Assembly (NCBI RefSeq): GCF_024169655.1 | Contig: NZ_JALJWV010000001.1 | Span: 2,485,001-2,549,000, forward strand | Source of the DNA: Pseudomonas marginalis | GTDB taxonomy: Bacteria > Pseudomonadota > Gammaproteobacteria > Pseudomonadales > Pseudomonadaceae | Length of the DNA stretch: 64,000 nt | Direction: 5' to 3' | Shown here: positions 1 through 64,000 of the stretch, one piece after another | Numbering within the stretch: position 1 is the first letter of the stretch | How the letters are laid out: each line of letters begins with the position of its first letter | Program-made: the position numbers and the translations under genes | The notes under the pieces: generated by a model | The model's input: only the letters and a program-made list of their open reading frames with translations | What the model was told of the DNA's origin: nothing | Database searches by the model: none

Positions 1-1
1 T

Positions 2-139
2 CAAGTCCTTTTGTTAATTCAGGACGTGCATGAACATCCTCTCGGAGCCCCCCAGTCGTCTTTCCCCAAGACAACCGCTGCTGCTGTTCCCGCTGAAGCA
101 CCCCGTATTCCAACTGCTAACCCTGTCCCGGTCCCCTGA
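2..139 (+). CDS. Possible C-terminal tail of a gene cut by the left edge
   Basis: The frame starting at base 2 is open for 45 codons and ends in TGA at 137-139. The tail is rich in alanine and proline (AAAVPAEAPRIPTANPVPVP at the end), a composition often seen at protein C-termini. GC at third positions is only about 44 percent, low for this genome, so it may be non-coding. No family can be recognised from this fragment. It would be co-directional with the TerC gene, whose start is 52 bases downstream. Confidence 0.25.
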   Translation, partial: QVLLLIQDVHEHPLGAPQSSFPKTTAAAVPAEAPRIPTANPVPVP

Positions 140-190
140 CCGCGCTTTGCCGTGCCCGGCATTCTGAACACCGATAAAGAGACTCTATAA

Positions 191-1534
191 ATGGAATGGT
201 TAGCGGACCCCACGGCCTGGCTCGGCCTGTTGACGTTGATTGTGTTGGAACTGGTGCTGGGTATCGACAACCTGGTGTTTATCGCGATCCTGGCGGACAA
301 GTTGCCGCCGGAGCAGCGCGACCGTGCGCGGTTGATCGGCTTGTCCCTGGCTTTGCTGATGCGCCTGGGCTTGCTGGCGAGTATTTCCTGGTTGGTGACC
401 CTCACCCAGCCGTTGTTCGAGGTGTTCGACAAGAGCTTCTCCGGGCGTGACCTGATCATGCTGTTTGGCGGTGTGTTCCTGCTGTTCAAGGCCACCATGG
501 AATTGCATGAACGCCTTGAAGGCCATGTGGCGCAACGCTCGGGCAATGTGGCCTATGCGATGTTCTGGCCGATCGTCGCGCAGATCGTGGTGCTCGACGC
601 GGTGTTCTCCCTCGACGCGGTGATTACCGCCGTGGGCATGGTCGATGAGCTGGCGGTGATGATGATCGCGGTGATCATTTCCATCGGCCTGATGATTGTC
701 GCGAGCAAGCCGCTGACCCGTTTCGTCAATGCGCACCCGACGGTGATCATGCTGTGTCTGGGCTTTTTGATGATGATCGGTTTCGCCCTGACCGCCGAAG
801 GCTTGGGCTTCCACATTCCGAAGGGCTACCTGTACGCGGCGATTGGTTTCTCGATCCTGATCGAGGTGTTCAACCAGATTGCCCGGGCTCGGCGCAAGAA
901 GGTCGCGCAAGGCGTATTGCCCATGCGTGAGCGCACCGCCCATGCGGTGATGCGCTTGCTCGGTGGTCGCAGCCTGGCAGAGGAAGAGGTGAGCGAAGAG
1001 GTGACCGACCTGTTGGGTGAGCCGGATGTGACTCAGGGCCCGCTATTTGACCGGCGTGAGCGGGTGATGATCAGCGGCGTGCTGCAACTGGCCGAGCGGC
1101 CGATCCGCACTTTGATGACGCCACGGGCCAAGGTCGACTTTATCGACTTGGCGGACGATCTCGACACTATCCGCCTAAAACTGATGCATTCGTCCTACTC
1201 GCGGCTGCCGTTGATCCGCAACGGCGCTGTCGATGAGCCATTAGGTTTTGTACAAAAAAAGGAGTTGCTCAAGGAATACCTGGCCGGCAACGAACTGAAC
1301 CTTGAGCACCTGGCGCGCCGGGCGATCAACCTGCTGCAGAGCTGCTCGATCCTCAACGCCCTGGAGCAGATGCGCCAGGCCTCGACCCACATCGCCTTCG
1401 TGATCAACGAGCGCGGTGATTTCATCGGCGTGTTGAGCATGACCGACATCCTTGAGTCCATCGCCGGTGAATTGCCGGATGCCACGGGGCATGCAGGTTT
1501 TCCGGGGGCCGTTGCCACCGGCGTAACCGCCTAG
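191..1534 (+). CDS. TerC-family integral membrane protein with CBS-pair domain
   Basis: Protein of 447 residues. Residues about 1-230 form a TerC-type membrane domain with around seven hydrophobic segments and the acidic family signatures ELVLGIDN near residue 20 and VFSLDAVI near residue 140. TerC relatives are linked to metal ion export or metallation of exported enzymes. Residues about 285-430 form a CBS pair ([10 protein letters not shown], then [17 protein letters not shown]). E. coli YoaE and YegH carry a further CorC/HlyC C-terminal domain of roughly 70 residues. Here the protein stops about 17 residues after the CBS pair, so that domain is absent. The ATG follows a weak GAGA site. The stop overlaps the convergent thioredoxin gene by 4 bases. 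Substrate unknown. Confidence 0.85.
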
Positions 1535-1851
1535 GCTCGGGTGTACTGCTCGAAGGCTTTTTCCAGCGCGTCTTCGCGAAGGCCGGGCAGGGCGTCGAGC
1601 AGTACCTGGTCGCGGTAGATCAGCAGCATCGGGATGCGGTCGACGCGCGGATGTTTGGGCGTGTTGATGCAGTCAAGGATCAAGACTTTGACCTGGCCCT
1701 TGTAACGCTCGCTGATTTGCAGGAACCGCGGCATCGCGTCACTGCACGCGGTGCAGGCATGTGACATGAACACGATAAACACAGGCTGTGGGGTATCCAG
1801 TTCCCGTTCAAACGCAGCCTTGTCCTCAACCACGGCGTTGACATAGTTCAT
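1531..1851 (-). CDS. Thioredoxin-like protein
   Basis: Protein of 106 residues with a single thioredoxin fold and no signal peptide, so cytoplasmic. The redox motif is CTAC, within [13 protein letters not shown] at about residues 31-43, in place of the classical CGPC. The cis-proline loop is visible as RIPMLLIY at about residues 72-79. It probably acts as a thiol-disulfide reductase or redox partner; the client is unknown. It converges on the TerC gene with a 4-base overlap of stop regions. The family is clear, the exact role is not. Confidence 0.75.
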
Positions 1852-2210
1852 GAGGGCTTCTCCCGGTTGCTCATGTGCTTACGCTAGGTGGGGAGATCAC
1901 CTACGTCTACTGTCAATCTTCACAGGTCACTCCCGGTTCAAGGTGTGGGAGCGCGATAAAGGTGCACGGTAACGCCAGGGCGGTGCGCTCATGTGGACGT
2001 GTCACGGGGTGTGGGGCCTTGGGTAGCAAAGGGGTCGCCGCTACTCGCGTTACGCCGTATGCCGCATCAATATGTATGCCGCTGATTTAAAACGACTTTA
2101 TTCCCAGCGTATTTTTCCATTACCGCGTATGGCACACTTTCTGCTGTCTATTCCGTTGTTACATACCAAGTTCCGGTATAGCGGAATACACAACTCCTGG
2201 AGTGCTTGTC
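1852..2210. other. Intergenic region of 359 bases with divergent promoters
   Basis: No convincing gene. It lies between the divergent starts of the thioredoxin-like gene and the ABC binding-protein gene. A 71-codon frame on the plus strand (1875-2090) has no ribosome site and no family resemblance. Near 1945 there is a decayed REP-like GTGTGGGAGCGCGAT stretch. The right end carries a TTCCG-N6-CGGAA dyad at 2171-2186, described separately, and a TGGAG ribosome site at 2197-2201. Confidence 0.6.
2171..2186. promoter_or_regulatory. Candidate IclR-type operator upstream of the ABC transporter operon
   Basis: The sequence TTCCGGTATAGCGGAA is an inverted repeat of 5-base arms around 6 bases. A further TATTCCG at 2149-2155 is an inverted match to CGGAATA at 2182-2188. 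The dyad is 25-40 bases before the binding-protein ATG, a repressor-like position. An IclR-family gene lies in the same unit (5793-6557), and IclR proteins commonly bind short TTCCG-like dyads. Assignment to that regulator is inference. Confidence 0.45.
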
Positions 2211-3059
2211 ATGCATCACCGACCTTCCGTGTTCAAAGCGTGTGTTTTTCTCTTCGCCGCATCGGCTTCCCTCGCAAGCACTGTGCAGGCGGCGGGCAGC
2301 AAGCTCGATGATGTGCTCAAGCGTGGGCATCTGGTCGTGGGTACCGGCAGTACCAATGCGCCGTGGCACTTCCAGGGAGCGGATGGCAAGTTGCAGGGGT
2401 TCGATATCGACATCGGTCGCATTGTGGCCAAGGGCTTGTTCAACGACCCAAGCAAGGTCGAGTTTGTGGTGCAGTCGTCCGACGCACGGATTCCCAACCT
2501 GCTGACCGATAAGGTCGACATGAGTTGCCAGTTCATTACCGTCACCGCCAGCCGAGCGCAGCAGGTGGCGTTTACCCTGCCGTACTACCGCGAAGGCGTC
2601 GGCCTGCTGCTGCCGAACAACAGCAAATACAAGGAAATTGAAGACCTGCAAGCCGCTGGCGACGGCGTCACCGTGGCCGTGCTGCAAAACGTGTACGCCG
2701 AAGAACTGGTACACCAGGCGCTGCCCAAGGCCAAGGTCGACCAGTACGACAGCGTTGACCTGATGTACCAGGCGGTGAACTCCGGCCGCGCCGATGCCGC
2801 CGCCACCGACCAGTCTTCGGTCAAATACCTGATGGTGCAGAACCCTGGGCGCTACCGCAGCCCGGCTTACGCCTGGAGCCCGCAAACCTACGCGTGCGCG
2901 GTCAAGCGCGGCGACCAGGATTGGCTGAATTTCGTCAATACCGCGCTGCATGAAGCCATGACCGGTGTGGAATTTCCCACCTACAAGGCCTCGTTCAAGC
3001 AATGGTTCGGTGTCGACCTGCCGGAGCCTGCGATCGGTTTCCCCGTCGAGTTCAAGTGA
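2211..3059 (+). CDS. ABC transporter substrate-binding protein, family 3 (probable D-glucosaminate or amino acid binder)
   Basis: Protein of 282 residues, a periplasmic solute-binding protein of the polar amino acid (family 3) type. An N-terminal signal peptide runs from the Arg/Lys-containing start through FLFAASASLASTVQA. The mature start is followed by the family opening LDDVLKRGHLVVGTG and by GFDIDIGR. An in-frame GTG lies at 2202, but ATG 2211 has a TGGAG site at the right spacing and gives a normal signal peptide. It heads an operon with two permeases and an ATPase. Because the unit also encodes a D-amino acid type dehydratase and a KDG kinase, I infer that the ligand is D-glucosaminate or a related D-amino acid; the sequence alone shows only the family. 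Confidence 0.85.
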   Translation: MHHRPSVFKACVFLFAASASLASTVQAAGSKLDDVLKRGHLVVGTGSTNAPWHFQGADGKLQGFDIDIGRIVAKGLFNDPSKVEFVVQSSDARIPNLLTDKVDMSCQFITVTASRAQQVAFTLPYYREGVGLLLPNNSKYKEIEDLQAAGDGVTVAVLQNVYAEELVHQALPKAKVDQYDSVDLMYQAVNSGRADAAATDQSSVKYLMVQNPGRYRSPAYAWSPQTYACAVKRGDQDWLNFVNTALHEAMTGVEFPTYKASFKQWFGVDLPEPAIGFPVEFK

Positions 3060-3111
3060 TTCGTGAAAATCGGGGCGCCGCGAACGGCGTCCCCATCAGG
3101 TACTGTCGACC

Positions 3112-3774
3112 ATGAACTATCAGTTGAACTTTGCCGCCGTGTGGCGCGACTTCGACACCTTGCTGGCGGGGTTGTGGCTGGGCCTCGAACTGGCGCTGCT
3201 GTCGATCGCCATCGGTTGCGTGATCGGCCTGCTGATGGCGTTTGCCATGCTGTCCAGACACCGCGCGTTGCGCATGTTGGCCTCGGTGTATGTGACGGTG
3301 GTGCGCAATACGCCGATCCTGGTGCTGATCCTGTTGATCTACTTTGCGTTGCCGAGCCTGGGCATCCGCCTGGACAAGATCCCTTCGTTCATCATCACCC
3401 TGTCGCTGTACGCCGGCGCCTACCTGACCGAAGTGTTCCGCGCCGGGCTGTTGAATATTCCCAAGGGCTTGCGCGAAGCCGGGCTGGCCATCGGCCTTGG
3501 CGAGTGGCGCATCCGCGCTTATATCACCGTGCCGGTGATGCTGCGCAACGTACTGCCGGCGCTGTCGAACAACTTCATTTCGCTGTTCAAGGACACCTCG
3601 CTGGCGGCTGCGATCGCGGTGCCGGAGCTGACTTATTACGCCCGCAAGATCAACGTCGAAAGCTACCGGGTGATTGAAACCTGGCTGGTCACGACCGCGC
3701 TCTACGTGGCCGCCTGTTACCTGATCGCCATGCTGCTCCGTTACCTGGAACAGCGTCTGGCGATCCGTCGTTAG
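3112..3774 (+). CDS. ABC transporter permease, polar amino acid type (first)
   Basis: Inner membrane permease of 220 residues, HisM/GlnP type. It has about five hydrophobic segments and the ABC-coupling EAA loop at about residues 124-140 (LREAGLAIGLGEWRIRAYI). The family signature VVRNTPILVLILLIYFALP is at about residues 62-80. It lies 52 bases after the binding protein and 11 bases before the second permease. The two would form the translocation pore of one importer. Start ATG with a weak AGG site. Confidence 0.88.
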   Translation: MNYQLNFAAVWRDFDTLLAGLWLGLELALLSIAIGCVIGLLMAFAMLSRHRALRMLASVYVTVVRNTPILVLILLIYFALPSLGIRLDKIPSFIITLSLYAGAYLTEVFRAGLLNIPKGLREAGLAIGLGEWRIRAYITVPVMLRNVLPALSNNFISLFKDTSLAAAIAVPELTYYARKINVESYRVIETWLVTTALYVAACYLIAMLLRYLEQRLAIRR

Positions 3775-3785
3775 AAGAGGCTCGC

Positions 3786-4448
3786 ATGTACCAATCCCCC
3801 AGCTGGCTGCATGAGTTGTGGATCGCCCGGGACACCCTCTGGGCGGGGTTCCAGGCCAGCGTGTATGTCTCGGCGCTGGCGATTAGCTTCGGCACCCTGA
3901 TCGGCATCGTCGCCGGGTTGATCCTGACCTACGGCAGATTCTGGATGCGCGCGCCGTTTCGCCTGTATGTCGACCTGATCCGTGGCACGCCGGTGTTTGT
4001 GCTGGTGCTGGCGTGTTTCTACATGCTGCCGGCGCTCGGTTGGCAGATCAGCGCGTTCCAGGCCGGTGCGGTCGGGCTGACGCTGTTCTGCGGCTCCCAC
4101 GTCGCGGAGATCGTGCGCGGCGCGCTGCAAGCCATTCCCCGTGGGCAAATGGAAGCGGGCAAGGCGATTGGCCTGACGTTCTACCAGACCCTGGGCTACG
4201 TGCTGCTACCCCAGGCGCTGCGGCAGATCCTGCCGACCTGGGTCAATTCCTCCACGGAAATCGTCAAGGCCTCGACCCTGCTCTCGGTGATCGGCGTCGC
4301 CGAGTTGCTGCTCAGCACCCAGCAAGTGATTGCGCGCACCTTCATGACCCTGGAGTTCTACCTGTTCGCCGGTTTTTTGTTTTTTGTCATCAACTACGCC
4401 ATCGAGTTATTCGGGCGCTACATTGAAAAGCGGGTGGCCTTGCCATGA
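3786..4448 (+). CDS. ABC transporter permease, polar amino acid type (second)
   Basis: Inner membrane permease of 220 residues, paralogous to the gene just upstream. It has [19 protein letters not shown] at about residues 59-77 and an EAA loop at about 121-137 ([18 protein letters not shown]). A good GAAGAGG site precedes the ATG. Its stop overlaps the ATPase start in an ATGA arrangement, indicating translational coupling. It pairs with the first permease for import of the solute captured by the periplasmic binder. Confidence 0.88.
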
Positions 4449-5227
4449 ACCAACCTCAAACGACCCAACCGCTGCTGGACATTCGCGGCCTGCGTAAACA
4501 ATACGGCCCGGTGGAGGTGCTCAAGGGCGTCGACCTGGCCATGCAGCGCGGCAACGTGGTGACGTTGATCGGCTCCAGCGGCTCGGGCAAGACCACGCTG
4601 CTGCGCTGCGTCAATCTGCTGGAAAAATTCCAGGGCGGGCAGATCACCCTGGACGGCGAGTCCATTGGCTACAGCGACATCGCCGGCAAGCGCGTGCGCC
4701 ACCCGGAGCGGGTGATCGCCCAGCACCGCGCCATGACCGGCATGGCCTTCCAGCAGTTCAATCTGTTCCCGCACCTGACGGCGCTGCAGAACGTCACCTT
4801 GGGCTTGTTGAAAGTTAAGAAAATGCCTAAGGACGAAGCCGTGGCTTTGGCGGAAAAATGGTTGGACCGTGTAGGACTCCTGGAGCGCCGCAATCACTTC
4901 CCCGGCCAGTTGTCCGGCGGCCAGCAACAGCGCGTGGCCATCGCCCGTGCGATTGCGATGAACCCGAGCCTGATGCTGTTCGACGAAGTCACCTCGGCCC
5001 TCGACCCCGAACTGGTGGGCGAAGTGCTCAGCGTGATCAAGGGCCTGGCGGAAGAGGGCATGACCATGTTGTTGGTGACGCATGAGATGCGCTTTGCCTA
5101 CGAAGTCTCGGACAAAATCGTCTTCATGAACCAGGGCCGTATTGAAGAACAGGGCTCGGCGAAGGACATCTTCGAACGCCCGCAGTCGCCGCGCCTGGCG
5201 GAATTCCTGAAGAACATTCGTTTTTAA
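4445..5227 (+). CDS. ABC transporter ATP-binding protein, GlnQ/HisP type
   Basis: ATPase of 260 residues that energises the importer encoded just upstream. Walker A is GSSGSGKTT at about residues 43-51, the signature is LSGGQQQR at about 158-165, Walker B is [14 protein letters not shown] at about 178-191, and the switch His is in VTHEMRFA. A short insert at about residues 80-95 ([13 protein letters not shown]) is of the kind seen in some histidine/arginine transporter ATPases. It is coupled to the permease by a 4-base overlap. ridA follows 23 bases later. Confidence 0.9.
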
Positions 5228-5250
5228 CTGTCAGTCAAGGAGCACTATTT

Positions 5251-5640
5251 ATGAGCATTACGCGTTACGGCACCGGCAGCACCGCCGGTGGTGGCCAGCC
5301 CCGTCCTTTCGCCCGCGCGGTGGAAGCGGACGGCTGGCTCTACGTCTCGGGCCAGGTGCCGGCGGTGGACGGTGAAATCATCAACGGCGGCATCGTCGAG
5401 CAAACCCGCCAGACCATGCGCAACGTGGTGGCGATTCTCGAAGAGGCCGGCTATGAGTTGAAAGACGTAGTGCGCGTCGGCGTATGGTTGGAAGACCCGC
5501 GGGATTTCTGGAGTTTCAACAAAGTCTTCGGCGAATACTTCAGCCCCGAACACGCCCCGGCACGCGCCTGCGTGCAGGCCAACATGATGGTGGATTGCAA
5601 GGTCGAGATCGATTGCGTGGCCTACAAGAAAAAGGGCTAA
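5251..5640 (+). CDS. RidA family protein (enamine/imine deaminase)
   Basis: Protein of 129 residues, YjgF/YER057c/UK114 fold. Family members hydrolyse reactive enamine/imine intermediates released by PLP-dependent dehydratases, giving the 2-oxo acid and ammonia. The conserved core is visible: YVSGQVP near residue 30, then a C-terminal PARACVQANMMVDCKVEID segment containing the arginine that binds the carboxylate. A strong AAGGAG site precedes the ATG. Its place between an importer and a PLP dehydratase (6567-7775) fits removal of the iminium product of that enzyme; that pairing is inference. Confidence 0.85.
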   Translation: MSITRYGTGSTAGGGQPRPFARAVEADGWLYVSGQVPAVDGEIINGGIVEQTRQTMRNVVAILEEAGYELKDVVRVGVWLEDPRDFWSFNKVFGEYFSPEHAPARACVQANMMVDCKVEIDCVAYKKKG

Positions 5641-5673
5641 ATGCCCCACTCTCAAAACCCCATCAAATCCAAT

Positions 5674-5760
5674 GTGGGAGGGGGCTTGCCCCCGATAGCG
5701 GTGTATCAGCAACAGATGTGTCTAATGGCACACCGCCATCGGGGGCAAGCCCCCTCCCAC
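5674..5760. repeat. REPIN (paired REP sequences), GGGGGCTTGCCCCCG type
   Basis: Two inverted REP arms, 5674-5700 and 5734-5760, each carry the core GGGGGCTTGCCCCCG or its complement, flanked by GTGGGA and GATAGCG/CGCCATC. The loop between them is about 33 bases. It sits between ridA and the IclR gene, where it could fold into a long hairpin in the transcript and separate expression of the two parts of the unit. Confidence 0.9.
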
Positions 5761-5792
5761 AAGGGATCACCTTTCAGCGGACCGAAACTCCC

Positions 5793-6557
5793 ATGACCGA
5801 AGACACCATCAAACGCCGCGCCAAAGGCCTGGACCGTGCATTCGACATCCTCGACTTCCTCAAGGAAATCGGCCAGCCCCTGCGCCCGAATGATATTGCC
5901 AGCGGCATCGGCAGCCCCAAGTCCACGGTCTACGAGTTGGTCGCCTCCTTGCTGGAACGCCGCATCCTGGAAACCGTGGGCAAGGACGGGCACGTCTACC
6001 TCGGCCGCCAGCTGTACTTCCTCGGTCAAGCGCACCTGCGCCATTTTGACCTGACCCGCGAGGCCGACCATGCCTTGCAGGCGATCGTCAGCCAGACCCA
6101 CGAAACCGCGCAGATGTGCCTGCTCAACGGGCGCAAATACACGGTGGCGCTGATGCGTGAAGGCGAGCGGCATTTCCGGATTTCCTCGGACATCGGTGAA
6201 AACGCACCGATCCCGTGGACCGCGTCCGGGCGCCTGTTACTGGGGCACTTGAGCGACCAGCAGATCATCGACCTGATCGACCCTGACGACTTCATCCTGC
6301 CGGACGGCCAGCGCTTGCCGCTGGAGACTTTCCTCGCGCAGATCCGTCAGGCCAGCGTCGAGGGCTTCTTTTCCTTCGACAGCGTGGCCGACACCTTTAC
6401 CCATTGCTTTGCCGCCCCGGTCCGGGACGCGCAGGGCGTGAGCATTGCGACCCTGTGCATCGTCGCCCCCCGCGCCGATGCCAGTAAAAACTACAATGAC
6501 TACCGCCGGGTGTTGATCGAAAGCGCCAACAACCTGGCCCGTCGCATCAACGAATAG
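5793..6557 (+). CDS. IclR family transcriptional regulator
   Basis: Protein of 254 residues. Residues about 10-70 form a winged helix-turn-helix (AFDILDFLKEIGQPLRPNDI, then GSPKSTVYELVASLLERRIL). Residues about 80-250 form the IclR effector-binding domain, with ETAQMCLLNGRKY and the PWTASGRLLLG segment typical of the ligand pocket. A longer upstream in-frame extension runs through ridA and the repeat and is discarded; ATG 5793 gives a normal IclR N-terminus. It is co-directional with the catabolic genes, so it probably responds to the substrate or to 2-keto-3-deoxygluconate. A candidate operator lies at 2171-2186. Confidence 0.87.
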   Translation: MTEDTIKRRAKGLDRAFDILDFLKEIGQPLRPNDIASGIGSPKSTVYELVASLLERRILETVGKDGHVYLGRQLYFLGQAHLRHFDLTREADHALQAIVSQTHETAQMCLLNGRKYTVALMREGERHFRISSDIGENAPIPWTASGRLLLGHLSDQQIIDLIDPDDFILPDGQRLPLETFLAQIRQASVEGFFSFDSVADTFTHCFAAPVRDAQGVSIATLCIVAPRADASKNYNDYRRVLIESANNLARRINE

Positions 6558-6566
6558 GAGCTTTCC

Positions 6567-7775
6567 ATGTCTGCCATCAACGCCGTTGCAAAAGGCGCCG
6601 CCGCTGTCGGCGCCCATCTGGTCCGTGACGTCAGCCTGCCGGCCCTGGTGCTGCACCGCGACGCCCTCGAACACAACATTCGCTGGATGCAGGCCTTTGT
6701 CAGCAACAGCGGCGCCGAGCTTGCGCCCCATGGCAAGACCAGCATGATGCCGGCCCTGTTCCAGCGCCAGATCGCCGCCGGTGCCTGGGGCATCACCCTG
6801 GCCAGTGCGGTACAGACCCGCGCCGCCTATGCCGGCGGCGTGCGCCGGGTGTTGATGGCCAACCAACTGGTGGGTGCGCCGAACATGGCGTTGATCGCCG
6901 AGTTGCTGGCCGACGCGGACTTTGACTTCCACTGCCTGGTCGACCACCCGGACAACGTCGCCGACCTGGGCCTGTTCTTCGCCGCCCGTGGCCTGCACCT
7001 GAACGTGATGATCGAGTACGGCGTGGTCGGTGGCCGTTGTGGTTGCCGCAGCGAGCAGGCAGTGCGCGACCTGGCCAAGGCGATCAAGGCCCAGCCGGCG
7101 TTGGTGCTGACCGGTATCGAAGGCTACGAAGGCGTGATCCACGGCGAGCATGCGATCAGCGGCATCCGCGAATTCGCCGCGAGCCTGGTGCGCCTGGCCG
7201 TGGACCTGCAGAACAATGGCTCGTTCGACCTGGCCAAGCCGATCATCACCGCGTCGGGATCGGCCTGGTATGACTTGATCGCCGAGTCCTTCGAAACGCA
7301 AAACGCCGCCGGTCGTTTCCTCAGCGTGCTACGTCCCGGCAGCTATGTAGCCCATGACCACGGCATCTACAAAGACGCGCAATGCTGCGTGCTCGACCGG
7401 CGTAGCGACCTCAATGAAGGCCTGCGCCCGGCGCTGGAAGTCTGGGCCCATGTGCAATCGTTGCCTGAGCCTGGCTTCGCGGTGATCGCCCTGGGCAAGC
7501 GCGATGTGGCCTACGACGCCGGTCTGCCGGTACCGCTCAAGCGCTACAAAGCCGGGATTGTGCCGACGCAAGGCGATGACGTGAGCGCGTGCAAGGTCAC
7601 GGCGGTGATGGACCAACATGCGTTCATGAGCGTGGCACCGGGGGTTGAACTGCGCATCGGTGACATCATTTCCTTCGGCACTTCCCACCCGTGCCTGACC
7701 TTCGACAAGTGGCAGGTCGGTTGCCTGGTGGATGAGCAACTGCAGGTGATCAAGTCCCTGCATACCTGTTTCTAG
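6567..7775 (+). CDS. DSD1-type PLP/metal D-amino acid dehydratase (probable D-glucosaminate ammonia-lyase)
   Basis: Protein of 402 residues with an alanine racemase-like N-terminal barrel and a D-serine dehydratase-like C-terminal domain. The PLP lysine is K57 in LAPHGKTSM. The C-terminal metal-binding H-x-C pair is seen in FGTSHPCLTFD at about residues 371-381. This family includes D-threonine aldolase and eukaryotic D-serine dehydratase, which act on D-configured 2-amino-3-hydroxy acids. D-glucosaminate has that configuration, and P. fluorescens is known to have a D-glucosaminate dehydratase that also shows aldolase activity and needs Mn2+. With RidA, an importer and a KDG kinase as neighbours, I infer D-glucosaminate to 2-keto-3-deoxygluconate. 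A D-serine/D-threonine deaminase is the alternative. Good TAGGAG site. Confidence 0.8.
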   Translation: MSAINAVAKGAAAVGAHLVRDVSLPALVLHRDALEHNIRWMQAFVSNSGAELAPHGKTSMMPALFQRQIAAGAWGITLASAVQTRAAYAGGVRRVLMANQLVGAPNMALIAELLADADFDFHCLVDHPDNVADLGLFFAARGLHLNVMIEYGVVGGRCGCRSEQAVRDLAKAIKAQPALVLTGIEGYEGVIHGEHAISGIREFAASLVRLAVDLQNNGSFDLAKPIITASGSAWYDLIAESFETQNAAGRFLSVLRPGSYVAHDHGIYKDAQCCVLDRRSDLNEGLRPALEVWAHVQSLPEPGFAVIALGKRDVAYDAGLPVPLKRYKAGIVPTQGDDVSACKVTAVMDQHAFMSVAPGVELRIGDIISFGTSHPCLTFDKWQVGCLVDEQLQVIKSLHTCF

Positions 7776-7838
7776 ACCGCGTCGCCTCTATCGTGAGCAA
7801 ACCCGCTGCGCCCTTTGGATGTGCGAACACATTCAAAG

Positions 7839-7865
7839 GTGGGAGCGGGCTCGCCCGCGAAGGGG
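7839..7865. repeat. Single REP element
   Basis: A solitary REP-like hairpin, GGGAGCGGGCTCGCCCGCGA, with the GTGGGA flank but no inverted partner before the kinase start at 7893. It is a variant core (GCGGGCTCGCCCGC), different from the GGGGGCTTGCCCCCG copies elsewhere in the window. Confidence 0.7.
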
Positions 7866-7892
7866 CCATCAGCCGCACCGGAGACAACAGGC

Positions 7893-8801
7893 ATGAACAC
7901 AACACCCCGCATCGCCCTCATCGGCGAATGCATGATCGAACTGCAACACCGCGCCGACGGCAGCCTGCACCAGAGCTTCGGCGGCGACACCCTGAACGCC
8001 GCGGTGTACCTACGCCGTGAGCTGGGCGCGCTCGGCAGCGTCGACTACGTCACCGCCCTGGGCGATGACAGCTTCAGCGACGCCATGTGCCAACAGTGGA
8101 CCACCGAAGGCCTTGGCCTGGGCATGGTCCAGCGCCTACCCGGGCGGTTGCCGGGGTTGTACTGCATCCAGACCGACGCCAACGGCGAGCGCAAATTCCT
8201 CTACTGGCGCAACGAAGCGGCCGTGCGCGACTGCTTCACCACGGCCGCCGCTGCACCGATTTTGGCCGCGTTACCGGGCTATGACGTGGTGTATTTCAGC
8301 GGCATCACCCTGGCGGTGCTGGGGGAAGTCGGGCGTGAGCGTTTGTTGCACGCCTTGATCGAAACCCGTCGGCGCGGCGGTCGGGTGGTGTTCGACAACA
8401 ACTACCGACCGCGTTTGTGGGCCAGTGTCGAGGCCGCGCGTGCGGCCTATCACAAGGTCTTGGCCGAAGTGGATATGGCCTTGCTGACCGAGGATGACGA
8501 GTGCGCGTTGTTTGGTTATACCGACAGCGAGCAGGTGTTCGCGGCGTATCCGGCAGTCGCGGAAGTCGTGCTCAAGCGCGGTGCCGAGGACTGTTTGATT
8601 CGTTGCGCAGGCCAGCGCTTTGCCGTGCCGGCGTTGAAGGTCGAGACGGTGGTCGACACCACGGCGGCGGGGGACTCGTTCAGTGCGGCGTACCTGGCCA
8701 GTCGGCTCAAGGGCGGTGCGCCGCAAGAGGCGGCCTTGGCTGGGCATCGGTTGGCGAGCCGGGTGATCCAGGTGTCGGGGGCGTTGATTCCTCGGGGGTG
8801 A
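7893..8801 (+). CDS. kdgK: PfkB-family sugar kinase, 2-keto-3-deoxygluconate kinase-like
   Basis: Kinase of 302 residues of the ribokinase/PfkB family. The N-terminal motif GGDTLNAAVYLRREL is at about residues 30-44. The C-terminal active-site motif DTTAAGDSFSAAYL is at about 255-268, with the catalytic aspartate in AAGD. It would phosphorylate 2-keto-3-deoxygluconate to KDPG for the Entner-Doudoroff aldolase. The start is taken at ATG 7893 (GGAG site 7880-7883); the longer frame from 7815 would translate a REP element. It is the last gene of the catabolic unit. The substrate is inferred from family and neighbours. Confidence 0.82.
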   Translation: MNTTPRIALIGECMIELQHRADGSLHQSFGGDTLNAAVYLRRELGALGSVDYVTALGDDSFSDAMCQQWTTEGLGLGMVQRLPGRLPGLYCIQTDANGERKFLYWRNEAAVRDCFTTAAAAPILAALPGYDVVYFSGITLAVLGEVGRERLLHALIETRRRGGRVVFDNNYRPRLWASVEAARAAYHKVLAEVDMALLTEDDECALFGYTDSEQVFAAYPAVAEVVLKRGAEDCLIRCAGQRFAVPALKVETVVDTTAAGDSFSAAYLASRLKGGAPQEAALAGHRLASRVIQVSGALIPRG

Positions 8802-8816
8802 ATGGCCGCCTGCGGC

Positions 8817-8890
8817 GGATCGGGGGCAAGCCCCCTCCCACAGTTGACCGCATTGCGCTCACTGTGGGAGGGGGCTTGCCCCCGATAGCG
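8817..8890. repeat. REPIN in convergent intergenic space
   Basis: Inverted REP arms (CGGGGGCAAGCCCCCTCCCA at 8821-8840 and its complement from 8865) separated by about 20 bases. The arms meet with their CCCAC tails inward, the opposite orientation to most copies in this window. It fills the gap between the kinase and the convergent parvulin gene and could act as a transcript-end stabiliser for both. Confidence 0.88.
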
Positions 8891-8906
8891 ACCTAAAGCC
8901 AACCCC

Positions 8907-9182
8907 TCAATCCCGATAAAACACCTGCACCAAGTGATACCCAAACTTGCTCTTGACCGGCCCATGCACCACCCGCAGCGGCTTCTTGAAAATCACCGCA
9001 TCAATCACGCCGACCATCTGCCCCGGCCGAATCTCGCCCAGATCTCCGCCGCGCTTGCCGGACGGGCAAGTGGAGTACTTCTTGGCCAGCACATCAAACG
9101 CTTCGCCCTTGGCGATGCGCTGCTTGAGCTGTTCGGCTTCTTCGCTGGTTTTCACCAGGATATGACGGGCTTGGGCTTTCAT
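8907..9182 (-). CDS. ppiC: Small parvulin-type peptidyl-prolyl isomerase
   Basis: Single-domain parvulin of 91 residues with no signal peptide, so cytoplasmic. It catalyses cis/trans isomerisation of prolyl bonds. The family motifs ARHILVKT (residues 5-12), CPSGKRGGDLGEI (about 39-51) and FGYHLVQV (about 80-87) are present. Its length matches E. coli PpiC. A second, divergent copy lies at 22916-23197. It converges on the kinase with a REPIN between. Confidence 0.9.
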   Translation of the reverse strand: MKAQARHILVKTSEEAEQLKQRIAKGEAFDVLAKKYSTCPSGKRGGDLGEIRPGQMVGVIDAVIFKKPLRVVHGPVKSKFGYHLVQVFYRD

Positions 9183-9213
9183 GGTTCTCTACCAAGTGTG
9201 CGACGGCGCGCGA

Positions 9214-11019
9214 TTATGCCTTAACTGAATCATCGACGCTGATCATGCTGCGAATTTTGGTGGCGAGCAGGTCGATGGAAAACGGCTTGGAGACCATGTC
9301 CATGCCGTCCTCCAGAAGGCGCTGGCGTTCGGTGGCTTTTTGCGCATAACCGGTCATGAACAAGATGCGCAGGCCCGGGCGATGCTGACGGGCGATTTCC
9401 GCCAGTTGCCGGCCGTTCATGCCCGGCAGGCCGACATCGGTCACCAGCAGGTCCACGCGCAAGTCCGATTCCAGCAGCGGCAAGGCCGTGCGCGCATCCG
9501 CTGCCTGGTGCGCGGTGTAGCCCAGTTCATCGAGTACATTCACCACCAGCATGCGCACGGCCGGGTCGTCCTCGACCACCACCACGGCCTCTCCGGCCAG
9601 GGCCACCGGCGCCTCACTGAGGCTGGTCGGCAAGCTGCTTTCCAGGGCGGTGCCGTGCAGGCGTGGCAGATACAAGCGCACGCAGGTGCCCTGGCCCGGT
9701 TCGCTGTGGAGGGTCACATGGCCGCCGGATTGCTGGGCGAAGCCATAGATCATCGATAGCCCGAGGCCGGTGCCCTGGCCGATGGGTTTGGTGGTGAAAA
9801 ACGGATCGAAGGCCTTGGCGAGGATTTTCGGCGCCATGCCGGTGCCGTTGTCGCACACGCCGAGCATCACGTAATCACCGGCCTTGACCGGTTCCAGCGT
9901 GGTGATGTCGGTGCCGTCCAGGTAGCTGTTGGCGGTTTCGATCAGCAGTTCGCCACCTTCGGGCATGGCATCCCGGGCGTTGATCACCAGGTTGAGCAAG
10001 GCGTTTTCCAACTGGCTGGCGTCGGTGTTCACCGGCCAGATATCGTTGCCCAGTTGCACCTTGAGCGTGATGTGCGCGCCCTTGGTGCGCCGGAACAAGT
10101 CTTCCAGCGAGGCCACCAACTGGTTCGGATCGAGCGGGCGGCGGTCCAGCGACTGGCGCCGCGAGAACGCGAGCAGGCGGTGGGTGAGGGCGGCGGCGCG
10201 ATGGGCGGAGGCCACGGCGGCGTCGGCAAAGCGGCCGATGTCGTCGCTGCGCCCGGCGGCGATGTAGCGTTGCATCAGGTCCAGGCTGCCGATGATGCCG
10301 GTGAGCATATTGTTGAAGTCATGGGCGATGCCGCCGGTGAGCTGGCCCACCGCTTCCATCTTCTGCGCATGGCGCAGGGCGTCTTCGGCACGTTCGCGTT
10401 CGACCATCTCGTTTTGCAGGCGCTGGTTGGCCTCGGCCAGTGCCAGGGTGCGCTGGGCCACACGCTCTTCGAGGTTTTCGTTGAGGTGGCGCAGGCGTTG
10501 CTCGGTGCTTTGCTGGGCTTTGAGGCTGGCTTCGGAGCGCTGTTGCAGTTCCTGGGTGAACTGGCGGCGTTCGTTGGTTTCGATGGCGGTGACGAGGATG
10601 CCGCACACGCTGGCGGATTCATCGCGGATCGGGCTGTAGGTCAGGTCGAGCCAGATCTCGGTGTCGCGCCGGTTGCGTTGCAGGACAAAGCGCTGCTCGC
10701 TGAAGGAGCGCACCTGGCCACTGAGAACCGCGTCATAGATCGGTGCGGTGAAACTGTGCAATTCCGGCCAGGTCTGGTGCGCCGGTTGGCCCATCGCGTC
10801 AGGGTGCTTGTTGCCCGCCAGCAGGGCGAAGGCGTCGTTGTAGAGTTGGATGAGTTCGCTGCCCCATAACAGCAGCATCGGCATCGGCGAGTGGACGACA
10901 ATATCCACGGCGGTGCGCAGGCTTTGCGGCCAATCATTGGCCTCACCGAGGGGGCTTTTGGCCCAGTCCAGCCGCGCAATCAATGCGGCGGCTTCGCTAC
11001 CGGTGGATGTTTCCTTCAT
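9214..11019 (-). CDS. Hybrid sensor histidine kinase with receiver domain
   Basis: Protein of 601 residues. Residues about 40-150 form a PAS-like sensor ([20 protein letters not shown]). Residues about 155-215 are predicted coiled coil. The HisKA H-box follows with H233 in [13 protein letters not shown]. The HATPase domain has N, G1 and G2 boxes ([34 protein letters not shown]). A C-terminal receiver has the phospho-acceptor at D528 in [12 protein letters not shown] and KPF near the end. No membrane segment, so probably a soluble sensor. A GTG at 11058 is possible, but ATG 11019 has AGGG at good spacing. No partner regulator or Hpt is adjacent, so the output pathway is unknown. Confidence 0.85.
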
Positions 11020-11158
11020 AAAAAGCCCTGAGCGTAACGCTTTGAAAAATGACAACACCCATTATCCGGTGGGACAACGATGGGTGACTACCCCCGAAAA
11101 ATAGCATGCATTGGGGGTTTGTCTTCAAATGAGTGCGTTGGCGCTGAAACCTTTCACC

Positions 11159-13114
<1,956 letters not shown>

Positions 13115-13162
13115 AAGCACGTCTCTTATTCTTGTACAGGTCTTCCAAACAATAGCGTTCCA

Positions 13163-13269
13163 ATGTGGGAGGGGGCTTGCCCCCGATGGCGGAGTATCAG
13201 CTAGCACATGCGGTACTGACCCACTGCCATCGGGGGCAAGTCGAATCGTCGCACCGCCCCTCCCACATT
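13163..13269. repeat. REPIN with a 16-base interruption in one arm
   Basis: The first arm (13165-13190) is the usual GTGGGAGGGGGCTTGCCCCC. The second reads GCCATCGGGGGCAAG, then 16 extra bases TCGAATCGTCGCACCG at 13241-13256, then CCCCTCCCAC. Removing those 16 bases restores a standard arm. It lies between the dehydrogenase and the acetoacetyl-CoA synthetase within the presumed operon. Confidence 0.85.
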
Positions 13270-13287
13270 GGATTTTCTGTGTTTGGT

Positions 13288-14061
13288 CTATTGGGCCAGC
13301 CAACCACCATCGATGTTCCATGCCGCGCCGCGCACTTGGGCACCGGCCTCGCTGCACAAAAACAATACCAGCTCGCCCAGTTGCGGCGGGGTGACGAACT
13401 CCAGCGACGGCTGCTTCTCCGCGAGCAAATCATGCTGGGCTTGTTGCGGGTCGACGCCGTTGGCGGCGCGATCATCGATCTGCTTCTGCACCAGCGGCGT
13501 CAGCACCCAGCCGGGGCAGATCGCGTTGCAGGTCACGTTGCTGGTGGCGGTTTCCAGGCCGACCACCTTGGTCAGGCCAATCACGCCATGCTTGGCCGCC
13601 ACATACGCGGCCTTGCCCACCGACCCCACCAGGCCATGCACCGAGGCGATATTGACGATGCGCCCCCAGCCCTTGGCCTTCATGCCCGGCAGGCTCAGGC
13701 GCGTGCTGTGGAACACCGACGACAGGTTGATCGCGATGATCGCATCCCAGCGTTCCACCGGGAACGCTTCCACCGCCGCCACATGCTGGATGCCGGCGTT
13801 GTTGACCAGAATGTCCACGCCGCCGAATTCGCGCTCGGCGTAGGCGATCATGTCGGCGATCTGCGCCGGGTCGCTGACGTCCGCCGGGTGGTGCCCGACC
13901 TTGCCGCCGAACGCCTGCACCTGGGCGATCACCGCGCTGGCGTCGCCGAAGCCGTTGAGGATCAGATTGGCGCCGGCCTCGGCCAAACTCAAGGCGATGC
14001 CCAGGCCGATGCCGCTGGTGGAGCCGGTGACCAGGGCGGTCTTGCCATTCAAGTTCGTCAT
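13288..14061 (-). CDS. bdhA: 3-Hydroxybutyrate dehydrogenase (SDR family)
   Basis: Short-chain dehydrogenase of 257 residues that oxidises (R)-3-hydroxybutyrate to acetoacetate with NAD. The nucleotide-binding motif TGSTSGIGLGIA is at about residues 11-22, NNAG at about 87-90, and the catalytic Tyr-x3-Lys in YVAAKHG near 152-158. The C-terminal GGW segment is typical of bacterial BDH. ATG 14061 has GAGG at ideal spacing; an upstream start would overlap the permease gene. It begins 8 bases after the permease stop, so the two are co-transcribed. Confidence 0.92.
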   Translation of the reverse strand: MTNLNGKTALVTGSTSGIGLGIALSLAEAGANLILNGFGDASAVIAQVQAFGGKVGHHPADVSDPAQIADMIAYAEREFGGVDILVNNAGIQHVAAVEAFPVERWDAIIAINLSSVFHSTRLSLPGMKAKGWGRIVNIASVHGLVGSVGKAAYVAAKHGVIGLTKVVGLETATSNVTCNAICPGWVLTPLVQKQIDDRAANGVDPQQAQHDLLAEKQPSLEFVTPPQLGELVLFLCSEAGAQVRGAAWNIDGGWLAQ

Positions 14062-14068
14062 AGAAACC

Positions 14069-15460
14069 TCACACAATGCCGGTGGCGTAGAAAGTACCGA
14101 TCACCACGAACACCGCGAGGGTCTTGATAATCGTGATGCCGAAGATGTCCTTGTAGGCTTCGCGGTGGGTCAGCCCGGTGACCGCCAGCAACGTGATCAC
14201 CGCGCCGTTGTGGGGCAGGGTGTCCATGCCGCCGCTGGCCATGGCCGCGACCCGGTGCAGCACTTCAAGCGGGATATTGGCCGCGTGGGCCGCTGCAATA
14301 AAACTCTCGGACATCGCCGCCAGGGCGATGCTCATGCCGCCAGACGCCGAGCCGGTGATACCGGCCAGCAGGGTCACGGTAATCGCTTCGTTGACCAGCG
14401 GGTTGGGGATGCCCTTGAGCCAGTCCGCCAGCACCAAAAAGCCCGGCAGCGAGGCGATCACCGCACCGAAGCCGTATTCCGAAGCGGTGTTCATCGCCGC
14501 CAGCAGCGCACCGCTGACCGCGCTTTTACTGCCTTCGGCGAGCTTGCTTTTGATCGCTGACCAGCCGAACACCAGCACCATGATGATGCCCACCAGCAAC
14601 GCGGCCTGCACCGCCCAGATCGCGGTGAGCTTGGCGATTTCGGTGGTCACCGGCGCGCTCATGCCGGGCAGGCTGAGGCTGTGGGTCTTGCCGTACCACT
14701 GCGGAATCCAGTGAGTGAACAGCAGGTTCATCACCCCCACCAGGATCAGCGGCGACAGCGCGATCCAGGGGTTAGGCAGGCTCAGGTTTTCGGCAGTCTC
14801 CGGCTCGTTGCGCAGCTCGGTGCCATAGCCTTCACCGGCCCGTTGCGCTTTGTTGCGCTGGCGCGCCAGGTAGAGCATGCCGGTGCAGAACACGAAGACC
14901 GTGCCGATCAGCCCCAGCCACGGCGCGGCCCAGGCGGTGGTGTTGAAGAACGTACTGGGGATGATGTTCTGGATCTGTGGCGTGCCGGGCAGCGCGTCCA
15001 TGGTGAACGAGAACGCTCCGAGGGCGATGGTCGCCGGAATCAGGCGCTTGGGGATGTCGCTCTGACGGAACATCTCCGCCGCGAACGGGTACACCGCAAA
15101 CACCACCACGAACAGCGACACGCCGCCGTAGGTGAGCAGGGCGCAGACCAGCACGATCACCAGCATCGCTTGGCGCGTGCCGAGCAAACGGATCGCGGCA
15201 GCGACGATGGAGCGCGAGAAACCCGACAGCTCGATCAGCTTGCCGAACACGGCACCGAGCAGGAACACCGGGAAATACAGTTTGATGAAACCGACCATTT
15301 TCTCCATGAACACCCCGGTAAACGCAGGGGCGACGGCGGATGGGTCGGTGAGCAGGACGGCGCCGAGGGCGGCGATGGGGGCAAACAGGATAACGCTATA
15401 GCCACGGTAGGCAGCCAGCATCAGCAGCGCGAGGGCTGCCAGGGCAATGATCACACTCAT
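14069..15460 (-). CDS. GntP-family permease, probable 3-hydroxybutyrate transporter
   Basis: Inner membrane protein of 463 residues with about 12 to 14 hydrophobic segments, GntP/DsdX/citrate superfamily. Signatures include the GVSLFVVVFAVYPFA region near residue 115 and GSASGGMSIALAAM near residue 375. Family members are proton-coupled carriers of hydroxy acids. Placement as first gene before 3-hydroxybutyrate dehydrogenase and acetoacetyl-CoA synthetase, and under a sigma-54 promoter, points to 3-hydroxybutyrate, as for PA2004 of P. aeruginosa. A GGAG site precedes the ATG. Confidence 0.85.
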   Translation of the reverse strand: MSVIIALAALALLMLAAYRGYSVILFAPIAALGAVLLTDPSAVAPAFTGVFMEKMVGFIKLYFPVFLLGAVFGKLIELSGFSRSIVAAAIRLLGTRQAMLVIVLVCALLTYGGVSLFVVVFAVYPFAAEMFRQSDIPKRLIPATIALGAFSFTMDALPGTPQIQNIIPSTFFNTTAWAAPWLGLIGTVFVFCTGMLYLARQRNKAQRAGEGYGTELRNEPETAENLSLPNPWIALSPLILVGVMNLLFTHWIPQWYGKTHSLSLPGMSAPVTTEIAKLTAIWAVQAALLVGIIMVLVFGWSAIKSKLAEGSKSAVSGALLAAMNTASEYGFGAVIASLPGFLVLADWLKGIPNPLVNEAITVTLLAGITGSASGGMSIALAAMSESFIAAAHAANIPLEVLHRVAAMASGGMDTLPHNGAVITLLAVTGLTHREAYKDIFGITIIKTLAVFVVIGTFYATGIV

Positions 15461-15516
15461 GGTGTGTCTCCATCGGATTGTTATTTTTGTGGAGTGAAGC
15501 TGTGGAGGAAGGCTAT

Positions 15517-15532
15517 AGCGAGATGTGTGCCA
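15517..15532 (-). promoter_or_regulatory. Sigma-54 (-24/-12) promoter of the hydroxybutyrate operon
   Basis: On the minus strand the sequence is TGGCACACATCTCGCT. The GG and GC dinucleotides are separated by exactly 10 bases, as RpoN promoters require, and the -24 element TGGCAC is perfect; the -12 element CGC differs from TGC by one base. It predicts a start near 15506 and a leader of about 45 bases before gntP. The adjacent gene encodes a sigma-54 activator, which supports the call. Confidence 0.75.
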
Positions 15533-15593
15533 TGTTCATAACCTATTGAAATAAATAGATATTATTTTATCGGTGAACAGGTTTTTCAAATAC

Positions 15594-15611
15594 TGTCTCA
15601 ATTTAGAGACA
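15594..15611. promoter_or_regulatory. Candidate activator site 1 (TGTCTC-N6-GAGACA dyad)
   Basis: The 18 bases TGTCTCAATTTAGAGACA form an inverted repeat with perfect 6-base arms, centred about 70 bases upstream of the -24 element of the gntP promoter. That is a normal enhancer distance for a sigma-54 activator. A second, similar dyad lies at 15739-15756. Confidence 0.65.
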
Positions 15612-15625
15612 AAAACAGATCAAAG

Positions 15626-15714
15626 GTGGGAGGGGGCTTGCCCCCGATAGCGGTGGGTCTGCAAAGAATAGGCTGACTGAGGCACTGCTATCGGGGGCAG
15701 GCCCCCTCCCACAA
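15626..15714. repeat. REPIN between the two candidate activator sites
   Basis: Inverted arms GGTGGGAGGGGGCTTGCCCC (from 15626) and its complement ending near 15714, with one arm carrying GGGGGCAGGCCCCC, a single base change from the usual core. It separates dyad 1 and dyad 2 of the hydroxybutyrate control region. Confidence 0.88.
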
Positions 15715-15738
15715 GGATTGTCTTTATATTGAGATTTT

Positions 15739-15756
15739 TGTCTCTTTATTGAGATG
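15739..15756. promoter_or_regulatory. Candidate activator site 2 (TGTCTC-N6-GAGATG), overlapping a stop codon
   Basis: TGTCTCTTTATTGAGATG matches the arm spacing of the dyad at 15594-15611 (TGTCTC-N6-GAGA). It overlaps the TAA of the activator gene at 15746-15748. A further TTGAGAT half-site lies just left of it at 15729-15735. It is about 215 bases from the -24 element, still possible for DNA looping but less ideal than site 1. Confidence 0.45.
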
Positions 15757-17146
15757 TGGCCAGCCCCAGCGCGACCATTTTCTTGTACAAGGTCGACCTG
15801 CCCAGCCCCAAGCGCTGGGCCGCATCCACCACATTCCCGTCGCAGGCCTTGAGCGCCGCCCCGATCACCTGCCGATCAAAGCGCTCGCGCGCCGCCGCAA
15901 ACGTCTCGCCCTCGACGGTCTCCACCGCCCCGCGCGCCACCGGGCTGAACGTGCCGATCGCGGCGCGAATCTCTGCCGCATCCAGTACCAGGTCATCGCT
16001 CAACAACGCCGCACGTTCCAGCACGTTGCGCAGCTCGCGGATATTCCCCGGCCACGCATGCTGCGCCAACAACGCCAGGGCCTCGCGATCCAGTTCGTGG
16101 TGGCTGCGCAGGTCTTCGAGGATCGCTTCGCTCAACGCCGGAATATCCTCCAGCCGCTCGCGCAACGGTGGCACCCGGATCGGCAGCACATTCAGCCGGT
16201 AATACAGGTCCGCACGAAACTCGCCGCGCTTGATCGCCGCTTCCAGGTCCATGGACGTGGCGGCAATCACCCGCACATCGCTGTGCAGCATCTCGTTGGA
16301 GCCGACCGGTTCGTATTCCTTCTCCTGCAACACCCGCAGCAACTTGCTTTGCAGCGGCAGCGGCATGTCGCCGATTTCATCGAGAAACAGCGTGCCGCCC
16401 TGGGCGATCTGCAACTTGCCGGGCCGGCCTTTGCGGTCGGCGCCGGTAAACGCGCCTGGCGCGGTGCCGAAGAACTCGGCTTCGAGCAAGTCATGGGGAA
16501 TCGCGGCGCTGTTGATGCTGACAAATGCCTTGTGCGCGCGGGGCGATGCACCGTGAATCGCCTGGGCCAGCAGCTCTTTGCCGGTGCCGGTTTCGCCGAG
16601 CAGCAATACCGGCGACTCCGCGCTCGCACTGCGCCGCGCACGGCGTTTGACTTCCAAACTGGCGGCGCTGGTGCCGATAAAGTGCGCAAAGGTGTACTTG
16701 CTTTGGCGCGAACGCAGCAGCGAGCGGGTCGACGCCAGCTCCTGCTGCATGCTCAGGTAGCGCTCGATCAGCGGCGACAGGTTGCGCAGCTCATCGAACA
16801 GCGCAAAGCCGATGGCGCCGATCACCGCGCCGGCATCGTTGTGGATCGGCAGGCGCATCACCACCAGCGGTCCCTTGGGCGTGTCCTGGATATCCAGCAG
16901 GATCGGCAGGTCTGTGCGTACCACCTGGCGGAGCAGGCTGTTGGAGATGACTTTTTCGCAGGGTTGGCCGATGGCTTCGTCGGCGCTTTTAAGGCCGAAG
17001 CGCTTGGCGTAGCGCTCGTTCATCCACACGATATTGGCGTCGCGGTCGACGATCACCGTGCCTTCGCTGGACTGCTCGATGATCTCGAACAGCGACTGGA
17101 TGGCCAGGCCGCGAACCTGTTGGTAGTCCTTGAGGCTGGTACTCAT
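15746..17146 (-). CDS. hbcR: Sigma-54-dependent activator of 3-hydroxybutyrate use (HbcR-like)
   Basis: Protein of 466 residues. Residues about 17-125 form a PAS sensor (EGTVIVDRDANIVWMNERYA). The AAA+ domain has Walker A GETGTGKE at 184-191, the sigma-54 contact motif GAFTGA at 231-236 and Walker B TLFLDEIGDMPL at about 252-263. A Fis-type helix-turn-helix closes the protein (VVDAAQRLGLGRSTLYKKM). PA2005 of P. aeruginosa, an RpoN-dependent activator of 3-hydroxybutyrate metabolism, has this architecture and the same gene neighbourhood. It lies upstream of gntP on the same strand, separated by the promoter region. Confidence 0.88.
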   Translation of the reverse strand: MSTSLKDYQQVRGLAIQSLFEIIEQSSEGTVIVDRDANIVWMNERYAKRFGLKSADEAIGQPCEKVISNSLLRQVVRTDLPILLDIQDTPKGPLVVMRLPIHNDAGAVIGAIGFALFDELRNLSPLIERYLSMQQELASTRSLLRSRQSKYTFAHFIGTSAASLEVKRRARRSASAESPVLLLGETGTGKELLAQAIHGASPRAHKAFVSINSAAIPHDLLEAEFFGTAPGAFTGADRKGRPGKLQIAQGGTLFLDEIGDMPLPLQSKLLRVLQEKEYEPVGSNEMLHSDVRVIAATSMDLEAAIKRGEFRADLYYRLNVLPIRVPPLRERLEDIPALSEAILEDLRSHHELDREALALLAQHAWPGNIRELRNVLERAALLSDDLVLDAAEIRAAIGTFSPVARGAVETVEGETFAAARERFDRQVIGAALKACDGNVVDAAQRLGLGRSTLYKKMVALGLATSQ

Positions 17147-17160
17147 GCGTGCAGAATCCT

Positions 17161-17254
17161 GTAGGAGCGAGCTTGCTCGCGAAAAACGTTAACGATGACG
17201 CGGGCCTGCTGGTTGAACGCGGTGTCCTTGCGCTTTTCGCGAGCAAGCTCGCTC

Positions 17255-17258
<4 letters not shown>
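17161..17258. repeat. REPIN of a second family, supplying a stop codon
   Basis: Near-perfect inverted arms of about 28 bases: GTAGGAGCGAGCTTGCTCGC at 17161-17180 and its complement ending at 17258, with about 42 bases between. The core CGAGCTTGCTCG differs from the GGGGGCTTGCCCCCG copies. The right arm overlaps the end of the ABC ATPase gene: its TAG at 17255-17257 comes from the REP sequence. Confidence 0.9.
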
Positions 17259-18832
<1,574 letters not shown>

Positions 18833-18842
18833 ACAGACTCAC

Positions 18843-19865
18843 TCATGAACGGGGGTCGAAGGCATCACGCAACGCCTCGCCGATAAATACCAGCAGCGAC
18901 AGGATCAGCGCCAAGGTGAAAAACGCCGTCAGGCCCAACCAGGGCGCTTGCAGGTTTTGCTTGCCCTGGGCGATCAACTCACCCAACGACGCGCTGCCTG
19001 CGGGCATGCCAAAACCGAGGAAATCCAGGGCGCTTAAGGTGGAAATCGCACCGGTCAAAATGAACGGCAGGTAGCTCAGGGTGGCCGTCATGGCATTGGG
19101 CAGGATATGCCGGCGAATGATCTTGGCGTCACCCAAACCCAACGCCCGCGCCGCCTTGACGTACTCCAGGTTGCGCCCGCGCAGGAACTCGGCGCGCACC
19201 ACGTCCACCAGGGCCAGCCAGGAAAACAGCGCCATGATCCCCAGCAGCCACCAGAAGTTCGGTTCGACAAAACCGGACAGGATGATCAGCAGGTACAGCA
19301 CCGGCAACCCGGACCACACTTCCAGGAGGCGTTGGCCGAGCAAGTCGACCCAGCCGCCGTAGTAACCCTGCAACGCGCCGGAAGCGATGCCGATGCTCGC
19401 ACTGATCACCGTGAGCGCCAGGGCAAACAGGATCGACACCCGCGCGCCGAAGATCACCCGCGCCAGTACATCGCGCGACTGGTCATCGGTGCCCAGCCAG
19501 TTCACCGCTGAAGGCGGGCTGGGGGCAGGGCGGGTCAGCTCGTAGTTGGGCGTGTCATCGCTGAACGGCACCGGCGGGAACAGCATCCAGCCGCCGTCCT
19601 GCTTGATCAGCTTTTGCACGTAGTCGCTGCGATAATCCGCCTGGAACGGCAATTGCCCGCCGAACTGCTGTTCGGTGTAGCGCTTGAACACCGGGAAATA
19701 CAGCTCGTTCTTGAAGCTCAACACCAGGGGCTTGTCGTTGGCGATCAGCTCGCCGCCCAGGGTCAGGATAAACAGGCCGATAAACAGCCACAGCGACCAC
19801 CAGCCGCGCCGGTTTTTCTTGAACCGTTCGAAACGCCGGCGGGCCACGGGAGACAGATTGAGCAT
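18843..19865 (-). CDS. Peptide ABC transporter permease, YejE/NppC-like (copy 1)
   Basis: Permease of 340 residues. It has an N-terminal segment RFERFKKNRRGWWSLWLF, a large periplasmic loop with ELYFPVFKRYTE, typical of YejE, and a C-terminal five-helix BPD_transp domain. The EAA loop is AARALGLGDAKIIRRHILPN at about residues 230-249. Its start overlaps the YejB-like stop by one base (TGATG). The ATPase gene starts 10 bases after its stop. Paralogue at 31617-32636. Confidence 0.88.
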   Translation of the reverse strand: MLNLSPVARRRFERFKKNRRGWWSLWLFIGLFILTLGGELIANDKPLVLSFKNELYFPVFKRYTEQQFGGQLPFQADYRSDYVQKLIKQDGGWMLFPPVPFSDDTPNYELTRPAPSPPSAVNWLGTDDQSRDVLARVIFGARVSILFALALTVISASIGIASGALQGYYGGWVDLLGQRLLEVWSGLPVLYLLIILSGFVEPNFWWLLGIMALFSWLALVDVVRAEFLRGRNLEYVKAARALGLGDAKIIRRHILPNAMTATLSYLPFILTGAISTLSALDFLGFGMPAGSASLGELIAQGKQNLQAPWLGLTAFFTLALILSLLVFIGEALRDAFDPRS

Positions 19866-20926
19866 CAGGCGTTCCTCGCGGCGAAGTCGATACGCGGGTC
19901 CACCAGGGTGTAGCAGAGGTCGCCGATCAGTTTTATCAGGAGGCCGAACAAGGTGAAGATAAACAACGAGCCAAACACTACCGGATAGTCGCGGGACACG
20001 GCGGCTTCGTAGCTCATGCGCCCGAGGCCATCGAGGGAGAAGATCACTTCGATCAGCAGCGAGCCGGCAAAGAACACGCTGATAAACGCCTGGGGAATCC
20101 CCGAAATCACCAGCAGCATCGCATTGCGGAACACATGGCCGTACAGCACGCGGCGTTCGCTCAAACCTTTGGCGCGGGCGGTGACTACGTACTGGCGCGT
20201 GATCTCATTGAGGAACGAGTTTTTCGTCAGGATGGTCAGCGTGGCGAAGCCGCCAATCACCAGCGCCGTGACCGGCAAGACCAGGTGCCAGAAGTAGTCG
20301 GCGATCTTGCCCACCGTGCTCAGTTCGTCGAAGTTTTCCGAGACCAGGCCGCGCACCGGGAACCAGTTCAGCGACGTGCCGCCAGCGAACACCACGATCA
20401 GGAACATCGCAAACAGGAACGCCGGCATCGCATAGCCGATCACGATCGCGGTGCTGCTCCACACATCGAAGCTGCTGCCATGGCGCACTGCCTTGCGAAT
20501 CCCCAATGGGATCGACACCAGGTAGGTGATCAGCGTGGCCCACAGGCCGAGGGAGATGGTGACCGGCATTTTTTCCAGGATCAGGTCGGTGACTGTCGCG
20601 CCGCGAAAGAAGCTGTTGCCGAAGTCCAGTTGGGCGTAGCTCTTGAGCATCAGCCACAGGCGTTCCGGTGCCGGCTTGTCGAAACCGTATTGTTTTTCGA
20701 TGTCCTTGATCAGTTTCGGGTCCAGGCCCCGGCTGGCCCGCGAGCCGCTGCTGAGGCCTTCGCCTGCGGAGCCGCCGATGGCACCGCCGCCGATGCCTTG
20801 CAGGTGGGCGATCGCCTGTTCCACCGGCCCGCCGGGCGCGGCCTGTACGATCACGAAGTTGACCAGCAGGATGATCACCAGCGTCGGGATGATCAACAGC
20901 AGGCGGCGCACGATATAGGCAAACAT
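19865..20926 (-). CDS. Peptide ABC transporter permease, YejB/NppB-like (copy 1)
   Basis: Permease of 353 residues. The DppB/YejB N-terminus is [20 protein letters not shown] soluble insert at about residues 40-80 is rich in Gly and Ser and is longer than in most OppB proteins, as in YejB. The EAA loop region is [20 protein letters not shown] at about residues 247-266. It overlaps both neighbours by one base in TGATG arrangements. It forms the heterodimeric pore with the YejE-like protein. Confidence 0.88.
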
Positions 20927-22785
20927 CAGTGGGCTCCTCCGCGTTTTTTAAGCTGCGCGTTCATTTGTTCGTTCGTCAGTGGCGTGGGGCTGATTTCCCA
21001 CCAGGTTTCCAGGGCTTCGTCATTCTTCGCCTCGATCGCCGGGCGGCCGAAGCGGTTCCACCACGCGGCGGACGTGCCGGGCGGGTAGTAATTGGGGATC
21101 CACAGGTAGTTCCATTGCAGCACCCGGTCCAGCGCATGGGCGTAGGTGAGCATCTGCGCCTGGGTGTTGGCTTTCACCAGGCCCTTGATCAGGCTGTCGA
21201 TGGCCGGGTCCTTGAGCACCGTGTAGTTGTTGGCGCCCGGGTCGAACGCGGCGGTGGAACCGAAGTAGTTGTACAGCTCCATCCCCGGCGACATGGTGAC
21301 CGGGAAACCGGTGACGATCATGTCGTAGTCCCGTGTCATCAGCCGGTTGACGTACTGCGAGGAGTCGATGCGGCGGATGTTCAGGGTGATGCCGATCTGT
21401 GCCAGGTTGCGCTTGTACGGCAGCAACAGGCGTTCCAGGCCGGCCTGGGCATTGAGGAAGGTGAACTCCAGCGGCTCGCCCTCGGCGTTGACCAGCTTGT
21501 CGCCATCGGGTTTCCAGCCGGCTTCTTCCAGCAGGGCCAGGGCTTGCAGTTGCTTGTCGCGGATCATGCCGCTGCCGTCGGTGACCGGCGCCTTGAAGAC
21601 CTGGGTGAACACCTCGTCGGGCACCTGGCCGCGCAGCGGTTCGAGGATCGCCAGCTCTTCTGGAGTGGGCAATTGGCTCGCGGCCAGCGGGCTATTGGAG
21701 AAGTAGCTCTGCTGGCGGATGTACAGGTTGCGCATCATCTGCCGGTTGGCCCATTCGAAATCCCACAGCATCGCCAGGGCCTGGCGCACGCGACGGTCCT
21801 TGAACATCGGGTTCTGCACGTTGAACACATAGCCCTGGGCCGGTTGCGGCATCTCTTTGGCCAGGTGCGCACGTTGCAGGCGCCCGTCATCCAGCGCCGG
21901 GCCGTTGTAGCCGATGGAGTAGCCGGTGGCGGAGAACTCGCGGTTGAAGTCATACGCGCCGCCACGCAGCACCTGGCGCGCCACTTCGGTGTCGCCGAAA
22001 TATTCCAGGCTCAGGTGATCGAAGTTGTACAGGCCACGGCTGACTGGCAAGTCCTTGCCCCACCAGTCAGGGTTGCGGGTAAAGGTGATGGTGCTGCCCG
22101 CGTCGATCTTGCTGACCTTATACGGGCCGCTGCCCAGCGGCGCTTCGTAGCCGCCGCCGTTGGCGAAGTCGCGGGTTTTCCACCAGTGCTCGGGGAACAC
22201 TGGCAGGGTGGCGATATCCAGCGGCAGGGTGCGGTTTTCATCGCTGGAAAAATCGAAGCGCACCTGCCGCTCGCCTTCGACTTCGACGTGTTTGACGTCG
22301 GCGAACAGCGTGCGAAAGCGCAGGCTGCCCTGGGTCATCAGCAAATCGAAGCTGTAGCGCACGTCTTCGGCGGTGATCGGTGTGCCATCGGCAAACCGTG
22401 CCTTGGGGTTGAGGTAGAAGCGCAGCGACAGGCCGTCGTCCGCACGTTCCATCTTCTCGGCGACCAGGCCGTAAACGGTGTACGGTTCATCCAGGGAACG
22501 CAGGGCCAGCGGCGAATACAGCCAGCCGTCGATCTGGGACACGCCGATGCCTTTGTCGATATAGGGCAGCACATGGTCGAAGCGCCCGATCTCGATGGCC
22601 GAGCGCCGCAGGCTGCCGCCCTTGGGCGCGTTGGGGTTGGCATAGTCGAAATGGCTGAAGCCGGCGGCATACTTGGCCGGTTCGCCATACACGGTCAGGT
22701 AGGTTTGCGGGGCTGCGATCACAGCGGTACTGGCCAGCAGCAGGGCCAGGGTGGAGCTAAATAGAGTCGAAAAAACCAGTCGCAT
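20926..22785 (-). CDS. Peptide ABC transporter substrate-binding protein, YejA/NppA-like (copy 1)
   Basis: Periplasmic binding protein of 619 residues, family 5 (SBP_bac_5). A signal peptide of about 24 residues runs from MRLVFSTLF to AVIA. The mature protein opens with [20 protein letters not shown], and [20 protein letters not shown] follows, the YejA signature. ATG 22785 is chosen (AAGG at good spacing, true signal peptide) over a start 20 codons upstream. First gene of the operon. The likely ligands are short or modified peptides. Confidence 0.88.
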
Positions 22786-22862
22786 TATCAGCCTTGAGCG
22801 CCGGGTGAAGAAGAATAGGGATTTGTACGCTAACGGCCTGAGCATCGCCAGTCATCCCATGC

Positions 22863-22892
22863 ACAACGGCCCACCAAAAGGCGGGCCGTTGT
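22863..22892. terminator. Hairpin between a parvulin gene and the YejA-like gene
   Basis: A 10-base perfect stem, ACAACGGCCC (22863-22872) with GGGCCGTTGT (22883-22892), around a 10-base loop. It lies 24 bases past the parvulin stop. The run of T after the stem is short on the plus strand and absent on the minus strand, so its efficiency as a terminator for the minus-strand parvulin gene is uncertain. Confidence 0.5.
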
Positions 22893-22915
22893 TTCAAGCA
22901 TCAGCGCGGACTGAA

Positions 22916-23197
22916 TCAGTCCTGACGGCTGGTGACTTCCAGCAGGTGATAACCGAACTGGGTTTTCACCGGGCCTTGCACAGTGTTGACCGGGGCGCTG
23001 AACACCACGGCGTCGAATTCTTTAACCATCTGGCCTGGACCGAACGAGCCCAGGTCGCCGCCTTGACGGCTGGAGGGGCAGGTGGAATTGGCTTTGGCAA
23101 CGTCTGCGAAATCGGCGCCGCCTTCGATTTGGGCCTTGAGTTCATTGCACTTGTCTTCGGTGGCAACGAGGATGTGACGGGCGGTGGCTTTGGCCAT
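22916..23197 (-). CDS. ppiC: Small parvulin-type peptidyl-prolyl isomerase (second copy)
   Basis: Parvulin of 93 residues with ARHILVAT (residues 6-13), CPSSRQGGDLGSFGPGQM (about 40-57) and FGYHLLEV near the end. It has no signal peptide. ATG 23197 has AAGGAG about 9 bases upstream; a longer frame lacks a ribosome site. It resembles the protein at 8907-9182 but differs at many positions. Divergent from nnrS, so the ANR-like box at 23287-23300 lies in the shared intergenic region. Confidence 0.9.
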   Translation of the reverse strand: MAKATARHILVATEDKCNELKAQIEGGADFADVAKANSTCPSSRQGGDLGSFGPGQMVKEFDAVVFSAPVNTVQGPVKTQFGYHLLEVTSRQD

Positions 23198-23286
23198 GGG
23201 AATTAACTCCTTGAGTAAAAACGCTGAGCGTACCGGATTCAGTCGGTTATTTCCCGGCAAAGTTCCCCTGTTCGTGGCGGGCGTGC

Positions 23287-23300
23287 TTGATCTACGACAA
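23287..23300. promoter_or_regulatory. Weak ANR/DNR-like box upstream of nnrS
   Basis: TTGATCTACGACAA matches the FNR-family consensus TTGAT-N4-ATCAA fully in the left half and at three of five bases in the right. It is centred about 65 bases before the nnrS ATG. NnrS genes are commonly controlled by FNR/DNR-type regulators, which supports the call, but the right half is imperfect. Confidence 0.5.
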
Positions 23301-23358
23301 GGGCAATGCGCAGGCGACAGCGCAAGATTGTCGCATTCATCCGTTTAGGAGCCGTGCT

Positions 23359-24549
23359 ATGCAAGTGCTTGATCGACGCAAGGCCATGGCCATTCCCCCT
23401 TTGTTTCGCCTGGCGTTCCGCCCGTTTTTCCTCGGCGCCTGCCTGCTGGCGGTGCTGGCAATTCCGCTGTGGTTGTTTGCCCTGGGCGGCGCCACCGGTA
23501 CTTGGCAACCGGCCGGCGGCTGGTTGGCCTGGCACCGGCATGAGCTGCTGTTCGGCTTTGGCGTGGCGATCATCGCCGGCTTTTTGCTGACGGCGGTGCA
23601 AACCTGGACCGGCCGCCCCGGCCTCAGCGGCGCGCCGCTGGCGCTGCTCGCCGGTCTATGGCTGGCGGCACGCCTGGGTTGGTTGGTTAACCTGCCATGG
23701 CCGCTGCTGGCGGTGCTGGAGCTGAGTTTTCCGCTGGCCGTGGCTGGGGTGATGGGCTGGACGCTGTGGAAGGTCAGGCAAACCCGCAACTACCCGATTG
23801 TATTGGTGCTGGGCCTGCTCGCCGTGGCAGACGCGTTGGCGCTCTATGGGGTGCTGCGCCAGGACGAAGGCATGCAGCGCCAGGCGGTGCTCACGGGTTT
23901 GTGGCTGGTGGCGGCGATGATGGGGCTGATCGGCGGCCGGGTGATTCCGTTCTTTACCCAGCGTGGCCTGGGCCGGGTCGATGCGGTCAAGCCGTGGCCG
24001 TGGCTGGACCGCGTATTGCTCGGCGGTTCGATCCTGATAGCGTTGCTCTACGCCAGCGGGCTGGCGGTGTTCCCCAGTGGCTGGAGCGGCGCGCTGTTCG
24101 CCGTGCTTGGCCTGGGCCACCTGCTGCGCCTGGTGCGCTGGCATGACCGTGGCCTGTGGCGCGTGCCGCTGCTGTGGTCGCTGCACCTGGCATATGCGTG
24201 GTTGGCTGTGGCCTGTCTGGGCATGGCGCTGTGGCATTTCGGCGCGCCGCTCAACCCGAGCCTGGCCGTGCATGCGCTGACGATCGGCGCCATGGCCGGG
24301 ATGATCCTGGCGATGGTGGCGCGGGTCAGCCTGGGCCATACCGGTCGGCCGTTGCAGCCGCCGGGCGGGATGACCCTGGCGTTTGCACTGTTGAACCTGG
24401 CCGCAGTGTGCCGGGTGGTGCTGGTGTTGATCTGGCCCGTGGCGGCCTTGTGGCTGGCGGGGATTTGCTGGACGGTCGGCCTGGGCCTGTACCTGTGGCG
24501 TTATGCGCCGATGCTGTGGCAAGCGCGGGTCGACGGGCATCCCGGTTAG
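23359..24549 (+). CDS. nnrS: NnrS family membrane protein (NO stress)
   Basis: Inner membrane protein of 396 residues with about 12 hydrophobic helices. NnrS is a haem- and copper-containing protein tied to nitric oxide tolerance during nitrite/nitrate respiration. The N-terminal FRLAFRPFFLGA, the WHRHELLFGFGVAIIAGFLL segment at about residues 53-72, and the HALTIGAMAGMIL and ARVSLGHTGR segments carry the conserved histidines. A TAGGAG site precedes ATG 23359; the longer frame lacks one. A four-His membrane protein follows 9 bases downstream, then the PdxH-Moe-Ubi block. Confidence 0.9.
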   Translation: MQVLDRRKAMAIPPLFRLAFRPFFLGACLLAVLAIPLWLFALGGATGTWQPAGGWLAWHRHELLFGFGVAIIAGFLLTAVQTWTGRPGLSGAPLALLAGLWLAARLGWLVNLPWPLLAVLELSFPLAVAGVMGWTLWKVRQTRNYPIVLVLGLLAVADALALYGVLRQDEGMQRQAVLTGLWLVAAMMGLIGGRVIPFFTQRGLGRVDAVKPWPWLDRVLLGGSILIALLYASGLAVFPSGWSGALFAVLGLGHLLRLVRWHDRGLWRVPLLWSLHLAYAWLAVACLGMALWHFGAPLNPSLAVHALTIGAMAGMILAMVARVSLGHTGRPLQPPGGMTLAFALLNLAAVCRVVLVLIWPVAALWLAGICWTVGLGLYLWRYAPMLWQARVDGHPG

Positions 24550-24558
24550 GAGCATTGC

Positions 24559-24978
24559 ATGCTGTATTCGTGGTTGTTGATCGTGCATCTGCTGGCGGCG
24601 ATCGCCTTTATCGGCACGCTGTTTTTTGAAGTGATGATCTGGCACAGCGCCCGCGAGGAGCTGGCCTGGTCGGCGCGCTTCACTGCCGAACACGCCATCG
24701 CCCGGCGTTCGCGGCGGGTGCTGCATGGCGTGGTAGTGCTGCTGTATGGCGCGGGCATCGGCCTGGCCTGGCATTACCGCGGCATGCCCTGGAACAGTCA
24801 TTTCGGACTGTTCCTGAGCCTGAAAATCCTGCTGGCCCTGAGCATCATCGGGCACTACCTGCTGCTGGCCTACTGGCTGACCCACGAGCGCCTGAGCCCC
24901 AAGCGTGCGCTGTGGATACGACGCAGCATTCTCGCGCACATGGTGGTGATCGTGGTCCTGGCGAAGTCATTGTGGTGA
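24559..24978 (+). CDS. Small four-helix membrane protein with one histidine per helix
   Basis: Protein of 139 residues with four predicted membrane helices at about 4-27, 54-73, 82-107 and 122-138. One histidine falls within or at the edge of each helix: H10, H56, H99 and H127. That arrangement resembles CopD/HemJ-like and cytochrome b-type membrane haem proteins. I do not recognise a named family with certainty. It begins 9 bases after nnrS with a TTAGGAG site, so it is co-transcribed and probably works with NnrS, or in haem, copper or electron handling during NO stress. Confidence 0.75.
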   Translation: MLYSWLLIVHLLAAIAFIGTLFFEVMIWHSAREELAWSARFTAEHAIARRSRRVLHGVVVLLYGAGIGLAWHYRGMPWNSHFGLFLSLKILLALSIIGHYLLLAYWLTHERLSPKRALWIRRSILAHMVVIVVLAKSLW

Positions 24979-25009
24979 GCGGCGTGCGGCGCCATGCCGC
25001 GGCGGATTG

Positions 25010-25023
25010 TTGATCGTGATCAA
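25010..25023. promoter_or_regulatory. Perfect ANR/DNR (FNR-type) box upstream of pdxH
   Basis: TTGATCGTGATCAA is a perfect match to TTGAT-N4-ATCAA. Its centre is about 62 bases before the pdxH ATG, so a class II arrangement (centre at -41.5) would put transcription start near 25058, just ahead of the GGAGG site at 25066-25070. It probably drives the pdxH-moaB-moeA-ubiUVT block under low oxygen. Confidence 0.8.
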
Positions 25024-25078
25024 GGGATAGAACCTGCGCAGTTCCCACACTGTGGCGAATTCTCTGGAGGTCCGTCCC

Positions 25079-25726
25079 ATGCCCCTGTCCCTCGCGCAAC
25101 TGCGCCGCAACTACACCCTCTACGGCCTGCGGGACGACGGCGAGCAGGACGATCCGCTGGTGTTGTTCGGTCAGTGGCTGAGCCAGGCCCGCAAAACCGA
25201 AGTGCCTCCCGCCGAGGCCAACAGCATGGCCCTGGCCACGGTCGACAGTGAAGGGGGCGCCCATTGCCGCATCCTGCTGCTCAAGGGCTTCAGCGCCGAG
25301 GGCTTTGTGTTTTTTGGCAATTACCAGAGCGCCAAGGGCGAGGAACTGGCGAGCAACCCCCAAGCGGCGATGACGTTTTTCTGGCCGGGCCTGGAGCGCC
25401 AGGTGCGCATTGAAGGCGCGGTCGAGCGCCTCGATCCGGCGCTGTCGGACGCCTATTTCGTCGCCCGTCCGGCCGCCAGCCAACTCGGCGCCTGGGCCTC
25501 GCCGCAGAGTCAGCCCCTGGCCCACCGCAGCGAGCTGGAAGGTTTGCTGCGTGAGGTCACCGAACGTTTCGCCGGCCAGCAGCCGCCACGGCCCGAGCAT
25601 TGGGGCGGGTACTGCCTGAAGCCGCGCCGCATCGAGTTCTGGCAAGGCCGCCCTGACCGCCTGCATGACCGCCTCGACTACCGCCTGCAAGACGGCGCCT
25701 GGCAGCGCACGCGGCTGGCGCCCTGA
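25079..25726 (+). CDS. pdxH: Pyridoxine/pyridoxamine 5'-phosphate oxidase
   Basis: FMN-dependent enzyme of 215 residues, making pyridoxal 5'-phosphate from PNP or PMP with O2. Family motifs are [14 protein letters not shown] (about 41-54), RILLLKGF (about 59-66), [14 protein letters not shown] (about 98-111), [13 protein letters not shown] (about 130-142) and the C-terminal [15 protein letters not shown] signature. Length is normal for PdxH. The start is at ATG 25079 with GGAGG. It is odd that an O2-using enzyme lies first after a perfect ANR box, in a block for anaerobic life. It may be a second pdxH copy; the rest of the genome would tell. Confidence 0.9.
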
Positions 25727-25810
25727 CGAGGTACCTCCTTCGAGGAATAGGCCCTGCGCCCGTTGCGGCGCAGGCTGAGCGCATCTTTTTATCTGCCTGG
25801 AGCCTTGATC

Positions 25811-26365
25811 ATGGCCCATTTGACCCAACGCAGTTTTGTCTCCCTGAACATCGCCGTGCTGACCATCAGCGACACCCGCACCTTTGACACCGATACCTCC
25901 GGGCAGACTCTGGTAGAGCGCCTTGAAGGTGCCGGCCATGTGCTGATCGACCGTGGCCTGGTGATGGACGATATCTACCAGATCCGCGCCCGTGTCTCGC
26001 AGTGGATCGCCGACCCTCAGGTGCAAGTGATCCTGATGACCGGCGGCACCGGCTTCACCGCCCGCGACAACACGCCACAAGCGGTGTTGCCGCTGCTGGA
26101 TAAACAGGTGGACGGTTTTGGCGAGCTGTTCCGCCAGGTGTCCCTGGCGGAAATCGGCATGTCCACCTTGCAGTCCCGCGCGCTGGCGGGCATGAGCAAC
26201 GGCGTGCTGGTGTGTTGCGTGCCCGGTTCGCCCGGCGCGTGCCGCACCGCCTGGGACCAGATTCTGGTCAGTCAATTGGACAGCCGCACCGGCCCGTGCA
26301 ACTTCGTTGCGCACCTCAAGCCCCAGTTCGAACAGACGCTCAGCGCCTGTGAGGCGCGGTCATGA
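25811..26365 (+). CDS. moaB: Molybdenum cofactor protein MoaB
   Basis: Protein of 184 residues of the MoaB/Mog fold, which binds molybdopterin and adenylates it before molybdate insertion. Motifs visible are LNIAVLTISDTR near residue 12, the MTGGTGFTARDNTP loop near 77-90, and FGELFR near residue 104. ATG 25811 with GGAG is preferred over a start 15 codons upstream. Just before it, at 25753-25774, is an 8-base hairpin followed by T5, possibly an attenuator. The stop overlaps moeA by 4 bases. It supports molybdoenzymes such as nitrate reductase. Confidence 0.9.
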   Translation: MAHLTQRSFVSLNIAVLTISDTRTFDTDTSGQTLVERLEGAGHVLIDRGLVMDDIYQIRARVSQWIADPQVQVILMTGGTGFTARDNTPQAVLPLLDKQVDGFGELFRQVSLAEIGMSTLQSRALAGMSNGVLVCCVPGSPGACRTAWDQILVSQLDSRTGPCNFVAHLKPQFEQTLSACEARS

Positions 26366-27594
26366 ACACCCGCGTGTGTGACAGCGGGTCGTTGATGCCG
26401 GTGGACGAGGCGATCGCGCAACTGCTGGCCCAGGCGCCGCCTGTGCCAGTCACCGAAGTGATCCCCCTCGGCCAGGCTGCGGGCCGGGTGATCGCCGAAG
26501 AACTGTTTTCCCCCCTCGACTTGCCGGGCTGGGACAACAGCGCCATGGACGGCTACGCCCTGCGCGCCGCCGATGTGCCGGAGCAGGGCGGCTACCTGGT
26601 GTTGGCCGGGCGGATTGCCGCCGGGCACAGCAGCGATGTGCCGTTGCAGGCCGGGCAAACGGTGCGGATTTTCACCGGCGCGCCATTGCCGCCCGGCGCC
26701 GACAGCGTGGTGCCCCAGGAGCGTTGCCGCGTCTACGGCCAGCGCATCTGGTGCCCACCGCTGCGTCTGGGCGAACACGTGCGCAAGCGCGGCGAAGAGC
26801 TGCAACGCGGGCAAAGCCTGTTGCGTGTCGGCCAGCGTCTGCGCGCCCAGGAAGTCGGTCTGCTGGCGTCGGCCGGCATCCCTTGGGTCAAGGTCTATCG
26901 CCCTCTGCGCGTGTGCCTGCTGAGCAGCGGCGATGAACTGCGCGAGCCGGGCGAGTCACTGGCGCCGGGACAGATCTACAACAGCAACCGCCACCTGGTG
27001 ACCGCGTTATTGCGCGGCTGGGGCGTGGAGGTGCTCGACTACGGGGTGATGGCCGACGCGCTGGCCGCCAGCCGCGACGCGTTGATCCTGGCGTCCTCCG
27101 AATGCGACCTGCTGCTGACCACCGGCGGCGTGTCGGTCGGCGAGGAGGACCATCTCAAGCAAGCCATCCAGGAGCTCGGTCGCGTGGATTTCTGGCGCCT
27201 GGCGATCCAGCCCGGCAAGCCCCTGGCGTTTGGCGAAGTCGCGGGCAAACCGTGGATCGGCCTGCCCGGCAACCCGTCCGCCGCGCTGATCACCACGTTG
27301 GTGGTGGTGCGTCCGTTCCTGTTGCGCGCCCAGGGTGTCGAGCGCGTATTGCCGGTGCCGATCCAGGTGCCGGCCGGGTTTGAATGGTCCACCCCCAACA
27401 AGCGTCGCCAGTACCTGCGCGCGCGCTTGAGCCCGGGCGAGGATGGGCAATTGCGCGCCGTCCTGCACCCCCAGCAAAGCTCGGCGATGCTCACTGCCGC
27501 CTGCTGGGCCGATGGCCTGGTGATCGTCGAGCCCGAGCAACTGTTGCTCAAGGACGCACCGGTGCCTTTCCTGTCTTTCGCCGAGTTTCAATGA
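26362..27594 (+). CDS. moeA: Molybdopterin molybdenumtransferase MoeA
   Basis: Protein of 410 residues that inserts molybdate into adenylated molybdopterin. It shows the MoeA domains in order: an N-terminal region with LDLPGWDNSAMDGYALRA at about 52-69, the FTGAPLPPGADSVVPQE segment at about 105-121, the MoCF-binding domain with LLTTGGVSVGEEDHL at about 251-265 and LPGNPSAAL near 300-308, and a C-terminal beta domain. It is translationally coupled to moaB (ATGA) and followed 9 bases later by ubiU. Confidence 0.92.
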   Translation: MNTRVCDSGSLMPVDEAIAQLLAQAPPVPVTEVIPLGQAAGRVIAEELFSPLDLPGWDNSAMDGYALRAADVPEQGGYLVLAGRIAAGHSSDVPLQAGQTVRIFTGAPLPPGADSVVPQERCRVYGQRIWCPPLRLGEHVRKRGEELQRGQSLLRVGQRLRAQEVGLLASAGIPWVKVYRPLRVCLLSSGDELREPGESLAPGQIYNSNRHLVTALLRGWGVEVLDYGVMADALAASRDALILASSECDLLLTTGGVSVGEEDHLKQAIQELGRVDFWRLAIQPGKPLAFGEVAGKPWIGLPGNPSAALITTLVVVRPFLLRAQGVERVLPVPIQVPAGFEWSTPNKRRQYLRARLSPGEDGQLRAVLHPQQSSAMLTAACWADGLVIVEPEQLLLKDAPVPFLSFAEFQ

Positions 27595-27603
27595 GGAGTC
27601 TCC

Positions 27604-28599
27604 ATGCAACTGGTCTGCCCGGCAGGCAACCTGCCTGCGCTGAAAGCCGCGGTGCGCCAAGGCGCCGATGCGGTGTATGTCGGTTTTCGCGATGACACCA
27701 ATGCCCGGCATTTCGCCGGGCTGAACATGGACGACAAACAGTTCGATGCCGCCGTCGCCCATATCCGCCAGCACCAGCGCAAGCTGTATGTGGCGGTCAA
27801 CACCTACCCGCAACCGAAGATCTGGTCACGCTGGCAGCGCGCCGTCGACCGCGCGGCCGATCATGGCGTGGATGCGCTGATCGCCGGCGACCCCGGTGTG
27901 CTCGGTTACGCCGCTGCGCGCCATCCGCAGATGGCGTTGCACTTGTCGGTGCAGGGCTCGGCCACCCACGCGGCGGCGCTGAAGTTCTACGTCGAGCGTT
28001 ATGGCATTCGTCGCGCGGTGCTGCCGCGGGTGCTGTCCCTGGCCCAGGTGCGGCAGGTGGCGGCGAGCAGCGTGGTGCCGATCGAAGTGTTCGGCTTCGG
28101 CAGCCTGTGCATCATGGCCGAAGGGCGTTGCCACTTGTCGTCGTATATCACCGGTGAGTCGCCCAACCTGTGCGGCGTGTGCTCGCCGGCCAAGGCGGTG
28201 CGCTGGAGCGACGACGCCGATGGCCTCAGCGCACGCCTCAGTGAAGTGCTGATCGACCGCTACACCCCGGAGGAACCGGCCGGCTACCCGACCTTGTGCA
28301 AAGGCCGCTTCCTGGTCGGCGGCAAGCGTTTCCACGCCCTGGAAGAACCGACCAGCCTCGACACCCTGGACCTGTTGCCCGAACTCAGCGCCATTGGCGT
28401 GGCAGCGGTGAAGATCGAAGGCCGGCAACGCAGCCCGGCCTATGTGGAACAAGTCACCCGAGTCTGGCGCGCCGCCCTCGACGCCCACCGCAGCGCCCCG
28501 GCCAATTTTGTGGTCAAGGACCAGTGGCGCCAGGTGCTGGCCGGACTTTCCGAAGGCAGCCAGACCACCCTGGGTGCTTACCATCGCGCATGGCAGTGA
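27604..28599 (+). CDS. ubiU: O2-independent ubiquinone hydroxylation protein UbiU
   Basis: Protein of 331 residues of the U32 peptidase-like family, a 4Fe-4S protein that works with UbiV in oxygen-independent hydroxylations of ubiquinone synthesis. Cysteines C169, C176, C193 and C232 fall at the positions of the E. coli UbiU cluster ligands; the first two lie in SLCIMAEGRCHLSS. A glycine-rich opening LVCPAGNLPALK and the EGRQRSPAYV segment near 280 are family marks. GAGG ribosome site. It is followed by ubiV after 10 bases. In P. aeruginosa the equivalents PA3911-PA3913 are needed for denitrifying growth. Confidence 0.93.
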   Translation: MQLVCPAGNLPALKAAVRQGADAVYVGFRDDTNARHFAGLNMDDKQFDAAVAHIRQHQRKLYVAVNTYPQPKIWSRWQRAVDRAADHGVDALIAGDPGVLGYAAARHPQMALHLSVQGSATHAAALKFYVERYGIRRAVLPRVLSLAQVRQVAASSVVPIEVFGFGSLCIMAEGRCHLSSYITGESPNLCGVCSPAKAVRWSDDADGLSARLSEVLIDRYTPEEPAGYPTLCKGRFLVGGKRFHALEEPTSLDTLDLLPELSAIGVAAVKIEGRQRSPAYVEQVTRVWRAALDAHRSAPANFVVKDQWRQVLAGLSEGSQTTLGAYHRAWQ

Positions 28600-28609
28600 G
28601 GAATTACAG

Positions 28610-29500
28610 ATGAAACTCAGCCTGGGACCGGTGCTGTTTTATTGGGATAAGGAACACCTGGGGCGCTTCTATTCAGACATGGCCGGCTTGCCCCTGGACG
28701 TGATTTACCTGGGGGAAACCGTGTGCTCCAAACGCCGCGCGTTTTCGCTGGATCAATGGTTGGGCCTGGGCCGCGAGTTGCAGTCGTGCAGTCCGGCGCA
28801 GATCGTGCTGTCGAGCCTGACCTTGATCGAAGCCGCCTCCGAGCTGTCGAGCCTGCGCCGCCTGTGCGACAACGGCGAGGTGCTGGTTGAAGCCAACGAC
28901 ATGGGCGCGGTGCAGTTGCTGATCGAGCGCAAGCTGCCCTTTGTCGGCGGCCCGGCGCTCAACCTGTACAACGGCCACGCCCTGGTGCAATTGCTCGATG
29001 CGGGCATGCAGCGTTGGGTGCCGCCGGTGGAGTGCTCGCAAAGCCTGATCGCCGATGTACTGGAGCAGGTGCGCGAACTCGGCCGGCCGTTGCCCGAAGT
29101 GGAGATCTTCGCCTACGGGCATTTGCCGCTGGCGTACTCGGCCCGTTGCTTCACCGCCCGCGCGGAAAACCGGCCCAAGGACGATTGTCAGTTCTGTTGC
29201 ATCAACTACCCCGATGGCATGGCCCTGACCAGCCAGGAAGGGCAGCCGCTGTTCACCTTGAACGGGATTCAGACGATGTCGGCCGATGTCACCAACTTGC
29301 TCGCCGATTACCCCGGCCTGGTCGCGTGTGGTGCTGACCTGTTGCGCCTGAGCCCACGGGCTGAGGGCATGGTCGGCGTGGTCCAGGCTTTCGATCAGGT
29401 GCGCCAGGGCGCAATGCCGCCGTTGTGCGTCGACGGCTGCAACGGTTACTGGCACGGCCAGGCCGGCATGCTGCGGGTCGAGGAGGTGGGCCTGTGTTGA
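28610..29500 (+). CDS. ubiV: O2-independent ubiquinone hydroxylation protein UbiV
   Basis: Protein of 296 residues, U32-like, forming a heterodimer with UbiU. C39, C180, C193 and C197 match the E. coli UbiV iron-sulfur ligands; the last three lie in YSARCFTAR and DDCQFCCINY. ATG 28610 has GAGG; a longer frame would overlap ubiU by 150 bases. The stop overlaps the ubiT start by a few bases, so the three ubi genes are coupled. Confidence 0.93.
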   Translation: MKLSLGPVLFYWDKEHLGRFYSDMAGLPLDVIYLGETVCSKRRAFSLDQWLGLGRELQSCSPAQIVLSSLTLIEAASELSSLRRLCDNGEVLVEANDMGAVQLLIERKLPFVGGPALNLYNGHALVQLLDAGMQRWVPPVECSQSLIADVLEQVRELGRPLPEVEIFAYGHLPLAYSARCFTARAENRPKDDCQFCCINYPDGMALTSQEGQPLFTLNGIQTMSADVTNLLADYPGLVACGADLLRLSPRAEGMVGVVQAFDQVRQGAMPPLCVDGCNGYWHGQAGMLRVEEVGLC

Positions 29501-29961
29501 GTCGCAAACAATGGCTGCTCAAGGGCGCCGATCGCTTGCTGCCGCTGGTGCGCCACGTGCCGTTCCGGGTGCAGCGCCTGGCCTTGCAGCAAGGTCTCAA
29601 CCGCTGCCTGGCCGAGCCGTTGCGCGACGGCGGCTTTGACCTGCTGCGCGGGCGCTGGATGTGCTTGCGCATCCCGGATCTCGGGCTGTGCTGGTACCTG
29701 ACCCTGGCACGGGACGGTTTGCGCCTTGCCGAAAAAGCCGAGGCCCAGGTGACGATCAGTGGTAACTGGCGCGAGTTCTTGTTGCTGGCCAGTCGGCAGG
29801 AAGACCCGGACACCTTGTTCTTCCGGCGCCGCTTGGTGATTGAAGGCGATACGGAGTTGGGGCTGGGCTTGAAGAACCTGATCGACAGCCTCGACTCCGA
29901 TGTGCTGCCGCCCTGGTTGTGGCGCAACCTGGAGCGGGCAGGGCGCGGGCTGGCGGCCTGA
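29494..29961 (+). CDS. ubiT: Ubiquinone accessory factor UbiT (SCP2 domain)
   Basis: Protein of 155 residues with an SCP2 sterol/lipid-carrier domain, thought to hold the hydrophobic quinone intermediates for UbiU-UbiV under anaerobic conditions. The SCP2 core is RIPDLGLCWYLTLARDGL and VTISGNWREFLLLASRQEDP, followed by FFRRRLVIEGDTELGLGLKN. The start is GTG at 29494, with AGGAGG at ideal spacing, and overlaps the ubiV stop. Last gene of the anaerobic block; a 9-base hairpin follows. Confidence 0.9.
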   Translation: MLSRKQWLLKGADRLLPLVRHVPFRVQRLALQQGLNRCLAEPLRDGGFDLLRGRWMCLRIPDLGLCWYLTLARDGLRLAEKAEAQVTISGNWREFLLLASRQEDPDTLFFRRRLVIEGDTELGLGLKNLIDSLDSDVLPPWLWRNLERAGRGLAA

Positions 29962-29968
29962 CGCGAGC

Positions 29969-29999
29969 GACCTATCCCTTCGCAACGAGCGGATAGGTC
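29969..29999. terminator. Hairpin between ubiT and the convergent nppD gene
   Basis: A perfect 9-base stem, GACCTATCC (29969-29977) with GGATAGGTC (29991-29999), around a 13-base loop. It sits in the 49-base gap between two convergent genes, the expected place for a bidirectional terminator, but there is no T run on either side. Confidence 0.5.
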
Positions 30000-30010
30000 A
30001 CTGTCACGTG

Positions 30011-31615
30011 CTAAGGCGTCGGCACCAGAAACGCCGCCTCCAGCAACTGCCGGGTATAGGCATGTTGTGGGTTGGCGAAAATCGCTGGGGCATCGCCCTG
30101 TTCCACCACCTGCCCGTGCTTGACCACCATCAACTGGTGACTTAGCGCTTTCACCACGGCCAGGTCATGGCTGATGAACAGATAGGTCAGGTTGTACTTG
30201 GCCTGCAAACCGCGCAGCAATTCCACCACTTGGCGCTGTACCGTGCGGTCGAGCGCCGAGGTCGGTTCGTCGAGCAGAATCAGGCGCGGTTTGAGTACCA
30301 GGGCGCGGGCAATGGCGATGCGTTGGCGCTGGCCGCCGGAGAACTCGTGGGGGTAGCGATGCCGCGATTGCGGGTCGAGGCCGACTTCCTTGAGCGCCGC
30401 AATAATCGCCGCTTCCTGCTCCGCCGGGCTGCCCATCTTGTGAATGCGCAGGCCTTCGCCGACGATCTCACTGACGCACATGCGCGGGCTGAGGCTGCCG
30501 AACGGGTCCTGGAACACCACCTGCATTTCCCGGCGCAACGGGCGTACCTGTTGCTGGGTCAGGCGGTCGAGTTGCTGGCCTTCGAAGCGAATCCCGCCTT
30601 TGCTCGCGATCAGACGCAGGATCGCCAGGCCGAGGGTGGACTTGCCTGAGCCGCTTTCGCCGACGATGCCCAGGGTTTGCCCCTGGGGCAGGCTGAAATT
30701 GATGCCGTCGACCGCCTTGACGTAGTCGACGGTGTTGCGCAGAAAGCCTTTTTTGATCGGAAACCAGACTTTCAAATCATCGACTTCTAGCAACGGCGGC
30801 CCGACGGCCGTGTCGGCCGGCCCACCGCTGGGTTCGGCGGCGAGCAGTTCCTGGGTGTAAGGGTGCTGCGGCGACTGGAACAAGGTTTCGCAATCGGCTT
30901 GTTCGACGATGCAACCCTGCTGCATCACGCACACCCGGTGGGCAATGCGCCGCACCAGGTTCAAGTCGTGGCTGATCAGCAGCAACGCCATGCCCAGGCG
31001 CGCCTGCAGTTCCTTGAGCAGTTCGAGGATCTTCAACTGCACCGTCACGTCGAGGGCGGTGGTCGGTTCGTCGGCGATCAACAGCTCCGGCTCGTTGGCC
31101 AGGGCCATGGCGATCATCACCCGTTGGCGCTGGCCGCCGGACAGTTCGTGGGGCAGGGCCTTGAGGCGTTTATGCGGCTCGGGAATGCCCACCAGTTCGA
31201 GCAACTCCAGAGTGCGTCGGGTCGCGACTTTACCGGTCAGCCCTTTGTGCAGGCCGAGCACTTCGTTGATCTGCTTCTCGATGCAGTGCAGCGGGTTCAA
31301 CGAGGTCATCGGCTCCTGGAAGATCATCGCAATGCGGTTGCCGCGAATATGCCGGATGGTTTTTTCTTTGAGGGTCAGCAGGTCCTGGCCGGCGTATTCG
31401 ATGGTGCCGGCGGGGTGCCGCGCCAAGGGGTAGGGCAGCAGACGCAGGATCGAGTGGGCGGTCACCGATTTGCCGGAGCCGCTTTCGCCGACCAGCGCCA
31501 GGGTTTCGCCGCGCTTGATGTCGAAGCTGACGTTGTTCACCACGCGGTGGTGATGCTCGCCGGTGACGAACTCGACGCAGAGGTCGCGGACTTCGATCAG
31601 ATTGTCCTGATTCAT
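30011..31615 (-). CDS. nppD: Peptide ABC transporter dual ATPase NppD-like (copy 2)
   Basis: Fused dual ATPase of 534 residues. Domain 1 has GESGSGKSVT near residue 42 and [20 protein letters not shown] near 160. Domain 2 has GESGSGKSTLG near residue 330 and FSGGQRQRIAIARALVL near 437. ATG 31615 is preceded by CGAGGAA. It begins 1 base after the nppC stop. The gene order SBP-SBP-permease-permease-ATPase matches the NppA1A2BCD system of P. aeruginosa, which imports peptidyl nucleoside antibiotics such as pacidamycin; natural substrates are probably peptides. Confidence 0.87.
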   Translation of the reverse strand: MNQDNLIEVRDLCVEFVTGEHHHRVVNNVSFDIKRGETLALVGESGSGKSVTAHSILRLLPYPLARHPAGTIEYAGQDLLTLKEKTIRHIRGNRIAMIFQEPMTSLNPLHCIEKQINEVLGLHKGLTGKVATRRTLELLELVGIPEPHKRLKALPHELSGGQRQRVMIAMALANEPELLIADEPTTALDVTVQLKILELLKELQARLGMALLLISHDLNLVRRIAHRVCVMQQGCIVEQADCETLFQSPQHPYTQELLAAEPSGGPADTAVGPPLLEVDDLKVWFPIKKGFLRNTVDYVKAVDGINFSLPQGQTLGIVGESGSGKSTLGLAILRLIASKGGIRFEGQQLDRLTQQQVRPLRREMQVVFQDPFGSLSPRMCVSEIVGEGLRIHKMGSPAEQEAAIIAALKEVGLDPQSRHRYPHEFSGGQRQRIAIARALVLKPRLILLDEPTSALDRTVQRQVVELLRGLQAKYNLTYLFISHDLAVVKALSHQLMVVKHGQVVEQGDAPAIFANPQHAYTRQLLEAAFLVPTP

Positions 31616-31616
31616 C

Positions 31617-32636
31617 TCATTTCCTCGGGTCGAAGGCATCGCGAGCGGACTCGCCGATAAACACCAGCAAGCTCAACATGATCGCCAGCACGGCGAAGGC
31701 ACTCATGCCCAGCCACGGCGCTTGCAGGTTGGATTTACCCTGGGCCACCAGTTCTCCCAGCGACGGCGAACCCGCCGGCAGGCCGAAGCCGAGGAAGTCC
31801 AGGGCGGTCAGGGTGCCGATGGCGCCGGTGAGGATGAACGGCATGAAGGTCATGGTCGAGACCATGGCGTTGGGCAGGATATGCCGGAACATGATTGCGA
31901 CGTTCTGCATGCCCAGTGCCCTGGCCGCGCGCACGTATTCCAGGTTGCGCCCGCGCAGGAACTCGGCGCGGACCACGTCCACCAGGCTCATCCACGAGAA
32001 CAGCAGCATGATCCCCAGCAGCCACCAGAAGTTGGGCTGTACGAAGCTGGCGAGGATGATCAGCAGGTACAGCACCGGCAAGCCCGACCAGATCTCCAGG
32101 AAGCGTTGCCCGGCCAGGTCGACCCAGCCGCCATAGAAACCCTGCAGGGCACCGGCGATCACGCCGATGATCGAACTGAGCACGGTCAGGGTCAGGGCAA
32201 ACAGCACCGACACACGGAAGCCGTAGATCACCCGTGCCAAGACGTCGCGGCCCTGGTCATCGGTGCCCAGCAGGTTGACCGAAGACGGCGGCGCGGGGGC
32301 CGGCACCCTCAGGTCGTAGTTGATGCTCTGGTAGCTGAACGGGATCGGCGCCCACAGCGTCCAGGCGTCCTTGGCCTTGAGCAGTTCCTGGATATACGGG
32401 CTCTTGTAGTTGGCCTCCAGGGGAAATTCGCCGCCGAAGGTGGTTTCCGGGTAGCGCTTGAGCGCCGGGAAATACCAGTCACCGTCGTAATGCACCGCCA
32501 GCGGTTTGTCGTTGGCGATCAGCTCGGCGCCCAGGCTCAGGCCGAACAGGATCAGGAACAGCCACAGCGACCACCAGCCACGCTTGTTCGCCTTGAACCG
32601 CTCGAATCGGCGGCGATTGAGGGGGGACAGTTTCAT
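31617..32636 (-). CDS. nppC: Peptide ABC transporter permease NppC-like (copy 2)
   Basis: Permease of 339 residues, YejE type. The N-terminal RFERFKANKRGWWSLWLF is followed by a periplasmic loop with YFPALKRYPE and by the C-terminal permease domain. The EAA loop is AARALGMQNVAIMFRHILPN. ATG 32636 with GGAG is chosen over an upstream extension that would overlap nppB. It is spaced by single bases from both neighbours, so the operon is tightly coupled. Closely similar to the protein at 18843-19865. Confidence 0.88.
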   Translation of the reverse strand: MKLSPLNRRRFERFKANKRGWWSLWLFLILFGLSLGAELIANDKPLAVHYDGDWYFPALKRYPETTFGGEFPLEANYKSPYIQELLKAKDAWTLWAPIPFSYQSINYDLRVPAPAPPSSVNLLGTDDQGRDVLARVIYGFRVSVLFALTLTVLSSIIGVIAGALQGFYGGWVDLAGQRFLEIWSGLPVLYLLIILASFVQPNFWWLLGIMLLFSWMSLVDVVRAEFLRGRNLEYVRAARALGMQNVAIMFRHILPNAMVSTMTFMPFILTGAIGTLTALDFLGFGLPAGSPSLGELVAQGKSNLQAPWLGMSAFAVLAIMLSLLVFIGESARDAFDPRK

Positions 32637-32637
32637 C

Positions 32638-33711
32638 TCAATGCTCCCGGCTGGCGAAGTCGATACGCGGATCGACCAGGGTGTAGGTGAGGTCACCGAT
32701 CAGTTTCACCACCAACCCGAGCAGGGTGAAGATAAACAGCGTGCCGAACACCACCGGGTAATCGCGGTTGATCGCCGCTTCAAAGCTCATCAGGCCGAGG
32801 CCGTCGAGGGAGAAGATCACTTCCACCAGCAAGGACCCGGTGAAGAAAATCCCGATGAACGCCGACGGGAAACCGGCGATCACCAGCAGCATGGCGTTGC
32901 GGAACACGTGGCCGTAGAGCACGCGGTGGTTGGTCAGGCCCTTGGCCTTGGCGGTGACCACGTACTGCTTGTTGATCTCGTCGAGAAAGCTGTTTTTGGT
33001 CAGCAGCGTCATGGTCGCGAAGTTGCCGATTACCAGCGCGGTGATGGGCAAGGCCAGGTGCCAGAAGTAGTCGAGGATCTTGCCGCCCCAGCTCAACTCA
33101 TCGAAATTGTTGGAGGTCAGCCCGCGCAAGGGGAACCAGTCGAAGTAACTGCCGCCGGCAAACACCACGATCAGCAGGATCGCGAACAGGAACGCCGGGA
33201 TTGCGTAGCCGACGATGATCGCCGAGCTGGTCCATACGTCGAAGTGGCTGCCGTGTCGCGTGGCCTTGGCGATTCCCAGCGGGATCGAGACCAGGTACAT
33301 GATCAGCGTGCTCCATAACCCGAGGGAGATGGACACCGGCATCTTTTCCTTGATCAGGTCGATGACCTTGGCGTCACGAAAGAAGCTGTTGCCAAAATCC
33401 AGCCGGGCGTAGTTCTTGACCATGATCCACAAGCGTTCCGGTGCCGACTTGTCGAAACCGTACATGGTTTCGATTTCCTTGATCAGCGCCGGGTCCAGGC
33501 CTTGGGCGCCACGGTAGCTGGAACCGGCCACCGCGACTTCGGCACCGCCGCCGGCAATACGGCTGGTGGCGCCTTCGAAGCCTTCGAGTTTGGCGATCAT
33601 CTGCTCCACCGGACCACCGGGGGCGGCCTGGATGATGATGAAGTTGATCAACAGAATCCCGAACAGCGTGGGGATGATCAGCAACAGGCGGCGAACAATA
33701 TAGGCCAACAT
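32638..33711 (-). CDS. nppB: Peptide ABC transporter permease NppB-like (copy 2)
   Basis: Permease of 357 residues, YejB type, opening with [19 protein letters not shown]. The insert at about residues 40-85 ([20 protein letters not shown]) differs from copy 1, the least conserved stretch between the two. The EAA-region segment is [20 protein letters not shown]. It starts immediately after the nppA2 stop codon side (adjacent genes, no gap). Confidence 0.88.
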
Positions 33712-35544
33712 TTAATCGCCTCCGCTCGCCGGGTCGGCGCTCGTGTCTAGGGTGATGGCAGGTTTGACGTCGGGTTTGGCCCACCAGGTGGCGGTGCCGA
33801 CGTCATAGCGCGGTGCTACCTTCGGATGGCCGAGGTGGTCCCAGTAGGCCACGCGGAAGGTCTTGATGTGCCAGTTGGGGATCACGTAGTAGCCAAATTG
33901 CAGCACGCGATCCAGGGCCTTGGCATGGGCGACCAGGCTTTGGCGCGAGTCGGCGTCGATCAGTTCCTCTACCAGTTGGTCGACGGCCGGGTCCTTGAGG
34001 CCCATGTAGTTGCGGCTGCCGGGTTTATCGGCGCTGGAGGATTTCCAGAATTCGCGTTGTTCGTTACCCGGCGAGGTGGACTGCGGGAAGCTGCCCACCA
34101 GCATGTCGAAATCCCGCGAGCGCAGGCGGTTGACGAATTGCGAGACGTCGACCCGGCGAATTACCAGGTCGATACCCAGGTCCGCCAGGTTGCGTTTGAA
34201 GGGCAGCAGGATACGTTCGAACTCGGTCTGCGCCAGCAGGAATTCGATGGTCACCGGTTTGCCGGTGGCGTCGACCATCTTGTCGTCGACGATGCGCCAG
34301 CCGGCTTCCTGCAACAGTTGGTAGGCCTCGCGCTGCTGGGTGCGGATCATGCCGCTGCCGTCGGTTTTGGACGGTGCAAAGGCCTGGGTGAAGACTTCGG
34401 CGGGGATCTTGTCGCGCAGCGGTTCGAGGATGGCCAACTCGTCCGGGCCGGGCAGGCCGGTGGCGGCCATCTCCGAGTTCTCGAAGTAGCTGCGGGTGCG
34501 GGTGTAGGCGCCGTTGAACAGCTGTTTGTTGCTCCACTCGAAATCCAGCAACAGGCTGATGGCCTTGCGCACGCGCACGTCCTGGAACATCGGCTTGCGC
34601 GTGTTGAACACGAAACCCTGCATGCCGGTGGGGTTGCCGTTGGGGAGCTCTTCCTTGACCAGGCGCCCTTCGGCCACCGCCGGAATGTTGTAGGCGTTGG
34701 CCCAGTTCTTCGCGCTGAATTCCAGCCAGTAGTCGAACTGCCCGGCCTTCAACGCTTCCAGGGATACCGTGCTGTCGCGGTAATAGTCGGTGATGCGCTG
34801 ATCGAAGTTGTAGAAACCCTGGGTGATCGGCAGGTCCTTGGCCCAGTAGTCCTTGACCCGCTCGTAGCGAATCATGCGCCCGGCCTTGACCTCGGCGACC
34901 TTGTACGGCCCGCTGCCCAGCGGGATTTCCAGGTTGCCCTTGGTGAAGTCGCGGGTGGCCCACCAATGCTTGGGCAATACCGGCAATTGCCCGAGGATCA
35001 GCGGCAATTCGCGGTTGTTGGTGCGCTTGAACTTGAACAGCACGCGCTGCGGGTCTTCGGCCACCACTTCGTCGACGTCGGCGTAGTAGGTGCGGTAGAG
35101 CGGCGAGCCGTCCTTCATCAGCATCTGGAAGGTGAACACCACGTCTTCGGCGTGGATCGGGTGGCCATCGTGGAAGCGTGCTTCGGGGCGCAGGTAGAAG
35201 CGTACCCAGCTGTTGTCCGGGGCTTTTTCGATCTTGCCGGCCACCAGGCCGTATTCGGTGATGGGTTCGTCCAGGCTCTGCATGGCCAGGGTGTCGTAGA
35301 TCAGGCTGATATTGTCTGCCGGCACGCCCTTGCTGATGTAGGGGTTGAGACTGTCGAAACCGCCCATGCTCGATTCGCGAAAGGTGCCGCCCTTGGGGGC
35401 GTTGGGGTTGACGTAGTCGAAGTGCTTGAAGTTGGCGGGGTACTTGGGCGGCTCGTTGTAGAGGGTCAGCGCATGTTGCGGGGCGGCGTTGACCGCCGTG
35501 CATAGCAACAGACTGCCGAGCAGTGCAGTACGCAAAGACATCAT
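33712..35544 (-). CDS. nppA2: Peptide ABC transporter substrate-binding protein NppA2-like
   Basis: Periplasmic binding protein of 610 residues, SBP_bac_5/YejA type. The signal peptide MMSLRTALLGSLLLCTAVNA is followed by APQHALTLYNEPPKYPANFK and by [10 protein letters not shown]. The start at 35544 overlaps the stop of the upstream binding-protein gene (ATGA); a much longer frame through that gene is discarded. It is one of two tandem binding proteins for one set of permeases. Its C-terminal tail is about 15 residues longer than in copy 1, after WWAKPDVKPAI. Confidence 0.88.
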   Translation of the reverse strand: MMSLRTALLGSLLLCTAVNAAPQHALTLYNEPPKYPANFKHFDYVNPNAPKGGTFRESSMGGFDSLNPYISKGVPADNISLIYDTLAMQSLDEPITEYGLVAGKIEKAPDNSWVRFYLRPEARFHDGHPIHAEDVVFTFQMLMKDGSPLYRTYYADVDEVVAEDPQRVLFKFKRTNNRELPLILGQLPVLPKHWWATRDFTKGNLEIPLGSGPYKVAEVKAGRMIRYERVKDYWAKDLPITQGFYNFDQRITDYYRDSTVSLEALKAGQFDYWLEFSAKNWANAYNIPAVAEGRLVKEELPNGNPTGMQGFVFNTRKPMFQDVRVRKAISLLLDFEWSNKQLFNGAYTRTRSYFENSEMAATGLPGPDELAILEPLRDKIPAEVFTQAFAPSKTDGSGMIRTQQREAYQLLQEAGWRIVDDKMVDATGKPVTIEFLLAQTEFERILLPFKRNLADLGIDLVIRRVDVSQFVNRLRSRDFDMLVGSFPQSTSPGNEQREFWKSSSADKPGSRNYMGLKDPAVDQLVEELIDADSRQSLVAHAKALDRVLQFGYYVIPNWHIKTFRVAYWDHLGHPKVAPRYDVGTATWWAKPDVKPAITLDTSADPASGGD

Positions 35545-37370
35545 TGGGCTTTCTCCGAAGCTTTCAGCCACCATGCGCTCAGGCCCAGGCTGTAGGGCGG
35601 CGTGGTGACAAAGGCGAACCGGTTGCGGTACGCCAAGCGATGATAGTTGAGGTACCAGTTGGGAATGCTGTAATGCTGCCACAGCAGGACCCGGTCCAGA
35701 GCCCGGCCGGCGGCCAGTTGTTCGTCGCGGGTCTGTGCCGACAGCAGGTGTTCGAGCAGGCGGTCGACCACCGGATTGGCGATGCCGGCGTAGTTCTTGC
35801 TGCCCTTGATCGCCGCCTGGCTGGAGTGGAAGTACTGCCACTGCTCAAGGCCGGGGCTGAGGGTTTGGTTGAGGGTCATCAGGATCATGTCGAAGTCGAA
35901 CTGATCGAGGCGCTGTTTGTATTGCGCCCGGTCGACTGTGCGCAGGTGCGCGTCGATGCCGATACTGTTCAGGTTTTCCACATAGGGCTGCAGGATGCGC
36001 TCCAGGTTCGGGTTGACCAGCAGGATCTCGAACCGCAGCGGTTGCCCGTCCTTGTTGAGCAGGCGTTGCCCGGACAGCTTCCAGCCGCCTTCGCCGAGCA
36101 GGGCCAGGGCGCGGCGCAGGGTCTCGCGGGGGATGCCGTGCCCGTCGGTCTGGGGCAGGCTGAACGGTTGGGTGTAGAGATTGGCCGGCAGTTGGTCGCG
36201 GTAGGGTGAGAGCAGCAACCATTCATGGCCGACCGGGACGCCGGTCGCCGAAAATTCGCTGTTGGGGTAATAGCTCAAGGTGCGTTTATAGGCGCCGCTG
36301 AACAGGCTGCGGTTGGTCCATTCAAAGTCGAACATCAGCCCCAGGGCTTCGCGCACCTTGGCCTGACTGAAGGTCGGGCGCCGGGTGTTCATGAACAGGC
36401 CCTGGCTTTGGGTCGGGATCTGGTGGGCGATCTGCGCCTTGATCACGTCGCCGCGGTTGATCGCCGGGAAGTTGTAGCCATTCGCCCAGTTCTTGGCCTG
36501 GTGCTCGATATAGATATCGAACTCGCCGGCCTTGAAGGCTTCGAAGGCGACGTCGCTGTCGCGGTAGAACTCCACTTCGACCTTGTCGAAATTATAGAAA
36601 CCCTGGTTGACCGGCAGGTCCTTGCCCCAATAGTCCTTGACCCGCTCGAACACCAACTGCCGGCCAGGGGTGACTTTGCTGAGGCGATAAGGCCCGCTGC
36701 CCAGCGGTGGTTCGAAGGTGGTGGCCTTGAAGTCGCGGTTTTTCCAGTAGTGCTGGGGCAGCACCGGCAGTTCGCCCAGGCGCAGGATCAGCAACGGGTT
36801 GCCCGCGCGCTTGAATACAAAACGGATACGGTGGCGGTTGAGGATGTCGACCCGCGCCACTTCCTGCAGGTTGGTGCGGTACTGCGGATGACCTTCGGTC
36901 AGCAGGGTGCGATAGGAAAACGCCACGTCATACGCGGTGATCGGCTTGCCATCGTGAAAGCGCGCTTCCGGGCGCAGGTTGAACACCACCCAACTACGGT
37001 CCTCGCTGTACTCCACCGACTGGGCAATCAGCCCGTAGCTGGAGGTCGGTTCATCGCCGGACGGCGCGTACTGGCCAGTGCCGACCATCAACGGTTCGTT
37101 CAGCTCATTGACGCCGTATTGCAGGAAATTTGGCGTGGAAACCGGGCTCGAACCCTTGAAGGTATAGGGGTTGAGGGTGTCGAACGTGCCAAACGCCATG
37201 ACCCGCAACGTCCCGCCTTTCGGCGCTGCAGGGTTTACCCAATCGAAGTGGGTGAATTTGGTCGGGTACTTGAGCGTGCCGAACTGCGCATAACCGTGGC
37301 TTTCGGTAATCGTCGCGTGCGCAGCAAAGCTCAAGGCCAGACTTATTAGTAGAAGGAGGGGACGCGTCAA
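35541..37370 (-). CDS. nppA1: Peptide ABC transporter substrate-binding protein NppA1-like
   Basis: Periplasmic binding protein of 609 residues, SBP_bac_5/YejA type. The signal peptide is TRPLLLLISLALSFAAHA and the mature part has HFDWVNPAAPKGGTLRVMAF. The start appears to be TTG at 37370: the next upstream in-frame codon capable of starting is CTG 37388, and a TAA lies at 37401-37403. The ribosome site is weak. First gene of the five-gene operon and coupled to nppA2 by ATGA. Confidence 0.86.
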   Translation of the reverse strand: MTRPLLLLISLALSFAAHATITESHGYAQFGTLKYPTKFTHFDWVNPAAPKGGTLRVMAFGTFDTLNPYTFKGSSPVSTPNFLQYGVNELNEPLMVGTGQYAPSGDEPTSSYGLIAQSVEYSEDRSWVVFNLRPEARFHDGKPITAYDVAFSYRTLLTEGHPQYRTNLQEVARVDILNRHRIRFVFKRAGNPLLILRLGELPVLPQHYWKNRDFKATTFEPPLGSGPYRLSKVTPGRQLVFERVKDYWGKDLPVNQGFYNFDKVEVEFYRDSDVAFEAFKAGEFDIYIEHQAKNWANGYNFPAINRGDVIKAQIAHQIPTQSQGLFMNTRRPTFSQAKVREALGLMFDFEWTNRSLFSGAYKRTLSYYPNSEFSATGVPVGHEWLLLSPYRDQLPANLYTQPFSLPQTDGHGIPRETLRRALALLGEGGWKLSGQRLLNKDGQPLRFEILLVNPNLERILQPYVENLNSIGIDAHLRTVDRAQYKQRLDQFDFDMILMTLNQTLSPGLEQWQYFHSSQAAIKGSKNYAGIANPVVDRLLEHLLSAQTRDEQLAAGRALDRVLLWQHYSIPNWYLNYHRLAYRNRFAFVTTPPYSLGLSAWWLKASEKAQ

Positions 37371-37498
37371 GTCAGAGATCCGATCCAGGCAGCTTGGGCT
37401 TTATGATCGGTACAGTAACAGCTTGTTCCCGTTGGAAAAAGGCTGTTGGAAAGGGTGGCATGAGGCTGGCGGGGTATTGAACGGCGTAGAGATCAAAT

Positions 37499-37584
37499 GT
37501 GGGAGCTGACTTGCCTGCGATGGCATCACCCTGATGTAACTGATACACCTCGGTGTCTGCATCGCAGGCAAGCCAGCTCCCACA
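37499..37584. repeat. REPIN, TGACTTGCCTGCGATG variant
   Basis: Inverted arms TGTGGGAGCTGACTTGCCTG (from 37499) and its near complement ending at 37584, about 36 bases apart. The arms share the GTGGGAGC opening with other copies but have a distinct core. Located between the divergent promoter region of nppA1 and the 3' end of mltD. Confidence 0.88.
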
Positions 37585-37604
37585 GGAGCGCGCTTGCCTG
37601 CGGT

Positions 37605-39017
37605 TTATCTTGGCCCGGAAACCACCAGCATCTGCCCAGGCTTGAGCGCCATGCCAGTGCGTGGGTTCCAGCGCTTGAGATGTTGCATCTCAACGTTGAA
37701 ACGCTTGGCGACGATATACAGCGAGTCGCCTTTCTTGACCTTGTACTGCGCTGGTTTCTTGCTGTCGGCCTTGGCCACCAGCTTGCGCGTGTCCTGCATC
37801 ACCAGGGTCTGGCCGACCTTGAGCGCCTGGCCGTTGAGCTTGTTCCAGCGCTGCAGGTCATGCACGTCGACCTTGTTGGCTTTGGCGATCAGCGTCAGGT
37901 TGTCGCCGTTGCGCACCTTGTAGTTGCGGGTACGGCCAGCCACGGACCGGGTCTCGACTTCGTCGAATACCGGCTTTTTCGGGCGCAACGCCAGCAATTC
38001 TTCAGGCTTCATCGCCGAAAGGCTGCTGGTCAACAGTTGTGCCTTGGAGCTGGGCACGAGCAAATGCTGGGGACCGTCCAGGGTGGTGCGTTGTTTCAGC
38101 GCCGGATTGAGCTGGAACAGTTCGTCTTCGTCGATCTCGGCCAATGCGGCGACCCGTGACAGGTCCATGCTTTGCTTGACTTCAACCATTTTGAAATACG
38201 GCGTGTTGGCAATCGGGTTCAGGTTGACGCCATAGGCTTCGGGGGCCAGCACTACCTGGGACAGCGCCAGGAACTTGGGCACGTAGTCCTTGGTTTCCTG
38301 GGGCAGGGGCAGGTTCCAGTAATCGGTTGGCAGACCGAGCTTCTCGTTGCGCTCGATCGCCCGGCTTACCGTGCCTTCGCCGGCGTTATACGCTGCCAGG
38401 GCCAGCAGCCAGTCGCCGTTGAACATGTCATGCAGACGTGTCAGATAGTCCAGGGCGGCGGTGGTGGAGGCGGTGATATCGCGACGACCGTCGTAGGCGC
38501 GAGTCTGGCGCAGGTTGAAGTAGCGTCCGGTGGAGGGAATGAACTGCCACAAGCCGACCGCATCGCTGCGCGAATAGGCCATTGGGTTATAGGCGCTTTC
38601 AATCACCGGCAGCAGCGCCAGCTCCAGGGGCATGTTGCGTTCTTCAAGGCGTTCGACGATGTAATGAATGTAGAGGCTGCCACGTTCCCCGGCGTTCTCC
38701 AGGAAGGACGGGTTGCTGGCGAACCACAGGCGCTGTTGCTCGATACGCGGGTTGACGCCGACGCCGTCCTGCAATTGAAAGCCCCGACGCATGCGTTCCC
38801 AGACATCCTGGGGGGCTTCGGGGCTGGGCTTCTCTGAGAGCCAAATAGGTTTTTGCTTGATCTTGGCAGCAAGATTCGGTTTGGGTTGCACGGTGGATTG
38901 TGCAGCGAAATTGGTCGATTGGCAGCCCGCCAGAGTCGCGGAGACAGCCACCGCCACGGCTTGAGCCAGGCGGGTCAATGCGTCTGAATGATTGGATTTA
39001 CGAGTAGATGACGACAT
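37605..39017 (-). CDS. mltD: Membrane-bound lytic murein transglycosylase D with LysM repeats
   Basis: Lipoprotein of 470 residues that cleaves peptidoglycan glycan strands to 1,6-anhydro muropeptides. A lipobox LAGC at about residues 29-32 indicates lipidation. The SLT domain spans about 100-240, with the catalytic glutamate in LLPVIESAYNP and the SDAVGLWQFIPSTGR motif. Two LysM repeats are at about 367-412 (YKVRNGDNLTLIAKANKV) and 427-470 (YKVKKGDSLYIVAKRFNV). ATG 39017 is preferred to TTG 39041. It is divergent-adjacent to gloB in the order known from P. aeruginosa. Confidence 0.92.
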   Translation of the reverse strand: MSSSTRKSNHSDALTRLAQAVAVAVSATLAGCQSTNFAAQSTVQPKPNLAAKIKQKPIWLSEKPSPEAPQDVWERMRRGFQLQDGVGVNPRIEQQRLWFASNPSFLENAGERGSLYIHYIVERLEERNMPLELALLPVIESAYNPMAYSRSDAVGLWQFIPSTGRYFNLRQTRAYDGRRDITASTTAALDYLTRLHDMFNGDWLLALAAYNAGEGTVSRAIERNEKLGLPTDYWNLPLPQETKDYVPKFLALSQVVLAPEAYGVNLNPIANTPYFKMVEVKQSMDLSRVAALAEIDEDELFQLNPALKQRTTLDGPQHLLVPSSKAQLLTSSLSAMKPEELLALRPKKPVFDEVETRSVAGRTRNYKVRNGDNLTLIAKANKVDVHDLQRWNKLNGQALKVGQTLVMQDTRKLVAKADSKKPAQYKVKKGDSLYIVAKRFNVEMQHLKRWNPRTGMALKPGQMLVVSGPR

Positions 39018-39115
39018 TGGCTGGAAGTAAGTTCCGGGCAAAAATGTCGGGCGATTCTAGAAAGCGCTTTGGTTCCGGTCAACCATTCAGAAATTTCGTA
39101 TCAGACTGCGTCACG

Positions 39116-39883
39116 TTAGAACTTATCTTTCCAAGCCCTCAAGCTAGCAAACACCTCGGCTCCAGAGCGGTTGTCGCGGCCATTCCGTTCGTCAGCTTTT
39201 TGTTTAACGGATGTTTCAGCGGTACGCAGGAACGGGTTGGTGCGCTTTTCCAGGGCCAGGTTGGAAGGCAGCGTGATCTCGCCACGGGCGCGCAGTTGGT
39301 TGACGCTTTCCAGCCGTTCGGCGATATCGGCGTTGTCCGGTTCCACCGCGTGGGCAAACCTGAGATTACTCTGCGTGTATTCATGGGTGCAGTACACCAG
39401 GGTGTCGGCCGGCAGGGCAGCCAGGCGTTGCAGCGAGGTGTGCATTTGCGCTGGCGTGCCTTCGAACAGGCGACCGCAACCGGCGGCGAAGAGGGTGTCG
39501 CCGCAGAACAGCACGCCCTGGTGATAGAAGGCGAGATGGCCGAGGGTATGGCCGGGGACGGCGTACACGGCGAAGTCCCAGCCCAGCACGGTGATGCGGT
39601 CGTTGTCCTGCAGGGCAACGTCCCGCGCTGGGATCGTTTCGCTGGCTGGGCCGTAGACCTTGGCACCGGTCACACGTTTCAGTGCTTCGACGCCACCCAC
39701 ATGATCATGGTGATGGTGAGTGATGAGGATGTCGCTGAGCGTCCACTCCGGGTTCTGCTCGAGCCAGGCCAGCACGGGGGCCGCATCGCCGGGGTCGACC
39801 ACGGCACAGCGGCGGGTTTGGGGTTCCTGTAACAACCAGATGTAGTTATCGGTGAAGGCGGGCAGGGCACTGATCTGTATCAT
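39116..39883 (-). CDS. gloB: Hydroxyacylglutathione hydrolase (glyoxalase II)
   Basis: Metallo-beta-lactamase fold enzyme of 255 residues that hydrolyses S-lactoylglutathione in methylglyoxal detoxification. The binuclear metal motif is [10 protein letters not shown] at about residues 52-61. Further ligands are in VPGHTLGH and in the [13 protein letters not shown] segment. The C-terminal domain has KRTNPFLR, involved in glutathione binding. ATG 39883 is chosen since [16 protein letters not shown] is the normal GloB start. Confidence 0.93.
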
Positions 39884-39948
39884 TCTTCGATTCGCCAAGC
39901 TGAACACATTGGTGCATCTTAGAACGTCTAGGCGAGTTGGAGAATGCA

Positions 39949-40707
39949 ATGACTGATAAAGCGTTCGCCCAGGCCGATCCTGAATGGCTGGCCCTGATCA
40001 GCGCAGCCCGTGACTGGCTGTCCGGGCCGATCGGGCAATTTTTGCTGGATGAAGAACGGAGCATGCTCGAAGACGAGCTGGGCCGGTTCTTTGGCGGTTA
40101 CCTGGTGCATTACGGTCCGTCGGCCCAGACGCCGCCGTCCGCGCCGCAGGTGCAGCGCAATGTGCGCCTGGGCGCGCCGTTGCCGGGGGTGGAGATCGTC
40201 TGCGAAGAGCAGGCCTGGCCGTTGAGCGAGCACGCTGCCGATGTGGTGGTGCTGCAGCATGGCCTGGATTTCTGCCTGTCACCCCACGGTTTGTTGCGCG
40301 AAGCTGCCAGCAGCGTGCGCCCAGGTGGCCATTTGCTGATTGTCGGCATCAACCCCTGGAGCAGTTGGGGCCTGCGCCATGTGTTCGCCCATGACGGCCT
40401 GCGCCAGGCCCGTTGCATCTCACCGTCGCGAGTGGGGGACTGGCTGAACCTGCTGGGCTTCGCACTGGAGAAACGCCGCTTCGGATGCTATCGTCCGCCG
40501 CTCGCGTCGACCAAGTGGCAGGGCCGTCTGGCCGGCTGGGAGCGTCGGGCGGGGGCCTGGCAACTGTCGGGTGGCGGCTTCTATTTACTGGTTGCACGCA
40601 AGATCGTGGTCGGGCTGCGGCCGGTGCGTCAGGTGCTACGCCAACCCATGGGCAAGCTGGTGCCGATGCCGATGGCCAAGGTCAACCGCAAGCAAAGCGA
40701 ACCGTAG
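39949..40707 (+). CDS. SAM methyltransferase-like protein with degenerate motif I
   Basis: Protein of 252 residues related to class I methyltransferases, the equivalent of PA1814 by position. Post-I and motif II-III regions look intact ([18 protein letters not shown], then [20 protein letters not shown]). The expected glycine-rich SAM loop, usually E/DxGxGxG before the first beta strand, is replaced by [15 protein letters not shown]. Either SAM binding is altered or the enzyme has lost activity. GGAG site ahead of ATG 39949. It is divergent from gloB and precedes rnhA. Substrate unknown. Confidence 0.7.
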
Positions 40708-40725
40708 AACCCTCTTTTTGATTTC

Positions 40726-40744
40726 AGGCCGAATCATTCGGCCT
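40726..40744. terminator. Short hairpin between the methyltransferase-like gene and rnhA
   Basis: AGGCCGAATCATTCGGCCT forms an 8-base perfect stem with a 3-base loop, 18 bases past the methyltransferase stop. No T run follows. It could be a weak terminator or a processing site between the two genes. Confidence 0.45.
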
Positions 40745-40794
40745 CGGGATGCTGTTGGCCTATGCCCGGCGACCCGTTTTGATGGATGCAACCG

Positions 40795-41247
40795 ATGACC
40801 GATAGCGTTGAACTCTTCACCGATGGCGCCTGCAAAGGCAACCCTGGCCCCGGCGGCTGGGGCGCCTTGCTGGTGTGCAAGGGCGTGGAGAAGGAACTCT
40901 GGGGCGGCGAAGCCAACACCACCAACAACCGCATGGAGCTGATGGGCGCCATTCGCGGCCTGGAAGAGCTCAAGCGGCGTTGCGACGTGCTGCTGGTGAC
41001 CGACTCGCAATACGTGATGAAGGGCATCAATGAGTGGATGGTCAACTGGAAGAAGCGCGGCTGGAAGACGGCGGCCAAGGAGCCGGTCAAGAACGCCGAC
41101 CTGTGGCAATTGCTCGATGAGCAATGCAACCGCCATAACATCACCTGGAAATGGGTGCGCGGGCACATCGGCCATCACGGCAACGAGCGCGCCGACCAGT
41201 TGGCCAACCGTGGCGTCGACGAAGTGCGGGGCTACAAGCAGAGCTGA
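40795..41247 (+). CDS. rnhA: Ribonuclease HI
   Basis: Enzyme of 150 residues that cleaves the RNA strand of RNA-DNA hybrids. The acidic metal-binding residues are visible in [18 protein letters not shown] (Asp), [10 protein letters not shown] (Glu) and [12 protein letters not shown] (Asp), with the late [17 protein letters not shown] segment carrying the catalytic His and Asp. ATG 40795 is chosen by comparison with the P. aeruginosa start; ATG 40786 is also possible and ribosome sites are weak for both. It is followed by dnaQ, the usual gene pair. Confidence 0.94.
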
Positions 41248-41311
41248 TGCTGGCTGACGTGTTAAGATTGCGCCCCTTGAAATACACCACACCGTTGAGA
41301 GCTGAACCCTG

Positions 41312-42058
41312 ATGGCCATCCGATCTGTTGTACTCGATACCGAAACCACCGGCATGCCGGTGACCGATGGCCACCGGATCATTGAAATCGGCTGCGTCGA
41401 ATTGATGGGCCGTCGCCTCACCGGCCGTCACTTTCACGTCTACCTGCAACCGGACCGGGACAGTGACGAGGGCGCGATCGGCGTCCACGGTATCACCGAC
41501 GAATTCCTCAAGGGCAAGCCGCGCTTCGCGGAAGTCGCCGACGAGTTCTTCGAGTTCATCAACGGCGCGCAGTTGATCATCCATAACGCGGCGTTCGACG
41601 TCGGCTTCATCAATAACGAATTTGCCCTGATGGGGCAGACGGATCGCGCGGATATTTCCCGGCACTGCTCGATCCTCGACACCTTGATGATGGCCCGTGA
41701 ACGTCACCCGGGCCAGCGCAATAGCCTGGATGCCTTGTGTAAACGCTACGGCGTCGACAACTCCGGCCGTGAGCTGCACGGCGCGTTGCTCGACTCCGAG
41801 ATCCTGGCCGACGTTTACCTGACCATGACCGGCGGGCAGACCAGCCTGTCCCTGGCCGGCAACGCCTCCGACGGTGCCGGTTCGGCGGAAGGTTCGGGCA
41901 ATCGCCCTTCGGAAATCCGTCGTCTGCCGGCTGATCGCAAACCGGCGCCGATCATCCGCGCCAGCGCGCAGGACCTGGCTGAGCATGCGGCGCGTCTGGA
42001 AGCGATTGCCAAGTCGGCGGGCGCGCCGGCGTTGTGGACCCAACTGACCCAGCAATAA
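41312..42058 (+). CDS. dnaQ: DNA polymerase III epsilon subunit (3'-5' proofreading exonuclease)
   Basis: Protein of 248 residues. The DEDDh exonuclease motifs are VVLDTETTGMP (Exo I, residues 5-15), LIIHNAAFDVGFINNEFAL (Exo II, near 90-108) and HGALLDSEILADVYL (Exo III, near 157-171). A C-terminal tail of about 70 residues ends in a helix that binds the alpha polymerase subunit. It is part of the replicative polymerase core. Co-directional with rnhA, 64 bases downstream. Confidence 0.94.
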   Translation: MAIRSVVLDTETTGMPVTDGHRIIEIGCVELMGRRLTGRHFHVYLQPDRDSDEGAIGVHGITDEFLKGKPRFAEVADEFFEFINGAQLIIHNAAFDVGFINNEFALMGQTDRADISRHCSILDTLMMARERHPGQRNSLDALCKRYGVDNSGRELHGALLDSEILADVYLTMTGGQTSLSLAGNASDGAGSAEGSGNRPSEIRRLPADRKPAPIIRASAQDLAEHAARLEAIAKSAGAPALWTQLTQQ

Positions 42059-42082
42059 TCTGGCTGAGCGCAGTCAAACACT

Positions 42083-42170
42083 GTGGGAGGGGGCTTGCTC
42101 CCGATAGCGGTGGATCTGTGGCATCAATGTCGACTGGCACGCCGCTATCGGGAGCAAGCTCCCTCCCACA
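42083..42170. repeat. REPIN, GCTTGCTCCCG variant
   Basis: Inverted arms TGTGGGAGGGGGCTTGCTCC (from 42083) and its complement ending at 42170. Both arms have the same GCTTGCTCCCG core instead of GCTTGCCCCCG, a compensated change that keeps pairing apart from a G-T position. Located between dnaQ and ldcA. Confidence 0.88.
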
Positions 42171-42260
42171 TTGGTGAGTCGCTGCCTTCAAAATCTTCAT
42201 TCGCTACATCCGCTCACAGCTTCTACCCTGAGTGCATCACCCTCAGGACTAAAAGCACTC

Positions 42261-44516
42261 ATGTACAAAGACCTGAAGTTCCCCATCCTTATCGTGCATC
42301 GCGACATCAAGGCCGACACCGTTGCCGGCGACCGGGTCCGAGGTATCGCTCAAGAGCTGGAACAAGAGGGCTTCGGTATCTTTTCTGCGGTGGACTACGC
42401 CGAAGGCCGGCTGGTGGCCTCGACCCACCATGGCCTGGCATGCATGTTGATCGCTGCCGAAGGCGCAGGGGAAAACACGCATCTGCTGCAAAACATGGTC
42501 GAACTGATCCGACTGGCGCGTCTGAGGGCGCCCAACCTGCCGATTTTTGCCTTGGGTGAACAAGTCACCCTGGAAAACGCCCCCGCCGATGCGATGAGCG
42601 AACTCAACCAACTGCGCGGGATTCTTTACCTGTTCGAAGACACTGTGCCGTTTCTTGCCAGACAAGTTGCCCGCGCCGCACGCACTTACCTCGATGGCTT
42701 GTTGCCGCCCTTCTTCAAAGCCCTGGTTCAACACACCGCCGACTCCAATTACTCCTGGCACACGCCCGGTCACGGTGGTGGCGTGGCCTATCGCAAAAGC
42801 CCGGTGGGGCAGGCGTTTCATCAGTTTTTCGGGGAAAATACGCTGCGCTCCGACCTGTCCGTTTCTGTGCCGGAGTTGGGCTCGCTGCTCGATCACACCG
42901 GGCCGCTGGCCGAAGCAGAAGCGCGCGCCGCGCGTAATTTTGGCGCCGATCACACCTTCTTTGTGATCAATGGCACCTCGACCGCCAACAAGATCGTCTG
43001 GCACTCGATGGTCGGTCGTGATGACTTGGTGCTGGTCGACCGCAACTGCCACAAGTCGGTGTTGCACTCGATCATCATGACCGGCGCGATCCCGCTGTAC
43101 CTGTGCCCGGAGCGTAATGAACTGGGCATCATTGGCCCGATCCCCCTCAGCGAATTCAGCCCCGCGTCGATCCGCGCCAAGATCGAGGCCAGCCCGCTGA
43201 CCCGTGGCCGGCCGGCGAAAGTGAAGTTGGCGGTGGTCACCAACTCCACCTACGACGGCCTGTGTTACAACGCCGAGCTGATCAAGCAGCAATTGGGTAA
43301 CAGTGTCGAGGTGCTGCACTTTGACGAAGCCTGGTACGCCTACGCGGCGTTCCACGAATTCTTCGCCGGGCGCTATGGCATGTGTACTTCACGCACGCCG
43401 GACAGCCCGCTGGTGTTCACCACGCATTCCACGCACAAGTTGCTGGCGGCGTTCAGCCAGGCGTCGATGATTCATGTGCAGGACGGCGGCGCGCGGCAGT
43501 TGGATCGCGATCGGTTCAACGAAGCGTTCATGATGCATATCTCTACCTCGCCGCAATACAGCATCATCGCCTCGCTGGATGTGGCTTCGGCGATGATGGA
43601 AGGCCCGGCGGGGCGCTCTCTTTTGCAGGAAATGTTCGACGAAGCCTTGAGTTTCCGCCGCGCCCTGGCCAACCTGCGCCAGCACATCGCCGCCGAGGAT
43701 TGGTGGTTTTCCATCTGGCAGCCGCCGTCCGTGGCCGGCATCGACCGGGTCGTCACGGCAGATTGGCTGTTGCAGCCGCAGGATGATTGGCATGGCTTTG
43801 GTGACATAGTCGAAGATTACGTGCTGCTGGACCCGATCAAAGTCACGTTGGTGATGCCCGGCCTCAATGCCGGCGGCGCGTTGAGCGACTGCGGGATTCC
43901 TGCTGCGGTGGTCAGCAAATTCCTCTGGGAGCGTGGTCTGGTGGTGGAAAAGACCGGGCTTTATTCGTTCCTCGTGCTGTTTTCCATGGGGATCACCAAG
44001 GGCAAATGGAGTACCTTGCTCACCGAGTTGCTGGAATTCAAGCGCAACTACGACGCCAACGTCAGCCTCGCCAGTTGCCTGCCTTCGGTATTCGCCCAGA
44101 GCCCGGCGCGCTATCAAGGGCTGGGGCTGCGCGACCTGTGCGATCAATTGCATAGCTGCTACCGTAGCAACGCCACCGCCAAACACCTCAAGCGGATGTA
44201 CACCGTTTTGCCCGAAATCGCGATGAAACCGGCCGACGCCTATGACCAATTGGTCAGGGGGGAAGTGGAGGCGGTGCCCATTGATGCCTTGCCAGGGCGC
44301 ATCGCCGCCGTGATGCTGGTGCCTTATCCGCCGGGCATTCCGTTGATCATGCCGGGCGAGCGCTTTACCGAGGCAACGCGTTCGATCATCGACTACCTGG
44401 CGTTTGCCCGCACGTTCGATAGCAGTTTCCCCGGTTTTGTCGCGGATGTTCATGGGTTGCAACACGAAGATGACGGCAGTGGTCGTTGTTATACCGTCGA
44501 TTGCATTAAGGGTTAA
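42261..44516 (+). CDS. ldcA: Lysine (Lys/Arg/Orn) decarboxylase
   Basis: PLP enzyme of 751 residues, the same length and neighbourhood as PA1818 (LdcA), which makes cadaverine from lysine. An N-terminal wing domain (about 1-130, flavodoxin-like) is followed by the aspartate aminotransferase-fold core. The PLP lysine is about K393 in FTTHSTHKLLAAFSQ, with HFDEAWYAY upstream. The C-terminal domain has VPYPPGIPLIMPGER. The frame upstream of ATG 42261 runs into the REPIN and is discarded. The ribosome site AGGA lies in the arm of a CCTGAG-N9-CTCAGG dyad at 42227-42247. A GNAT gene follows. Confidence 0.9.
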   Translation: MYKDLKFPILIVHRDIKADTVAGDRVRGIAQELEQEGFGIFSAVDYAEGRLVASTHHGLACMLIAAEGAGENTHLLQNMVELIRLARLRAPNLPIFALGEQVTLENAPADAMSELNQLRGILYLFEDTVPFLARQVARAARTYLDGLLPPFFKALVQHTADSNYSWHTPGHGGGVAYRKSPVGQAFHQFFGENTLRSDLSVSVPELGSLLDHTGPLAEAEARAARNFGADHTFFVINGTSTANKIVWHSMVGRDDLVLVDRNCHKSVLHSIIMTGAIPLYLCPERNELGIIGPIPLSEFSPASIRAKIEASPLTRGRPAKVKLAVVTNSTYDGLCYNAELIKQQLGNSVEVLHFDEAWYAYAAFHEFFAGRYGMCTSRTPDSPLVFTTHSTHKLLAAFSQASMIHVQDGGARQLDRDRFNEAFMMHISTSPQYSIIASLDVASAMMEGPAGRSLLQEMFDEALSFRRALANLRQHIAAEDWWFSIWQPPSVAGIDRVVTADWLLQPQDDWHGFGDIVEDYVLLDPIKVTLVMPGLNAGGALSDCGIPAAVVSKFLWERGLVVEKTGLYSFLVLFSMGITKGKWSTLLTELLEFKRNYDANVSLASCLPSVFAQSPARYQGLGLRDLCDQLHSCYRSNATAKHLKRMYTVLPEIAMKPADAYDQLVRGEVEAVPIDALPGRIAAVMLVPYPPGIPLIMPGERFTEATRSIIDYLAFARTFDSSFPGFVADVHGLQHEDDGSGRCYTVDCIKG

Positions 44517-44524
44517 GGATGTTT

Positions 44525-45106
44525 ATGCAAGCTGTAATGAACCCGAAGTATCCAGGGCTCAGTGTGCGGGTCGCCGACGAGGGCTTCGACGCTTACGTGT
44601 GGGGCAATGATTTCAGTTTTGAGGTCAGCGCCTATGGCGTGCCGGAGATGGGCAAGCGGGTCGAACAGTGGCCCGTGGAGCGCATCCTGCCCTATCGTAA
44701 GTGCTACGGCATCGACCCGGAGGAGTTCGCCAGTTTTCGCGACGCGCCCGACAGCGCGATCTTCATGGCCTTTCTCGACGATCGAGCGGTCGGGCATGTC
44801 GTGGTGAGTACCAATTGGAACGGTTTCGCGCACGTTGACGAGCTGGCCGTGGCGTTGCCCGCGCGCCGTCATGGCGTGGCCAAGGCGCTGTTGGACGTGG
44901 CGCAGTTCTGGAGTCGCAAGAAAAACCTGACGGGCATGATGCTGGAGACCCAGAACAACAACCTCGGCGCCTGCCGTCTGTATGAGCGTTGCGGGTATGT
45001 GATGGGCGGGATCGATCACCTGCGCTATCGCGGGATCGACCCGCAAACCCGCGAGGTGGCGATTTTCTGGTATCGCTTGTTCAAGACGGAAGTCGAAGCG
45101 GTCTGA
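44525..45106 (+). CDS. GNAT family N-acetyltransferase
   Basis: Protein of 193 residues with a GNAT fold. The acetyl-CoA binding region is VDELAVALPARRHGVAKALL at about residues 102-121 (R-x-x-G-x-A form), and LYERCGYVMGG is near 152-162. It resembles the streptothricin-acetyltransferase branch, but no resistance function can be claimed. ATG 44525 is 5 bases from AAGGA, which overlaps the alternative ATG 44519. It is 8 bases after ldcA, suggesting co-transcription and perhaps polyamine acetylation; that is inference. Confidence 0.78.
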   Translation: MQAVMNPKYPGLSVRVADEGFDAYVWGNDFSFEVSAYGVPEMGKRVEQWPVERILPYRKCYGIDPEEFASFRDAPDSAIFMAFLDDRAVGHVVVSTNWNGFAHVDELAVALPARRHGVAKALLDVAQFWSRKKNLTGMMLETQNNNLGACRLYERCGYVMGGIDHLRYRGIDPQTREVAIFWYRLFKTEVEAV

Positions 45107-45111
45107 CGCGT

Positions 45112-46005
45112 TCAGCTCGCCAGCAGGCCTTCAGCTTTCTGCGTGACAATCTCCAGCAGCGCATTCAATGCCGGTGACGTCACGCCGTCCCTGAGGGTCA
45201 GCGCATACAGGCTGACCATGATCGGCGGCGATACCGGGCACGCGTCCAGCCCGGCCTCCCGGGCGCCGAACGCGGTGAACGGGTCGACAATCGCCAAACC
45301 TTCACCGGCCTCCACCATGCTGCGCATCATCTGGTAGGTCTGCACCCGTGTCTGCACCACCGGCAACGGGCGCAGGGCTTGCAGCTTGGCGTCGAGCAGG
45401 CGACTGAGCGGGTCTTGGCCCTCCAGCCCGATCATCGACTGCCCGGCCAGGTCCTGCAGGGCGATGTACTTCTGCTTGGGTTTGAGCCAGCCATGGGGCG
45501 CGAGCAATTGCAGTTTGCCCTGGGCCAATACGCTGCTTTGGATCTGCGGATGTTCCGGGTCATGCAGGCTCAGGCCCACATCGGCCTCGTGCAGCAACAG
45601 GCTCCTGACGATCTCGCGGGTCGGCTGGCTCGACAGGTTGCACGGCGTGTCCTGGAAGCGCCGGCGCAGCACGGCAATGCTGTGTGGCAGCAGTTGATTG
45701 GCCAGGGGCGGCGTACACAGGGCGCGCAGGGTTGGCGCGTGATGGTGTTTCAGGCGGCTGGCCAGGCGTTGCAGCGGCTCCAGCGCTTCATACACATGGG
45801 CGATTTGCGCCTGCAACTCCAGGGTTTCCCGTGTTGGCTGCAGGCGTCCGCGCACGCTGGCGAACAACATAAAGCCCAGTTGCTGCTCGGCGTCCTTGAG
45901 CGCTGCGTCCACATCGCCCACGGGGAGTTGCAACCATTCGGCGGCCGTGCCGAGGTGTCCGGTCTGCAAGATGGCCTGAATCACTTCGATATGACGTAAA
46001 CGCAT
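45112..46005 (-). CDS. LysR family transcriptional regulator
   Basis: Protein of 297 residues. The N-terminal helix-turn-helix is RLRHIEVIQAILQTGHLGTA followed by AALKDAEQQLGFMLFA, a divergent version of the family pattern. The effector domain is at about 90-290 (LRALCTPPLANQLLPHSIAV). It converges on the GNAT gene with a 5-base gap. Target and effector are unknown. The upstream gene on the other strand is a small membrane protein, so an autoregulatory promoter is in the 170-base gap. Confidence 0.83.
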   Translation of the reverse strand: MRLRHIEVIQAILQTGHLGTAAEWLQLPVGDVDAALKDAEQQLGFMLFASVRGRLQPTRETLELQAQIAHVYEALEPLQRLASRLKHHHAPTLRALCTPPLANQLLPHSIAVLRRRFQDTPCNLSSQPTREIVRSLLLHEADVGLSLHDPEHPQIQSSVLAQGKLQLLAPHGWLKPKQKYIALQDLAGQSMIGLEGQDPLSRLLDAKLQALRPLPVVQTRVQTYQMMRSMVEAGEGLAIVDPFTAFGAREAGLDACPVSPPIMVSLYALTLRDGVTSPALNALLEIVTQKAEGLLAS

Positions 46006-46175
46006 GGCCGGAGTCTATGTGCAGTGGGGTGGGGATTCAATGGTTCAAGCCGGCGCGCAGAAAAAACACTGCGGCATCTGGCGTTCGGCCCAGACCTCAC
46101 TAGAATGGCTCGTCTGATCATCAACGACCAATGCCGGTTACCCGGCACTTACAACAAAAACAGGTCTGGTCTCAA

Positions 46176-46520
46176 ATGCCGATGCCCACGAAACTTTTCG
46201 GGGTAACGGCCAGGCAACTGCTGGTCCTGGTGACCGTGGGGTGCGTGGCCGCTTATCTCTTGAGCAATCCCGACGACACTACGCCCGAAAACCTCGCACT
46301 CGATGCGTTCATCCGTTCCCAGGAACAGGTGGGCGAGCAGGTGGGTACGGTATTGGGCATCACGCTGGTCAGGCAGGTGGTGGCGTATCCCGCGTATGGC
46401 ACGCCGGGCTACAAGCGCTTGATGTATGCCGTAGAGGGCGAGAAGGGGCGACTGATGGTCACGCTCAAACAGACTGAAGGGGACCCGGGGATTGAAGTGA
46501 CGGAGGTGCGCCGCCCGTGA
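46176..46520 (+). CDS. Small single-helix protein of unknown function
   Basis: Protein of 114 residues. An N-terminal hydrophobic segment (RQLLVLVTVGCVAAYLL, about residues 13-29) is either an uncleaved signal anchor or a membrane helix. The rest is a small soluble domain with VGTVLGITLVRQVVAYPAYG and KGRLMVTLKQTEGD. I do not recognise the family. ATG 46176 is taken; there is no clear ribosome site, and ATG 46182 is also possible. Orientation is opposite to the LysR gene. Confidence 0.6.
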   Translation: MPMPTKLFGVTARQLLVLVTVGCVAAYLLSNPDDTTPENLALDAFIRSQEQVGEQVGTVLGITLVRQVVAYPAYGTPGYKRLMYAVEGEKGRLMVTLKQTEGDPGIEVTEVRRP

Positions 46521-46584
46521 TCGCCCGGCCCAGTCAATGCCGTCAATGGCCAGGACTGAGCTGGTACGCTCGGGGGGATCAAAC

Positions 46585-46821
46585 TTATTGCGCGCGGATG
46601 GTTTCCGATTCGCGGACGATAATGGTCCCCGACTGAATCAATCTGAATTCATCGCCGTCCAGTTTTTCTACACGGTCGCCAATGGCCAGCTTGTAGGTTG
46701 TGGTGGGCGCCGAGCCAGCCAGGCCGTCTAACGGTGGGATGGATTCCTGGAACTCATGCACCGAATAAACGCGACCTTCCGCGTCTCTGGCATGGAACTG
46801 TCCGACAAGTACTGCTGCCAT
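46585..46821 (-). CDS. Small conserved-looking cytoplasmic protein
   Basis: Protein of 78 residues with no signal peptide or helix. It opens AAVLVGQFHARDAEGRVYSV and ends RLIQSGTIIVRESETIRAQ, a beta-rich pattern. Codon use matches neighbours. AGAGG lies about 10 bases before ATG 46821. The family is not recognised. A longer frame back to 46875 lacks a ribosome site. Confidence 0.6.
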   Translation of the reverse strand: MAAVLVGQFHARDAEGRVYSVHEFQESIPPLDGLAGSAPTTTYKLAIGDRVEKLDGDEFRLIQSGTIIVRESETIRAQ

Positions 46822-46894
46822 CTGTTTAGAACCTCTGGAGATAAACACTCGATTTGCGGTTCTGTAGACCGTCATGGAGCGGGGTAGTTTACCT

Positions 46895-46990
46895 ATGGAA
46901 AAAAAATACTATTCGCTGAAGTTTTCAGACGCTTCCTACGCAGGCGATCGCGAGGCAGACGCCGGGGTGGATATCAGAACCTTCTGGTGA
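46895..46990 (+). CDS. Possible 31-residue small protein
   Basis: ATG 46895 opens a frame of 31 codons reading MEKKYYSLKFSDASYAGDRE and ending TFW-stop. A GGGG stretch lies about 12 bases upstream. It fits in the gap between two divergent genes and is hydrophilic. No comparison was possible, so this is only a candidate. Confidence 0.25.
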   Translation: MEKKYYSLKFSDASYAGDREADAGVDIRTFW

Positions 46991-47048
46991 ACACGCCGCG
47001 AAGTCTTTATAACTACACACTCCTTTAGTCAGACGTCGGGAAACCTCA

Positions 47049-47606
47049 ATGAGCAAGGTCTACACGATTGCCGTCCTGGTGGGCAGCTTGAGAAAAGAGT
47101 CGATCAACCGCAAGGTCGCCCTGGCATTGGCCGAACTGGCCCCCGCCAACCTCACATTGAACATTGTCGAAATTGGCGATTTGCCGCTCTACAACGAGGA
47201 CATCGACGGGGCATCGCCGCCCGCAGCCTACAGTACTTTCCGTCAACAAGTGCGGTCATCCGACGCAGTGCTGTTCGTGACCCCGGAATACAACCGCTCC
47301 GTGCCCGCCCCGCTGAAGAATGCCATCGATGTGGGCTCGCGCCCTTATGGGCAAAGCGCCTGGAGTGGCAAGCCGGGGGCGATCATCAGTGTCTCGCCGG
47401 GGGCGATTGGCGGCTTTGGCGCCAACCACCATCTGCGCCAGTCCCTGGTGTTCCTCGATGTGCCGTGCATGCAGCAGCCTGAAGCCTATCTGGGTGGCGC
47501 GGGCAGTGTGTTTGATGAGGCCGGCAAACTGTCGGAGAAGACCAAGCCGTTTCTGCAGGCGTTTATCGATGCCTACGGCAAGTGGGTAGAAAAACAGCAC
47601 GGCTGA
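47049..47606 (+). CDS. NADPH-dependent FMN reductase
   Basis: Flavodoxin-like protein of 185 residues. The phosphate-binding opening is VLVGSLRKESINRKVA (residues about 9-24). The FMN/NADPH loops are FVTPEYNRSVPAPLKNAID near 76-94 and SPGAIGGFGANHHLRQSL near 117-134. This is the SsuE/chromate reductase-like group, which reduces FMN or quinones with NADPH. It stands alone on the plus strand, so its partner is unknown. Confidence 0.87.
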   Translation: MSKVYTIAVLVGSLRKESINRKVALALAELAPANLTLNIVEIGDLPLYNEDIDGASPPAAYSTFRQQVRSSDAVLFVTPEYNRSVPAPLKNAIDVGSRPYGQSAWSGKPGAIISVSPGAIGGFGANHHLRQSLVFLDVPCMQQPEAYLGGAGSVFDEAGKLSEKTKPFLQAFIDAYGKWVEKQHG

Positions 47607-47613
47607 TCGCCGA

Positions 47614-47703
47614 TGTGGGAGCGGGCTGGCTCGCGATGGCGATGTATCAGTTGAAGATGCATTCACTGAAGCAGCGCAATCGCGAGCCAGCCCGTCAGCC
47701 TGT
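47614..47703. repeat. Decaying REPIN, GCGGGCTGGCTCGCGATGG variant
   Basis: The left arm TGTGGGAGCGGGCTGGCTCG is intact. The right arm CAATCGCGAGCCAGCCCGTC followed by AGCCTGTG has lost the GCTCCCAC end. It lies between the FMN reductase gene and poxB (convergent), whose stop is 8 bases from its right edge. Confidence 0.7.
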
Positions 47704-47710
47704 GTTCACA

Positions 47711-49435
47711 TCAGCGCAACCAGTGGGTACGCGCCAACTCGATCACTTCATCGCCGCGCCCGCTCATCACTGCCTTGAGCATGTACAGACTGAAACCCTT
47801 GGCCTGCTCCAGCTTGATGCTGGGTGGCATCACCAGTTCCTGGGTCGCCGTCACCACGTCTACCAGCACCGGGCCATCATGGGCCAGGGCGCGACGCAGG
47901 GCCGGTTCGAGGTCTTCGGATTGCTCCACGCGAATGCCCAGGATGCCCATGGCATTGGACATCGCCGCGAAATCCGGGTTTTTTAGCGCGGTGCCGGTGT
48001 CAAGGTAGCCGGCAGCTTTCATTTCCATGGCGACAAAACCGAGTGACGCGTTATCGAACACGATGACTTTCACCGGCAGTTTCAACTGCGCGAGCGAGAT
48101 GAAATCCCCCATCAACATGGTAAAACCGCCGTCGCCGGACATCGAAATGACCTGCCGCCCAGGGAAGGCCGCCTGCGCGCCGATGGCCTGGGGCATGGCA
48201 TTGGCCATCGAGCCGTGGTTGAACGAGCCGATCAGGCGGCGCTTACCATTCATCTTCAGGTAGCGTGCGGCCCATACGGTGGGCGAGCCCACGTCGGCGG
48301 TGAAGATCGCGTCGTCGTCGGCCAGTTCGCTGAGCAAGCGCGCCACGTATTGTGGGTGAATCGGTCGGTTGGGCTTTGACGGTTGTGCCAGGTCGTCGAG
48401 GCCCTGGCGGGCTTTCTGGTAGTGCTCCAAGGACGTTTCGAGGAAGCTGCGGTCGGTCTTGCGGGTCAGGTGCGGCAGGAGTGCATCGAGGGTCTCGCTC
48501 ACGTCAGCGGCGATGCCCAGGTCCAGGGTGGCGCGCCGGCCCAGTGCCTGGGGGTTGCGATCGACTTGGATGATCTTCGCGTCGGTGGGGTAGAACTGGC
48601 GATAAGGGAAGTCAGTGCCGAGCATGATCAGCGTGTCGCAATTGAGCATGGCGTGGTAGCCGGAGCTGAAACCGATCAGACCGGTCATGCCCACGTCGAA
48701 CGGGTTGTCCCATTCCACATGCTCCTTGCCGCGCAAGGCGTGTACCACCGGCGCGCCCAAGGCATCCGCCAGGGCCACCACTTGGGCATGGGCGCCGGCG
48801 CAACCGCTGCCGCACAACAGGGTGGTTTTCTGGCTGCTGTTAAGGATTTCGCGCAGGCGTTGCAGGTCCTGTTCTGCCGGCAGGGTGCGCGGCGCATGCA
48901 GGGGCGGCCAGGGTTTGAGCGTGTCTTCCACTTCCAGCAGCGACACATCCCCAGGGATCACCACTACCGCCACGCCGCGGTTGAGGATCGCCGAGCGCAT
49001 GGCCCGATGCAGCACCTGGGGCATCTGCTCGGGGTTGGTCACCAGTTCGATAAAGTGGCTGCACTCCTTGAACAGTTCCTGGGGATGGGTTTCCTGGAAG
49101 TAGTTCAGGCCGATTTCGGAAGACGGGATTTGTGCGGCGATGGCCAGCACCGGCACGTGGTTGCGATGGCAATCGAACAGGCCGTTGATCAAATGCAGAT
49201 TGCCCGGCCCGCAGCTGCCGGCGCACACCGTCAACTCGCCGGTGGCGGCGGCTTCGGCACCGGCGGCGAAGGCGGCGACTTCCTCGTGGCGCACATGCAT
49301 CCATTCGATGCTGTCCATGGTGCGCAGGGCGTCGGTGAGGCCGTTGAGGCTGTCGCCGGTCAGGCCCCAGATGCGCTTGATGCCCGCCTGTTCAAGGGTG
49401 GACGCCAATTGCTGGGCCAAGTTGATTTTCGCCAT
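47711..49435 (-). CDS. poxB: Pyruvate oxidase/dehydrogenase (quinone), PoxB-like
   Basis: TPP- and FAD-dependent enzyme of 574 residues of the acetolactate synthase superfamily, which decarboxylates pyruvate to acetate and CO2 with electrons to the quinone pool. The N-terminal TPP domain has [14 protein letters not shown], the middle FAD domain has [11 protein letters not shown], and the C-terminal TPP-binding motif is [13 protein letters not shown] near residues 434-446. It peaks in stationary phase in E. coli (RpoS), not visible here. ATG 49435 with GGAG. Confidence 0.88.
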
Positions 49436-49512
49436 GAAGAACTCCAATCGTCAGTGAGGTTAAAAGTGGCTGATCAATAGAGGACAGTTCGATCACGGCG
49501 AATGCTCCGTGC

Positions 49513-50745
49513 TTAATGTGAAGATTGCGTCATGGTTGTGCGGTATTGGCGAGTGCGCCGGGCGATAAACCATTGGTCGCGGAGCAGCGCCATGCAGGGC
49601 GCGACTTTGCGATTGGGGCGCTGGCCGCGGCTCAGGCGGCGCATCTGGTCACGCACCACGGCCAGGGTGGCGAGGGCGGCGAGAGGCTTGCGCTGCCAGC
49701 TGATCGGTTTCAGTTGCGGGTTGAGGTCGCGCCCTTCGCGCCAGTGTTTGATCAGTTGCGGTTCCAGGGTCAGGGCGGTGGCAATGCCGGCCATGGCGAT
49801 GCCGCTGTCGAGGACTTGCTGCACCACCGGCAGGCGACGAATGCCACCGGTCACCATCACGGGCATTTTGGCGATGGCCGCCAGTTCGCGGGCCATTTCC
49901 AGGAAATACGCTTCGCGGGCCAGGGTCCGCCCGTCCCGGGCTTCGCCTTGCATGGCCGGTGCTTCATAGCTACCGCCGGACAGCTCCAGCAGGTCGATGG
50001 GTAGCGGATTCAACAACTCGACCACGGCGCGCGCATCGTCTGCGTCGAAGCCGCCGCGCTGGAAGTCTGCCGAGTTGAGTTTCACCCCCACGCAAAATGA
50101 GGGGCTGACACTGGCACGAACGGCCTTGATCACTTCAAGCAGCAAGCGCGCGCGGTTTTGCAGGGAGCCGCCCCAGTGATCGGTGCGCCGGTTGCTCAGG
50201 GGCGAGAGAAATTGGCTTAGCAAGTAGCCATGCGCGCCGTGGATCTGCACGCCGCTAAAGCCCGCTTTCTCGGCCAGGTGCGCGCTGGTGGCAAAGCGCG
50301 TGATCACGTTCTGTATCTGGTCTTCGGACATGGCCTTGGGCTTGGCGAACATTTTCGAAAAACCACCCAGGTCGAGGGCTACGGCGGAAGGCGCCAAGGC
50401 TTGCTGGCGCAGGTTGGCCGGCGTCTGGCGCCCCGGATGATTGAGCTGGACCCAGAAGTGCCCGCCCTTGTTTCGCCCGATGGCCGCCCATTCGCGAAAG
50501 CTGTCGAGCTGCTGCTCGTCTTCAAGGACCACGCCGCCGGGGCCGGTCATCGCGCGGCGGTCGATCATCACGTTGCCCGTCAGCAGCAAGCCAGGCTCGC
50601 CATCCGCCCAGGCCTGGTACAGCTGCTTCAATTCGCTGGACGGCGCTTGTTGGGCGTCCGCCATGTTTTCCTCCATCGCGGCCTTGGCGATACGGTTGGC
50701 AAGGACTTGGCCGTTGGGCAGTTGCAGGGGTTTGAAAGGTGACAT
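49513..50745 (-). CDS. NADH:flavin oxidoreductase / Old Yellow Enzyme family
   Basis: FMN-dependent ene-reductase of 410 residues, OYE family of TIM barrel enzymes. FMN-binding and active-site segments are visible: QLNHPGRQTPANLRQ near residue 102, VQIHGAHGYLLSQFLSPLSNRRTD with the HxxH-like pair near 171-194, and PVMVTGGIRR near residue 304. AGGAG before ATG 50745. It is divergent from a MerR regulator, sharing an operator in a 19-base promoter spacer, so it is probably induced by an electrophile or oxidant. Substrate unknown. Confidence 0.85.
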   Translation of the reverse strand: MSPFKPLQLPNGQVLANRIAKAAMEENMADAQQAPSSELKQLYQAWADGEPGLLLTGNVMIDRRAMTGPGGVVLEDEQQLDSFREWAAIGRNKGGHFWVQLNHPGRQTPANLRQQALAPSAVALDLGGFSKMFAKPKAMSEDQIQNVITRFATSAHLAEKAGFSGVQIHGAHGYLLSQFLSPLSNRRTDHWGGSLQNRARLLLEVIKAVRASVSPSFCVGVKLNSADFQRGGFDADDARAVVELLNPLPIDLLELSGGSYEAPAMQGEARDGRTLAREAYFLEMARELAAIAKMPVMVTGGIRRLPVVQQVLDSGIAMAGIATALTLEPQLIKHWREGRDLNPQLKPISWQRKPLAALATLAVVRDQMRRLSRGQRPNRKVAPCMALLRDQWFIARRTRQYRTTMTQSSH

Positions 50746-50772
50746 GGTTGACTCCTGAGCGGGTGAGGCCTC

Positions 50773-50803
50773 AGGCTAAGATTAAAGTTAACTTTAATGT
50801 CAA
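50773..50803 (-). promoter_or_regulatory. MerR-type promoter with 18-base perfect palindrome in a 19-base spacer
   Basis: On the minus strand, -35 TTGACA is at 50798-50803 and -10 TAGCCT at 50773-50778, separated by 19 bases. The spacer contains the perfect palindrome ATTAAAGTTAACTTTAAT (50781-50798). An overlong spacer with a central dyad is the hallmark of MerR-family activation by DNA untwisting. The MerR gene is divergent, 18 bases away from the dyad edge, so it would also repress itself. Confidence 0.82.
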
Positions 50804-50815
50804 GCAGGCGTGACG

Positions 50816-51220
50816 ATGAATATTGGCGAACTGGCAAAACAGAGCGGGCTGGCGGCGTCGCGTATTCGCTTTTATGAAGCCGAAGGGTTGATCAGCCAGG
50901 TGGGGAGGCAGGCCAACGGCTATCGGCGTTATGCACCCGAAGCGCTGCAAACCCTGCAACTGATCCAGAGCGCGCAACAGGCCGGGTTTACCTTGCAGGA
51001 ACTCAAGGCATTGATGCCGGCCCCGGGCGAGCACAAGCGCGAGGAACTGATTGAGGCGTTGGAGCGTAAGGTGCAGCAGATCGAAGGGATGCAGGCGCAA
51101 CTGGCGCACAGCAAGGCGCAGCTGCTGGGCGTGATCGAGGCGGTGCGGGCGCAGCCGGAAGGTGTGCCGTGTTCCATGGGGCAGAAACAGGTGCTGGCGT
51201 CGATCAAAATCAAAGCATAA
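50816..51220 (+). CDS. MerR family transcriptional regulator
   Basis: Protein of 134 residues. The winged helix N-terminus is MNIGELAKQSGLAASRIRFY, then EAEGLISQVGRQANGYRRY. A dimerisation coiled coil follows at about residues 80-110. The C-terminal part is short, with one cysteine in VPCSMGQKQ, so metal or thiol sensing cannot be decided. Start ATG 50816. Divergent from the OYE gene and next to its palindromic promoter. A strong hairpin terminator lies directly after the stop. Confidence 0.88.
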   Translation: MNIGELAKQSGLAASRIRFYEAEGLISQVGRQANGYRRYAPEALQTLQLIQSAQQAGFTLQELKALMPAPGEHKREELIEALERKVQQIEGMQAQLAHSKAQLLGVIEAVRAQPEGVPCSMGQKQVLASIKIKA

Positions 51221-51221
51221 A

Positions 51222-51247
51222 AAAAGCCCTGGCATGCCAGGGCTTTT
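51222..51247. terminator. Bidirectional rho-independent terminator
   Basis: A perfect 26-base palindrome, AAAAGCCCTGGC followed by its complement, gives a GC-rich 8-10 base stem flanked by A and T runs on both strands. It lies 2 bases after the MerR stop and 15 bases from the convergent DUF934 stop, so it can end both transcripts. Confidence 0.85.
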
Positions 51248-51261
51248 CACGACGTTAACGC

Positions 51262-51756
51262 TTAACGTCGACGGAACAGCGGCAGCGGTTCGTCCGTTGC
51301 AGCCTGGTACGTCACGGAGAAATCCTTGAGGCTCTCCAGCGCTTCATACGGGTCTTTGTCGGCGCGCAAGGCGAAGGCATCGAACCCGCAGCGGTGCAGG
51401 TAGAACAGCTGGTCGCGCAGCACGTCGCCAATCGCGCGCAATTCGCCCTTGTAACCATAGCGGTCACGCAGCAGGCGCGCGTTGGAGTAGTTGCGCCCGT
51501 CGGTGAAGGCCGGGAAGTTCAGGGCGATGACCTGGAAGTGAGCCACGTCGTCACCGATCTCTTCGGCTTCTTCATCGGCGTCCAGCCACACGCCCAGGCC
51601 GCCGTCGCGGGCCTTGAGCGCATGGCCGTGCTCGCGCCACAGGGCCAGCGGCACGATCAGGTCGTCGCAGTTGGAGATGCCGTCGAAGGTCGCGTCCTTG
51701 GGCAGCAGGTGCCAGGTTTCGTCGACGACTTCGTTGTTCTTAATGATTCGCTGCAT
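51262..51756 (-). CDS. DUF934 protein associated with sulfite reductase
   Basis: Protein of 164 residues of the DUF934 family, which is nearly always next to cysI in Pseudomonas and probably delivers electrons or helps assemble sulfite reductase. Motifs are WLDADEEAEEIGDD, FPAFTDGRNYSNARLLRDRY and GFDAFALR. ATG 51756 overlaps the 3' end of cysI by 17 bases, with AAGGAG, so it is translationally linked. A longer frame is discarded. Confidence 0.85.
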   Translation of the reverse strand: MQRIIKNNEVVDETWHLLPKDATFDGISNCDDLIVPLALWREHGHALKARDGGLGVWLDADEEAEEIGDDVAHFQVIALNFPAFTDGRNYSNARLLRDRYGYKGELRAIGDVLRDQLFYLHRCGFDAFALRADKDPYEALESLKDFSVTYQAATDEPLPLFRRR

Positions 51757-53398
51757 AGACGCGCTCCTTGAACAGGTCAATGCCGATGCGCTGGTAGGTG
51801 TCGATGAAACGCTCATCTTCGGTGCGCTGCTCGATGTACACATCGATCAGTTTGCCGATCACCTCGGGCATGGCTTCCTGGGCGAAGGATGGGCCGAGGA
51901 TCTTGCCCAGGCTCGCATCGCGGCTGGCGCTGCCACCCAGGGACACTTGGTAGAATTCTTCGCCTTTCTTGTCCACGCCCAGGATGCCGATGTGGCCGAC
52001 GTGGTGGTGACCACAGGCGTTCATGCAGCCGGAAATGTTCAGGTCCAGCTCGCCGATGTCGAACAGGTAGTCCAGGTCGTCAAAACGGCGCTGGATCGAT
52101 TCGGCAATCGGGATCGACTTGGCGTTGGCCAGGGAGCAGAAGTCGCCGCCCGGGCAGCAGATGATGTCGGTCAGCAGGCCGATGTTCGGCGTGGCAAAAC
52201 CCCCTTCGCGCAGTTCGCCCCACAGGGTGAACAGTTGGCTCTGCTCCACGTCCGCGAGAATGATGTTCTGCTCGTGGGAGGTGCGCAGTTGACCGAAGCT
52301 GTAGCGCTCGGCCAGGTCGGCCACGGCGTCCAGCTGCTTGTCGGTGATATCGCCGGGGGCGACACCGGTAGGCTTGAGCGACAGGGTCACGGCGATATAG
52401 CCCGGCTTTTTATGCGCCAGGGTGTTGCGTGTACGCCAGCGAGCGAAGCCTGGGTGCTGCTGGTCGAGCGCGGCGAGTTCGGCGTCCTGATTGCTCAGGG
52501 CCTTGTACTCGGGGTCGACGAAGTGCTTGGCCACACGGTGGACTTCGGCTTCGGTCAGGGTGGTCTGGCCGCCGCGCAGGTGTTCCATCTCGGCGTCGAC
52601 TTTCTGGGCGAACACCTCAGGGGTCAGCGCTTTGACCAGGATCTTGATCCGGGCCTTGTACTTGTTGTCGCGACGGCCGTAGCGGTTGTAGACCCGCAGG
52701 ATCGCGTCGAGGTAGCTCAGCAGGTCCTGCCACGGCAGGAACTCGTTGATAAACGCGCCGACCACCGGGGTACGCCCCAGGCCGCCACCCACCAAGACAC
52801 GGAAGCCAAGCTCGCCGGCGGCGTTGTGGACCGGCTCCAGGCCGATGTCATGCACTTCGATCGCCGCACGGTCCGACGTCGAGCCATTGATGGCGATCTT
52901 GAACTTGCGCGGCAGGTAAGCGAATTCGGGGTGGAACGTGGTCCATTGGCGGACGATTTCACACCAGGGGCGCGGGTCGATCAGTTCGTCGGCGGCAACC
53001 CCGGCGAATTGGTCGGTGGTCACGTTGCGCAGGCAGTTACCGCTGGTCTGAATGGCGTGCATCTGCACGGTGGCCAGTTCAGCCAGGATGTCTGGCACAT
53101 CTTCCAGCGCCGGCCAGTTGAACTGTACGTTCTGGCGGGTACTGATGTGGGCGTAGCCCTTGTCGAAGTCGCGGGCAATCTTGGCCATCATGCGCGTCTG
53201 GCGCGAAGTCAGTTGGCCATAAGGCACGGCCACCCGCAGCATCGGCGCAAAGCGCTGCACATAAAGGCCATTTTGCAGGCGCAGAGGGCGGAACTCTTCT
53301 TCGCTCAGTTCACCTGCTAGGTAGCGTCGGGTCTGATCACGGAACTGCTTGACGCGGTCCTCGATGATGCGCTGATCGTATTCGTCGTATACGTACAT
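51740..53398 (-). CDS. cysI: Sulfite (nitrite/sulfite) reductase hemoprotein, CysI-like
   Basis: Siroheme and 4Fe-4S enzyme of 552 residues, reducing sulfite to sulfide in assimilation, the same length as PA1838. Cluster ligands are C415 and C421 in CCPGGDFCSLANAK and C458 and C462 in SGCMNACGHHHVG. Paired ferrodoxin-like domains are visible from YAHISTRQNVQFNW at 82-95. ATG 53398 has AGGA. Regulated by sulfur status in Pseudomonas; no clear CysB site was judged in the upstream 233 bases. Confidence 0.9.
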   Translation of the reverse strand: MYVYDEYDQRIIEDRVKQFRDQTRRYLAGELSEEEFRPLRLQNGLYVQRFAPMLRVAVPYGQLTSRQTRMMAKIARDFDKGYAHISTRQNVQFNWPALEDVPDILAELATVQMHAIQTSGNCLRNVTTDQFAGVAADELIDPRPWCEIVRQWTTFHPEFAYLPRKFKIAINGSTSDRAAIEVHDIGLEPVHNAAGELGFRVLVGGGLGRTPVVGAFINEFLPWQDLLSYLDAILRVYNRYGRRDNKYKARIKILVKALTPEVFAQKVDAEMEHLRGGQTTLTEAEVHRVAKHFVDPEYKALSNQDAELAALDQQHPGFARWRTRNTLAHKKPGYIAVTLSLKPTGVAPGDITDKQLDAVADLAERYSFGQLRTSHEQNIILADVEQSQLFTLWGELREGGFATPNIGLLTDIICCPGGDFCSLANAKSIPIAESIQRRFDDLDYLFDIGELDLNISGCMNACGHHHVGHIGILGVDKKGEEFYQVSLGGSASRDASLGKILGPSFAQEAMPEVIGKLIDVYIEQRTEDERFIDTYQRIGIDLFKERVYAANH

Positions 53399-53631
53399 AT
53401 AGGTCCTGTTCTCGGCAAATCTGCGCGCACGGCCGCGCACTCCCAACGGAGCCGGGGCACGATACCAGTTTGCGTTTATGCGCAAAAGTGATGTTTGAGT
53501 ATATGCAAAGAACCAAATCGACTAATGGGTACGATTTTTAGCATACCCACATTTGTCATGCGGGCAATCATCGACTTTACTGTGGGCGAGTCTGAATGCA
53601 ATCACCTATAAAACCGACAAGAGGCGATGCG

Positions 53632-53745
53632 ATGAGCAATTCGACAAAAGCCCGTAAACCCGACAGTACTGTGGACGCCTGGGCCATTCTATTCCTGATC
53701 ATTCTCGTGGTAGGGACTGCGGTGTTTTGGGTCGGCCATCAATAA
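53632..53745 (+). CDS. 37-residue single-helix membrane peptide
   Basis: The frame at 53632 encodes 37 residues: a charged N-terminus (NSTKARKPDSTVDAW), then a hydrophobic helix AILFLIILVVGTAVFW and a short VGHQ end. GAGG is 7 bases upstream. It lies between cysI (divergent) and a periplasmic binding-protein gene. Single-helix peptides of this size often act as subunits of membrane oxidases or transporters (the CydX type is one example), but no partner is adjacent. It is too short for most automatic callers. Confidence 0.6.
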   Translation: MSNSTKARKPDSTVDAWAILFLIILVVGTAVFWVGHQ

Positions 53746-53819
53746 GAGCGTTGACTGAGCCTCGAATGACTGTCTGATTGCCAGTATCATGGCGGCCAAT
53801 GTTCAAGGCTTGAATAACC

Positions 53820-54887
53820 ATGTTGAAGGTTTTGTTTACGTGCGTGTGGTTGCTGGTGCCGGCGTTTTGCGGAATGGCCCAGGCGGCGTCGGTGGTGTTT
53901 CTCAACCCGGGCACGTCGACGGAAACCTTTTGGGTCAGCTATGCGCAGTTCATGCAGGCCGCGGCCAAGGACCTCGGCCTGGATTTGCGTGTGCGCTATG
54001 GCGAGCGCGATCCCCACAACACGCTGACCCAGGCCCGAGAGGTGCTGCAAGGCAGCGAGCGGCCTGATTACCTGGTACTGGTGAATGAGCAGTATGTTGC
54101 ACCGCAGATTCTGCGCATGGCCCAGGGCAGTGGCGTCAAATTGCTGGTGGTGACCAGTGCGCTGACCTCCGACCAAGTGCGTTTGTTGGGTGCCCACGAT
54201 GGCATCAATTTGATTGGCAGCCTGGTAGCCGACGACGAACAGGCTGGCTACTTGATGCTCAAGGACATGTTGCGCCAGCACGGTCGAGTTGCGCCCGGCG
54301 AATCCCTCGACCTGTTGGCATTTTCCGGCATCAAGACCACCCCCGTTGCCCTGTTGCGAGAACAAGGCATGCACCGAGCACTGGCCGAGCATCCCGAGGT
54401 GCGCCTGCGTCAGTTGGTCTATGGCGAGTGGAGCCGCGAGCGCGCCTTTGAGCAAGCGACGCAGCTGTTCAAGCGCTACCCGCAGACGGCGCTGGTGTGG
54501 TCGGCCAACGATCAGATGGCGCTGGGTGCCATGCAGGCGTTCCAGGACAGCGGGCGGTTGCCCGGCAAGGACGCGCTGTTCAGTGCGGTCAACAGCTCGC
54601 CGGAGATCTTGCGCGAGCGTCTAAACGGCCGGTTGTCGTCCTTGGTCGCCGGGCATTTCACCGTGGGCGGGTGGGCGATGGTGCTGATCCATGATGATGC
54701 CAAGGGCGTGGACATTGGCGCCTATGGCGGGCGCGACCGCCGTGAGGCGTTATTCCAACTGATCGATGCCGCCCAGGCGCGGCGATTGTTGGGACCCACG
54801 CCGACGGTGAATTTTCGTGCACTGTCCGCCGTGGGCAAGCCCGCGTCCTATCGCTATCCCTTCAGCATGCAACTGCTGCTGCGCTAA
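53820..54887 (+). CDS. Orphan periplasmic sugar-type substrate-binding protein
   Basis: Protein of 355 residues. A signal peptide of about 22 residues (LKVLFTCVWLLVPAFCGMAQ) is followed by SVVFLNPGTSTETFWVSY, the opening of a type I periplasmic binding fold (LacI/RbsB-like). Domain segments such as LVWSANDQMALGAMQAF near residue 222 and GAYGGRDRREALFQL near 301 fit. No permease or ATPase is adjacent, so it may feed a sensor kinase elsewhere. It ends in a 4-base overlap with a convergent DUF2970 gene. Confidence 0.8.
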   Translation: MLKVLFTCVWLLVPAFCGMAQAASVVFLNPGTSTETFWVSYAQFMQAAAKDLGLDLRVRYGERDPHNTLTQAREVLQGSERPDYLVLVNEQYVAPQILRMAQGSGVKLLVVTSALTSDQVRLLGAHDGINLIGSLVADDEQAGYLMLKDMLRQHGRVAPGESLDLLAFSGIKTTPVALLREQGMHRALAEHPEVRLRQLVYGEWSRERAFEQATQLFKRYPQTALVWSANDQMALGAMQAFQDSGRLPGKDALFSAVNSSPEILRERLNGRLSSLVAGHFTVGGWAMVLIHDDAKGVDIGAYGGRDRREALFQLIDAAQARRLLGPTPTVNFRALSAVGKPASYRYPFSMQLLLR

Positions 54888-55102
54888 ACGCCGGCCAGCA
54901 GCAACACCAGCTTGACGATGCCGAACAGGGTCAAGGCAAACACCGCCGTGAACAGAATGCCCAGAACCACAAAGTGGCTGGGCTTGCCATGGGTGAAGTC
55001 GCGGGCGCGGTTCTTGCCGCTCTGTACGCCAAAGGCGGCGGCGACGACGCTGTGCAGCATCTGCCACAGGGTAGGCGGCTTGTTGTTGGCTGGATCGTCC
55101 AT
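54884..55102 (-). CDS. DUF2970 family small membrane protein
   Basis: Protein of 72 residues. A soluble N-terminus (PTLWQMLHSVVAAAFGVQSG) precedes one membrane helix (VVLGILFTAVFALTLFGIVK, about 46-65). The family is found next to metH in Pseudomonas (PA1842-PA1843). ATG 55102 is chosen by the DDPANNKPPTLW start; an upstream frame lacks support. Function unknown. Confidence 0.75.
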   Translation of the reverse strand: MDDPANNKPPTLWQMLHSVVAAAFGVQSGKNRARDFTHGKPSHFVVLGILFTAVFALTLFGIVKLVLLLAGV

Positions 55103-55153
55103 ACGTGCCTCGACACAAGGTGTGTGAGGCAAGCATAGACAATCTGCGCGCGC

Positions 55154-58864
<3,711 letters not shown>

Positions 58865-59030
58865 GGGACTACTCTGGTCAGGCATTACGGAGGGCGTGGA
58901 TCATAGCAAACCTGTGTGGATTTGGAGCATGTGCAGGTTTTGCATGAATATCGTTCATGTTGATGTCAGTGTTAGACCGGTAGAATCCGCCGGGTTTTCT
59001 ATTTTGGCTTTATATATTGGGACCAGGCTC

Positions 59031-61325
59031 ATGCCGTATCGCATCATCATCAGCTTCATTCTGTTGCTGATTGGCAGCACCGCACAGGCCCAAGATTCCG
59101 CTCCGGCGATTTCCTACACCCGTGATATCCAACCGATCTTCACTGAGAAATGCGTAGCGTGCCATGCCTGCTACGACTCGGCCTGCCAGTTGAACCTGGG
59201 CAGCGGCGAGGGCGCAGCGCGGGGGGCGACCAAGGTGCTGGTCTACGATGGTGATCGCAGCCAGGCGACCAAGCCGACGCGCCTGTTCTACGACGCGTTC
59301 GGCAAGGCCGCCTGGCGGCACGAAGGCTTCAGTTCCGTGCTCGACGCCCAAGGCAGCCAGGCCGCGCTGATGGCGCGCATGCTCGAACTGGGCCACCGCC
59401 GCACGCCGTTGCAGCCCAACGGCAAGCTGCCGGACGACATCGTGCTGGGCCTGAACCGCGAGAACATGTGCCCGCTGCCAGGGGAGTTCGACGCTTACGC
59501 CGACGCGCACCCCAATGAAGGCATGCCGCTGGCCGTGACCGGTTTGAGCGACCAGCAGTATCAGACCCTGCGACGCTGGCTGGCCTCCGGTGCGCCGATT
59601 GACCAACAGGGCGTGGCGCCAAGCGCCCTGGAAGCCGCGCAGGTGCTGCAGTGGGAAAACCTGTTCAACGCCCCCGGCGCCCGCGAAAGCCTGGTCGCCC
59701 GCTGGCTGTTTGAACACCTGTTTATCGCCCACCTGTATTTCGAAGGCGGTGAGCCGGGGCATTTCTTCCAGTGGGTCCGTTCGCGCACCCCCAGTGGTCA
59801 GCCGATCGACCTGATCAATACCCGTCGCCCCAACGACGATCCCGGTACCCGGATCTACTACCGGCTGTGGCCGATACAAGGGGTGATCGTCCATAAGACC
59901 CACATCACGTACCCGCTCAGCGCGGCGAAAATGGAACGGGTCAAAGCCTTGTTCTACAGCGGCGACTGGCAGGTCACCGCCTTGCCGGGCTACGGCCCTG
60001 GCCGTCGTGCCAACCCGTTCGAGACGTTCGAGGCGATTCCGGCCCAGGCGCGCTACCAGTTCATGCTCGATAACGCCGAGTACTTTGTCCGCACCTTCAT
60101 CCGCGGCCCGGTGTGCCGGGGCCAGATCGCCACGGACGTGATCCGCGACAATTTCTGGGCACTGTTCCAGGCCCCCGAACACGACCTGTACATCACCGAT
60201 CCGCTCTATCGCGGTCGGGCCACGCCGTTGTTGGCAATGCCCGGGCAGAACGACGACGTGGGCAGCGTGCTCAGCCTGTGGCTCAAGTACCGTGACAAGC
60301 GCAACGAGTACGAAGCGCTGCGTCGGTACCGCTATGGCGAGTTGCCTGCGCCCGGTTGGTCGACGCTGTGGGTCGGCAATGACAATGCGTTGTTGAGTAT
60401 CTTCCGTCACTTCGACAGCGCGTCGGTCAACAAAGGCCTGATCGGTGAAGTCCCGCAGACGCTGTGGTTGTTCGATTATCCGTTGCTGGAGCGCACCTAC
60501 TACCAATTGGTGGTCAACTTTGACGTGTTCGGCAACGTCTCCCATCAGGCCCAGACCCGCTTGTACTTCGACCTGATCCGCAATGGCGCGGAACAGAACT
60601 TCCTGCGCCTGATGCCGGCCAATTCGCGGGAGGATTTCCTCGACGATTGGTATCAGAACGGCGGCAAGGTCAAGTTGTGGATGGACTATGAGTCGATCGA
60701 CGACGATAAACCCACCGGTCTGAAGCTGAATGAAACGGACCCGAAACGCGATTTCGTCAACCAGTTGCTGGCCCGTTATGGCGACCTCAATGCCAGCCCG
60801 GACCCGATCAATCGCTGTGTCGGCGCCTATTGCTCGCGGCCGAGCCTCGAACCGGTGCTGCGCGATGCCGAGCAGGCCCTGAGTCGCCTGACATCACGCC
60901 CGGCGGCGGGGCTCAAGGTTATCGACCAATTGCCGGAAGCAACCATGCTGCGCGTCGAAACCCGCACCGGTCATCGTGAGGTCTACAGCCTGCTGCGCAA
61001 CCGTGCCCACAGTAATGTCGCGTTCATGCTGGGTGAGGCTTCTCGCTATCAACCGGGCCTGGACACGTTGACGGTCTACCCCGGCGTGCTGAGCAGTTAT
61101 CCGAACTTCATGTTCAATATCCCGGCCGAGCAGGTGCCGGCGTTTGTCGCGGCGATGGAAAGTGCCCGGGACGCCCAGCACTTCGAGAAAATCGTCGATC
61201 GTTGGGGTGTGCGCCGCAGTCATCCGCAGTTCTGGGAGTACTTCCACGATCTGTCGACCTACATCCGCGAAACCACGCCGGTGGAAGAGGGTGTGCTGGA
61301 TATGAATCGCTATGAAAACCTCTGA
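59031..61325 (+). CDS. cti: Fatty acid cis/trans isomerase
   Basis: Periplasmic enzyme of 764 residues, converting cis unsaturated membrane fatty acids to trans to stiffen the membrane under solvent or heat stress. The signal peptide is MPYRIIISFILLLIGSTAQA. The covalent c-type haem motif CVACH is at residues 41-45 of KCVACHACYDSACQLNLG, as in P. putida Cti. Length agrees with known Cti. The start is ATG 59031, as the signal peptide would otherwise be internal. Co-oriented only with nfuA downstream; divergent from metH. Confidence 0.93.
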   Translation: MPYRIIISFILLLIGSTAQAQDSAPAISYTRDIQPIFTEKCVACHACYDSACQLNLGSGEGAARGATKVLVYDGDRSQATKPTRLFYDAFGKAAWRHEGFSSVLDAQGSQAALMARMLELGHRRTPLQPNGKLPDDIVLGLNRENMCPLPGEFDAYADAHPNEGMPLAVTGLSDQQYQTLRRWLASGAPIDQQGVAPSALEAAQVLQWENLFNAPGARESLVARWLFEHLFIAHLYFEGGEPGHFFQWVRSRTPSGQPIDLINTRRPNDDPGTRIYYRLWPIQGVIVHKTHITYPLSAAKMERVKALFYSGDWQVTALPGYGPGRRANPFETFEAIPAQARYQFMLDNAEYFVRTFIRGPVCRGQIATDVIRDNFWALFQAPEHDLYITDPLYRGRATPLLAMPGQNDDVGSVLSLWLKYRDKRNEYEALRRYRYGELPAPGWSTLWVGNDNALLSIFRHFDSASVNKGLIGEVPQTLWLFDYPLLERTYYQLVVNFDVFGNVSHQAQTRLYFDLIRNGAEQNFLRLMPANSREDFLDDWYQNGGKVKLWMDYESIDDDKPTGLKLNETDPKRDFVNQLLARYGDLNASPDPINRCVGAYCSRPSLEPVLRDAEQALSRLTSRPAAGLKVIDQLPEATMLRVETRTGHREVYSLLRNRAHSNVAFMLGEASRYQPGLDTLTVYPGVLSSYPNFMFNIPAEQVPAFVAAMESARDAQHFEKIVDRWGVRRSHPQFWEYFHDLSTYIRETTPVEEGVLDMNRYENL

Positions 61326-61410
61326 CGACGATGGCGAGGCTTTTCCGACAAAATTACTGGGGCTTTGTATCTGCGTAATATTTTGGCGTAAACTGCCAGC
61401 AAGCCTGTGA

Positions 61411-62004
<594 letters not shown>

Positions 62005-62029
62005 GTCAGGTGTTCACTGCGAACTAAAA

Positions 62030-62057
62030 AACGGCGCCCCGTGAGCGCCGTTTTTTT
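62030..62057 (+). terminator. Rho-independent terminator after nfuA
   Basis: A stem ACGGCGC with GCGCCGT around a 7-base loop, followed by seven T. It starts 27 bases after the nfuA stop. Confidence 0.88.
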
Positions 62058-62103
62058 ATTTAATTTCAGTTGGTTACGACTTTTGTCTAACGCTAAGGAT
62101 TAA

Positions 62104-62194
62104 GTGTGGGAGGGGGCTTGCCCCCGATAGCATCCTGTCAGTCTCCTTATTAAGCGACTGATACACCGCTATCGGGGGCAAGCCCCCTCCCACA
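62104..62194. repeat. REPIN, GGGGGCTTGCCCCCG type
   Basis: Inverted arms GTGTGGGAGGGGGCTTGCCC (from 62104) and AAGCCCCCTCCCAC ending at 62194, loop about 40 bases. It lies between the nfuA terminator and the 3' end of cobM, two convergent genes. Confidence 0.9.
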
Positions 62195-62252
62195 AATTTT
62201 TGTATTTATTTATTTAAAACAGTGTGTTGATAACAACTCATGAAGTTTTGGA

Positions 62253-62999
62253 TTAAGGTCGGTACACGTGCGCATGCCCGGCCCGATACAGCGACGACGC
62301 GCTGAAACTGTCACTGGCCAGCACCCGACCCACCACAATCAGCGCCGTGCGCCTGAAGCCCTTGGCCGCGACCTTTTCGGCGATGTCCGCCAAGGTGCCG
62401 ACGGCCCAATCCTGATCCGGCCAGGTCGCACGGTGTACCACGGCAATCGGGCAATCCGCGCCGTAGTGCGGCAGCAGTTCGGCAACGATCTTCTCCAAAT
62501 GATTGACCCCCAGGTGAATCGCCATGGTTGTGCCATGACGGGCCAGGCTGTCGAAGTCTTCACCGGCAGGCATGCGGGTTTTGTCCGCATACCGGGTGAG
62601 GATCACGCTCTGGGCGATGTCCGGCAGCGTCAGTTCGGTCTCCAGCAGCGCTGCGCAGGCCGCTACGGCGGTGACCCCGGGGATGATCTGGAACGCAATG
62701 CCCAACTCGCGCAACTGCCGGATCTGTTCGCCAATCGCCCCATACAGGCTTGGATCGCCGGAGTGGACCCGCGCCACATCCTGGCCCTTGGCATCGGCGG
62801 CCTTGATCACGTCGATAATCTGTTCCAGGTGCAGTTCGGCGCTGTTGATCACCTGTTCGGCCTGATGGCCTTCCAGTACCGCCGCCGGCACCAGCGACCC
62901 CGCATAGATGATCACCGGGCAACTGCGGATCAGCCGCTGGCCTTTGACGGTGATCAATTCCGGGTCGCCGGGGCCGGCGCCGATGAAGTAGACGGTCAT
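62253..62999 (-). CDS. cobM: Precorrin-4 C11-methyltransferase
   Basis: SAM-dependent enzyme of 248 residues of the tetrapyrrole methylase family, acting in aerobic cobalamin synthesis. Motifs: VYFIGAGPGDPELITVKGQ (residues 3-21), ARVHSGDPSLYGA near 76-88, and VVHRATWPDQDW near 190-201. It opens a run of cobalamin genes that continues through cobE and cbtA. ATG 62999. Confidence 0.92.
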   Translation of the reverse strand: MTVYFIGAGPGDPELITVKGQRLIRSCPVIIYAGSLVPAAVLEGHQAEQVINSAELHLEQIIDVIKAADAKGQDVARVHSGDPSLYGAIGEQIRQLRELGIAFQIIPGVTAVAACAALLETELTLPDIAQSVILTRYADKTRMPAGEDFDSLARHGTTMAIHLGVNHLEKIVAELLPHYGADCPIAVVHRATWPDQDWAVGTLADIAEKVAAKGFRRTALIVVGRVLASDSFSASSLYRAGHAHVYRP

Positions 63000-63069
63000 G
63001 GAGAATTCCTGTGGAAAAGCGGGCGAGCATGAAGATTGCTCATGATCGGAAGCGGCGATTATCGCGATT

Positions 63070-63462
63070 TCAGTCGGCGCAGGCCAATGCCAACGTGGCT
63101 CGGGCGGATTTTTTGCGCGGGATCAGTAAGCGGGCAGGGGCGCCGCTGAGCTGTTCGGCCAGGGCCAGGGCCGCGCTTTCGGCGATGCCATAACAACCGG
63201 TATGGGTAAAGGCGACGGCAGATCTATGGCTCAGGCGACCTTCATACGCCGCCAGTTGCGCGGCGCTGAAGCATTGCAGTGGCAGGTTCAGGACTTGCGC
63301 CAGAGCTAACAAGCCCGGCTCGTCCTGCTTGCGATCAATGCTGGCCAGCGCCGTGATGCGGTGGCGCTCGATACCGCCCTCGGCGAGGGCGGCGTCCAGC
63401 AGGTCGAGCAGGGCTTGCAGCGCGCAGCCGCGCTGGCAGCCCAGGCCGACCACCAGGTTCAT
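63070..63462 (-). CDS. cobE: Cobalamin biosynthesis protein CobE
   Basis: Protein of 130 residues, CobE/CbiG C-terminal fold (GbiG_C). It opens NLVVGLGCQRGC, the family start, and contains CYGIAESAALAL near residue 94. In the aerobic pathway CobE is thought to assist methyl or ring-contraction steps around precorrin intermediates; its exact role is unsettled. It overlaps cbtA by 4 bases (ATGA), so the two are co-translated. Confidence 0.87.
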   Translation of the reverse strand: MNLVVGLGCQRGCALQALLDLLDAALAEGGIERHRITALASIDRKQDEPGLLALAQVLNLPLQCFSAAQLAAYEGRLSHRSAVAFTHTGCYGIAESAALALAEQLSGAPARLLIPRKKSARATLALACAD

Positions 63463-64000
63463 GCCGAGTATCGATCGTCGCGATTGCGGCGAAACAGCCA
63501 GGCGCTGATTAGGCCCAGCGCCAGCCAGAACGCGACGTTGGTCAGTTGCGAGGCGATCTTGAACTGCGCTTCCAGAGCCTCAGGGGCCAGCATCGAATGC
63601 ACTTCAGGTTGCGGTGCGCCAATCACATGAGGTACCACGAGGATCGCCGCGCCCAGCGCTTTGAGCAGCCAGTTGCCTCCGAATACCAGCAGCGCGATAC
63701 CGGCTGCGGTTGAGGCCGCAGTACCGATCCACCAGATCTGCCGTTGCGCCAGGTCGGCGGCGGCAGTGCCCGGCAATTCCGGTGGCAGGCCCAGGGTTGG
63801 CGCCAGAACAAAGGTCGCGTAGCCGGCCAGGCCCCACAGCAGCCCTTGAGCCGTGCGGGTCGGCGCGCGCAGGGTGTAGAGACCGGCGAGCATCAGCGCG
63901 AAACCGACCGCCACCACCAGGTTGCCGCCGGTGGTGGACAGCACGCGTTGCCAGCCGTCTTCCGGCTCCCAGGCTTCGGCGTCATGAGTGTGCGCGGTTG
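63459..64000 (-). CDS. cbtA: Cobalt transporter subunit CbtA (N-terminus beyond the window edge)
   Basis: Membrane protein, C-terminal 180 residues seen. The reading frame is open to the right edge, through the segment HTHDAEAWEPEDGWQRVLST, whose acidic and histidine-rich stretch before the helices is typical of CbtA. About five hydrophobic helices follow, with GLAGYATFVLAPTLGLPPE and PHVIGAPQP marks. It takes up cobalt for cobalamin and usually works with CbtB. The start lies outside the window. It overlaps cobE by 4 bases. Confidence 0.85.
   Translation of the reverse strand, partial: TAHTHDAEAWEPEDGWQRVLSTTGGNLVVAVGFALMLAGLYTLRAPTRTAQGLLWGLAGYATFVLAPTLGLPPELPGTAAADLAQRQIWWIGTAASTAAGIALLVFGGNWLLKALGAAILVVPHVIGAPQPEVHSMLAPEALEAQFKIASQLTNVAFWLALGLISAWLFRRNRDDRYSA

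Follow-up and report, generated by a model that had tools for sequence, protein, structure and literature searches.

The common bacterial route to pyridoxal phosphate (PLP) ends in an oxidase of the PdxH family, which uses O2. Why, then, should a second gene of this family stand among genes for life without oxygen? The case arises at positions 23287-29961 of a 64,000-nt stretch of Pseudomonas marginalis DNA (GCF_024169655.1, NZ_JALJWV010000001.1, 2,485,001-2,549,000, forward strand), hereafter the window. A first-pass annotation had recognised there NnrS, MoaB, MoeA, UbiU, UbiV and UbiT, and had deduced a strain that respires nitrate or nitrite. We propose, with a probability of about 0.7, that this block serves a complete denitrifier of the P. 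fluorescens group as a cofactor operon for low oxygen, read from two class II promoters, in which the second PdxH (PdxH2) would supply PLP.

Results

Gene content of the block

The six identities proposed by the first-pass annotation agree with the Pfam and NCBIfam scores (Table 1), that of MoeA through its Pfam domains, as its 393.5 bits fall below the NCBIfam equivalog cut-off of 440. The annotation had nevertheless overlooked two members of the block, namely pdxH2 and the gene of a 139-residue membrane protein, and position 23287 is only the mechanical start of an open reading frame, the likely ATG of NnrS having been placed by inspection. The small membrane protein has no NCBIfam or Pfam match at 0.001 (the top Pfam match, UPF0093, is not significant at E 0.43). 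It is present in 34 of 80 loci, adjoining nnrS every time, while three loci carry nnrS without it (L085, L091, L102).

Table 1. Features of the block, in window coordinates.
Feature	Coordinates	Strand	Basis
nnrS promoter (predicted): imperfect FNR-type box TTGATCTACGACAA	23287..23300	+	conserved TTGAY-N4-RWCAA
-10-like hexamer CAAGAT of nnrS (predicted)	23323..23328	+	position; inference
nnrS, NO-related membrane protein	23359..24549	+	PF05940 (Pfam) 370.5 bits, cut-off 28; ATG 23359 picked by inspection
Small membrane protein, 139 aa, 3' of nnrS	24559..24978	+	family unassigned
Perfect FNR/ANR/DNR-type box TTGATCGTGATCAA, putative promoter of pdxH2-moaB-moeA-ubiUVT	25010..25023	+	TTGAT-N4-ATCAA
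-10-like hexamer CACACT of pdxH2 (predicted)	25046..25051	+	-12..-7 if box centred at -41.5
pdxH2, second pyridoxine/pyridoxamine 5'-phosphate oxidase	25079..25726	+	TIGR00558 248 bits, cut-off 180; catalytic residues; paralogue clade
moaB	25811..26365	+	TIGR02667 266 bits, cut-off 222
moeA	26362..27594	+	Pfam MoeA_N, MoCF_biosynth, MoeA_C
ubiU	27604..28599	+	NF047963 537 bits, cut-off 440; Cys ligands
ubiV	28610..29500	+	NF047965 354 bits, cut-off 275; Cys ligands
ubiT	29494..29961	+	NF047962 145 bits, cut-off 46.9; GTG start overlaps ubiV stop (inspection)

UbiU, UbiV and UbiT all score above their equivalog cut-offs. Alignment with E. coli K-12 places C169, C176, C193 and C232 of UbiU (62% identity) and C39, C180, C193 and C197 of UbiV (55% identity) at the same residue numbers, as had been noted at first pass; the eight E. 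coli residues were shown to be cluster ligands by Pelosi et al. 2019 (PMC6747719). UbiT is 41% identical to E. coli UbiT and was found in 79 of the 80 loci, the exception (L068) stopping at a contig end. By sequence, these are the proteins of the O2-independent ubiquinone pathway. No phenazine genes were recognised in the block. A search for RNA families over 22800-30100 returned one match at E up to 1, a eukaryotic snoRNA model inside ubiV far below its gathering score, which we took as chance, and a terminator scan gave nothing usable (7 found against 5.7 in shuffles).

The gene order moaB-moeA-ubiU-ubiV-ubiT is that of P. aeruginosa PA3911-PA3915 (ubiT, ubiV, ubiU, moeA1, moaB1; locus tags from a table in PMC3568122), and it was also found in strain PA7. 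The two species differ upstream: P. aeruginosa has PA3916-PA3918 (moaE, moaD, moaC) where the window has pdxH2, and the box of PA7 precedes ubiU whereas that of the window precedes pdxH2. Nitrate respiration of P. aeruginosa is reported to need ubiT and ubiUV (PMC6747719). In E. coli, the UbiT and UbiUV proteins and their cluster ligands are as in the window, and the control of ubiUV and ubiT by FNR described in PMC10470549 provides a precedent. Unlike the window, E. coli has these genes in two divergent operons with no adjoining moa or pdxH genes, its pdxH lying elsewhere, beside tyrS and pdxY. The role of UbiUVT in P. aeruginosa denitrification is reportedly the subject of a 2020 paper in J Biol Chem. 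Both the moaB-moeA-ubiUVT module and its association with denitrification are already known; the new element appears to be a dedicated second PdxH with a putative low-oxygen promoter.

Denitrification genes and regulators of the genome

Genes for nitrate, nitrite and N2O reductases were all found about 64-117 kb upstream of the block on the same chromosome, as were the NorB candidate and NrdD described below. NarG (2526.9 bits, cut-off 1084) and NosZ (1051.7 bits, cut-off 625) are well above threshold. Cytochrome d1 gave three strong matches and a weak one, the strong ones including NirS, which combines cytochrome d1 with a cytochrome-c-like N-terminus. The NorB position is occupied by a COX1-family heme-copper protein, for which NCBIfam yields weak oxidase matches only, and is preceded by a small heme-motif protein (weak match); from their position, we take these two as candidates for NorB and NorC. 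NrdD is present, and the regulators comprise one FNR-type ANR and two DNR-like proteins. Of the 249 Pseudomonas genomes compared, 57 carry UbiU and 57 carry NarG, 54 having both. The first-pass annotation had named nar, nir and nor genes as the check on its deduction; the genes found here, together with this co-occurrence, support the nitrate or nitrite respiration that it deduced. Three of the 57 UbiU genomes lack NarG (one of them, G052, has NirS), so the block by itself is no proof of nitrate respiration; conversely, three of 57 NarG genomes lack UbiU.

A second PdxH of probable Pseudomonas descent

PdxH2 matches E. coli PdxH (1G76-1G79) over residues 5-215 with an E value of 1e-48, and the catalytic residues are common to both. 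R14, Y17, R67, K72, Y129, R133, R197 and H199 are kept in 34 of 34 PdxH2 sequences and S137 in 33; these correspond to the catalytic and PNP/PLP-site residues of E. coli PdxH. In contrast to the E. coli enzyme, PdxH2 is a second copy in a separate clade, behind an FNR-type promoter. The PdxH2 sequences form one paralogue clade (100/99) with a stem of 0.37 and nine group-specific substitutions, for which no link to the flavin was drawn. Those of other genomes are 69-88% identical to that of the window, and dN/dS values of 0.10-0.19 against eight relatives point to purifying selection. Among 369 genomes of the class, nothing is closer to PdxH2 than Pseudomonas PdxH1 (62%, in its own genome), the best relative outside the genus, from the same family, reaching 57%. 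We therefore rejected a horizontal origin and prefer duplication within the lineage.

Of the 35 closest UbiU loci examined (L026-L060), 33 contain PdxH2 together with its promoter box; L026 has no PdxH2, and L053 is truncated. Of 49 genomes with PdxH2, 47 have UbiU and 46 NarG. Ten of the 57 UbiU genomes have no PdxH2, which indicates that the ubi module does not need it. Genome G175 retains the box and pdxH2 at a locus from which ubiU, ubiV, ubiT and moaB are missing. A check of this genome for NarG and cytochrome d1 gave no score over cut-off for the former and no match for the latter; PdxH2 therefore need not go with Nar/NirS respiration. In Pseudomonas sp. MRCP1333 (L086), a third lineage, PdxH3, lies inside a norR-moaE-moaB-moeA-ubiUV cluster. 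PdxH3 was not retained as an independent recruitment, since a common clade with PdxH2 was not rejected (AU p 0.37), and it counts once because L086 and G054 are the same or nearly the same genome (100% matches). Among the literature matches listed, from which subscription journals were largely missing, none described a paralogue of PdxH that accompanies ubiUVT or is controlled by ANR.

Two candidate low-oxygen promoters

The perfect TTGAT-N4-ATCAA box reported at first pass is real, occurring once in the 64 kb against 0.01 expected from dinucleotide shuffles of the window. It does not precede the block, however, but lies 1.7 kb inside it, starting 69 nt 5' of the pdxH2 ATG. All 33 loci compared have a degenerate form of the box upstream of pdxH2, at -69 to -71 in 32 of them; in L058 the box, at -77 from the alignment start, falls at -71 because the ATG is two codons earlier. 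Only 3 of 33,000 shuffled upstream regions contained such a box, which, with the expectation of 0.01, led us to reject pure chance. No FNR-type box was seen in the 91-100 nt upstream of the housekeeping pdxH1 (0/15).

In class II promoters the box is centred at -41.5 and the -10 element is placed accordingly. The hexamer CA[CG]ACT stands at box offset 37-42, 22 nt past the box, in 37 of 38 promoters (CATACT in G223) and at that offset of none of 64 other boxes of L027-L060. This palindrome with a placed -10 suggests a class II FNR/ANR promoter; a simple sigma-70 scan found no promoters in the region, against 0.6 in shuffles. Of 31 sources whose NnrS exceeds 74% identity, 30 have a TTGAY-N4-RWCAA box upstream of nnrS (all but L059); among more distant loci it is perfect in L085 and absent from L067, L099 and L102. 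The perfect box was discarded as a promoter element of nnrS, as it lies 3' of that gene, which has its own conserved box.

The block thus probably comprises two transcription units, nnrS with the small membrane protein and pdxH2-moaB-moeA-ubiU-ubiV-ubiT, which in 25 of the 30 relatives that could be assessed have norR and, on the opposite strand, ytfE between them. A box of its own for ubiU, located where moeA ends, is missing from one 10-row clade (98/100) that includes the window, leaving ubiUVT there with the pdxH2 promoter only. Pseudomonas sp. KBW05 no longer has pdxH2 at this position, yet it retains the box and -10, which there face moaB.

Discussion

In the mechanism that we propose, a fall in O2 would lead ANR (or DNR) to bind both class II promoters. 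The first would express nnrS and its small membrane partner, and the second, a single promoter, the six genes from pdxH2 to ubiT, which are presumably co-transcribed. The moaB and moeA products would then contribute molybdenum cofactor for nitrate reductase, UbiUV with UbiT would allow ubiquinone to be hydroxylated without O2, and PdxH2 would provide PLP once the housekeeping PdxH no longer has enough O2. Of the two regulators, ANR is the presumed one. A role of PdxH2 in making PLP at low O2 is the most likely one, and the gonococcal pdxH offers a parallel, its expression being reported to rise 4.3-fold in one replicate and 5.5-fold in the other when O2 is absent (PMC3032703). An O2-using PdxH in an anaerobic operon is odd all the same, and this counts against our explanation, as do the UbiU genomes without PdxH2, the case of G175, the NCBIfam score of MoeA below its cut-off and the empty sigma-70 scan.

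Alternatively, PdxH2 might oxidise PNP and PMP independently of O2. Its reduced FMN would pass electrons to another acceptor, such as an oxidised nitrogen species or a quinone, and PLP could then be made in full anoxia in parallel to UbiUVT. PdxH2 would then be the missing anoxic PLP step of denitrifiers with the DXP pathway, co-expressed with O2-independent ubiquinone synthesis from one ANR/DNR promoter. Such an activity is possible, though we hold it to be a minority prospect, at about one chance in five. It would suit the strict coupling of PdxH2 to an FNR-type promoter and to UbiU and NarG genomes, as well as modelling of P. putida that lists PLP among the products not makeable anoxically (PMC7789669), from which denitrifiers should need some answer. 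Yet no residue was found to explain a new acceptor, the nine group substitutions being unlinked to the flavin. PdxH2 also persists in G175, where no NarG over cut-off and no cytochrome d1 were found, and ten UbiU genomes do without it. Were the O2-independent activity true, PdxH3 of L086 would represent this solution in a second branch.

A shift of PdxH2 to another substrate is improbable. PhzG, a PdxH paralogue of phenazine synthesis (PMC9997740), sets a precedent, and PdxH2 has a long stem and shows more change than PdxH1 (69-88% identity across genomes); its score as PdxH (248 bits, cut-off 180) nevertheless beats its 160 bits as PhzG, below the NF038138 cut-off of 270, so that we rejected PhzG identity. 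Still less credible is that PdxH2 is no B6 enzyme but a flavoprotein working alongside the UbiU-UbiV hydroxylase. It does share a gene row with ubiUVT, and E. coli has YhbP, a putative FMN-binding protein, near ubiT-ubiU, whose BLAST match to PdxH2 is marginal (29% over 78 aa, E 0.02); the PNP/PLP-site residues are, however, wholly kept, and PdxH2 and the ubi genes part company in G175 and in the ten UbiU genomes mentioned above. Finally, government of the whole block by one box from nnrS onward, compatible with the common gene direction and a gap of just 100 bp past the small membrane protein, is the least plausible reading given the position of the perfect box 3' of nnrS, the box of nnrS itself and the intervening ytfE and norR.

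A PdxH2 behind a putative low-oxygen promoter leads to the question of B6 supply in cells that run out of oxygen. A PdxH that would be expressed when O2 is scarce makes the problem of anoxic PLP synthesis testable in soil strains that are harmless, and PdxH2 may be a missing part for growing P. putida without air.

A gene block with a second PdxH

The window occupies positions 2,485,001-2,549,000 on a single 6.38-Mb contig. Among the best 80 of 587 UbiU loci, its UbiU is closest to those of Pseudomonas sp. KBW05 (97%), P. cedrina and P. marginalis (95%), species of the P. fluorescens group. The first-pass annotation had described a block of nnrS, moaB-moeA and ubiU-ubiV-ubiT; all these genes are there, but it omitted pdxH2 and the gene of a 139-aa membrane protein. 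Alignment to E. coli placed all eight ligand cysteines of UbiU and UbiV at the E. coli residue numbers, as had been claimed; an extract of PMC6747719 reports these eight as proved cluster ligands. The membrane protein, found behind nnrS in P. fluorescens-group loci, conserves several His and aromatic positions and has no significant family in Pfam or NCBIfam. A peptide-type ABC transporter lies on the opposite strand on both sides of the block, with a YejF-like ATPase downstream (765.9 bits, slightly below the cut-off of 834) and a substrate-binding protein with weak family matches upstream.

Genes of the block (window positions) and FNR-type boxes near respiratory genes (contig positions)
Feature	Position	Strand	Location
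nnrS	23359-24549	+
139-aa membrane protein gene	24559-24978	+
pdxH2	25079-25726	+
moaB	25811-26365	+
moeA	26362-27594	+
ubiU	27604-28599	+
ubiV	28610-29500	+
ubiT	29494-29961	+
box	2,399,991		close before nirS
box	2,412,210		close before nor pair
box	2,430,473		close before NarK-family pair
box	2,442,074		close before nrdD

PdxH2 scores 248 bits against TIGR00558 (PdxH; cut-off 180) and matches E. coli PNP oxidase structures with E 1e-48; profile scores ruled out PhzG. The residues that we take to be catalytic are retained in 34/34 sequences (S137 in 33/34), as in the housekeeping copy PdxH1. PdxH2 sequences form one clade (100/99) next to Pseudomonas PdxH1, and no closer relative was found among 369 genomes of the class. 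For pdxH2, comparison with eight relatives gave dN/dS values of 0.10-0.19 and comparison with G175, a genome of the genus collection, gave 0.08 (dS close to saturation); a single pdxH1 pair gave 0.06. In E. coli the gene yhbP (locus L106, 2473-2916), in the vicinity of ubiT-ubiU, encodes a putative FMN-binding protein that matches PdxH2 marginally.

Pseudomonas sp. MRCP1333 (locus L086, from the same or nearly the same genome as G054) encodes a PdxH of a third lineage at 4601-5254 (234.5 bits, cut-off 180), 56% identical to PdxH1 and 50% to PdxH2. It is placed between norR and moaE (MoaE 169, slightly below the cut-off of 175), upstream of moaB-moeA-box-ubiUV, and an FNR-type box lies 74 nt ahead of norR. 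This protein may share its origin with PdxH2.

Predicted FNR-type promoters of the block

The FNR/ANR/DNR-type palindrome occurs in perfect form (TTGAT-N4-ATCAA) once in the 64 kb, as TTGATCGTGATCAA at 25010-25023 (0.01 expected). The first-pass annotation had seen this box but put it before the block; it sits between the membrane protein gene and pdxH2. Of the 80 best among 587 UbiU loci, all 80 being from named genomes, 33 carry PdxH2, and TTGAY-N4-RTCAA is present upstream of pdxH2 in 33/33, at 69-71 nt from the gene start in 32; at L058 the 77 nt measured to the alignment start correspond to 71 nt from its ATG. Mononucleotide shuffles of 95 bp gave such a box in 3/33,000 upstream regions, and none was found in the 91-100 nt upstream of 15 pdxH1 genes. 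CA[CG]ACT stands exactly 22 nt past the box in 37 of 38 promoters and CATACT in the remaining one (33 loci, the window, G175, G052, G223 and KBW05, some G genomes possibly duplicating named genomes). None of the 64 other boxes of loci L027-L060 has CA[CG]ACT at the same distance. The class II activator position corresponds to a box centred at -41.5; with the pdxH2 box so centred, the hexamer would form a predicted -10-like element at -12 to -7. Two other degenerate boxes of the window fall within ORFs, at 30120-30133 in the YejF-like ATPase and at 62944-62957 in an ORF (62253-62999) for a putative precorrin methyltransferase.

Position 23287, where the annotation began the block, opens a further box, imperfect and assigned to nnrS. 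TTGAY-N4-RWCAA lies upstream of nnrS in 30/31 sources (NnrS >74% identity), with GACAA as right half in 30/31 and GATGAT, GATAAT or CAAGAT at offset 37-42 in 21/31. Among more distant nnrS loci, L085 has a perfect box and L067, L099 and L102 have none. The block probably comprises two transcription units, each with a predicted FNR-type promoter. Of the 30 relatives that could be assessed, 25 carry norR and, on the opposite strand, ytfE between the two units. L027-L031 and the window have no such pair at that place; in the window's own genome one adjoins the nos genes instead. There (2,417,052-2,418,681; L008 12052-13681) the products of the divergent genes both lack N-terminal domains, YtfE being without ScdA_N and NorR without the NO-sensing GAF domain, both of which L033 has. 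At L042, between the two units, YtfE is similarly short and NorR aligned over 326 residues only; the short form may therefore be common to the subclade.

A mismatch-free degenerate box within 150 bp before ubiU, at the end of moeA, was found in 63 of the best 80 of 587 loci, and in L032-L060 such boxes have TAGACT one base earlier than the pdxH2 hexamer (27/27). In a 40-row ubiU-ubiV tree, the ten rows without a ubiU box within 230 bp, including the window, form one clade (98/100). With no separate box for ubiUVT, we infer that these genes depend on the pdxH2 promoter in this clade. KBW05 is a clear example: compared by eye, it lacks pdxH2 at its place and retains box, -10 and spacer before moaB; its contig is only 4.5 kb and a pdxH2 copy may lie elsewhere.

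Respiratory genes and their co-occurrence with PdxH2

The annotation had linked the block to nitrate or nitrite respiration and proposed a check of the genome for nar, nir and nor genes; NarG (2,433,264-2,436,977, 2526.9 bits), strong cytochrome-d1 matches including NirS, and NosZ (1051.7 bits) were found, as was NrdD (460.6 bits). Cytochrome d1 gave three strong matches at 2,391-2,399 kb, the first with the cytochrome-c-like N-terminal matches expected for NirS, and one weak match elsewhere; no CuNIR scored above cut-off in the genome. A heme-copper protein with weak NCBIfam oxidase matches occupies the NorB position at 2,412,768. The 100 kb preceding the window contain eight degenerate FNR-type boxes, including those in the table; in the NarK-family pair, the second member is above the NarK cut-off and the first below. 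An FNR protein at 4,563.5 kb (322.7 bits, cut-off 228) has the N-terminal cysteine cluster, and a second FNR-like protein falls slightly below cut-off (223). Close to the nor and nos genes, two members of the CRP family are without this cluster and DNR-like. By position, we presume these regulators to be ANR and DNR.

In 249 genomes of the window's genus, as grouped by the tool, UbiU and NarG were each above cut-off in 57, and both in 54. UbiU occurs without NarG in G052, which has a full NirS, and in G013 and G248, with weak matches only (in a search for cytochrome d1); NarG occurs without UbiU in G042, G149 and G240 (77% complete). PdxH2, called at >=69% identity (the next best, at 64% and below, being PdxH1), is present in 49 genomes, 47 with UbiU and 46 with NarG. 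Ten genomes have UbiU without PdxH2, among them G054 with another PdxH at the same place. Fisher p for co-occurrence is <1e-35, a value that overstates independence as the genomes are related. G180 and G082 (L169-L172) each have two UbiU-UbiV copies, one in the moaB-moeA setting; around the other, the 16 kb retrieved contain neither moaB nor moeA.

PdxH2 occurs without UbiU in G223 (73% complete) and G175. G175 keeps the box, pdxH2 and a moeA remnant; ubiU, ubiV, ubiT and moaB are missing from the 18 kb fetched, and its genome has no UbiU or NarG above cut-off and no cytochrome d1 match. Its PdxH2 nests within the window's subclade, which makes this a case of loss. Because G175 retains box and pdxH2 without NarG or cytochrome d1, PdxH2 seems to serve low oxygen, and not Nar/NirS respiration as such.

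Proposed role of PdxH2

At low O2, ANR or DNR would turn on both transcription units. From the known families, MoaB and MoeA would supply more molybdenum cofactor for NarG, UbiUV and UbiT would stand in for the O2-dependent ubiquinone hydroxylases, and NnrS would deal with NO. Most simply, PdxH2 would provide extra PNP oxidase under O2 limitation; a bolder alternative is that its activity is truly O2-independent. A low-O2 response of pdxH is not unheard of, since an extract of PMC3032703 gives gonococcal pdxH as 4.3- and 5.5-fold up without O2 in two replicates, and a table in PMC4229854 includes Shigella pdxH among genes influenced by anaerobiosis or FNR (value 1.06, column not identified).

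Published work describes PAO1 PA3911-PA3915 as ubiT, ubiV, ubiU, moeA1 and moaB1 (PMC3568122), PA3913 among shared Anr genes (PMC6588701, whose main text contains neither 'pdxH' nor 'pyridox') and FNR control of E. coli ubiUVT (PMC10470549). No PdxH paralogue in such a setting was found in the literature searched. The block with PdxH2 is a variant of a known module, in which the PdxH paralogue is the new element.
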